Origin: Flavobacteriia bacterium
Lineage (GTDB): Bacteria > Bacteroidota > Bacteroidia > Flavobacteriales_D > Crocinitomicaceae
Assembly: GCA_947455515.1 (NCBI GenBank)
Contig: CANGOF010000014.1
Coordinates: 1-36,668 of the forward strand
Length of the DNA stretch: 36,668 bases
Reading direction: 5' to 3'
A model generated the notes under the pieces. That model saw only the letters and a program-made list of their open reading frames with translations. It was not told the origin of the DNA and searched no databases. Of this stretch, positions 1 to 36,668 are shown piece by piece. The stretch's first letter is position 1. Every line of letters starts with the position of its first letter. The translations under genes were made by a program, and so were the position numbers.

Positions 1-1647
1 AATAACGCTTTAAGAACCGTACAAGTTATTTTTCAACCAAACGAGGATTTATTTTTAGATGGAACGAATCCTTTATTCTTAATTGCGGACTTAACTTCTT
101 TGGGTAAAAATTGCGTTATTCCTCACTTCAAACGAGTACAAACCTTGGATGAGTATAATCCAACTTTTTGTATAACTTATTGGGAAGTGTATTTGGAAAC
201 GAAAGTTCCTAAAGAAGAAATTATGGATGTGTTTGTCTTTGTGGAAGGAAATGCAAAGATTGAAATGAATGAGTTTCCCTATGTTAATTTAATCTCCAAT
301 AGAGAATTCATTACAACTGTGAATAGCGTTATTTTTAAAGATGCATTAATCGACAAAGTAATCTTAACCGAACAAATTGAAAAAGTAGGAGAAAAAGTAT
401 CCTCAGTTACGCCAAATGCAAAAGGTGTAATAGTTCAAGATGCTGACACTACAGTACGCATAGAAAGCAAAGAAAAAGTGGTTTCAAGCATACGTGTTGC
501 TTCCGATAAATTGGATGAGTTGATGAACTTGGTGAGTGAATTAGTGACTACTCAAGCTAGTTTAACCTTGTACAATGAAAAAAATGAAACACCAGAATTA
601 GAAATAATTTCGGAAAACATTGAAAAATTATCCCGTCGTTTAAGAGACATTGCATTTGGAATGACCTTGGTTCCTATCAATAACATGTTCAGTCGTTTCC
701 AACGTTTGGTAAGAGATATGTCGGAAACACTTGGAAAAGAAATTCAGTTTGTAACGGAGGGTGGTGAAACGGAATTGGATAAATCCATTATTGAAACGCT
801 GACCGACCCATTAATGCATATCATTCGTAACAGCTTAGATCATGGCTTAGAAAAGCCAGAAGATCGCATGTTTCTTGGGAAGCCTAGAAAAGGTACAGTC
901 AAATTAAAGGCTTTTTATTCTGGAATCTCAGTATATATTCAGATTATCGACGATGGGAAAGGAATTGATGTAGAAGCTGTCAGAAATAAAGCGATTAGCA
1001 AAGGTTTCTTAAAAGAAGAAGATGTTTTATCGGAGAAAGAAATTTTTGACTTTATCTTTTTCCCAGGATTCTCTACGGCAGCGGTTGTTACCGATATCTC
1101 CGGAAGAGGAGTTGGAATGGATGTAGTTAAACGTAACATTACAGACTTAAAAGGTTCAATCGTTGTGGAATCAGCAGTAAATGTTGGGACTACACTGACG
1201 ATTAAATTACCATTAAGTCTTTCTATTATTGATGGTTTATTGGTTGAAATTGAAAAAGTAAATTACATTATTCCTTTATCGGTAGTGAACAAATGCTACG
1301 AAGTGGATAATGCAGATATGCTTCATAATTTCAATAAATTATTGGTGTTAGAAGAAAAACAAGTGCCATATATCAACATTCGAAAAGAATTTGGATACCA
1401 AGATTTAGTAGAGGACGAAAAATCACAATTGATTGTTGTGAGTGATGGAGATCACGAGGTTGGAATCTGCGTAGATTATATTGTTGGGGAATACCAAGCA
1501 GTAGTGAAACCAATCGGTAAATACTATAAAAATCAAGATTTTATTTCAGGTGCAACAATCCTGGGAGATGGTTCTATCGCGTTAGTGATGGATACACATA
1601 AAATAGTGGAATTATATACAGAACACGTTAAAATGGAAGTAAGATAA
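1..1647 (+). CDS. cheA: Chemotaxis histidine kinase CheA (5' truncated by window edge)
   Basis: The reading frame is open from base 1, so the ORF-track start (a TTG at 100) is internal and the gene begins left of the window. CheA autophosphorylates and passes phosphate to CheY and CheB in receptor arrays. The first ~100 codons resemble a CheA regulator-binding (P2-like) region. The dimerisation helices follow (VASDKLDELMNLVSEL, about nt 490-690). The HATPase domain has its N box (HIIRNSLDHG), G1 box (DDGKGI) and G2 box (GRGVGMDVVK). A CheW-like regulatory domain covers about nt 1220-1640. The phosphotransfer (P1) domain should lie outside the window and cannot be checked. The stop codon overlaps the cheW start by one base, so the two are translationally coupled. 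Identity is certain; completeness is not assessable. Confidence 0.95.
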   Translation, partial: NNALRTVQVIFQPNEDLFLDGTNPLFLIADLTSLGKNCVIPHFKRVQTLDEYNPTFCITYWEVYLETKVPKEEIMDVFVFVEGNAKIEMNEFPYVNLISNREFITTVNSVIFKDALIDKVILTEQIEKVGEKVSSVTPNAKGVIVQDADTTVRIESKEKVVSSIRVASDKLDELMNLVSELVTTQASLTLYNEKNETPELEIISENIEKLSRRLRDIAFGMTLVPINNMFSRFQRLVRDMSETLGKEIQFVTEGGETELDKSIIETLTDPLMHIIRNSLDHGLEKPEDRMFLGKPRKGTVKLKAFYSGISVYIQIIDDGKGIDVEAVRNKAISKGFLKEEDVLSEKEIFDFIFFPGFSTAAVVTDISGRGVGMDVVKRNITDLKGSIVVESAVNVGTTLTIKLPLSLSIIDGLLVEIEKVNYIIPLSVVNKCYEVDNADMLHNFNKLLVLEEKQVPYINIRKEFGYQDLVEDEKSQLIVVSDGDHEVGICVDYIVGEYQAVVKPIGKYYKNQDFISGATILGDGSIALVMDTHKIVELYTEHVKMEVR

Positions 1648-2168
1648 TGAAGACAGATGTAACAAACGAAAACAACTTAGGGGAAACCAAGTCTTTCTTG
1701 TCCTTTAGATTAGGGGAAGAACATTTCACCATTCCAGTAATGAAAATTATGGAAATTTTGGAAGTTCCTAAAATAACCAAAGTACCGCAATCACCTAACT
1801 TCTTAGTAGGGGTGATAAACCTTAGAGGTGCTGTTTTACCTGTGATTGATACGCGAATAAAATTTGGGATGACCCAGATGGAATACACAATCAACACCTG
1901 TATTTTAGTATTGAGCGTAGAAGTGAATGACGAAACCTTAGTGGTAGGAGCTTTGGTTGACTCGGTGTCAGAAGTGTTCGAATTAAATGAATCAAAAATC
2001 AAACCTTCTCCTTCCATCGCAACGAAATACCGTGCAGATTATATCGCTGGTATGATACAAGAAGACGACCATTTCATGATGGTATTGAATATTGATAAAG
2101 TGTTTTCTTCCATGGATTTAGAGTCAATGGCAGAATCCAAAGAAGTAAAAGTTGAAGAGAATAAATAA
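1647..2168 (+). CDS. cheW: Chemotaxis adaptor CheW
   Basis: This 173-residue protein is a single CheW-like SH3-type domain (about residues 12-160) with the typical pattern FRLGEEHFTIPV, then VGVINLRGAVLPVID. CheW bridges chemoreceptor tips and CheA in the cytoplasmic array. The length is normal for the family, with a short charged C-terminal tail. The ATG overlaps the cheA stop codon (TAATG), so the two gene products are probably made in a coupled ratio. The chemoreceptor gene follows after 27 bp, consistent with one transcript. Confidence 0.95.
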   Translation: MKTDVTNENNLGETKSFLSFRLGEEHFTIPVMKIMEILEVPKITKVPQSPNFLVGVINLRGAVLPVIDTRIKFGMTQMEYTINTCILVLSVEVNDETLVVGALVDSVSEVFELNESKIKPSPSIATKYRADYIAGMIQEDDHFMMVLNIDKVFSSMDLESMAESKEVKVEENK

Positions 2169-2195
2169 ATTGTTTAATTATAAAAAGTAAATAAA

Positions 2196-4592
2196 ATGGG
2201 ATTATTTGGAGGTGTATCATCAAAAGAAACGCAGCTTTTAGCGAGTGTTTTAGATAAAATAGCAAATGGCGATGTAAATGTGAAATTATCAATCGATAAT
2301 TTTTCAGATGCTTCCGTTGTTAGTGCAGTGAATAACTTAGTAAAATCAACGAAAGAATCCAACGAAAAATTGGTAGACAGTGCTTCGATGATTGAAGCGA
2401 AACAACAAGAAGTAAACGCGAAAAATGAAGCGATAAATGCACTACAAGGAATTAAATCTACAGTAGATGCATCCTTTGCTTCTATTGAATTTGATGTGAA
2501 AGGAAACATTCTTTCTGCAAATGCAAATTTTGTTCACGCATTAGACTATACAAATGAATCAGAGTTAGTTGGTAAACACCATTCAATGTTTGTTACCGAA
2601 GAATACAAAAGATCAAATGAATATTCCCAATTTTGGAACGACCTTGCACAAGGAAGAACACAAGCGGGTGAATTCATGCGTATCTCGCGTGATGGAAAAG
2701 AGATTTGGATCCAAGCTGCATATACGCCTCTAAAAGACGACAAAGGAAATGTAGTTAAAGTAATTAAAATTGCTTCGGATATTACAGCGCAAAAACAAGT
2801 ATTAAAAGAAAACGAACTAAACATTGCTGCATTAAAATCGGAAATAGAAACACGTATGAAGTTAGTAGATGAACTTTGTATCGTTTCCGAAGTAGATTTA
2901 CGTGGTCACATTACCTACGTTAACGATAAGCATTGTGAGGTTTCGCAATACAAACGCGAAGAACTTATTGGGCAAAATCAAAACATCGTTCGTCACCCAG
3001 ACATGAAAAAAGAGGTGTTTAAAGAACTTTGGTCTACGATCATGCGAGGAGAAGTATTTAGAGGTCCGGTGAAAAACCGCAAAAAAGATGGTACTCCTTA
3101 CTACGTAGATGGTGTGTTTGCTCCAGTGATGGGTCCAAACGGTAAACCGGTAAAATACATTGGGGTACGTTATGAAAATACCGAACAAACATTTGCAGCA
3201 CAAGAAGCAAAAGGGGTAGTAGATGCAATTAATACTTCGTTCGCTTACATTGAATTTGATACAAAAGGAAACATCCTTACTGCAAATGACAATTTCTTAG
3301 GTGCATTAGGTTATTCATTAAATGACATCGTTGGTAGACACCATAGAATGTTTGTGGATCCAGAAGTTGTAAATTCTTCGGCATATGTTAAATTCTGGGA
3401 TGACTTAGCAATGGGTATTGCTCAAAATGACTTATTCAAACGTATTACGCGTTCAGGAAAAGAAATTTGGATTCAAGCGGTGTATTCTCCTGTTAAAGAC
3501 GAAATGGGTAGAATAGTTAAAATTGTGAAAGTTGCTACGGATGTAACTGCGGCAACAGAAGCTGCAAAAGACACTGCGGAAGCTGCAGAAGAAGCAACAC
3601 GTGTATTAGCTTCTTTAGCAGAAGGGGATTTAACTCAAAAATACGAGGTGGAAACGAAAGGTAACCTTAAAATAATGGGTGAATCTTTAAATAGAACCAT
3701 CGATACCTTAAGCGAGTTGATTTCAACAGTTGTTACCAATGCAGATAATATTGCTGCTGCGAGTGTGCAAATGTCTTCTTCAGCACAACAATTGTCAGAA
3801 GGTGCAACGGGACAAGCAAGTTCAGTAGAGGAAATTTCATCTTCTATGGAACAAATGACTGCAAACATCCAACAAAATACAAGTAACTCTCGCCAAACAG
3901 AGAAAATTTCTACGCAAGCTGCTTCGGATATATTAACAAGTAAAGAATCGGTAATCGAAACAGTGGCTTCAATGAAAACAATTGCCTCTAAAATTTCGAT
4001 CATCGGTGAAATTTCAAGACAAACAAATTTACTTGCATTAAACGCTGCTGTAGAAGCTGCTCGTGCGGGTGAACATGGACGTGGTTTCGCGGTGGTTGCT
4101 GCTGAGGTACGTAAATTGGCAGAACGTTCGCAATTAGCAGCGACAGAGATTGATGAGGTTTCAGGGAAAAGTGTTGACATCGCTCAAAAATCAGGTGAAA
4201 TGTTGAACGAGGTAGTACCTAACATTCAAAAAACTTCCGATTTAGTGCAAGAAATCACGGCTTCAAGTGTAGAACAAAGCGCTGGTGCAGATCAAATAAA
4301 TAGTGCGATTCAAATGCTAAATAATGTAGTGCAAGAAAATGCTGCTACAGCGGAGGAAATGGCTGCTGGTGCGGAAGAATTAAATGCACAAGCCGAACAA
4401 TTACAAGAAGCGGTTGCGTTCTTTAAACTAGATAGCATTTCTAACAATAGAAAATTTGAACAAAAAGCAACGATTAAAAAACCAACGATTCATACCCAAA
4501 GACCTGTTGTTAAATCAACATTAAAGACGGGATCTGTGAATATTAATCTTGGTGGACCAGACAGCTTAGACAACGATTTCCAATCCTTCTAA
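2196..4592 (+). CDS. Soluble methyl-accepting chemotaxis protein with three PAS domains
   Basis: This 798-residue receptor has no signal peptide or membrane segment, so it should sense cytoplasmic conditions. Seen in order: a helical N-terminus, PAS1 (~80-200), PAS2 (~220-335), PAS3 (~340-455), HAMP (~465-515) and a signalling domain (~525-740). The hairpin tip contains [20 protein letters not shown], the conserved CheA/CheW contact. PAS2 ([18 protein letters not shown]) resembles the PAS of the Aer redox receptor; FAD binding is an inference only. A flexible ~50-residue tail ends in DFQSF, which fits the x-[HFYW]-x2-[HFYW] consensus of C-terminal pentapeptides that tether CheR/CheB. Both enzymes are encoded next door. 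Presumed signal: redox, oxygen or a small metabolite. Confidence 0.93.
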
Positions 4593-4599
4593 TCCGTAT

Positions 4600-4694
4600 G
4601 GGCGAATAAATATTCGCCCAAATCGTAGTTCGGGCGTGTTCGGGCGAATCGCGATTCGCCCTATATCCGCCCTATATCCGCCCTATATTCGCCC
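4600..4694. repeat. Palindromes and 11-bp tandem repeats between mcp and cheR
   Basis: Two hairpins share the arm GGGCGAAT. The first is a 9-bp stem with a 2-nt loop (4600-4619). The second is a perfect 20-bp palindrome (4642-4661). They are followed by three tandem copies of an 11-bp unit, CGCCCTATATC (4657-4689), and a partial fourth. The hairpins lack a T tract, so they are not clear intrinsic terminators. They could stabilise the mcp 3' end or attenuate readthrough into cheR. Confidence 0.85.
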
Positions 4695-4714
4695 TTAAAT
4701 AAAAAGCAACACCA

Positions 4715-5560
4715 ATGCCCATAATCGACGACAAAAAAGAATTATCTGAATTGGATTTCAATAAGTTAAGCAGCTTTATTTATTCCAATTTTGGGATTAA
4801 ATTACCCTTAGCTAAGAAAACGATGTTGCAATCGCGTTTGTTAGCGCGATTAAAAGCGAATAACATCGATTCGTATAAGGAATATTGCAATTTTGTACTT
4901 TCAGGTAAAAGTGGAGAATCAGAAATCATTAATATGATAGATCTGGTTTCTACTAATAAAACAGATTTCTACCGCGAACCTGCACATTTTGATTTTATGA
5001 AGCAGGTAATTCTTCCTGAATATTATCAAAATAATTCAGAAAAGCAATTCAAAGTTTGGAGTTCTGCAAGTTCGTCAGGGGAAGAGGCATATACGATTGC
5101 GATGGTGATCAGTGAATTTATGGAGGGCAAAAGAAAATTTGACTTTTCAATTCTTGGGACGGATATCTCAACACGTATTTTGGAAAAAGCTGCAACTGCA
5201 ATTTATCCCTTAGAGAGGGTGGATGTAGTCCCTTTAGCGCAAAAGAAAAAATACCTTCTGAAAGGAAAAGACGAAACAAATCCTTTAGTGAGAATTATTC
5301 CAGATCTAAGAGCGAAAACAAGATTCAAACGTCTAAATTTAATGGATAATAATTACGACGTACCGAAAGAATTTGATTTGATTTTTTGTCGAAATGTATT
5401 GATTTATTTTGATAGAGAGACCCAAGAAAAAGTAATTAATAAATTATGTACCCACCTTAAAGTGGGCGGCTATTTTTTCTTAGGACATTCAGAATCTGCT
5501 AACGGATTAGACGTTCCTTTGAGACAATTAAAACCAACTATCTTTATTAAAACACATTGA
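4715..5560 (+). CDS. cheR: Chemoreceptor glutamate methyltransferase CheR
   Basis: CheR methylates glutamates of the chemoreceptor signalling helices using S-adenosylmethionine. The 281 residues show the N-terminal helical subdomain (~15-75) and the SAM-dependent methyltransferase core. Core motifs include TDFYREP, VWSSASSSGEEAYT (SAM-binding loop), ILGTDIS and DLIFCRNVLIYF. The last is diagnostic for CheR. Length is normal. The ATG at 4715 is the first in frame and lies just after the 11-bp repeat block, with no Shine-Dalgarno site. The neighbouring receptor ends in a putative CheR-binding pentapeptide, which supports functional pairing. Confidence 0.95.
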   Translation: MPIIDDKKELSELDFNKLSSFIYSNFGIKLPLAKKTMLQSRLLARLKANNIDSYKEYCNFVLSGKSGESEIINMIDLVSTNKTDFYREPAHFDFMKQVILPEYYQNNSEKQFKVWSSASSSGEEAYTIAMVISEFMEGKRKFDFSILGTDISTRILEKAATAIYPLERVDVVPLAQKKKYLLKGKDETNPLVRIIPDLRAKTRFKRLNLMDNNYDVPKEFDLIFCRNVLIYFDRETQEKVINKLCTHLKVGGYFFLGHSESANGLDVPLRQLKPTIFIKTH

Positions 5561-5566
5561 TAATTA

Positions 5567-5651
5567 TTGTAGGGATGTTGCTGCTTGTAGGGATGTTGCA
5601 TTGCTTGTAGGGATGTTGCATTGCTTGTACGGATGTTGCATTGCAACATCC
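5567..5651. repeat. Tandem 18-20-bp repeats closed by a 10-bp hairpin (GGATGTTGCA family)
   Basis: Four units of TTGTAGGGATGTTGCATTGC type (18, 20, 20 and a final unit) fill the gap between cheR and the next gene. Only the last unit has the closing arm, giving a perfect stem GGATGTTGCA-T-TGCAACATCC at 5631-5651. A related complete copy lies after the next gene (6597-6619), so this gene is bracketed by one repeat family. Confidence 0.88.
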
Positions 5652-5681
5652 TTAAAAATCATCCCAATAAAAAAAAATAAT

Positions 5682-6584
5682 ATGAAACACGAATTATCAG
5701 ACCAGGAATTACTAAACGAATTAAAACAACGTTTTGATTTAAATGCTTCCATGCTTATTGAGCAACAAAATTTGATTACGCAATTAAATGAGGTAAATGA
5801 AAAATTACTTCTTTCGGAAACATTGAAAAGTAACTTCTTGTCTAACATTAGAAATGAAATTAATAATCCCATTGCTGCCGTATTGGAATTAGCAAAAAAT
5901 ATTTCAGAAGGTAATTTAGAGGTCCAATCCATGCAAAAATTTGCGACCTTAATTTATTCAGAAGTGTTTGATTTAGATTATCAGTTGAGAAACATTTTTT
6001 TATCTGCAGAAATCGAAGCTGGAGAGGCTCAACTTTCTATAAATACAATCAATATAACAAGTTTCTTAAAGAATTGCATCGACGCATTTGCAACAAAAAT
6101 CAAAAAGAAAAACATTCAGCTCTCCTACAAAAGTGGAGTGGAGGAGGATTTAAATTTCAAAACGGATGCTGAGAAATTACAATTAATTTTAAGTAATATT
6201 ATCGGAAATGCAATTCAATTTAATGCAAATGGTGGGGAAGTATGTATAGAAAGCACCTACGAAAATCACGGCCTTAAAATTGTAATTACTGACAACGGAA
6301 TAGGGATAAAAGAAGAAGATATTGACAAAATTTACGATCGTTTTCACCAGATAGAAGAAGGTTCAACAAAGACCTATGGTGGACATGGTTTAGGATTAAG
6401 TATTTCCAAAGCATTACTAGAAATTATAGATGGAACCATTTCTGTGGAAAGTAAATTTGGGGAAGGAAGCACGTTTACAATTCATCTAAATGAATTAGAA
6501 TCCGTTGATGGACAAGACGATATGTTTTCATCCGTTGGAAATGAATTTTTATTCGAACAAGACGAAGACGACATGTTATTTTAA
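5682..6584 (+). CDS. Histidine-kinase-like protein lacking the phospho-acceptor His
   Basis: The ORF track begins at a TTG at 5601 inside the tandem repeat; I choose the ATG at 5682 (MKHELSDQEL), giving 300 residues. A short coiled N-terminus (~1-45) leads into a region matching the HisKA helix. Where kinases have SHE[IL]R this protein has RNEIN (NIRNEINNPI), so the phospho-accepting His is Asn. The HATPase domain looks usable: N box NIIGNAIQF, G1 DNGIGI, G2 GGHGLGLSIS. No receiver, no membrane segment, and an acidic C-terminal tail. It sits between cheR and cheD, so it probably acts with the chemosensory array, perhaps as an ATP-binding regulator or as a kinase acting in trans. Function unknown. 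Confidence 0.85.
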   Translation: MKHELSDQELLNELKQRFDLNASMLIEQQNLITQLNEVNEKLLLSETLKSNFLSNIRNEINNPIAAVLELAKNISEGNLEVQSMQKFATLIYSEVFDLDYQLRNIFLSAEIEAGEAQLSINTINITSFLKNCIDAFATKIKKKNIQLSYKSGVEEDLNFKTDAEKLQLILSNIIGNAIQFNANGGEVCIESTYENHGLKIVITDNGIGIKEEDIDKIYDRFHQIEEGSTKTYGGHGLGLSISKALLEIIDGTISVESKFGEGSTFTIHLNELESVDGQDDMFSSVGNEFLFEQDEDDMLF

Positions 6585-6596
6585 TATTTTGCTGTA

Positions 6597-6619
6597 GGGA
6601 TGTTGCATTGCAACATCCC
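6597..6619. repeat. Palindromic repeat between the kinase-like gene and cheD
   Basis: An 11-bp stem, GGGATGTTGCA / TGCAACATCCC, surrounds a single T. It is the same family as the 5567-5651 repeats and starts 12 bp after the stop codon of the kinase-like gene. There is no T tract, so it is more likely a mobile or structural repeat than a terminator. Confidence 0.88.
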
Positions 6620-6635
6620 CATAATATAAATAAAA

Positions 6636-7094
6636 ATGGAACAAATAATAAATAAACACTACCTATACCCCTCGGCTCTTTTTGCGGAAAAAGAATCCTT
6701 TTGGGTAGACACGGTTCTCGGATCGTGTGTAGCAGTGTGTTTATTCGACCCTGTTACAAAGCTTGGAGGGATCAACCATTACATGTTACCCTTGTGGAAT
6801 GGGAATGGATTAGCATCTCCTAAATTTGGAAACATTGCCATCGAAAAATTAATTGAAAAAATGGTAAAAAATGGCGCGATCAAATCACGCTTAGTGGCCA
6901 AAATTTTTGGAGGGGCAGATCAAATGGCTAGTTCAATGAAAATTGGAGACAGAAATATTGAAATCGCAAAAGAAATTTTAAGCCTACATAACATTCCAAT
7001 TCTCGCTGAAAATACGGGTGGATTGGTTGGTAGAAAATTACGTTACGAAACAGGTACTGGAAAAGTGCTTATGAAATTTTTAACAAAAGGGTAG
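6636..7094 (+). CDS. cheD: Chemoreceptor glutamine deamidase CheD
   Basis: CheD deamidates specific receptor glutamines and in many bacteria is held in check by binding CheC. The 152-residue protein has the catalytic Cys in LGSCVAVC and the catalytic His in GGINHYMLP, followed by the usual GGA and GR(K)LRYETGTG segments near the C-terminus. Length is normal for CheD. The stop codon is immediately followed by the cheB ATG, implying coupling. A CheC-type phosphatase lies three genes downstream, so the CheC-CheD feedback loop described for Bacillus and Thermotoga is plausible here. Confidence 0.94.
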   Translation: MEQIINKHYLYPSALFAEKESFWVDTVLGSCVAVCLFDPVTKLGGINHYMLPLWNGNGLASPKFGNIAIEKLIEKMVKNGAIKSRLVAKIFGGADQMASSMKIGDRNIEIAKEILSLHNIPILAENTGGLVGRKLRYETGTGKVLMKFLTKG

Positions 7095-8171
7095 ATGGAG
7101 AAGATTAAGGTATTAATTGTGGACGATTCAGCTTTAGTAAGACAAACACTGGTTGCTATTTTAGAGTCAGACCCTATGATTGAGGTCGTAGCGGTTGCTT
7201 CTGATCCATACGTGGCGGTAGAAAAAATCAAAGAGGTGGTTCCAGATGTTATCACCTTGGATGTGGAAATGCCTCGAATGGATGGGTTGACTTTCTTAAA
7301 GAAATTGATGTCGCAGCATCCAATTCCAGTGATTGTGATATCTACGTTGACGGAAAAAGGCACCGACTCTGCGATGTTAGCCTTAGAATATGGTGCGGTA
7401 GAGGTAATTGCAAAACCAAAAGTAAATACCAAACAAGGATTAGAACAAGCTAAAATTGAATTGTGTGATAAAGTTAAAGCTGCGGCACAAGCACAAATAA
7501 AAAAGAAAAATAGTTACAGTAGAGATTCAGATGCAGTAGCACCTAAGTTGTCTGCGGATGCCGTATTGGCGAAACGTGCATATACGAGTTTGGTTCAAAC
7601 AACCGAAACTGTTATTGCTGTGGGAGCTTCTACAGGCGGTACAGAAGCCTTAAAAGTATTTTTAGAAGGATTTCCATCCGATTGTCCTGGTATAGTAATC
7701 GTACAACACATGCCTGCGTTATTTACGCAACAATTTGCAAAAAGATTAAATGACATTTGTAAAATTACGGTCAAAGAAGCTGAAAATGGAGACAAAGTAT
7801 TACGTGGACATGCGCTTATCGCTCCAGGAGGAAAACATTTAGTATTGAAACGAAGTGGAGCGGTTTACCACGTCGAGGTGATAGATGGTCCATTAGTAAA
7901 TAGACACCGACCTTCGGTAGATGTACTTTTTCGTTCGGTAGCAAGATATGCCGGTAAAAATGTAGTAGGGGTAATACTTACAGGAATGGGCGATGATGGC
8001 GCAAGAGGAATGTTAGAGATGAAAGAAGCAGGAGCATATACGATTGCACAAGATGAAAAATCCTGTGTGGTATTTGGTATGCCTAAGGAAGCCATTAAGT
8101 TAGAGGCAGTAGATTCGATTTTGCCTTTGACGGAAATAGCTAAATTTGTGCTTAAAAAAGTGAATGTATAA
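7095..8171 (+). CDS. cheB: Chemotaxis methylesterase/deamidase response regulator CheB
   Basis: CheB removes receptor methyl groups when phosphorylated by CheA. The 358 residues contain a receiver domain (~1-120; acidic pair VDDS, phospho-Asp in [12 protein letters not shown], conserved Lys in AKPK), a linker, and a C-terminal esterase domain (~165-350). The Ser-His-Asp triad is visible in [14 protein letters not shown] and TGMGDDGA. Length is typical. The start abuts the cheD stop with no gap. CheR, CheB and CheD together give a complete adaptation system. Confidence 0.96.
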
Positions 8172-8189
8172 TTTAATAAATTAATAAAA

Positions 8190-8549
8190 ATGAAAAAAGT
8201 ACTTATTGTGGACGACTCGATGTATATGAGAACATTAATCAGCACAGCGTTAAAAAATACAGGGAGATACGAAATCATTGGTCAAGCGGGTAATGGAACA
8301 GATGGTATTGAAATGGCTTTAGAACATGAACCAGATTTAATTACTATGGATAATATCTTACCAGATATGATTGGTACAGATATCGTGAAGGAATTGAGAG
8401 CAGAAGGAATTACGGCTAAAATCATTATGGTGAGCGCGGTGGGTCAAGACGATGTGATCGCTGAAGGAATGGCAAATGGTGCACAAGACTATTTGGTAAA
8501 ACCATTTACTGGTGAACAATTAGTAGAAAGAGTGGATCTTTTATTTTAA
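8190..8549 (+). CDS. cheY: Single-domain chemotaxis response regulator CheY
   Basis: A 119-residue stand-alone receiver: acidic residues in IVDDSMYMR, phospho-Asp in LITMDNILPD, switch Ser in IMVSAVG, and Lys in YLVKPF. It begins like the CheB receiver next door, as is usual for Che regulators. CheA should phosphorylate it; the output partner is not visible because no motor genes are present. The ATG follows cheB by 18 bp, and the CheC-type phosphatase gene follows by 8 bp, matching a kinase-regulator-phosphatase operon. Confidence 0.92.
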   Translation: MKKVLIVDDSMYMRTLISTALKNTGRYEIIGQAGNGTDGIEMALEHEPDLITMDNILPDMIGTDIVKELRAEGITAKIIMVSAVGQDDVIAEGMANGAQDYLVKPFTGEQLVERVDLLF

Positions 8550-8557
8550 GAAGAAAT

Positions 8558-9166
8558 ATGGATAATTTTACAAACGAACAACTTTTAGTTGCGAAAGAAA
8601 TAGTTTCCGATGGTTTAGAAAAAGCTGCGGAATCATTATCCTTTTTCTTAAATGAAAAGGTATCGCTATTTCAGTCAGAAGATGCGGAAATCTCTGATAT
8701 TTCAACTATCAGTTTACAAAAAAAACCAGGTGATATTATTTATTTTCTTACGACAAAAGTAATTGGAGAATTAAAAGGGGTGTGTTGTCTTATTTTCTCA
8801 GAACAAGAAGTATCTATGCTACATAAAGCTGCATTACCTCCTGAAGTTTTAAATGATCCTACAATGATGGCTGAAATGGGAGATGCAATCATGTTAGAAG
8901 TAGACAATATCATTTCTGCTTCGGTTATTACACAATTTTCGAATGCCTTAAAAGTTAAAATCCATGGCGGCGTGCCTTCCCTTCAAAAAATAAACTTTGA
9001 AGACATGGCAACCTACATTTCAGAAGAAATCAGTAAAGAATTATACTTAATAAGTTTCAAAACCAATTTTGAAACCGATAACATGAATTTCAGTCCAGAA
9101 TTTTTATGGCTGTTCGATAATACCTTCGTCGAAACAATCCAAGAATTCAGCAAACAAAACGCATAA
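8558..9166 (+). CDS. cheC: CheC-family CheY-P phosphatase
   Basis: The 202-residue protein has the fold pattern of the CheC/CheX/FliY family. The active-site motif ExxN-x22-P is exact: EVDN, then 22 residues, then the Pro of GGVP. It therefore probably dephosphorylates CheY-P. The equivalent N-terminal position (EKAAESLSFFL) has lost the motif, so only one site seems present, unlike classical CheC with two. The Asp/Ser often seen four residues before the Glu is Ala here. It lies last in the cluster, right behind cheY, before a terminator. CheX-like naming is also possible, but co-occurrence with CheD favours CheC. Confidence 0.8.
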   Translation: MDNFTNEQLLVAKEIVSDGLEKAAESLSFFLNEKVSLFQSEDAEISDISTISLQKKPGDIIYFLTTKVIGELKGVCCLIFSEQEVSMLHKAALPPEVLNDPTMMAEMGDAIMLEVDNIISASVITQFSNALKVKIHGGVPSLQKINFEDMATYISEEISKELYLISFKTNFETDNMNFSPEFLWLFDNTFVETIQEFSKQNA

Positions 9167-9170
9167 AACA

Positions 9171-9202
9171 AAAAAACCGACCTTAAAAAAGTTGGTTTTT
9201 TT
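9171..9202 (+). terminator. Intrinsic terminator of the che cluster
   Basis: AAAAAACCGAC pairs with GTTGGTTTTTT (one G-T wobble) and runs into a T tract. It starts 4 bp after the cheC stop and separates the + strand che genes from the convergent - strand genes. Confidence 0.75.
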
Positions 9203-9220
9203 ATTTTATCTATACCTTCT

Positions 9221-9272
9221 CGACTCCAGCGGATTCGCACATCGCTACGTCCAGCGGAGTCGCAAATCGCTA
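9221..9272 (+). repeat. Two copies of the GACTCC palindromic repeat family
   Basis: The first copy is GACTCC-AGC-GGATTC with the tail GCACATCGCTA. The second has lost the first bases of its left arm (CGTCC-AGC-GGAGTC) and ends CAAATCGCTA. The pair occupies the convergent gap and ends 4 bp before the stop codon of the stand-alone receiver gene. Confidence 0.85.
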
Positions 9273-9276
9273 TAGG

Positions 9277-9666
9277 CTACACCCCTAATGCACGTGTAAT
9301 TTTTTTCTTCAATATTTTGACAGCATCCATATCTTTTATCACATAGTCTGTCGCTCCAGAATCTATCATATCTCCAGCTAATCCTAAACTATCTTGACCA
9401 CTCAACATAATCACACGCATTTCTGGATTGATTGCTAATATCTTTTTTAAAGCTTCTTGACCATTCATAGCATTTGGATCTTCTTTATCTAAATAATAAT
9501 CCAATACAATCAAGTCTGGTCGCTCATGTAAATTTTCTAAACAAGCTTCTGCCGTACTAAATCCTTTTACAGAATAAGATTCGTTTTCCGCTAAATCATC
9601 GGTAACAACTTCTAAGAAAAAGTTATCATCTTCTACAACAAATATTAAGTTTTTTGGATTGGACAT
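9277..9666 (-). CDS. Stand-alone receiver (single-domain response regulator)
   Basis: This 129-residue protein is only a receiver domain: acidic residues in VVEDDNF, phospho-Asp in LIVLDYYLD, switch Ser in IMLSGQDS, Lys in YVIKDMD. There is no DNA-binding or enzymatic output. The ATG at 9666 is preceded by a candidate promoter, so it may be transcribed separately from the hybrid kinase 219 bp upstream on the same strand. That kinase has REC and HPt modules and would need a terminal receiver, so this protein is a good candidate for the last Asp of a His-Asp-His-Asp relay (inference). It could also act as a CheY-like or phosphate-sink protein. Confidence 0.88.
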   Translation of the reverse strand: MSNPKNLIFVVEDDNFFLEVVTDDLAENESYSVKGFSTAEACLENLHERPDLIVLDYYLDKEDPNAMNGQEALKKILAINPEMRVIMLSGQDSLGLAGDMIDSGATDYVIKDMDAVKILKKKITRALGV

Positions 9667-9692
9667 AAGCGTTAGTTTGTATTGTTTATATA

Positions 9693-9723
9693 CAATAATA
9701 CGTAATTAATTTTAGTATTCAAA
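9693..9723 (-). promoter_or_regulatory. Candidate Bacteroidota promoter for the receiver gene
   Basis: On the minus strand TTTG is followed after 19 bp by TATTATTG, one mismatch from the TAnnTTTG -7 consensus. The rest of the 219-bp gap to the kinase gene is AT-rich and holds one hairpin but no gene that I can see. Confidence 0.4.
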
Positions 9724-9801
9724 CCTTTTAAACCAAAAATAATGAGTATGAATTACGTTTATTTACTTAAGTTATTCTATTAGAATGATTTTTCCCACAT
9801 T

Positions 9802-9824
9802 TACCTAGTACGAAGTATTAGGTA
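9802..9824. repeat. 10-bp hairpin downstream of the CHASE8 hybrid kinase gene
   Basis: TACCTAGTAC-GAA-GTATTAGGTA folds into a 10-bp stem with one G-T wobble and a 3-nt loop. It lies 62 bp beyond the stop codon of the - strand kinase gene. No T tract follows on the - strand, so a terminator role is uncertain; it could protect the 3' end. Confidence 0.5.
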
Positions 9825-9885
9825 CTCAGCGCCCTCTAAAACACCAAACACGTCCAAAATCTCTCCCTTCCTCTGCGCTAAAAAA

Positions 9886-12201
9886 TCAATCCAACATGTC
9901 TTGTAGTTCACCATATGCCACCTCACATTGTGATTTAAGCTCAGAAACCAATCCAGCAGTTTCGTCTAAGTTCACTTCATTTTTGGCATTATGTTCAATC
10001 TCTTTGGCAATAACACTTAATTGCGGCATCCCCATGTAGGTGAATTTTGCCTTGAAGGAATGCACCAACGTACCAAGTTCTGCATACTTTTTCTCGTCAA
10101 ACAATGTTTGCATTTTCTCCATTTCTTCTGGAGTAAACTTCAAAAACAAATTTACCATTTTAGCAATTCGTTCTTTATTTCCTTTGGTAAAATCGATAAT
10201 AAAAGCTTTATTTACTACTCCTTCTTGAGTGGCTTCAACCATCGTTTGTTCTTCCTCATTACTTGCTTTGTGCTCTGCTTTTGTTTCCTCTGGCTTTTCG
10301 GTAAATCTTGGATTATTTTTTATAAAAGCTAACTTTTCTTCGGTCAATAAATACTTCATTACCTTTCGGAAAAAATCTTCAGGCTGAAATGGTTTTGTTA
10401 TATAATCATCCATACCACTTAGCCTACTTATTTGTATATCCGACTCTGCAGCATGGGCAGACATAGCGATTATAGGTGTGTGATTTTTTGGAGAGTCAAA
10501 TTCTTCTCGTATTTTTTTAGTTGCGGTATGCCCATCCATTTCGGGCATTTGTATATCCATTAGAATTAAATCGAATGAATTTTTCCTTAACGCTTCCAAT
10601 GCTTCTAATCCATTTTCTGCCTCTGTAATAGCAAATGAAACACCCCATTCTTGCATGGTCTCGATTGCTACAGTTCGGTTAAATATAATATCCTCCACTA
10701 ATAAAACAGAAAAAGTATGCCCTTCTATGGAACGGATAATTTCGTCGGAAATAACATTTATTTTCTCATTGTTTCGAACGATAGCTTCCCCAATTTGATA
10801 AGGAATCGAAAAATAAAAATCAGAACCATGACCTAATTCACTTTCCACATGAATTGCTCCCCCATGAAGTTCAACTAATTGTTTTACAATACTTAATCCA
10901 AGTCCAGTACCACCATATTTTCGCGTAGTACTATCAGATGCTTGGGTAAAACTTTCAAACATTTTTTCCGCATTTTCTTTAGAAATTCCTATTCCAGTAT
11001 CTTTTACGCTAAATTTAATTTGAACCTCATTGTCGTTTAAAAACTTTTCCTGAGTAATAGTAACGGTTACCTTGCCATCTTTTGTGAATTTAACAGCATT
11101 CGAACACAGATTTAAAAGTATCTGATATAATCTTGTAGAATCTCCCTTAACCCAAGGATATAAATTGGGATCTAATTGTAATTCCAAAGTACTTTCATTC
11201 ATTTTCGCTTTTTCCTCACAAGCTGCGATCACTTGGTTGACAATTTCTTCAATCGAAAAACTAACTTTTTCTAAGATAATTTTTCCAGCCTCAATTTTGG
11301 AGAAATCCAAAATATCATTAATAATCACAAGTAGGTTAGAAGCATTGATTTTTATATTGGAGATGAATTCTTTTTGTTTAGGATTTAATTCGGTATTCAT
11401 CACCAAATTGGTAAAACCTATAATAGAGTTCATTGGGGTTCTAATTTCATGACTCATATTCGCTAAAAACATTTCTTTCATTCTTCGAGAATGTTCTGCC
11501 AATTCCTTAGCCTCAACAATATCGTATACCATTTTATCAAATACTGTTGCTAATACACCCAATTCATCTTTTCGATTCATGGATAAATTGGTGTGTTTTT
11601 TATTACGCGAAATGTTGACTGCTGCTTCTGTTAATTTAAGTATTGGATTAGAGATAGTTCGCTGAAAATAGAATAGAAAAGTAAACGTAATACTCAAGAC
11701 AATAACTACAATAAGGGAAAATAATTTTATAAATTGATTTAATTCATTATCAAGCTGGGTGAGTGAGGTTACTATTATCAGAGAAGCTAATTTGGTGTTT
11801 TCATAGGAAATAGATTTATACGTATATAAAAAATGGTCATCAAACTTATTGCTTGTTTTCTCTTTAAGTAATTCCCTTGTTTTTGTAATCGGAACTAATG
11901 AAAATAATTTTTCGGAAAGAAGTACTTTATTAGAATCATAAACCGCGGCATAGGCAATTACTTTTTTATCTTTTAGCCCTTCAATAATATTCAAAATAGA
12001 TAAATTATCCTGAAATATGATAGCCGGCTTTATGTTTTCACTTAAGATTTCTGAAAGTGCATTTGTATCTTCAACTAGTTTGTTTTTACTAGTTTTTTCT
12101 TGAAATAGTACTGTTACAATTCCTATGAGTAAGACGGATAAAGTAATCGCGATTATCGGCCCCCAAATTAATTTACTCTTAAGTGAAATAAATCTAGCCA
12201 T
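9886..12201 (-). CDS. Membrane hybrid histidine kinase, CHASE8-like sensor, REC and HPt
   Basis: 771 residues. Two membrane segments (~12-32, ~158-178) enclose a periplasmic domain. It contains a PAIIFQDN...IAYAAVYD pattern like CHASE8, the sensor of YfiN-type proteins. HAMP follows (~180-230). The transmitter is intact: phospho-His in NMSHEIRTP (~250), N box NLCSNAVKF, G1 DTGIGI, G2 GGTGLGLSI. A receiver (~495-620; LILMDIQMPEMDG) and an HPt domain (~660-765; phospho-His in VHSFKAKF) complete a three-step relay. It starts 2 bp after the TonB receptor gene, which follows the yfiR-like gene, so the three form an operon. In YfiBNR, periplasmic YfiR represses the CHASE8 sensor YfiN; a similar repression of this kinase is inferred. 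Confidence 0.92.
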   Translation of the reverse strand: MARFISLKSKLIWGPIIAITLSVLLIGIVTVLFQEKTSKNKLVEDTNALSEILSENIKPAIIFQDNLSILNIIEGLKDKKVIAYAAVYDSNKVLLSEKLFSLVPITKTRELLKEKTSNKFDDHFLYTYKSISYENTKLASLIIVTSLTQLDNELNQFIKLFSLIVVIVLSITFTFLFYFQRTISNPILKLTEAAVNISRNKKHTNLSMNRKDELGVLATVFDKMVYDIVEAKELAEHSRRMKEMFLANMSHEIRTPMNSIIGFTNLVMNTELNPKQKEFISNIKINASNLLVIINDILDFSKIEAGKIILEKVSFSIEEIVNQVIAACEEKAKMNESTLELQLDPNLYPWVKGDSTRLYQILLNLCSNAVKFTKDGKVTVTITQEKFLNDNEVQIKFSVKDTGIGISKENAEKMFESFTQASDSTTRKYGGTGLGLSIVKQLVELHGGAIHVESELGHGSDFYFSIPYQIGEAIVRNNEKINVISDEIIRSIEGHTFSVLLVEDIIFNRTVAIETMQEWGVSFAITEAENGLEALEALRKNSFDLILMDIQMPEMDGHTATKKIREEFDSPKNHTPIIAMSAHAAESDIQISRLSGMDDYITKPFQPEDFFRKVMKYLLTEEKLAFIKNNPRFTEKPEETKAEHKASNEEEQTMVEATQEGVVNKAFIIDFTKGNKERIAKMVNLFLKFTPEEMEKMQTLFDEKKYAELGTLVHSFKAKFTYMGMPQLSVIAKEIEHNAKNEVNLDETAGLVSELKSQCEVAYGELQDMLD

Positions 12202-12203
12202 AC

Positions 12204-14201
12204 TTACTTTTTAGAGAGTGTATAGGTTAGTTTTAAAGAAACCTCTCTTCCCGTAGCTCGAAATGGATTCTTATCGTTGTTGTATGCACTTAGATATAAA
12301 TAATTACTATTCAACACATCAAAAAGTCCTACTCTCGCTTGCAATCCTTTAACCCCTAACGAATTTAATGTTACGGTTAGATTCCAAATAACGGTAGGAT
12401 TAAATTTCTTTTGCGTTTGTTCTGGTCCCATTCCTTCTACGAATCCATACCTTCTTCCTATTACTATCACAGAAGAAGATAGGTCAACAATTTTCCCAAA
12501 TTTATAGGTGCCACTAAAAGTTGTTTTGTGAGGCGAAAAAGCAATTAAATTTTTTGAATCCAAGGATTGGTATTTGTCGACATCATTTTTAACAACTTGA
12601 TAATAAGAATAATTACCACCTAAAGTCAAATTACCTTTATGAAATAAAGCTTCAGCCTCAATACCTCTTGTTGTCAAATTTTTATAGTTATTGTAATTTT
12701 CTATATTATCAATCACGCCATACACGATAACATTCGAAATAGAATTATTATATCCATTGATACTCAGCTGTAAATGGCGAGAAATTTTATAAGCAATTTG
12801 AAGTTCTAAAACACGAGTAATTTCAGGCTTCAAACTTGAATTTAAAATTAAATTTTCAGTAACTGGTGCTCTAAATGCATGGCTATATGCAAGTTTAAAG
12901 TTGAATTTTTCAAGTTGTTTAGTTGCAGCAAATCGCGGTAATAATACATTTCCAAAGGCCGAATGATTTTCTTGCCTTAACCCAAAAGAGGCAGTGTAAG
13001 TTGGTTTTTGTATAAATAATTCTGCATAATTAAACCAGTCTCTATACCTTGCGAAAACGGAGTCTTTTTTCGTAATACTAATAGGATACGATGCATTATT
13101 TTGTGTTGCTTGATCCAAGAAATAACCTGTTCCAATATTTAATTGGATGGCTTCCGATACTTTTAATTGTCCTGAAAGCGACCCAGTTAATCGCAAAATA
13201 CCGTGGTCATAAAAATAGTAGGAATTATCATTTACTGTCTCTGAGGATCGATATGGACGATTATAGTTTGCATTGAATCTCGGAATTAGTTTGAAGCGAT
13301 TTGTAACCTTCCAATTGTAAGTAACATCTAATTGACGTGTACTAAAATTGGACATTCCCGGTTTTTTTAAAATGGAGTCAATTTGGTAAGGTGTACGTGT
13401 ATTGTAATCCTCGTGAAAATATTTAAATACTAAATCTTTGTAATTCGCATGAAGTAAAAACTGGGTAGGGGTTACATAATTGGTTTTATTTTGATTTTGA
13501 ACAACAGATTTTTCATGATCTGTAAAAGTTCCTTCAGCTCTGTAAAGTTCACTTTTGGTAAAACTCGCTTTTACACCCCACTTTTCATTTCCCCATCCAC
13601 TGGTAATACTGAATTTTTGTCTACCTAAACTATTATCCAAACGACTATAAGTCCCATTCAATTCTATTCCTTGTATGTCTTTTGCTTTTTTTGTAATGAT
13701 ATTAATTACTGCTAAACCGGCATATCCATTGTAAGCAGCATAACCAGGACCTCTTATAATTTCTACTTTTTCAATTTGATTAATGTCAAAGCGGCCAATC
13801 CATTGTGTAGAACCATATAAATTTTCATTCATTTGAAGTCCATCAATCATAACCAGAACTTTTCCTTCAGTGGAATAGATGCCTCGCATTCCAATACCAA
13901 CTTCGGAGTTTACATCCGCGGCAAATTCAAATCCAGGAATTAAACGCATTACATCGGTAAAATCTTTCGAAGCACTACGTTCGATGTCATCTTTGGTTAT
14001 AACCGTAACAATCGCTGGTGTTTGCTCGATACTTAATTCTTTTTGTGAAGCAACAGTCAATTTAACATTCATTAAATCTTCCAATCCAATATCGTCAGAA
14101 AAGTCTATTTGACCCACAGTTTTTGTACTGTCTTGACCATTAACGACTAAAGAAAAGGTTAAAATGAATACTAGTATGTAAATGAGGTTTATTTTTTTCA
14201 T
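12204..14201 (-). CDS. TonB-dependent outer-membrane receptor
   Basis: 665 residues with a signal peptide (MKKINLIYILVFILTFSLVV...). A plug domain (~50-165) includes TPAIVTVITKDDIERS, LIPGFEF and VEIIRGPGYAAYNGYAG, and a 22-strand-type barrel fills the rest. The segment DLMNVKLTVASQKE before the plug is typical of TonB receptors found next to YfiR-like proteins and sensor kinases. The ligand cannot be told from sequence. It is 6 bp downstream of the yfiR-like gene and 2 bp upstream of the kinase gene. No extra N-terminal FecR/anti-sigma signalling domain is apparent, so any signalling would pass through the YfiR-like protein (inference). Confidence 0.9.
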   Translation of the reverse strand: MKKINLIYILVFILTFSLVVNGQDSTKTVGQIDFSDDIGLEDLMNVKLTVASQKELSIEQTPAIVTVITKDDIERSASKDFTDVMRLIPGFEFAADVNSEVGIGMRGIYSTEGKVLVMIDGLQMNENLYGSTQWIGRFDINQIEKVEIIRGPGYAAYNGYAGLAVINIITKKAKDIQGIELNGTYSRLDNSLGRQKFSITSGWGNEKWGVKASFTKSELYRAEGTFTDHEKSVVQNQNKTNYVTPTQFLLHANYKDLVFKYFHEDYNTRTPYQIDSILKKPGMSNFSTRQLDVTYNWKVTNRFKLIPRFNANYNRPYRSSETVNDNSYYFYDHGILRLTGSLSGQLKVSEAIQLNIGTGYFLDQATQNNASYPISITKKDSVFARYRDWFNYAELFIQKPTYTASFGLRQENHSAFGNVLLPRFAATKQLEKFNFKLAYSHAFRAPVTENLILNSSLKPEITRVLELQIAYKISRHLQLSINGYNNSISNVIVYGVIDNIENYNNYKNLTTRGIEAEALFHKGNLTLGGNYSYYQVVKNDVDKYQSLDSKNLIAFSPHKTTFSGTYKFGKIVDLSSSVIVIGRRYGFVEGMGPEQTQKKFNPTVIWNLTVTLNSLGVKGLQARVGLFDVLNSNYLYLSAYNNDKNPFRATGREVSLKLTYTLSKK

Positions 14202-14207
14202 ATAAAT

Positions 14208-14726
14208 CTATTTATAAACTTTAATAGCTAAGTTCATTAAAGAACTGGACACCTCTAAATTATTTATGGATGTTAGCGTATTATTGATTTCAAATTTATA
14301 ACTGTCATCAATATTTCTTAAATTGATACAGGATAGTTTCAACGGAATAGGGGTAGTATTCGTAATGACTAATACATTCGATAATGCACCTTTTTGAAAT
14401 TGACTCTCCGCTTGTTTAATATATTGATCATCTACATAAAGTAATTCACAAGGTGGTACTTTTTCACCTGGGGAAATTGTCTTAACAATAATGGGTTTGC
14501 CATTCACCTGTTTCGCAGCTTTCAATTGATTAAAATAGTTGGTAATTGGAGAATTCCCATACACCACAATCACAAAATCATTGGTTGCTGGTGTTGTCCA
14601 TTTTACGTATTTCGTGAAATTGTAAATTAATAAGGTTTGAATCTTATATTCAGAATCTGTAGTAACAGTTTTTCCTACCGAAAGTAACAAAAATGATAGA
14701 ATTACTATGGTTACAATTTTCTTCAA
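14208..14726 (-). CDS. YfiR-like (DUF4154) periplasmic protein
   Basis: The ORF track starts at 14834, but a good promoter (14751-14780) lies inside that extension. I therefore choose the TTG at 14726, which gives LKKIVTIVILSFLLLSVGKT, a clean signal peptide, and 172 residues. The body matches YfiR/DUF4154: KIQTLLIYNFTKYVKW, then VIVVYGNSP, VNGKPIIVK and a C-terminal ISS/SLMNLAIK-like segment. In Pseudomonas YfiR represses the CHASE8 protein YfiN in the periplasm; here the partner would be the CHASE8-like hybrid kinase two genes downstream. Family YfiR proteins use Cys pairs; Cys residues are seen in PPCELLY and LSCINLR. Confidence 0.85.
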   Translation of the reverse strand: MKKIVTIVILSFLLLSVGKTVTTDSEYKIQTLLIYNFTKYVKWTTPATNDFVIVVYGNSPITNYFNQLKAAKQVNGKPIIVKTISPGEKVPPCELLYVDDQYIKQAESQFQKGALSNVLVITNTTPIPLKLSCINLRNIDDSYKFEINNTLTSINNLEVSSSLMNLAIKVYK

Positions 14727-14750
14727 AAATCTTATTTTAATTTGGAAGTA

Positions 14751-14780
14751 CAAAAGTAAGTTAAAATACGTAATAACCAA
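14751..14780 (-). promoter_or_regulatory. Bacteroidota-type promoter of the yfiR-tonB-kinase operon
   Basis: On the minus strand TTG is followed after 19 bp by TACTTTTG, an exact match to the TAnnTTTG -7 box with correct -33 spacing. The predicted start of transcription leaves a short leader of about 20 nt before the TTG start, and rules out the longer ORF-track start. Confidence 0.65.
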
Positions 14781-14836
14781 CGCTTTCCTTAAAATATTAC
14801 AGGGTAAATATATGCTATACAATTCATCCAACAAAC

Positions 14837-14914
14837 CGACTCCAGCGGAGTCATACCTTGCTTGCCTGTGGCAAGCTATTCTCCATCACGACTCCATCGG
14901 AGTCGCAAATTGCT
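14837..14914 (+). repeat. Two GACTCC repeats plus an internal hairpin
   Basis: GACTCC-AGC-GGAGTC with a CATACCTTGCT tail is followed by the hairpin GCTTGCC-TGT-GGCAAGC (14860-14876). A second copy is GACTCC-ATC-GGAGTC with the tail GCAAATTGCT. The second copy overlaps the 3' end of the pseudokinase gene and supplies its last codons and TGA stop. Confidence 0.88.
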
Positions 14915-17732
14915 CTAACACAATATATGCTAACTTCGTCTGGCCCTCCAAATAGTTAAATAATTCTTGTATCTCTTCCAAAGCCCCTTCTTCTTTCGCT
15001 AGATATTCAATTTTCTTCGCTGTTTCTGAAAGTTCAGCCATACCCATATACATATATTTAGGTTTAAAGGAATGAGCAAGCGTCTGTATTGCAGCATAAT
15101 TTACTTCATCAATCAAAGACTTTAATCGTGCTAATTCATTTGGAGTATCCTTCAAGAACATACTAACCATTTTGTGTATACGTTCTTTTTTACCATTCGT
15201 AAAATCCTCGATAGCTTGAAAATAAATGCTCACTGTTGTAGTAGGTTTTTCTACTATTTGCTCGATCGGAACAACCGTTTGTCGAGCATATTTCTTAATT
15301 TTTTCAATTAGTTCATTTCCATCAAATGGCTTAGAAATATAATCATTCATCCCATTTTCGTAACAACGTGCAATTTCCTCAGTAAAAGCATGTGCTGTAA
15401 CTGCAATAATAGGGGTAGAGCATGCTGGCTCAGCTAATTCAGTTCGAATAATTTTACTCGCCTCATGTCCATCCATTATTGGCATTTGAATATCCATTAA
15501 AATGAGATTAAACGCGTTTTTTTGTAATGCATCAACGGCTTCTTCTCCATTTTCAGCCAACTGAATCTGTACCTTTGGATTCCAACCTTCAATGGTTTCT
15601 ATCGCTACCATTTGATTGAAAGAATTGTCTTCAACAAGTAGGATTTTTAATACTTCACTGTCTGTTCGTGTCTCGTTTGAAATCTTGTTTTCTGAGCGTT
15701 CATTTATTGGAAAACGAATCACAAATTCACTTCCTAAGCCAACCCAACTGGAAACTTGTATCGATCCTCCTATTAGTTCAACAATTTGTTTGCAAATAGG
15801 TAATTCAAAACCGGAAGTTTTTGGTTTGAATTCCGTTTGATCTTCGTTTAGCTCTAATGCTTCAAAAAGTACTTTCTGTTGCTCTTCGGTATATCCTTTC
15901 CCTGAATCAATCACTTTGAATAGTAAAAAGGATGCACTTCCCTGACTTTCCAATGCAGCAGCAAGTATTATTTCTCCTTTTTCTGTCATAAGAATACTGG
16001 AAGTGATTAATTGAGTTAACACTCTTTTTAAATGAGTTACATCGCCATTTTGCAAATCCTCTACTTCTTTTTCAATAAAATAACGTAAGGAAATATTTTT
16101 TTTAGTTGCCTCATGGATAGTGTTGGAAATAATACTACTTAATAATTCTTTAATGGAATAATTTTCAATCCGAATGGTAATTCCATCACTTGAAAGATCC
16201 TTGAAATTCAATACTTTGTTTACAATAGTTAACAGTTTCTTGGAACTATTCTGAATTTCGGTAAGGTATTCTTTTTGAGCAGGATGTTGAATTTCTATAG
16301 TTGAAAATAAATTCGAAATTCCAAGGATGGTATTAAGTGGAGTTCGTATCTCCGATTGCAAATTTGCTAATAAAGACGTGTACTGTTGATTCAAAGTTTC
16401 AGAAAATTCTTTTTCTTTCTGAAGGGATTGATTATTTTTTTCTAATAATTGGAGACGAGATTGCTCCGAATAATCTTGTATTGTACCATTAATCTCGATT
16501 ACTTTTTTCTGTTCATTTAATTGTAAAACAACATTTGCTAAAACTGGAATAATACTAAAGTTTTTTCGGACAATACGGTATTGAAGGGAAAACGATTTCC
16601 CTGTCTCAAATGCCGAAGTAAACATGGATTCATATGCACTATAATCGTCTGGATGAATTAACTCTTTCATCTCAAGAGCATGAATATCTGTTGACGTAGG
16701 TAGTTGAAATAACTCATACATATAATCCGACCAGGTATACTTACCGGTGATATAATTACGACTAAAACTACCTGTTTTTGCAATGCGTTGCGCAAATTTT
16801 AATTTGTTTTCTCGATCAATTTGTTGGGTAATATTTCGGGAAAAAACACAGGTGCCTCGTACTATTTTCTTGTTATTTTTAATTGGGTAAAAAGAATGTT
16901 CATAGACTTGTGCATTGGTTTCTTCTTCCTGAATGATTGTGAAAATTTCTCCAGATAATGCACGTTGGTAATATGTTTCCCATTCTTCTTTTAAGGTGGA
17001 GGTGATAATCAATAAATCTATTTTTTTTCCAACAGCGATAGAATGCATTCCTTGAAGTTGAAAATGCTTTAATGCCGCATTATTTGCGCTTAGTAATTTG
17101 TATTTTAAATCGATGGACCAAATCAAATCGGAAGTGTTTTCTGTAATCGCGGTAAAATTGGCTTCATTGTGTTTTAATCGTATTTCTGCCTTGATCTTCA
17201 TATTAATCCCTACGAAAATTACGATACTGATACAGCTAATAATTAGAATTACCATAATAGGGGAAATATCACCCTTAGGCGCTATAAAAGCAGTGATAAT
17301 AGAGATACACGTTGCGTAAACAATGTAAATATTTAAATGTAAATTTTTACGAAAAACCAAGGAGGTTCCTACATAAACCATTACTATCCCTACTAAGTGA
17401 TTCATCGAGTAGCCTCGTAAAAAAGCAATGTAGGTTAGATGACTAAACCCAACATATACCAAAATAGAGATAATAGTATAAAATCGATGTTGGATACGCT
17501 TCGAATAATAGGAGGCTCCAACGGAAATAGTAATTAATATACTGAATGCAATTCGCTGATATAGTATACTTAAAGTCTCATCTGCCGGTTTGTGAACAAA
17601 CGTATTGATATACCCAAAAACAGGATAAAGTAACAAGGTAAGAATTAGAAGTCGTCGATATATGCTTAAATCTTCCGCTTGTTTAAGTGTAAGATGTACA
17701 TTTTGTATGGCAGCTTTATTTTTTGTGTTCAA
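14886..17732 (-). CDS. Membrane hybrid pseudokinase with intact REC and HPt domains
   Basis: 948 residues from a TTG start; an in-frame stop lies 9 nt upstream and no earlier ATG exists. Six membrane helices (~25-180) precede two PAS domains (~190-300, ~310-415). The transmitter looks dead. The phospho-His position reads NLQSEIRTP (His to Ser, ~459). The N box is QLITSSILM instead of NLxxNAxKF, and the G2 loop is TSGFELPI instead of GGTGLGLSI. DSGKG remains at G1. The receiver (~695-815; LILMDIQMPIMDG) and HPt (~835-930; AHSFKPKYMYMG) keep their Asp and His. It starts 17 bp after an intact hybrid kinase that lacks HPt, so it probably serves as that kinase's sensor-controlled relay partner (inference). 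Its last residues come from a repeat. Confidence 0.88.
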   Translation of the reverse strand: MNTKNKAAIQNVHLTLKQAEDLSIYRRLLILTLLLYPVFGYINTFVHKPADETLSILYQRIAFSILITISVGASYYSKRIQHRFYTIISILVYVGFSHLTYIAFLRGYSMNHLVGIVMVYVGTSLVFRKNLHLNIYIVYATCISIITAFIAPKGDISPIMVILIISCISIVIFVGINMKIKAEIRLKHNEANFTAITENTSDLIWSIDLKYKLLSANNAALKHFQLQGMHSIAVGKKIDLLIITSTLKEEWETYYQRALSGEIFTIIQEEETNAQVYEHSFYPIKNNKKIVRGTCVFSRNITQQIDRENKLKFAQRIAKTGSFSRNYITGKYTWSDYMYELFQLPTSTDIHALEMKELIHPDDYSAYESMFTSAFETGKSFSLQYRIVRKNFSIIPVLANVVLQLNEQKKVIEINGTIQDYSEQSRLQLLEKNNQSLQKEKEFSETLNQQYTSLLANLQSEIRTPLNTILGISNLFSTIEIQHPAQKEYLTEIQNSSKKLLTIVNKVLNFKDLSSDGITIRIENYSIKELLSSIISNTIHEATKKNISLRYFIEKEVEDLQNGDVTHLKRVLTQLITSSILMTEKGEIILAAALESQGSASFLLFKVIDSGKGYTEEQQKVLFEALELNEDQTEFKPKTSGFELPICKQIVELIGGSIQVSSWVGLGSEFVIRFPINERSENKISNETRTDSEVLKILLVEDNSFNQMVAIETIEGWNPKVQIQLAENGEEAVDALQKNAFNLILMDIQMPIMDGHEASKIIRTELAEPACSTPIIAVTAHAFTEEIARCYENGMNDYISKPFDGNELIEKIKKYARQTVVPIEQIVEKPTTTVSIYFQAIEDFTNGKKERIHKMVSMFLKDTPNELARLKSLIDEVNYAAIQTLAHSFKPKYMYMGMAELSETAKKIEYLAKEEGALEEIQELFNYLEGQTKLAYIVLEQFATPMES

Positions 17733-17749
17733 TCTTTTTTAGAATAAAA

Positions 17750-20700
17750 TTACTTTAAAAAATCTGTTTGTAACCAATAAGTTATCTTAGAAAATAAATC
17801 TTCTTCTTTGAAAGGTTTGGAAATATAATCATTCATTCCACTTTGGATACACGCTTCAATTTCTGAAGGGGTTGCTTGTGCAGTCATTGCTAATATTGGG
17901 ATGCGAATACCATATTCATTCCTCGCTTTTTGGGTAGCTTCATGTCCATCCATTTCTGGCATTTGAATATCCATCAACACTAGATCATACGAATTTTGCT
18001 GCAATTTCTCTAATGCGATAATACCATTTTCTGCGATATCTATTTGTAATTCGCCATGCCAATCTTTTAATGTGTCCTCCGCTACCATTTGATTAAATGG
18101 ATTATCTTCAACAAGCAAAATTCGATATTTCCCTATTAGTTCTGTAATTTGTAGAGGGATTTCAAAATTGGTTTGTTGTGCTTTCGCGGCTGCTAATTGA
18201 AAATTCAACTCAAAATAAAAAGTAGAACCAACATTAGGTTCGCTTTCTACATGTATTTCAGAATGTAAAGCTTTTATGATTTGATTAGAAATGGATAATC
18301 CTAAACCTGTCCCTCCATAAAGACGTGTAGTAGATGATTTTTCTTGAGAAAAAGGATCAAATATACTACCTATTTTATCCGCTTCGATACCAATACCAGT
18401 ATCTTTAATTTCAAATTTTATTCGTACTTGATTCTCATCTTTACTTACAAGTTTCAAATTTAGTTGAACATTTCCTTCATGGGTAAATTTAATTGCGTTA
18501 TTTGTTAGGTTTAATAAAACTTGATTCAAACGGGTAGAATCTCCAAGTAATAAAGAAGGTATTTCCTCTTCTATAGTAGATTTAAGCTCTATTTTCTTTT
18601 TATATGCAACTAAATGAAGGGATTTACTAACATTGTGCACCAATTCCTTGATGTCAAAATTTACCTTTTCAATTTCCAATTTACCTTCTTCAATTTTGGA
18701 TATGTCAAGGATGTCATTGATAATATTTAATAGGTTTTTTGAATTCAATTTGATGGTTTTCATATAATCCATTTGTTTAGGATTCAACGTTCCTACCTTT
18801 TCCATTAAATTACTTAGACCTAAAATAGAATTCATTGGCGTACGTATCTCGTGACTCATATTAGCTAAAAAACGTTCTTTTACTCTCGTTTTTTGTTCTG
18901 CTAATTCTTTGTCTTTTTGTAATTCAATGTTATTCAATTGCAAACGTTCTTGTTCTTTTTTCTCTGTGATTTCATAACGTATGGAGAAATATTGACTCGG
19001 TTTTCCTTGGTGATCTAAAAAGGGAACAATCAATGTATCTACCCAATAATATTCTCCAAACTTATTGACATTGCAAAGTTCTCCTCTCCAAGTTTTTCCC
19101 GAAGATATACTTTCCCAAAGCTCTTCAAATATAGTAGGAGGATTTTTGTCTGATTTCAAAATACGGTGATTCTTTCCTATTAATTCTGCTTCGGAATAGC
19201 CAGAAACTCTCGAAAACATTTCATTCGCAAAGATGATATTTCCTTGAACATCTGAAATGGATACTATCGCAATTTGATTCAATGCAGTTTTGTAATCCTG
19301 AACAGATTTTAAGGCGTTTTTTAAGTTTTCTTCCTGCTCTTTCTCCTTAGAAATGTCTTTAGAAATACCTAAATATCCTTGCACATTTCCATCTATATCA
19401 AGTACGGTATTCACCGATAATGAAACAAGTAAGTGTGATCCATCTTTTCGTACGTAAGTCCATTCGCGACTATCAGGAATTCCTGTTTTACTTGCCTTGG
19501 CATGAAACGTTTCTAATCCCAATGTGACAGGATATCCTAATTCTTCGCTTAACTCCTTTGTTCTTGCAATCATTTCACTTTCTAAGTGAAAAATAGATGG
19601 ATTTATTTTGTACAATACTTCATCACTTGAGTATCCTAACAATTTTTCGGCCCCATGATTAAATAATACGATGGTTCCTTCTAAATCTGTGGCAACGATA
19701 GCATATTCTGTTGAATTTACAATAGAATCTAGTTTGATCAGCGCATCGTTGAGTTGCTTTTCTTGTTTTTTTTCTATGCTAATATCTTGAGCAGTCCCTT
19801 TTATACCTACAATTTCACCTGACAATCCAATCGTTGCATTTCCTAAACCTCGTATGTGTTTTTCTTGATTGTTGGATAGAAGTACGCGATGGTTAAACTC
19901 AAAAGGTTGACCAGTATTAATTGTTTTTTCTACCAAAGGGTCCAATTTCAGAAAGTCTTCTGGATGAATTTTTGATCGATAAACGTCGTATAAGATTTCA
20001 TTCGGAGTATCGTAGGCGATTTCAAAAATATCATAATGCTCCTTACTCCAAAATAAATTGCTTGTTTTAAAGTCTAATTCCCAGTTACCTACCTTGGAAA
20101 TGCGTTGCGCTTCTTCTAATCGCGTTTGGTTAAGTTTGTTTTCTATCTCAAAGTGTTTTTTATCTGTAATGTCTTTACATGAACCTAAAATGCGATAACG
20201 AGTTCCGTCTTCTCTTGTTAAAAAATTAGCAATGTCATTAATCCATAGTATTTCATTACTTTCTTGATGGATAATGCGATACTCAATATTAAAATCTCCA
20301 GATATTAAAAAAGCATCGAATGCGTTTTCAACGAGTTTCTTATCCTCAGGGTGAATAATATCTACCCATAAATTAGGAAACTCAACGAGTTGATTTGGAT
20401 CTAAACCAAAAATTTCTTTCACCTTGTTATTTACAAAATAGATTTCTGTAAATTCAATGTTTGAAGACCATACAACATAAGAGAGAGCATTTAAACTAGC
20501 TAAATGTTCTTCTTTAGATAAAAATGTAGATCCTAATTCTTCCCCTAATATATTAATTCCTGTGGCAATAGTATCAAATGAATCAAACTTGTCACTTAAA
20601 GGAATAGTGTGATTAAAATCATGCTTCACATAGGATGTAATGGTTTCCAACATGAGATCAAGTTGAGAATTATTCAAATAATATGTTTGATTCTGAAGTT

Positions 20701-20833
20701 GTTCTGCATGTTTTTGAAGGTTTTTGAAAATTTTATGTTCCAGATCATTTCCTTCAGCAGTATCTAGGGAATTAAGTTTATCAAATTCACCGTTCAACAA
20801 TACTTCTGATAATTCAAGTAGTTTTTCTAACAT
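17750..20833 (-). CDS. Soluble multi-PAS hybrid histidine kinase
   Basis: 1027 residues with no membrane segment. A helical N-terminus (~1-105) is followed by four PAS domains (~110-230, ~250-365, ~370-500, ~510-635). The last resembles the Aer-type PAS found elsewhere in this window (GKNHRILKS, WRGELCN, YYWVDTLI). The transmitter is intact: phospho-His in NMSHEIRTP (~661), N box NLTNNAIKF, G1 DTGIGI, G2 GGTGLGLSI. A receiver (~905-1025) has LVLMDIQMPEMDG. There is no HPt domain, so a relay needs an external one. The pseudokinase gene 17 bp downstream carries an intact HPt. A -7-like box lies upstream at 20895-20902. Its signal is unknown, presumably cytoplasmic. Confidence 0.93.
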   Translation of the reverse strand: MLEKLLELSEVLLNGEFDKLNSLDTAEGNDLEHKIFKNLQKHAEQLQNQTYYLNNSQLDLMLETITSYVKHDFNHTIPLSDKFDSFDTIATGINILGEELGSTFLSKEEHLASLNALSYVVWSSNIEFTEIYFVNNKVKEIFGLDPNQLVEFPNLWVDIIHPEDKKLVENAFDAFLISGDFNIEYRIIHQESNEILWINDIANFLTREDGTRYRILGSCKDITDKKHFEIENKLNQTRLEEAQRISKVGNWELDFKTSNLFWSKEHYDIFEIAYDTPNEILYDVYRSKIHPEDFLKLDPLVEKTINTGQPFEFNHRVLLSNNQEKHIRGLGNATIGLSGEIVGIKGTAQDISIEKKQEKQLNDALIKLDSIVNSTEYAIVATDLEGTIVLFNHGAEKLLGYSSDEVLYKINPSIFHLESEMIARTKELSEELGYPVTLGLETFHAKASKTGIPDSREWTYVRKDGSHLLVSLSVNTVLDIDGNVQGYLGISKDISKEKEQEENLKNALKSVQDYKTALNQIAIVSISDVQGNIIFANEMFSRVSGYSEAELIGKNHRILKSDKNPPTIFEELWESISSGKTWRGELCNVNKFGEYYWVDTLIVPFLDHQGKPSQYFSIRYEITEKKEQERLQLNNIELQKDKELAEQKTRVKERFLANMSHEIRTPMNSILGLSNLMEKVGTLNPKQMDYMKTIKLNSKNLLNIINDILDISKIEEGKLEIEKVNFDIKELVHNVSKSLHLVAYKKKIELKSTIEEEIPSLLLGDSTRLNQVLLNLTNNAIKFTHEGNVQLNLKLVSKDENQVRIKFEIKDTGIGIEADKIGSIFDPFSQEKSSTTRLYGGTGLGLSISNQIIKALHSEIHVESEPNVGSTFYFELNFQLAAAKAQQTNFEIPLQITELIGKYRILLVEDNPFNQMVAEDTLKDWHGELQIDIAENGIIALEKLQQNSYDLVLMDIQMPEMDGHEATQKARNEYGIRIPILAMTAQATPSEIEACIQSGMNDYISKPFKEEDLFSKITYWLQTDFLK

Positions 20834-21163
20834 AGCTATCGATTCAAACGGAGTCTAAGCTCCACTTTTTTCATGTAAATGTATAAATATTCTACAAAAT
20901 TAAGTACGTAAAATCAACTACTATACGTAAATGTGTTATACATCCCCGCTGCCACCGCTGTCATCGTCGCCGCCTCCGTCGACTGAGGTTCTCGAAGGCA
21001 GGCTCTCGAAGGCAGGTTCTCGAAGTTGAATATCTATAAATGAAAAACAATAATTCATTTTAAGTGAATTGACTCATAAAATAGTAGTTACATTTTTATA
21101 CTTTTGTTTTTTTTGTCTAAAATATCTGAAAGCGCTAACTAAAAAAACAATTAATTCAATTGA
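20834..21163. promoter_or_regulatory. Divergent intergenic region with two candidate -7 boxes
   Basis: This 330-bp gap separates the - strand kinase genes from the + strand envelope genes. TAATTTTG on the minus strand (20895-20902) and TACTTTTG on the plus strand (21099-21106) match the TAnnTTTG -7 consensus. Neither has a convincing -33 box at normal spacing. No ORF or RNA gene is apparent. A GC-rich patch with short repeats lies in the middle. Confidence 0.4.
20983..21024. repeat. Three tandem 14-bp repeats
   Basis: The unit GGCAGGYTCTCGAA occurs three times head to tail, the first copy with two changes at its start (CTGAGGTTCTCGAA). It follows a GC-rich run (GCTGCCACCGCTGTCATCG) that contrasts with the AT-rich surroundings and looks like a remnant of an inserted repeat. 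Confidence 0.8.
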
Positions 21164-21922
21164 ATGTATAAATTTTTAATTTTCCCTTTGTTATTCGTTT
21201 GTTTGAATAGTTTTGGTCAAGATGCTCCAGTCATTTTTGATCGTCCAGGAGTTTCAGACAGTCCATACATCGTAGATTCAAATCGTTGGATTGTAGAGTC
21301 AGGGATCAGTTTTTCGGATCAATCAGATGTTTCTAGCGTACTTACCCCAAATATTATGCTTAGAAAACACCTTGGATTTAAAACGGAACTTAGGGCTACC
21401 TATAACTATTCCCCGCAAATGATGGGTATGATGAATAAAAACCAAGACCTAGGTTTTGATTTTATTGCGTTGGGCTTCAAACGTAAATTATGGGTTGAAA
21501 AATCAGGTTTACCAGAAGCGAGTATGATTATTAATTCATTTTATCCTACACAACGCCTTGCTTCATTTAAACAAAATGACATTTATAACTTAGAAGTTTG
21601 TTTTCAATTTCAAAGCCATTTCTCCGATTATTTCGCCTTGAATTACAACGTTGGTACGATTTTTACGAATCAATACAAAAAAGGAATTGTAAATTATTCC
21701 TTGTGTGCTACGGGTTTGATTCACAAAAATATAGAAGCCTTTGTAGAAGGTTTTGGATATAGCGCTACGAATGAACTCGCTGAATTTGGCTACGATGCAG
21801 GAATCATATTTTACCCCAATCGCTGGTCGCAGATCGATGTGTCTGTTGTCAATAATCGACTATATACAACGACCTATTCTGGTGTATTCTTGGGGTATTC
21901 ATTTAGTATAAACACTAAATAA
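21164..21922 (+). CDS. Predicted outer-membrane beta-barrel protein (MetA-pathway/phenol-degradation-like)
   Basis: 252 residues with a signal peptide (MYKFLIFPLLFVCLNSFGQ). The mature start APVIFDRPGVSDSPYIV is like PF13557-type 'transporter' barrels, whose opening reads (T)DRPG.s.sp.. with a following Glu/Ser-Gly pattern (VESGISF). The rest is alternating beta-strand sequence ending in an aromatic C-terminal strand (VFLGYSFSI). Function in the family is not established; transport or envelope roles are guesses. A TACTTTTG box ~60 bp upstream may be its promoter. The next gene begins 72 bp downstream with its own -7 box. Confidence 0.65.
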   Translation: MYKFLIFPLLFVCLNSFGQDAPVIFDRPGVSDSPYIVDSNRWIVESGISFSDQSDVSSVLTPNIMLRKHLGFKTELRATYNYSPQMMGMMNKNQDLGFDFIALGFKRKLWVEKSGLPEASMIINSFYPTQRLASFKQNDIYNLEVCFQFQSHFSDYFALNYNVGTIFTNQYKKGIVNYSLCATGLIHKNIEAFVEGFGYSATNELAEFGYDAGIIFYPNRWSQIDVSVVNNRLYTTTYSGVFLGYSFSINTK

Positions 21923-21967
21923 AAAATAAATACGTTATTTAACTTATATAGTTTAGAGTATTATTGG

Positions 21968-21975
21968 TAAATTTG
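21968..21975 (+). promoter_or_regulatory. Candidate -7 box of the porin/PstS-like operon
   Basis: TAAATTTG matches TAnnTTTG and lies 19 bp before the ATG at 21995. A clear -33 TTG at 17-23 bp spacing is not seen, so confidence is modest. The same octamer occurs before the genes at 27870 and 35748. Confidence 0.4.
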
Positions 21976-21994
21976 TATACCAAAACTAAATTAT

Positions 21995-23038
21995 ATGAAA
22001 AAAATTACATTGTTAGTGCTTTCCGTTCTTTCACTTTCAGGGTGGATGAACGCACAGGAAACAACCTTTAAAGGATTTGCAAACATTGATTACAATGCTG
22101 CCAATCACGGAAAAAATAATTTTATTTTAGGGGAATACGATCAATACATCACCTCCAAAATAACGGATCGTATCTCTTTCTTAGGAGAAGCAGTAATGGC
22201 GCACGATGGGACAAGCTTCGGTGTAGATGTGGAACGTATCATTATTAAATATGAAATCCAAGATTATTTCTACATCCGTGCAGGTAAATTTCACGCTCCA
22301 CTAGGATTTTGGAATAATGCATACCACCACGGAACGGTAATTCAACCAACTATTTCTAGACCACTTGCGGTTCGTTATGAAGACGATGGTGGGTTATTAC
22401 AAATCCACGAAACTGGTTTCTGGTTAGCAGGAGATAATATTGGTAAACTTGGATTCGGATACGATTTAGTTGTATCCAATGGTATTGGTTCTACACCAGT
22501 TACGGATAATAACTCTTCCAAAGCAATTACTACAACTTTGCGTTTCAATCCTATTGAAAATTTAAAGTTTGGAGTTACTGGATATTTTGATAACATTGCT
22601 TCTAGTGTACAAAGTATTGCAGAAGGTGGCTTAGGCTTTACTTCAAATCCTGTAGGTCGTGATTTAACACACCAAAATCTTTCTGGGTTCGTTTCTTTTA
22701 ACAACAACAAATTGCAAGTAATCGGTGAATACTACAACATTCAAAATAAAAACACTGAATTAGGAACCAAAACTACTCAAGCTGGGTTCTTATATGCTGG
22801 ATATAAGTTGTTTGGTGAATTAACGCCGTATGCACGTTATGATTTTATTAATACGCAAGCAGGAGATGTATATTACTCGAACCAACAAACAAGTATGATC
22901 ACTGGTGGTTTACGTTATGATTTCGCTTTCAATGCAAACGTAAAATTAGAATATAGCCACTACGACGCTAAGAATTTGAATGCAGGATCTTCTGTTATTA
23001 CAGATAATGTTAGACTACAATATTCAATTGGTTTTTAA
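21995..23038 (+). CDS. Predicted outer-membrane porin-like beta-barrel protein
   Basis: 347 residues with a signal peptide (MKKITLLVLSVLSLSGWMNA, cleavage near NAQ). It has the alternating strand pattern of an O/P-type porin: ISFLGEAVMAHDG, YIRAGKFHAPLGFWN and a terminal aromatic strand ending IGF. The motif ..RAGKFhaPlG.wN is common in porin-like barrels of Bacteroidota. Substrate unknown. Downstream by 29 bp is a small PstS-like periplasmic protein, so the pair may deal with an anion such as phosphate. That link is inferred from the neighbour only, and no transporter permease is present nearby. Confidence 0.7.
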   Translation: MKKITLLVLSVLSLSGWMNAQETTFKGFANIDYNAANHGKNNFILGEYDQYITSKITDRISFLGEAVMAHDGTSFGVDVERIIIKYEIQDYFYIRAGKFHAPLGFWNNAYHHGTVIQPTISRPLAVRYEDDGGLLQIHETGFWLAGDNIGKLGFGYDLVVSNGIGSTPVTDNNSSKAITTTLRFNPIENLKFGVTGYFDNIASSVQSIAEGGLGFTSNPVGRDLTHQNLSGFVSFNNNKLQVIGEYYNIQNKNTELGTKTTQAGFLYAGYKLFGELTPYARYDFINTQAGDVYYSNQQTSMITGGLRYDFAFNANVKLEYSHYDAKNLNAGSSVITDNVRLQYSIGF

Positions 23039-23067
23039 TCGTATTTATTTAATCATAAAATAATATC

Positions 23068-23517
23068 ATGAAAAAAATATTCTCTAAATTAACAAGTATA
23101 GCGCTATTAGCAGTTTCTCTGCTTTTAATGTCGGCAGCAAATGAAACCCAATTATCTGCGGTAGTCAATGACTCAGTGTCTGAAACAGAAGTTTCTTATG
23201 CCTACCTTAAATCCATTTTCAAAGCGCAAAAAACACGTTGGAAAGATGGTTCTAAAATTACTTTAGTAATGTTAAAACCAGAATCTGCTGGTGGGGCACT
23301 GATGTGTTCTAAAGTGTTTGGTCAATCTGCAAGTGATGTAAATAAATTTTACATGGCTTTAGTATTTCAAGGACAAATCACAGCTCCGAAATTTTGTAAT
23401 TCAGATGACGAATTAAAAGCGTATGTGAAAAATACGAAAGGCGCAATTGGTTTATTGCCAGCTAAAGATGCTGCAGGAGCTAAAACAATTAAAGTAGACG
23501 GTAACGTTGCATTTTAA
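23068..23517 (+). CDS. Small PstS-like periplasmic protein
   Basis: 149 residues with a signal peptide (MKKIFSKLTSIALLAVSLLLM). The body follows the short PstS-like (PBP-like) pattern: a segment like 'l..iF.g....W.dG..i' (YLKSIFKAQKTRWKDG), then VFGQSASDVNKFYMALVFQG, and a closing gaIG.l motif (KGAIGLLP). It is about half the size of a true PstS, so it is a single-domain relative. Two Cys (LMCSK, KFCNS) could form a disulphide. Such proteins often sit beside outer-membrane porins and sensory receptors. Here it lies between a porin-like gene and a membrane receptor gene. A strong terminator follows. Confidence 0.75.
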   Translation: MKKIFSKLTSIALLAVSLLLMSAANETQLSAVVNDSVSETEVSYAYLKSIFKAQKTRWKDGSKITLVMLKPESAGGALMCSKVFGQSASDVNKFYMALVFQGQITAPKFCNSDDELKAYVKNTKGAIGLLPAKDAAGAKTIKVDGNVAF

Positions 23518-23543
23518 GCTAAAATAATAATATTGATAAAAGG

Positions 23544-23573
23544 GCTGTTTCATTTTTTGAAACAGCTTTTTTT
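23544..23573 (+). terminator. Intrinsic terminator after the PstS-like gene
   Basis: The stem GCTGTTTC / GAAACAGC encloses the 7-nt loop ATTTTTT and is followed by seven T. It separates the porin/PstS-like operon from the receptor genes. Confidence 0.9.
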
Positions 23574-23627
23574 ATTCCCTATAAATGAGGATAATATATT
23601 CGTATAATTCAATATATTTTAAGTTTA

Positions 23628-23659
23628 TTGACGTATAATAAAATTATTTTATATATTTT
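23628..23659 (+). promoter_or_regulatory. Possible promoter of the first GAF/PAS receptor gene
   Basis: TTG, 21 bp, then TATATTTT (one mismatch to TAnnTTTG) lies 38 bp before the ATG at 23697. The TTG is what the ORF track takes as a start codon; I think it is a -33 element instead. Confidence 0.35.
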
Positions 23660-23696
23660 TAGATGCGAATTATTTTTAAAACAAAAACAACGTATT

Positions 23697-26249
23697 ATGG
23701 AGGTAGATAACACCGAAAAAAAAACCAAGAAATCCATTGGTTTAAAAAAGAAAAAAATAGGAAGTAAGTTAGCAATTATATTGATTATCAATTCACTTAC
23801 TATTTTTTTACTTGGGTTAGTGTCTTTTTATGGCTTACAAAAACTATTGTCTTCCAACGAACAAATTTTTGTTAATTCTAAAGTGTTAAACACACAATTA
23901 GAGTTAGAAAAAGAAAAAGATAATATCAACGGTGATATCTACGTTGGGGTATTATTAAATAAAAGTGATGAAACAGAAGTGAAACGCTACAAAGCGAATT
24001 TTTATAACCACATAAATTCCTTTAAAAAGCATTTATTTATTCTGGAAAAAAACAAAAAATCTACTTTCGTTAAAGAAATAAAAAAGAATATTCCAGATCT
24101 TCACGAGTTTAGTAAGTTGAGTGTAGACTTGGTGCAAGCTACCTTAAACCAAGACATGAGTGCTTTTGAGTTGTTACCATTGTACAAAGAAAAGTATGAA
24201 GTAATCACTGTCTCAGCGAAAAAATTATCAGAAAAATTATCCAAAGAATCTGATTTATTAGCAAAAGAAAATAAATTTACTTCCATTCAGATTTCAGGAT
24301 TTATCGTAGGATTCAGTATTATCGCATTGCTTATTGCTGTACTTATAAGCATGTATATTAATCGTTTAATTAAAGGTTCGGTTTCATTTATCCAAAAAAT
24401 GATTTCTAACCTATTAGTTGGTGAGTTAGAAGTGGAAGAAGATTCAAAACAAGTAAATCAAGAAGATTCAAACGATGAATTAGTGAAAATTGGCTATTCG
24501 TTAAATGATTACATGCATTCTTTAAAAAACACAGCAGATTATGCTCGTGAAATTGGAAAAGGGAATTTTGAACTATCCTATGCTCCTTTAAGTGAAAAAG
24601 ATGAATTAGGATTGTCGTTAATGGAAATGAAAGCAAGTTTAGAAAAAATTGCGGATGAAGATAAAAAACGTAACTGGGCAACAGAAGGACTCGCTAAGTT
24701 CGGTGAAATTTTACGTAACAATAACGATGGTCTAAGTATTCTTGGAGACAACATCATCTCAAACTTAGTAAGATACCTTGGTGCAAACCAAGGAGGTTTA
24801 TTCGTAGTGAATGATAACGATACAAACGATAAGCACCTTGAATTAATTGCTTGTTATGCTTGGAACAAAAAGAAGTACATCAACATGCGTGTCGACGAAG
24901 GGGAGGGATTAGTTGGTCAGGCATGGCAAGAAAATGACACACTATTCATCACAGATGTTCCAGAAGATTATGTGAAAATTACTTCTGGTCTTGGAGATGC
25001 AAATCCAAAATCATTTCTGATAGTTCCGTTAGCTGTGAATGATGAAATTTTTGGAGTTGTTGAAATAGCAGCTTTCTTTGAATTTGAGCAATATCACATT
25101 GATTTTGTAAACAAATTAGCAGAAAGTATCGCTTCTACTTTATCTACAGCGAAAACCAATGAACGCACAAAAATCTTGTTAGAGCAATCACAACAACAAA
25201 CAGAAGAAATGCGTGCGCAAGAAGAGGAAATGCGTCAAAACATGGAAGAGATGCAAGCGACACAAGAAGAGATGGAGCGCAAAGAAGGGGAGATGACGCG
25301 TATGGTGGAGCAAATGCAACAACAAGAAGAGGAAATGCGTCAAAACATGGAAGAAATGGAGGCTACGCAAGAGGAGATGGAAAAACAAAATGCCATTATT
25401 GCAGATAAAGCAGCAGAATCAAATGGAATTTTAGATGGTATCAATGCAACCATGGCAACGGTAGAATTTACACCACAAGGAATCGTTACTACAGCAAATG
25501 CAAACTTCTTAAATACAATGAAAACAGAGTTGCAAGAAGTGAGTGGTATGCCGCATAGTGGGTTTGTACCTGCTGAAATTCTTAATTCGGTTGAATACAA
25601 AACATTCTGGTCTGATTTAGCTGCTGGAAAAGACAAAAAAGGAATCTTTAAACGTATCAATGCTGCAGGTGAAATAGTTTGGTTAGATGCGATTTACAAT
25701 CCAATCAAAAATGCGGAGGGCAAAGTAGTGAAAGTGGTAAAATTTGCTACAGACATAACTGAAAAACGAGAAATGGAGGCGCAGTCCAAAGCACAAAATG
25801 ATATTATCAATGATATTGCGATTGTATCCAAAACAGATTTAAAAGGAAACATCACCTATGTGAATGAAGAATTCTTAAAATGGTCTAAATATACTTTAGA
25901 GGAAGTCATGGGTAAAAACCACAGAATGCTTAAATCTGGAGACCAGGAAGATAAGATTTTTGTAGATATGTGGAAAACAATTTCTTCTGGAAAAATATTC
26001 CGCGGTGAAATTAAAAACAAAGCCAAGGACGGATCATTCTATTGGGTAGATGCAATCATAGCTCCAATTTTAGATGAAAATGGAAAACCAAAAGAATACA
26101 TTGCGCAGCGTTTTGTGATTAATGATGTTATCGAACAAAAAGAGCGCGATTATGCCACTAAAAAACTATACGAAGGAGAAATTAATACCATGTATGACAA
26201 ATGGTATAATCAATTGAAGCGTATGGAAAAAAATATTAATTCTAAATAA
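23697..26249 (+). CDS. Membrane receptor: helical sensor, HAMP, GAF, coiled coil, two PAS; no output domain
   Basis: I start at the ATG at 23697 (MEVDNTEKKT), giving 850 residues; the ORF-track extension is promoter-like sequence. Membrane segments (~24-45, ~200-222) flank a helical periplasmic domain like four-helix-bundle MCP sensors. Then come a HAMP-like region with an acidic insertion, GAF (~328-480), a Met/Glu/Gln coiled coil (~495-565), PAS1 (~570-690) and PAS2 (~697-805; GKNHRMLKS, FRGEIKNKAKDGS, an Aer-like pattern). The coiled coil holds two ~35-residue repeats (EEEMRQNMEEM). No kinase, cyclase, receiver or MCP hairpin is found, so it must signal through another protein. A CZB gene follows after 8 bp. 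It is a paralogue of the products at 27870 and 31052. Confidence 0.9.
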   Translation: MEVDNTEKKTKKSIGLKKKKIGSKLAIILIINSLTIFLLGLVSFYGLQKLLSSNEQIFVNSKVLNTQLELEKEKDNINGDIYVGVLLNKSDETEVKRYKANFYNHINSFKKHLFILEKNKKSTFVKEIKKNIPDLHEFSKLSVDLVQATLNQDMSAFELLPLYKEKYEVITVSAKKLSEKLSKESDLLAKENKFTSIQISGFIVGFSIIALLIAVLISMYINRLIKGSVSFIQKMISNLLVGELEVEEDSKQVNQEDSNDELVKIGYSLNDYMHSLKNTADYAREIGKGNFELSYAPLSEKDELGLSLMEMKASLEKIADEDKKRNWATEGLAKFGEILRNNNDGLSILGDNIISNLVRYLGANQGGLFVVNDNDTNDKHLELIACYAWNKKKYINMRVDEGEGLVGQAWQENDTLFITDVPEDYVKITSGLGDANPKSFLIVPLAVNDEIFGVVEIAAFFEFEQYHIDFVNKLAESIASTLSTAKTNERTKILLEQSQQQTEEMRAQEEEMRQNMEEMQATQEEMERKEGEMTRMVEQMQQQEEEMRQNMEEMEATQEEMEKQNAIIADKAAESNGILDGINATMATVEFTPQGIVTTANANFLNTMKTELQEVSGMPHSGFVPAEILNSVEYKTFWSDLAAGKDKKGIFKRINAAGEIVWLDAIYNPIKNAEGKVVKVVKFATDITEKREMEAQSKAQNDIINDIAIVSKTDLKGNITYVNEEFLKWSKYTLEEVMGKNHRMLKSGDQEDKIFVDMWKTISSGKIFRGEIKNKAKDGSFYWVDAIIAPILDENGKPKEYIAQRFVINDVIEQKERDYATKKLYEGEINTMYDKWYNQLKRMEKNINSK

Positions 26250-26257
26250 GCACAGCC

Positions 26258-26608
26258 ATGGTACTTGATTTTTTTATAGCAAAGCAAAAACATAGAATGT
26301 GGATGATCAACATGAAAGCATATTTGCTGAATGTAGAAGATTTTAAAGCGGAAAATGTTGCTAAACATACGGATTGTGATCTTGGAAAATGGATTTATGG
26401 CTATGCAATTAACGCATTTAAAGGAAATAGTCATTTTGATGAATTAGAAAAAATTCACCAAGAATTACATAAAACAATTGTAAACATTATTCAATTAAAA
26501 GAAGCTGGAAGCCTCGAAGAAGCGAACCAATCGTTCACAAGCTTAGAAGAAATTTCCGGAAAAATATTACAACTATTAGATATTCTAGAACTAGAATCCG
26601 CAGCGTAA
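26258..26608 (+). CDS. Stand-alone CZB (chemoreceptor zinc-binding) domain protein
   Basis: 116 residues, all one CZB domain. The zinc-ligand pattern is visible: an N-terminal His (KQKHRMW), then CDLGKW about 25 residues later, then HQELH after 21 more. These fit the spacing of the CZB signature (His, CxLGxW, HxxxH). In known cases CZB is fused to the C-terminus of chemoreceptors or diguanylate cyclases and senses zinc or HOCl. Here it is a separate gene 8 bp after an output-less GAF/PAS receptor, so it may be that receptor's detachable zinc- or oxidant-sensing subunit (inference). A strong terminator follows. Confidence 0.88.
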   Translation: MVLDFFIAKQKHRMWMINMKAYLLNVEDFKAENVAKHTDCDLGKWIYGYAINAFKGNSHFDELEKIHQELHKTIVNIIQLKEAGSLEEANQSFTSLEEISGKILQLLDILELESAA

Positions 26609-26631
26609 TAGTATAAATCCAATTATGTTAC

Positions 26632-26660
26632 AAACCGACCTCTCAAAGGTCGGTTTTTTT
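26632..26660 (+). terminator. Intrinsic terminator after the CZB gene
   Basis: The 10-bp stem AAACCGACCT / AGGTCGGTTT has the loop CTCAA and runs into a T tract. Confidence 0.92.
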
Positions 26661-26662
26661 GT

Positions 26663-26757
26663 CTCCCCATCTCCCTGCCTCCCTACCTCCCCATCTCCCT
26701 ACCTCCCCATCTCCCTACCTCCCCATCTCCCTGCCTCCCTGCCTCCCCATCCGTCCC
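26663..26757. repeat. Pyrimidine-only minisatellite (8/16-bp period)
   Basis: CTCCCCAT, CTCCCTAC and CTCCCTGC units alternate with an 8- or 16-bp period over ~95 bp. One strand is almost pure pyrimidine, so triplex or slipped structures are possible. The ORF-track protein at 26659-26946 (repeated LP/PHLP) is a by-product of this repeat and not a gene. Confidence 0.9.
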
Positions 26758-26761
26758 CCCC

Positions 26762-26836
26762 TGACCCCAGCGGGGTCACACATCGCTAGCCATGCAATGG
26801 CGACGCGTTCCGACTCCAGAGGAGTCGTACATCGCT
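26762..26836 (+). repeat. Left direct repeat of the transposase locus
   Basis: Hairpin GACCCC-AGC-GGGGTC, tail ACACATCGCT, hairpin GCCAT-GCA-ATGGC, spacer GACGCGTTCC, hairpin GACTCC-AGA-GGAGTC, tail GTACATCGCT. The right copy has the same layout with paired stem changes. A further partial tail (TCACACATTGCT) runs on into the end of the transposase gene. Confidence 0.92.
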
Positions 26837-26839
26837 GTA

Positions 26840-27316
26840 TCACACATTGCTTGACCCTATTCCCCCATCAAACAAATATTTTTCATCATATTCCACCGCA
26901 TTTTGTTCTAACATTCCTACATATTCCTCTCCAAAACTTTGCCTAGCATGATGATCTTTCTGATTCAACACATACTTTATCACCCTCTCCACATGTGAAT
27001 TACTGTAAGAAAATGCTCCAAACCCTTCTTGCCATTGAAATTTATGAGGCAGCAAATTAGTCTCGTTAATATAATTCGTCGAATACTTTTTTACCTCTCG
27101 TACCAAATCAGATAAATTACAGGTTGGTTTCATCCCAATGAAAATATGAATATGATCTTCAACACCATTTATTGCCAGTAATTTTTGTCCTTTTTGTTGA
27201 ATAATTCCAGTAATTATTTTGAAAACCTGACCTTCAAAATGAGGTAAAATACAAGCTTGTCTATACTTTACTGCGAAAACTACTTGAATGTGAATTTGAG
27301 AATACGTGTTTGCCAT
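26840..27316 (-). CDS. IS200/IS605-family Y1 transposase (RAYT-like)
   Basis: 158 residues, a full-length Y1 (HUH) transposase. The HUH motif is HIH in VEDHIHIFIG. The presumed nucleophilic Tyr is in VERVIKYVLNQ, and family segments WQEGFGAFSYS and YDEKYLF are present. Such enzymes cut and join single-stranded DNA at hairpin-marked ends; the related RAYTs are tied to short palindromic repeats. The copy looks intact. Its final codons (SSNV and TGA) are read from the antisense of the repeat tail TCACACATTGCT. It is flanked on both sides by the family it may mobilise. No TnpB/IscB partner is present. Whether this is IS200 TnpA or a RAYT needs a tree. Confidence 0.9.
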   Translation of the reverse strand: MANTYSQIHIQVVFAVKYRQACILPHFEGQVFKIITGIIQQKGQKLLAINGVEDHIHIFIGMKPTCNLSDLVREVKKYSTNYINETNLLPHKFQWQEGFGAFSYSNSHVERVIKYVLNQKDHHARQSFGEEYVGMLEQNAVEYDEKYLFDGGIGSSNV

Positions 27317-27420
27317 TTTTACTTGTTTTTTTGTTAATTCTCTATTGAATTTAAGAAATAAAAGGATCTAAATCCAAATAATTGCACTCGTTTTTTTACT
27401 AAAAAATGCTTTTTTCTCTC

Positions 27421-27616
27421 CTTCCCTTCCATCCCTTGACCCCAGCTGGATCAAACATCGCTTCCCTTTCATCCCTTGACCCCAGCTGGACCCACACATC
27501 GCTTCCCTTTCATCCCTTGACCCCAGCTGGACCCACACATCGCTTCCCTATCATCCCCTTCCACCCCTTGACCCCAGCTGGACCCACACATCGCTTCCCT
27601 TTCATCCCCCTTCCAT
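27421..27616 (+). repeat. Tandem array of degenerate GACCCC repeats
   Basis: Copies start at 27438, 27478, 27519 and 27570, with the right direct repeat at 27622 as the fifth (periods 40, 41, 51 and 52). Each has GACCCCAGCTGG, an ACATCGCTTCCC tail and a pyrimidine spacer (TTTCATCCCTT). The outer stem pairs are broken here, leaving only the CCAGCTGG core palindrome. Unlike CRISPR there are no unique spacers. Confidence 0.9.
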
Positions 27617-27620
27617 CCCT

Positions 27621-27695
27621 TGACTCCAGCGGAGTCACACATCGCTAGCCATGCAATGGCGACGCGTTCCGACCCCAGAGGGGTCGCATATTGCT
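27621..27695 (+). repeat. Right direct repeat of the transposase locus
   Basis: Same layout as 26762-26836, but hairpin 1 is GACTCC-AGC-GGAGTC and hairpin 2 is GACCCC-AGA-GGGGTC. In both stems C-G and T-A pairs are exchanged while pairing is kept. The middle GCCAT-GCA-ATGGC hairpin and spacer are unchanged. Confidence 0.92.
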
Positions 27696-27747
27696 TGCCA
27701 TGGCAAGCAATTATTTAACACCGACTCCAGAGGAGTCGTACATCGCT
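27691..27747 (+). repeat. Perfect 20-bp palindrome and a further GACTCC repeat
   Basis: TTGCTTGCCATGGCAAGCAA is a perfect palindrome overlapping the end of the right direct repeat. After 11 bp there is one more copy, GACTCC-AGA-GGAGTC with tail GTACATCGCT. A similar GCTTGCC/GGCAAGC hairpin occurs at 14860-14876. Confidence 0.88.
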
Positions 27748-27847
27748 AAATCCCTACGCTATTTTGCTTATAGTAATATTTTTTTACTAAGTGATTCGTC
27801 TATTTTTTTTAATGATTTTGCGCATTTTTTATTGATTAACAATGAAT

Positions 27848-27855
27848 TAAATTTG
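27848..27855 (+). promoter_or_regulatory. Candidate -7 box of the PilJ/NarX-like receptor gene
   Basis: TAAATTTG fits TAnnTTTG but leaves only 14 bp before the ATG at 27870, and no TTG lies at 17-23 bp upstream. Weak candidate. Confidence 0.35.
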
Positions 27856-27869
27856 TAAAAAATGATTTT

Positions 27870-30749
27870 ATGCAATTTAAAAATTTCCCCATCCGTAAAA
27901 AAGTAAGCGTTGTAGTTTTACTTTTAGTAGTGTTTAATCTTTTATTAGATGCCGTTATTCTGTATAGTAACTTTGCGAATAAAGATGCAGATTTACTAAA
28001 CACAGCTGGTAGAAATCGTTTCCTTTCCCAACGACTTACAGCCTTAGGAAATGCTTCATGTAGTAGGGATAAAACCATTGCAGCAAACGCAAAAAAGGAA
28101 TTAAACAAAACGATTATATTCTTTGAGAAGAATTTAGAGGTGCTTTTTAAAGGTGGACATCCCCCAAAAACGGATGCTTCCGTTCACATTGCTGCAGCTC
28201 CTGAGGTTGCTTTACCTGCGTTGAATGATATGAAGAATTCATTTAAAGGGACAAAAGCGTTATTAAACTCGGTAATGACACAGCCTGCAGATAGTCAAGA
28301 AGCAACAGAAGCCATCAATGAATTAAATAGGAGAGCGGTGAAAGGAAAAATGCTGAAAAAAGCACAAAACATTGTGGATGCATTTACAAAACATACAGAT
28401 AACAATAAAAGGATAGTATTAAATTATGTCTTATTTTTTACACTATTAAATTTTGGGATAATTATTCTTGTCTATTATATATTCAACAAGTTCATCTCAA
28501 AACCAATTAATGAAGTAAAAGAGGTAGCGAATGTAATTGCTGCAGGTGATTTTACCAAAACGGTAGCTATAGACTCCACAGATGATATCGGAAATGTGGC
28601 AGAATCTATCAATGTCTTAATTCACAACATGAATAGAGCGTCCGATTTTGCAGATAACATTGGACAAAATAAATTAGATGTAGCATTTGATTCATTGGGT
28701 GAAAAAGATACGTTGGGAATATCTTTATTGACCATGCGTACCAATTTAATTCAAGTTGCAGAAGACGAAAAGAAAAGAAATTGGGCAACGGAAGGTCTCG
28801 CTAAATTTGGGGATATCTTACGTAGCAATAACGATGGAATAGATGCACTTGCAAATAATATCATCGCCGGTTTAGTAAAATACTTAAATGCAAACCAAGG
28901 TGGGTTGTTTGTGGTAAACGATTCAGATAAAAATGATGAACACCTCGAATTAGTGGCTTGTTATGCGTGGAATAAAAAGAAATACCTGCATTCAAGAGTA
29001 GATAAAGGGGAGGGATTAGTTGGACAAGCGTGGCAAGAACAAGATACCTTATTCATAACAGATGTTCCTAAAGATTTTGTTCGTATAACTTCTGGTTTAG
29101 GAGATGCAAATCCAAATGCATTTTTAATTGTCCCTCTTACAGTGAACGATCAAACCTATGGGGTGGTAGAAATTGCATCGTTCAAACAATTTGAGCAATT
29201 TGAGGTTGATTTTGTACAAAAATTAGCCGAATCAATCGCTTCTACCTTATCCACTGCGAAAACAAACGAACGCACAAAAGTGTTATTGGAACAATCGCAA
29301 CAACAAACGGAAGAAATGCGTGCGCAGGAAGAAGAAATGCGTCAAAACATGGAAGAAATGCAAGCGACGCAAGAAGAGATGGAGCGCAAAGAAGGGGAGA
29401 TGACGCGTATGATGGAGCAAATGCAACAACAAGAGGAGGAGATGCGACAAAACATGGAGGAAATGGAAGCGACGCAAGAGGAGATGGAAAAACAAAATGC
29501 CATCATTGCCGAATCGAATGCAAATACAAAAGGAATTTTGGATGGAGTAAATGCCACCATGGCAACCATTGAATTCTCGCCGGATGGGTTTGTGATTACA
29601 GCAAATGATAATTTTAATGCTGCGATGAAAACTAATTTAGATGACATTAAAGGAGTGCATCATAGTGAATTTCTTCCAGTAGAAATAAAAAATTCTCCGG
29701 ATTACCAAACGTTTTGGTCAGATCTTTCAAATGGAAAAGATAAAAAAGGAATTTTTAAACGTAAAAATGCAAATGGAGAAGTAGTTTGGTTAAATGCAAT
29801 CTATAATCCAGTTAAAAATGCCAATGGGGAAATAATCAAAGTAGTGAAATTTGCTACAGATATCACGGAGCAAAAAGAATTAGAAGCACAAATGAAAGCG
29901 CAATCGGATATTATAAATAGTATCGCGATTGTTTCTAAAACGGATTTGAAAGGAAATATTACGTATGTAAACGACGAATTCTTAAAATGGTCTAAATATT
30001 CGAAAGAAGAAGTAATGGGTAAAAACCACCGTATGTTAAAATCTGGTGAGCAAGACGATCAAATTTTTGTAGACATGTGGAAAACGATTTCTTCGGGTAA
30101 AGTATTCCGTGGTGAAATTAAAAACAAAGCCAAAGATGGTTCATTCTATTGGGTAGATGCAATTGTAGCTCCAATTTTAGATGATAATGGAAAACCAGTC
30201 GAATACATCGCGCAACGTTTTGTGATTAACGAGCAAAAAGAGAAGGAAGAAAAAATGCAAATGATGATTGAGGAAACGCGTGCACAAGAAGAAGAAATTC
30301 GCCAAAACTTGGAAGAAGTACAGGCTACTTCGGAAGAAATGGAACGAGTTATTCGTGAAATGGATGCACAAAATTCGATTATCAATAGTGTTGCAATTGT
30401 ATCAAAAACAGATTTACTTGGAAACATCACCTATGTGAACGATGAATTTGTGAAATGGGCGAAATATTCAAAGGAGGAAGCAATGGGACAAAATCACCGT
30501 ATCCTTCGTCATCCAGACATGCCAGCTGCCGCTTTTGAGGATCTTTGGAAAACAATTTCTTCAGGTAAAATTTGGAGAGGTGAAGTGAAAAACTTAGCAA
30601 AAGATGGTTCTTTCTATTGGGTGGATGCAATCATCGCTCCAATTCTCGATGGTAACGGAAAGCCAAAAGAATACATCGCACAACGTTTTGTAATCAACGA
30701 CCAAAAAGAAAAAGAAGCACAATTAAACGAATTACTGAATAAAAAGTAA
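27870..30749 (+). CDS. Membrane receptor: PilJ/NarX-like sensor, HAMP, GAF, coiled coil, three PAS; no output domain
   Basis: 959 residues. Membrane segments (~12-32, ~182-205) flank a periplasmic domain opening with LNTAGRNRFLSQRLTAL. This is the P-box-like pattern of PilJ-type and NarX-type sensors. Then HAMP (~205-258) and a second HAMP-like repeat, GAF (~325-475), a coiled coil (~480-555), PAS1 (~555-675), PAS2 (~680-790), a second coiled coil (~795-830) and PAS3 (~835-950). PAS3 has LRHPDMPAAAFEDLW and WRGEVKN as in Aer. From GAF to PAS2 it is nearly identical to the 23697 product. There is no catalytic or MCP output. The NarL-type kinase/regulator pair downstream could take its signal (inference). 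Confidence 0.9.
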   Translation: MQFKNFPIRKKVSVVVLLLVVFNLLLDAVILYSNFANKDADLLNTAGRNRFLSQRLTALGNASCSRDKTIAANAKKELNKTIIFFEKNLEVLFKGGHPPKTDASVHIAAAPEVALPALNDMKNSFKGTKALLNSVMTQPADSQEATEAINELNRRAVKGKMLKKAQNIVDAFTKHTDNNKRIVLNYVLFFTLLNFGIIILVYYIFNKFISKPINEVKEVANVIAAGDFTKTVAIDSTDDIGNVAESINVLIHNMNRASDFADNIGQNKLDVAFDSLGEKDTLGISLLTMRTNLIQVAEDEKKRNWATEGLAKFGDILRSNNDGIDALANNIIAGLVKYLNANQGGLFVVNDSDKNDEHLELVACYAWNKKKYLHSRVDKGEGLVGQAWQEQDTLFITDVPKDFVRITSGLGDANPNAFLIVPLTVNDQTYGVVEIASFKQFEQFEVDFVQKLAESIASTLSTAKTNERTKVLLEQSQQQTEEMRAQEEEMRQNMEEMQATQEEMERKEGEMTRMMEQMQQQEEEMRQNMEEMEATQEEMEKQNAIIAESNANTKGILDGVNATMATIEFSPDGFVITANDNFNAAMKTNLDDIKGVHHSEFLPVEIKNSPDYQTFWSDLSNGKDKKGIFKRKNANGEVVWLNAIYNPVKNANGEIIKVVKFATDITEQKELEAQMKAQSDIINSIAIVSKTDLKGNITYVNDEFLKWSKYSKEEVMGKNHRMLKSGEQDDQIFVDMWKTISSGKVFRGEIKNKAKDGSFYWVDAIVAPILDDNGKPVEYIAQRFVINEQKEKEEKMQMMIEETRAQEEEIRQNLEEVQATSEEMERVIREMDAQNSIINSVAIVSKTDLLGNITYVNDEFVKWAKYSKEEAMGQNHRILRHPDMPAAAFEDLWKTISSGKIWRGEVKNLAKDGSFYWVDAIIAPILDGNGKPKEYIAQRFVINDQKEKEAQLNELLNKK

Positions 30750-30760
30750 TCACCCGTTAG

Positions 30761-30786
30761 AGCTGCCCAATTGGGCAGCTTTTTTT
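30761..30786 (+). terminator. Intrinsic terminator (AGCTGCCC palindrome)
   Basis: The palindrome AGCTGCCCAATTGGGCAGCT is followed by T residues (seven including its last base). The same terminator, with the same preceding bases, follows the gene ending at 33394. Confidence 0.93.
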
Positions 30787-31051
30787 ATCCCCCTTTGCTC
30801 CGCTATACATCATTTGCCTAGCTGGAAGTGTCTTCCTTCGGTAAATAATGCCACACCCCATCATGGTCACATCTCGCTACCCGCTACATGCCCTATCACC
30901 CTCATCGTCCATCCCTCCCGACCCCAGATGCCTCCCTCATCGCTACCATGAAATAGCACACGTTCACGACTCCGTAAGATACGCACATGCACCTAAGTCA
31001 ATTAACTTAAAAATAATTATTATATTCGTCTAATAATTATTTTGAACTTGC
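30787..31051. other. Gene-free region holding a decayed repeat copy
   Basis: A pyrimidine-rich stretch leads to 30920-30991. There GACCCCAGATG, a CATCGCTACCATG segment and CACGTTCACGACTCC line up with the 75-bp repeat of the transposase locus. The right arms are mutated and stems no longer form. An AT-rich stretch (31000-31045) before the next ATG probably holds its promoter, but no TAnnTTTG box is clear. The small ORF-track protein at 30848 is not supported. Confidence 0.6.
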
Positions 31052-33394
31052 ATGAAGATTCGCAACTATTTAACCAATTTAAAAATTTCCCAAAAGTTAG
31101 TATTGACCTCCATAGTAGTTATGTCTATACTAACGGTGGTTATAATCACCTATATTTCTATATCTTCTTTAAAAAGCACCAACGAACAATACCAAGTCCA
31201 ATCGAAAGCAAATGCTGCTTCTGTAATGGAAATGATCGACCGTAATTTCTATGAAAGATTCGGAGATGTGCAGGCATTTGCATACAATAAGTTAGCAGTA
31301 AGAACTGCTATGACAGATTCTGTTAAACAAGATGCACAAGATTTTATCAATACAATGGTTAGTTATTATGTATTGTATGATTTAATGATGATTACAGATA
31401 TAAATGGTAAAGTGGTAGCTGTAAATTCAAAAGATAAAAATGGCAACACTATTTTTTCAAAGGGAATAATAGGGCAAAACGTAACACACGAAGAATGGTT
31501 TAGCGCTTGTACTTCTGGTAATGGACCTCAAGGAGGTGCTTATTATTCGGATTTTATGATTAATAAAACGTCAGCATACATAAATAACAACAATGGGTGG
31601 GGGATGACCTTTGCCGCTCCAATTAGAGACTACAAAGGGAATATCATTGGTGTTTGGTATAACTATGCAAATTGGGGAGAAGTTACACAAGGAATACGTA
31701 ACGAGACAGAAAAAGCTTTAAGGAAAACGGTTAAAAATTCTTTTATCTTGGTTACCAATGAAAATAATCAAGTAATTGATGCGGAAGACAACAGCTTGGT
31801 AGTTTCCAACAAAATAATTGAGGAGACTAATTTTGAAAATGGATTAGAGTTTTCATATTTAGGAAGAACAATTTCCACGAATAATTATGTAATAGGGAAA
31901 GAAAAAGGCGACGGTGCATATAGTTACAGAGGTAAAAATTGGAACGCAATCACATTTATTCCTAAAGCGACATTTACTTGGACTTATTTTACGCAGCATT
32001 TAGCAATTTTGATTTTTGTAATTATATTGATATCTGTAATTATTTGTTATATTTTTTATCGTTTGGCTTCTGGAATTTCTAAAAATATCGATGCAGTAAA
32101 AGACTATATGGAGACACTTTCCAAAGGAAAATTATTGGAAGTTAGAGAAGAGAATATGGGCGAAATGACAAATACAGTGAAAAATTTAGTGGAAGGATTG
32201 AATGCAAAATCAAAATTTGCACTGGAAATTGGATCTGGAAATTTACAAGCCGATTATGAGACACTAAGTGAAGAAGACATACTTGGAAAATCCTTGTTAA
32301 ATATGCGAGATAATCTTGTGAAAGTTTCAGAAGAGGATAGTAAAAGAAATTGGATATCAGAAGGTTTAGCAAAATTTACAGTTTTTCTTCGGGATACTAC
32401 CGATGAACAACGTTTTTACGATACAATTTTATCTAATTTAATCCGATACATCCATGCAAATCAAGGGTATTTGTATGTAATCAACGAGGAAGATGAAAAT
32501 GACGATTTTTTAGAAGTAAAGTCTGTGTATGCTTATGGTAAACAACGTTACTTAGAAGAGAAAAAAAAGATAAAATGGAAACAAGGGTTGGTTGGTCAAG
32601 CTTGGTTTGATAAGGAACCTTTATTTTTTACGGAAATTCCTTCCGATTACGTGAATATTACTTCTGGTATGGGGGAAGCTACTCCAACGTGTGTTTTTAT
32701 AATTCCACTAATTATTAATGAGAAAGTATTTGGAGCCATTGAAATTGCTTCATTTGAACCGCTCTCAACAGAAAAAATTGAGTTCGTATCTAAACTTTCG
32801 GAAACTATCGCAAGTACAATTTCAACAGTGAAAGTAAACGCAAAAACAAAAATGTTGTTAAATCAGTCACAACAACAAACGGAAGAAATGCGTGCGCAAG
32901 AGGAAGAAATTCGCCAGAATTTGGAAGAAATGCAAGCTACTCAATCCGAAATGACTCGTATGCAACGCCATTTACAAGAAGAAAAAATAAAATTAGAAGA
33001 GGAATTTTTAGCACAATCGAATATCATAAATAGCGTTGCAATCGTTTCGAGAACAGATCTTCAGGGAAATATTACCTATGTGAATGATGAATTCTTAAAA
33101 TGGTCTAAATATGCTAAAGAAGAAGTAATGGGTAAAAACCACCGTATCCTTAAATCGGGTGACCAAGACGATCAAATTTTTGAGGATATGTGGCGTACAA
33201 TTTCTTCTGGTAATATTTTCCGTGGTGAAATCAAAAACAAAGCAAAAGACGGCTCTTTTTATTGGGTAGATGCAATCATCGCTCCAATTCTTGATAAACA
33301 TGGGAAGCCTAAAGAATACATTGCACAACGTTTTGTCATCAACGATAAAAAAGAAAATGAAGCAAAATTAAATGAGTTACTGAATAAAAAGTAA
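31052..33394 (+). CDS. Membrane receptor: double Cache sensor, HAMP, GAF, coiled coil, PAS; no output domain
   Basis: 780 residues from an ATG at 31052. Membrane segments (~13-35, ~308-330) enclose a ~270-residue periplasmic domain of dCache type (MMITDINGKVVAVNSKD, then NGWGMTFAAPIRDYKGNIIG). Such domains usually bind amino acids or other small ligands. HAMP (~330-380), GAF (~440-590), a shorter coiled coil (~600-650; TEEMRAQEEEIRQNLEEM) and one Aer-like PAS (~655-770; GKNHRILKS, FRGEIKNKAKDGS) follow. No output domain is present. The C-terminus (LNELLNKK) and the terminator match those of the upstream receptor gene, showing shared origin or recombination. A NarL-type kinase follows. Confidence 0.9.
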   Translation: MKIRNYLTNLKISQKLVLTSIVVMSILTVVIITYISISSLKSTNEQYQVQSKANAASVMEMIDRNFYERFGDVQAFAYNKLAVRTAMTDSVKQDAQDFINTMVSYYVLYDLMMITDINGKVVAVNSKDKNGNTIFSKGIIGQNVTHEEWFSACTSGNGPQGGAYYSDFMINKTSAYINNNNGWGMTFAAPIRDYKGNIIGVWYNYANWGEVTQGIRNETEKALRKTVKNSFILVTNENNQVIDAEDNSLVVSNKIIEETNFENGLEFSYLGRTISTNNYVIGKEKGDGAYSYRGKNWNAITFIPKATFTWTYFTQHLAILIFVIILISVIICYIFYRLASGISKNIDAVKDYMETLSKGKLLEVREENMGEMTNTVKNLVEGLNAKSKFALEIGSGNLQADYETLSEEDILGKSLLNMRDNLVKVSEEDSKRNWISEGLAKFTVFLRDTTDEQRFYDTILSNLIRYIHANQGYLYVINEEDENDDFLEVKSVYAYGKQRYLEEKKKIKWKQGLVGQAWFDKEPLFFTEIPSDYVNITSGMGEATPTCVFIIPLIINEKVFGAIEIASFEPLSTEKIEFVSKLSETIASTISTVKVNAKTKMLLNQSQQQTEEMRAQEEEIRQNLEEMQATQSEMTRMQRHLQEEKIKLEEEFLAQSNIINSVAIVSRTDLQGNITYVNDEFLKWSKYAKEEVMGKNHRILKSGDQDDQIFEDMWRTISSGNIFRGEIKNKAKDGSFYWVDAIIAPILDKHGKPKEYIAQRFVINDKKENEAKLNELLNKK

Positions 33395-33405
33395 TCACCC
33401 GTTAG

Positions 33406-33431
33406 AGCTGCCCAATTGGGCAGCTTTTTTT
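33406..33431 (+). terminator. Intrinsic terminator, duplicate of the one at 30761
   Basis: AGCTGCCCAATTGGGCAGCT plus a T tract. It lies within 55 bp identical to the end of the previous receptor gene. Confidence 0.93.
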
Positions 33432-33493
33432 CTACCCGCCAATCCCCACCTTTCCGCCCCCACCCTTCCTACCATCACCCTCCCCCCCCCTCC

Positions 33494-33613
33494 TGACCCC
33501 AGAGGGGTCTCACATCGCTCGCGACCCCAAAGGGGTCGATTAATTTATTTTTTTATAATTTAGTAACTTAAAATTTATCCCACTTCTCGTCTCCAGCGGA
33601 GTCAAACATCGCT
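33494..33613 (+). repeat. Three GACCCC/GACTCC family repeats before the NarL-type kinase gene
   Basis: GACCCC-AGA-GGGGTC with tail TCACATCGCT (33494-33519), GACCCC-AAA-GGGGTC without a clear tail (33522-33538), and GTCTCC-AGC-GGAGTC with tail AAACATCGCT (33588-33613). The last copy has one stem mismatch and ends 2 bp before the ATG of the kinase gene. It therefore forms the gene's immediate leader. Confidence 0.9.
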
Positions 33614-33615
33614 TT

Positions 33616-35607
33616 ATGCTTACAGCCAGACAAACATTACTACATTATTTGTCCTTAATTGGAATTCTGATTTCACTACTTCAAGTATTTGTGTTTTATT
33701 TTTTGACAAATATTATTTGGATTAGTGCGGCTTGTGTACTTTTTACTTTCTTATTTATTATCGTAAGTATTTTAAATGCTGGTCGTTATCATGATTTAGC
33801 AAAAGTCTTGTTTTTTACACTTACCACTTCATCCCTAATCGTTTGGGCATTGTTTTTACCACATAGAGTAGAGGTTTCAATCTATTTTATTCCCTTAACT
33901 TTAATGTTAATAAGGTTATACGACATTACTAAAATGACCTTAGGATTAAGATTTTCACTTTTAATTTGTATTGTTGGCTTATTTGTTAATTTTCAATTTG
34001 AAAGTGCTTTTTACAAAAATGTCAATTTGCATATTAATTTCTTATTAATCAACCATATTACATTAGTCCTTAGTTTTATTATTGTGTTAGGTATTACTAT
34101 GTCAATTATTAAAGAAACTAAAAAGGAAGATGAAGCTTTGTTTGAAACCAAAGAAAAATTAATGGCGATCTATGATAATCTAACCAATCCAATGATTTTT
34201 ATTAATCGAAATTTTGAAGTGCATTGGTTTAATAAAAATGCGGAAGTTGAATTCAAACAATTTTTTAATCTTGATATCAAAAAAGGGAAGAAAATAGAGG
34301 CTTTATTTTCAGAGGAATACGTTCCCAAATACAAACAAAGTTACGATTTAGCAGTAAGGGGTAAAATAGTTAAAAATGAACACGTATATGTACAAAATAA
34401 CTTGTCTAAAATGTATTACGAATATGAATACATACCAGTGTTTGATAAGTTTAATGAAGTAATTGGTGTGGTATTACAGATGATGAATACAACGAAGAGA
34501 AGTACCATTGAAAATGAATTAACCCAACAAAAAATGATGTTGGAAGAGGTATATAATCAATCCCCAGATGCATTGTTTTTAGTAAGTCTAAAAACCGAAA
34601 AAATTATATATTACAATAATACAGCGAAAGAATTATTTGCTTTAGATGACGATTCAAGTTTTATCTCTTACAAGCAATTATTCAAAGTCGAGGATAAAAA
34701 TAACTTTTGGAAAAAGATAGATACGCAATTAATCAAGCAAGATTCTGTTGTTTTTGAAGAAACGAACAAAAGGGAAAATAACGAACTGTTCATAGGTGAA
34801 ACACGTATTAAGAAGTTTGAAATTAATGGTATAGTTCATTTATTAGTTCGAATTTCTGACATAACAGATAAAGTAGCGCAACGAGAATTGAAATTTTCAA
34901 TACTGGAGATGGAACGTCAGAATGCCGAAAATTTACTGCGTCAAAAAAATCTGGGAATGATGATTCAAGGTCAGGAAGAAGAAAGACAACGAATTTCTAA
35001 AGATTTACACGATGGTATTGGACAAATGTTAACTGCCATTCGCTTAGAAATTTCTGCAATTGAAAGTGTGGAATATAAAGAACTTTCAAACGAAACGAAA
35101 GTAGCGAAAGAGATGATTGATAATACTATCAAAGAAGTAAAAAGAATTTCAAACAACCTAATGCCAAGTGCAATTGTTGATCTAGGCTTGATTCCTGCAC
35201 TTAAAATGTTATTGAATTTACCTGTGAATCAAATACAAATAATTTTTGATTACGATAGTTTTGTTCAAGAAATTGGTCTGAACAAAAAACAAGAGATAAC
35301 CATCTATCGTGTGATTCAAGAAGCATTAAACAATGCATTAAAATATGCAAATGCGACGATAATTAATGTAAAAGTAAATTTTTTTGACGTGAATCACCTT
35401 AACGTACATTTTTCAGATAATGGGGTCGGGTTTGAATCTTCGAATGTGATTTTTAAAAAATCAAATGGGTTAATAAATATGAAAGAAAGAGCAACATTAA
35501 TTAATGCTACTTTTGAGGTGAAAAGTAAAAAAAATAGTGGAACTTCAATTGAAATGATATTACCTTTAAATCCAGAAACTGCAGTGGAAAGTAGGATAGT
35601 ATCTTAA
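33616..35607 (+). CDS. NarL-type membrane sensor histidine kinase with two PAS domains
   Basis: 663 residues. About six membrane helices fill residues 8-170, then PAS1 (~185-290) and PAS2 (~305-415), a coiled linker, HisKA_3 (~453-520) and HATPase (~555-655). The phospho-His lies in EEERQRISKDLHDGIGQ, the hallmark of NarX/DegS-type kinases. The HATPase shows VIQEALNNALKYA and SDNGVGF, with a closing GTSIEMILP. The partner is the LuxR-type regulator 140 bp downstream. The ATG directly follows a palindromic repeat, so ribosome binding must use the repeat as leader or an upstream leader. The signal is unknown; the adjacent output-less receptors are possible partners. Confidence 0.93.
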   Translation: MLTARQTLLHYLSLIGILISLLQVFVFYFLTNIIWISAACVLFTFLFIIVSILNAGRYHDLAKVLFFTLTTSSLIVWALFLPHRVEVSIYFIPLTLMLIRLYDITKMTLGLRFSLLICIVGLFVNFQFESAFYKNVNLHINFLLINHITLVLSFIIVLGITMSIIKETKKEDEALFETKEKLMAIYDNLTNPMIFINRNFEVHWFNKNAEVEFKQFFNLDIKKGKKIEALFSEEYVPKYKQSYDLAVRGKIVKNEHVYVQNNLSKMYYEYEYIPVFDKFNEVIGVVLQMMNTTKRSTIENELTQQKMMLEEVYNQSPDALFLVSLKTEKIIYYNNTAKELFALDDDSSFISYKQLFKVEDKNNFWKKIDTQLIKQDSVVFEETNKRENNELFIGETRIKKFEINGIVHLLVRISDITDKVAQRELKFSILEMERQNAENLLRQKNLGMMIQGQEEERQRISKDLHDGIGQMLTAIRLEISAIESVEYKELSNETKVAKEMIDNTIKEVKRISNNLMPSAIVDLGLIPALKMLLNLPVNQIQIIFDYDSFVQEIGLNKKQEITIYRVIQEALNNALKYANATIINVKVNFFDVNHLNVHFSDNGVGFESSNVIFKKSNGLINMKERATLINATFEVKSKKNSGTSIEMILPLNPETAVESRIVS

Positions 35608-35693
35608 CTCTAACTATAGAGGGCTTCTAAAAATTCGATTTTTTGAGGCAAATAAGAAATTTAATCCGTTCTTTACTTTAGTGTAGGAAGAGT

Positions 35694-35701
35694 TAAATTT
35701 G
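35694..35701 (+). promoter_or_regulatory. Candidate -7 box of the NarL-type regulator gene
   Basis: TAAATTTG fits TAnnTTTG and lies 46 bp before the ATG at 35748. The -33 region is weak (CTTTAC). It may allow expression of the regulator apart from the kinase. Confidence 0.4.
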
Positions 35702-35747
35702 TAGTTGAACAAAAAAATAAAGGTTTAAGCCCCGAAATTTTATACCA

Positions 35748-36398
35748 ATGAAAAATAAAATTAAAATAGTCTTAGTTGACGACCACGCCCTGGTAACAAA
35801 AGGATTTAGAACAATTTTAGCCAAACATAAAAATTTTCTAATTGTTGGTGAAGCAAATTCCAGCCCTGAAGCCTTAGAAATTATTAAAAATACAGAGCCA
35901 AATGTAGTTTTATTAGATATTAACATGCCTGGCGAAACTGGAATTGAGTGTGCTAAAAAAATTGTAAAATCTTATTCAAATTCGAAAATCATTATGCTTA
36001 CTATGCACGATGAGGAACAATATATTCTAAAAGCATTGTCGGTTGGAGCACATGGATACGTGATGAAAAACAGTGAATTGGAAGAGTTAATAGAGGCTAT
36101 ACAGACCGTACATAATGGGGGAGAATATTTCAGTAAGCTAATTAACGCAGAAACTTTAGAAACCATTAAACTTAAATTAAAAGAGAATCCGGAATGGAAT
36201 GAGTTAACCGAACTTACAAAAAGAGAAATTCAAATAATTAAAGCAATTGCAGAAGGGTGGAGCAATAAAGAGATTTCAGATCAGTTATACATCAGCGATC
36301 GCACAGTAAATACACACCGTACAAATATTATGGCAAAAATGAAGGTGAAAAATTCGGTAGAATTAGTAGTGAAAGCAATGAAAGAAAAGTGGATATAA
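35748..36398 (+). CDS. NarL/FixJ-family DNA-binding response regulator
   Basis: 216 residues. The receiver (~5-120) has acidic residues in LVDDHALV, phospho-Asp in VVLLDINMPG, switch Thr in IMLTMHDE and Lys in YVMKNS. A LuxR-type helix-turn-helix (~150-210) shows LTKREIQIIKAIAEGWSNKEI and ISDRTVNTHRTNIMAKM. It is the cognate transcription factor for the HisKA_3 kinase upstream. Targets are unknown; the barrel gene starting at 36522 is the nearest candidate. Confidence 0.95.
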   Translation: MKNKIKIVLVDDHALVTKGFRTILAKHKNFLIVGEANSSPEALEIIKNTEPNVVLLDINMPGETGIECAKKIVKSYSNSKIIMLTMHDEEQYILKALSVGAHGYVMKNSELEELIEAIQTVHNGGEYFSKLINAETLETIKLKLKENPEWNELTELTKREIQIIKAIAEGWSNKEISDQLYISDRTVNTHRTNIMAKMKVKNSVELVVKAMKEKWI

Positions 36399-36521
36399 AA
36401 CACATTGATTATCAACTTTTTTCGACAAAAAATTAGAAAATTTTAATTTTTGCGTTTAATAACCTATTTTTCATCAGTTTTTTTATACGTATTTTTACCA
36501 ATAAATATAATTGTATAAGTA

Positions 36522-36668
36522 ATGAAATTTAAATCTAAATTAGTAAGTGCAGCTTTCGTACTTGCGTCCAGTCTTGCTTTTTCTCAAGCAGATTCAACAA
36601 AAAACGAAGAAGGAAAACTGTCGATTAATGGATTCATAGATAGTTATTATTTCACCAATTTTAATAAC
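36522..36668 (+). CDS. Outer-membrane porin-like protein, N-terminus only (runs off window)
   Basis: Not in the ORF track. The ATG at 36522 opens a frame to the window end (49 codons). It begins with a signal peptide (MKFKSKLVSAAFVLASSLAF) cleaved near FSQ, then a polar stretch and LSINGFIDSYYFTNFNN. This looks like the first strand of a Bacteroidota beta-barrel porin (the 'G.iD.YY...f' start). An AT-rich leader of ~120 bp precedes it. Family assignment is tentative because only the N-terminus is seen. Confidence 0.6.
   Translation, partial: MKFKSKLVSAAFVLASSLAFSQADSTKNEEGKLSINGFIDSYYFTNFNN

Follow-up and report, generated by a model that had tools for sequence, protein, structure and literature searches.

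A free-standing CZB protein encoded beside an output-less receptor in a freshwater flavobacterium: a putative split receptor

Does a small CZB protein encoded directly behind a receptor without an output domain act as the sensor of that receptor? The question is raised by a locus of a freshwater flavobacterium. The window (the whole stretch of DNA analysed, 36,668 nucleotides, a contig of a Bacteroidota MAG) is a chemotaxis-type region encoding CheA, CheW, an MCP, hybrid kinases and several receptors, together with further che-like genes read from translations. The sole MCPsignal gene found in the genome lies here (match at 3912-4328). The initial annotation described CZB domains as normally fused to chemoreceptors or cyclases. 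That part of the description needs revision: CZB-only proteins are a known group, making up 27.1% of 10,140 CZB sequences, some perhaps incomplete (PMC8262984), so being unfused is not unusual in itself. What stands is the pairing with an output-less receptor, which is conserved. A search of the literature turned up no functional work on a CZB-only protein. The features discussed below are as follows.

23068 to 23517, plus strand: small secreted protein upstream of the receptor, distantly like the phosphate-binding-protein type; a conserved receptor neighbour
23697 to 26249, plus strand: receptor of 850 amino acids without an output domain (Pfam; start of the G085 orthologue)
26133 to 26246, plus strand: C-terminal tail of the receptor, 38 residues, EQKERDYATKKLYEGEINTMYDKWYNQLKRMEKNINSK, a putative CZB docking segment (tail search, orthologue comparison)
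26258 to 26608, plus strand: stand-alone CZB protein of 116 amino acids (PF13682, ligand alignment, AlphaFold2, Foldseek)
26632 to 26656, plus strand: Rho-independent terminator-like hairpin closing the receptor-CZB unit (10-pair stem, then a T run)

Further along, positions 26655-27760 contain a gene for an IS200-like transposase (26840-27316, minus strand; Y1_Tnp, 5.9e-25). Palindromic CGACTCCAGAGGAGTCG-type repeats and arrays of CCCCAGCTGG repeats flank the gene, the arrangement seen in REP-associated transposase elements.

The CZB gene and the adjacent receptor

The CZB gene is an intact open reading frame with an ATG start and in-frame stops on either side. Its product matches the Pfam CZB family (E, 5e-12; 46.4 bits against a curated cut-off of 29.4) and no further family above cut-off, which places it by architecture in the CZB-only subgroup of PMC8262984. 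It is the single CZB of the window genome. Residues H12, C40, H67 and H71 align with the 3His/1Cys site of fused CZBs, and the CDLGKW motif (CxxGxW type) is invariant in that alignment; by analogy with the CZB family, these four residues probably serve as zinc ligands. The free gene and the complete set of expected His/Cys ligands had both been proposed in the initial annotation, and both hold.

A phmmer search against PDB sequences returned chance matches to unrelated proteins only, and structure prediction was therefore used. The AlphaFold2 model is all helical (pLDDT, 87.6; pTM, 0.80), and its top Foldseek match is the CZB of DgcZ (3T9O), with a probability of 1.00 and a TM score of 0.54 but an E value of only 0.028; the TM score against the CZB-like domain of DosC was 0.69. 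Beyond the orthologues, its best sequence relatives are the CZBs at the C termini of gammaproteobacterial MCPs (L006 and L007, 85 and 79 bits). Substitution rates indicate strong purifying selection on the gene, with a dN/dS of ~0.11 (0.125/1.16 and 0.168/1.58 against two relatives, synonymous sites being saturated).

The receptor starts at an ATG at 23697, a start backed by a 98% identical orthologue fragment in G085, and comprises an N-terminal transmembrane region, a HAMP-like stretch, a GAF domain (347-482), a repeated coiled coil and two PAS domains (Pfam GAF_2, 2.5e-15; PAS_3, 1e-23). It has no Pfam match to HisKA, HATPase, MCPsignal (PF00015) or another output domain, in agreement with its first description as output-less. 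The receptor family is numerous: the genome of the window alone has 18 matching loci. The small secreted protein encoded upstream has a homologue in the equivalent position in L005 (3109-3555). In addition, a gene adjoining a receptor of the same type in L212 encodes a product 25% identical to it (pairwise E, 1e-5) with a weak, sub-threshold match to Pfam PBP_like_2; the window product itself has no Pfam match.

The receptor stop (ending at 26249) and the CZB start are separated by 8 bases, exactly the spacing first reported, and the hairpin at 26632-26656 corresponds to the terminator then placed behind the CZB gene. A CZB profile scan covering all 240 genomes of the family found CZBs in three species of one genus (3/240) and none in the remaining family genomes. 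Receptor, CZB and terminator-like hairpin follow one another in 3/3 of these genomes, with gaps of 8, 8 and 4 bp; two of the genomes are MAGs only 74-76% complete, which was held against the split-receptor model. The CZB start MVLDFFIAKQKHRMW, the start codon and the gene order are the same in the window, L004 and L005, and a comparable hairpin lies directly 3' of the CZB in the two relatives. The neighbourhood, whose conservation had been suggested as a check, is thus kept wherever a CZB occurs in the family, and a CZB adjoins the same receptor type again in another family (L186, below). With a common terminator-like hairpin, the adjoining sensor and receptor genes constitute a predicted single transcription unit, the gene layout of bipartite (CetA/CetB-type) chemoreceptors. 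The fourth receptor-bearing genome (G085) was left unscored for pairing because its contig breaks off inside the receptor gene; the assembly has neither tail nor CZB.

Within the receptor family, the C-terminal ending EQKERD..TKKLYEGEINTMYDKWYNQLKRMEK is limited to CZB-adjacent receptors. In a tail search of the 240 family genomes, the three CZB-adjacent receptors scored 1e-13 or better, and no further receptor reached an E value of ≤0.001 (nothing below 0.04). Across the three orthologues, 24 of the 38 tail positions are identical, and the tail is retained despite varying PAS content (two domains in the window receptor, none in that of L005 and three or more in the L004 protein, which is partial). 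From this distribution we infer that the tail binds the CZB. Given the CZB-specific tail, a receptor-bound subunit is more likely than the “diffusible” one first envisaged. Because the three receptors are orthologues, the tail-CZB link in the genus amounts to a single evolutionary observation rather than three; it may go back to one event, a point taken against the split-receptor model. A candidate identity of the tail as a CZB-like (dimer) helix was rejected, as profile comparison of the tail with CZB alignments revealed no homology, a further point against the model.

CZBs and sister receptors in other genomes

CZB matches occur in 14 genomes of a 395-genome sample of the class, and several are stand-alone. 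L186, from another family of the class, has a stand-alone CZB (39% identity to the window CZB) that precedes a HAMP/GAF/coiled-coil receptor by 108 bp; this receptor and the window receptor share 54% identity over 313 aa. The gene order is the reverse of that in the window and the receptor lacks the tail, which favours repeated association of the two genes over inheritance of a single ancestral operon; the missing tail and the 108-bp gap were counted against the split-receptor model. Most stand-alone CZBs in the class sample (L182-L185) have no receptor of this type beside them, which was likewise counted against it. The receptor type is present in 9/12 genomes with a CZB and 13/45 without (one-sided Fisher P, 0.005, with a loose receptor threshold, a small control set and relatedness uncorrected), a weak co-occurrence signal.

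A wider sample of the phylum contains stand-alone CZBs in varied contexts. In L057, a CZB-only gene lies beside a gene initially considered to encode an MCP, a candidate rejected after Pfam assigned the neighbour to CHASE3 histidine kinases. In a sulfur-oxidation-looking cluster (L052 7842-9329; also L049, L054 and L058), stand-alone CZB genes occur in tandem arrays of two or three, and one flanking gene gives a weak Pyr_redox_2 match; the last CZB of the L052-type tandem has no cysteine (EKSDIGKW). Stand-alone CZBs also occur near a Ras/Arf-like GTPase gene (L051 6569-8633 and L053 5103-8318), in L051 also beside a roadblock gene. Two proteins of 359 and 375 aa (L187 4379-5458 and L188 4461-5588) are CZBs fused to a SpoIIE-type PP2C phosphatase, an architecture absent from the seven CZB subgroups listed in PMC8262984.

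Sister receptors are accompanied by other free sensor genes. A stand-alone H-NOX gene (PF07700, 1.6e-37) lies 15 bp downstream of a HAMP/GAF/coiled-coil receptor of the same family in L109 (4100-4618), which belongs to the window's own genome, and in L132 (2756-3274); the usual histidine and a YxSxR-type motif are present, judged by eye. A stand-alone BLUF gene is located 15 bp upstream of a same-family receptor (L063 2086-2523, equivalent to L005 7210-7647; PF04940, 1.9e-28), on a contig that also carries a CZB pair. PhoU-like (DUF47) genes flank the receptor on both sides in L110 (1792-5096), L124, L126 and L133, the nearest being 18-21 bp upstream in L110, L124 and L126, and this set is followed by a probable phosphate permease, which suggests a phosphate-linked version. 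The H-NOX, BLUF and PhoU-like neighbours are from the same genus as the window and on the same strand as their receptors. In a different family (L213), a hemerythrin gene lies 36 bp downstream of the receptor (PF01814, 4.3e-17). The variety of these free sensor genes points to a common receptor chassis with interchangeable sensor subunits.

The hemerythrin pair belongs to a larger cluster (L213 1838-10857) that includes CheR-like, CheB-like, GAF, SpoIIE phosphatase and DUF6272 genes. Receptors are similarly clustered with genes for CheR-like, CheB-like and GAF proteins and a SiaA-like SpoIIE phosphatase in L105, L186, L213 and L214 (the genes being partly profile-checked), and SiaC follows the phosphatase in L105 and L214.

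A probable split receptor and alternative explanations

The receptor and the CZB are, on balance, probably two parts of a split receptor, the CZB being its putative trans-acting zinc/redox subunit. This reading draws on the conserved gene order, the tail confined to CZB neighbours, the low dN/dS, the recurrence in L186 and the free sensors of sister receptors. Precedent is provided by stand-alone H-NOX proteins, which regulate associated signalling proteins (PMC6759604), and by CetA/CetB, in which a taxis receptor is split from its sensor (PMC2628428). The membrane GAF/coiled-coil/PAS protein would be the chassis and the CZB a detachable sensing subunit, made from one transcript and most likely docking on the C-terminal tail. 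Zinc binding and a response to HOCl or zinc availability would be expected from the CZB family: CZB sites respond to HOCl through cysteine oxidation (PMC8262984) or, alternatively, to zinc availability shifted by oxidants (2026 preprint, PMC13370339). Changed zinc occupancy could alter the CZB fold and act via the tail on the GAF and coiled-coil part. Lacking an output domain, the receptor would signal through shared downstream partners in trans, for which the CheR/CheB proteins and SiaA-type phosphatases of the sister clusters and the CheA/CheW of the window are candidates.

The CZB could instead be a free zinc/redox-responsive protein, a zinc buffer or a partner of unrelated proteins, whose adjacency to the receptor is an accident of operon history. 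The occurrence of CZB-only genes in many unrelated contexts (L057; L052, L054 and L058; L051) or in isolation (L182-L185) is what such a protein would lead one to expect, but chance adjacency does not sit well with the tail-CZB correlation, with a 4- to 8-bp spacing kept together with a common terminator or with the recurrence of the association with this receptor type in another family, and we consider this explanation unlikely. Slightly less likely still is a role in the chemotaxis array: a CZB formerly part of an MCP would have split off and would now serve CheA/CheW or the sole true MCP (2196-4592) in trans. The closest nonorthologous relatives are indeed gammaproteobacterial MCP CZBs, and the window contains CheA, CheW and an MCP that itself lacks a CZB and is the only one found in the genome. 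However, the CZB gene lies in the operon of the receptor, ~22 kb from the MCP gene, the receptor carries the CZB-correlated tail, and several genus members have CheA/CheW and MCPs yet no CZB at all. Finally, the nearest relatives beyond the genus are fused domains, as they would be if the gene were a decaying, functionless fission relic of a fused CZB. The intact ligands and the start codon common to three species speak against decay, which is already disfavoured by the substitution pattern (dN/dS, ~0.11), leaving the relic explanation very improbable.

If the split-receptor reading is correct, the CZB-receptor pair supplies a concrete partner and a candidate docking segment for a CZB-only protein. 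The CZB-only group is known already (PMC8262984); what is new is the pairing with an output-less receptor bearing a partner-specific tail. A broader proposal, which we advance tentatively and regard as possible rather than probable, is a general plug-in system of Bacteroidia in which output-less GAF/coiled-coil membrane receptors each take an interchangeable, adjacent stand-alone sensor and signal in trans. The sensors would be CZB for zinc/redox, H-NOX for NO/O2, BLUF for blue light, hemerythrin for O2 and PhoU-like proteins for phosphate, and signalling in some lineages might proceed via CheR/CheB and SiaABC-type PP2C modules. Such a pattern, if true, would be more novel than the CZB pair alone: many seemingly output-less Bacteroidia receptors would be chassis fed by small separate sensor proteins, and receptor specificity read from receptor domains alone would miss the actual ligand sensor.

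Comparison with known systems

The sister clusters recall the SiaABC(D) PP2C/kinase signalling of Pseudomonas aeruginosa (PMC7647112), in that related GAF receptors share clusters with a SiaA-like SpoIIE phosphatase, SiaC and a DUF6272 gene (L105, L186, L213 and L214). They differ from the P. aeruginosa system in containing CheR/CheB and GAF/coiled-coil receptors. No SiaABC-type genes lie beside the receptor-CZB pair of the window, and the link to the CZB is a lead only.

The CZBs of DgcZ (Escherichia coli), TlpD (Helicobacter pylori) and McpA (Salmonella) share the 3His/1Cys set and a CxLGKW motif with the window CZB, and the predicted model has the same all-helical fold as the DgcZ CZB, its best structural match. 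Those three are fused to a cyclase or chemoreceptor, whereas the window CZB is unfused. H-NOX/operon-partner systems likewise encode a small free sensor beside a signalling protein (PMC6759604), but the known partners (kinases, cyclic-di-GMP enzymes and MCPs) have an output of their own, and receptors of the window type have none. CetA/CetB of Campylobacter jejuni likewise consists of a sensor and a membrane receptor as two proteins encoded by a cotranscribed gene pair, and the sensor is believed to influence the receptor in trans (PMC2628428), as proposed for the window pair. The two systems differ in their parts: CetB is a PAS protein and CetA has an MCP signalling domain, whereas the window sensor is a CZB and its receptor is without an MCP domain.
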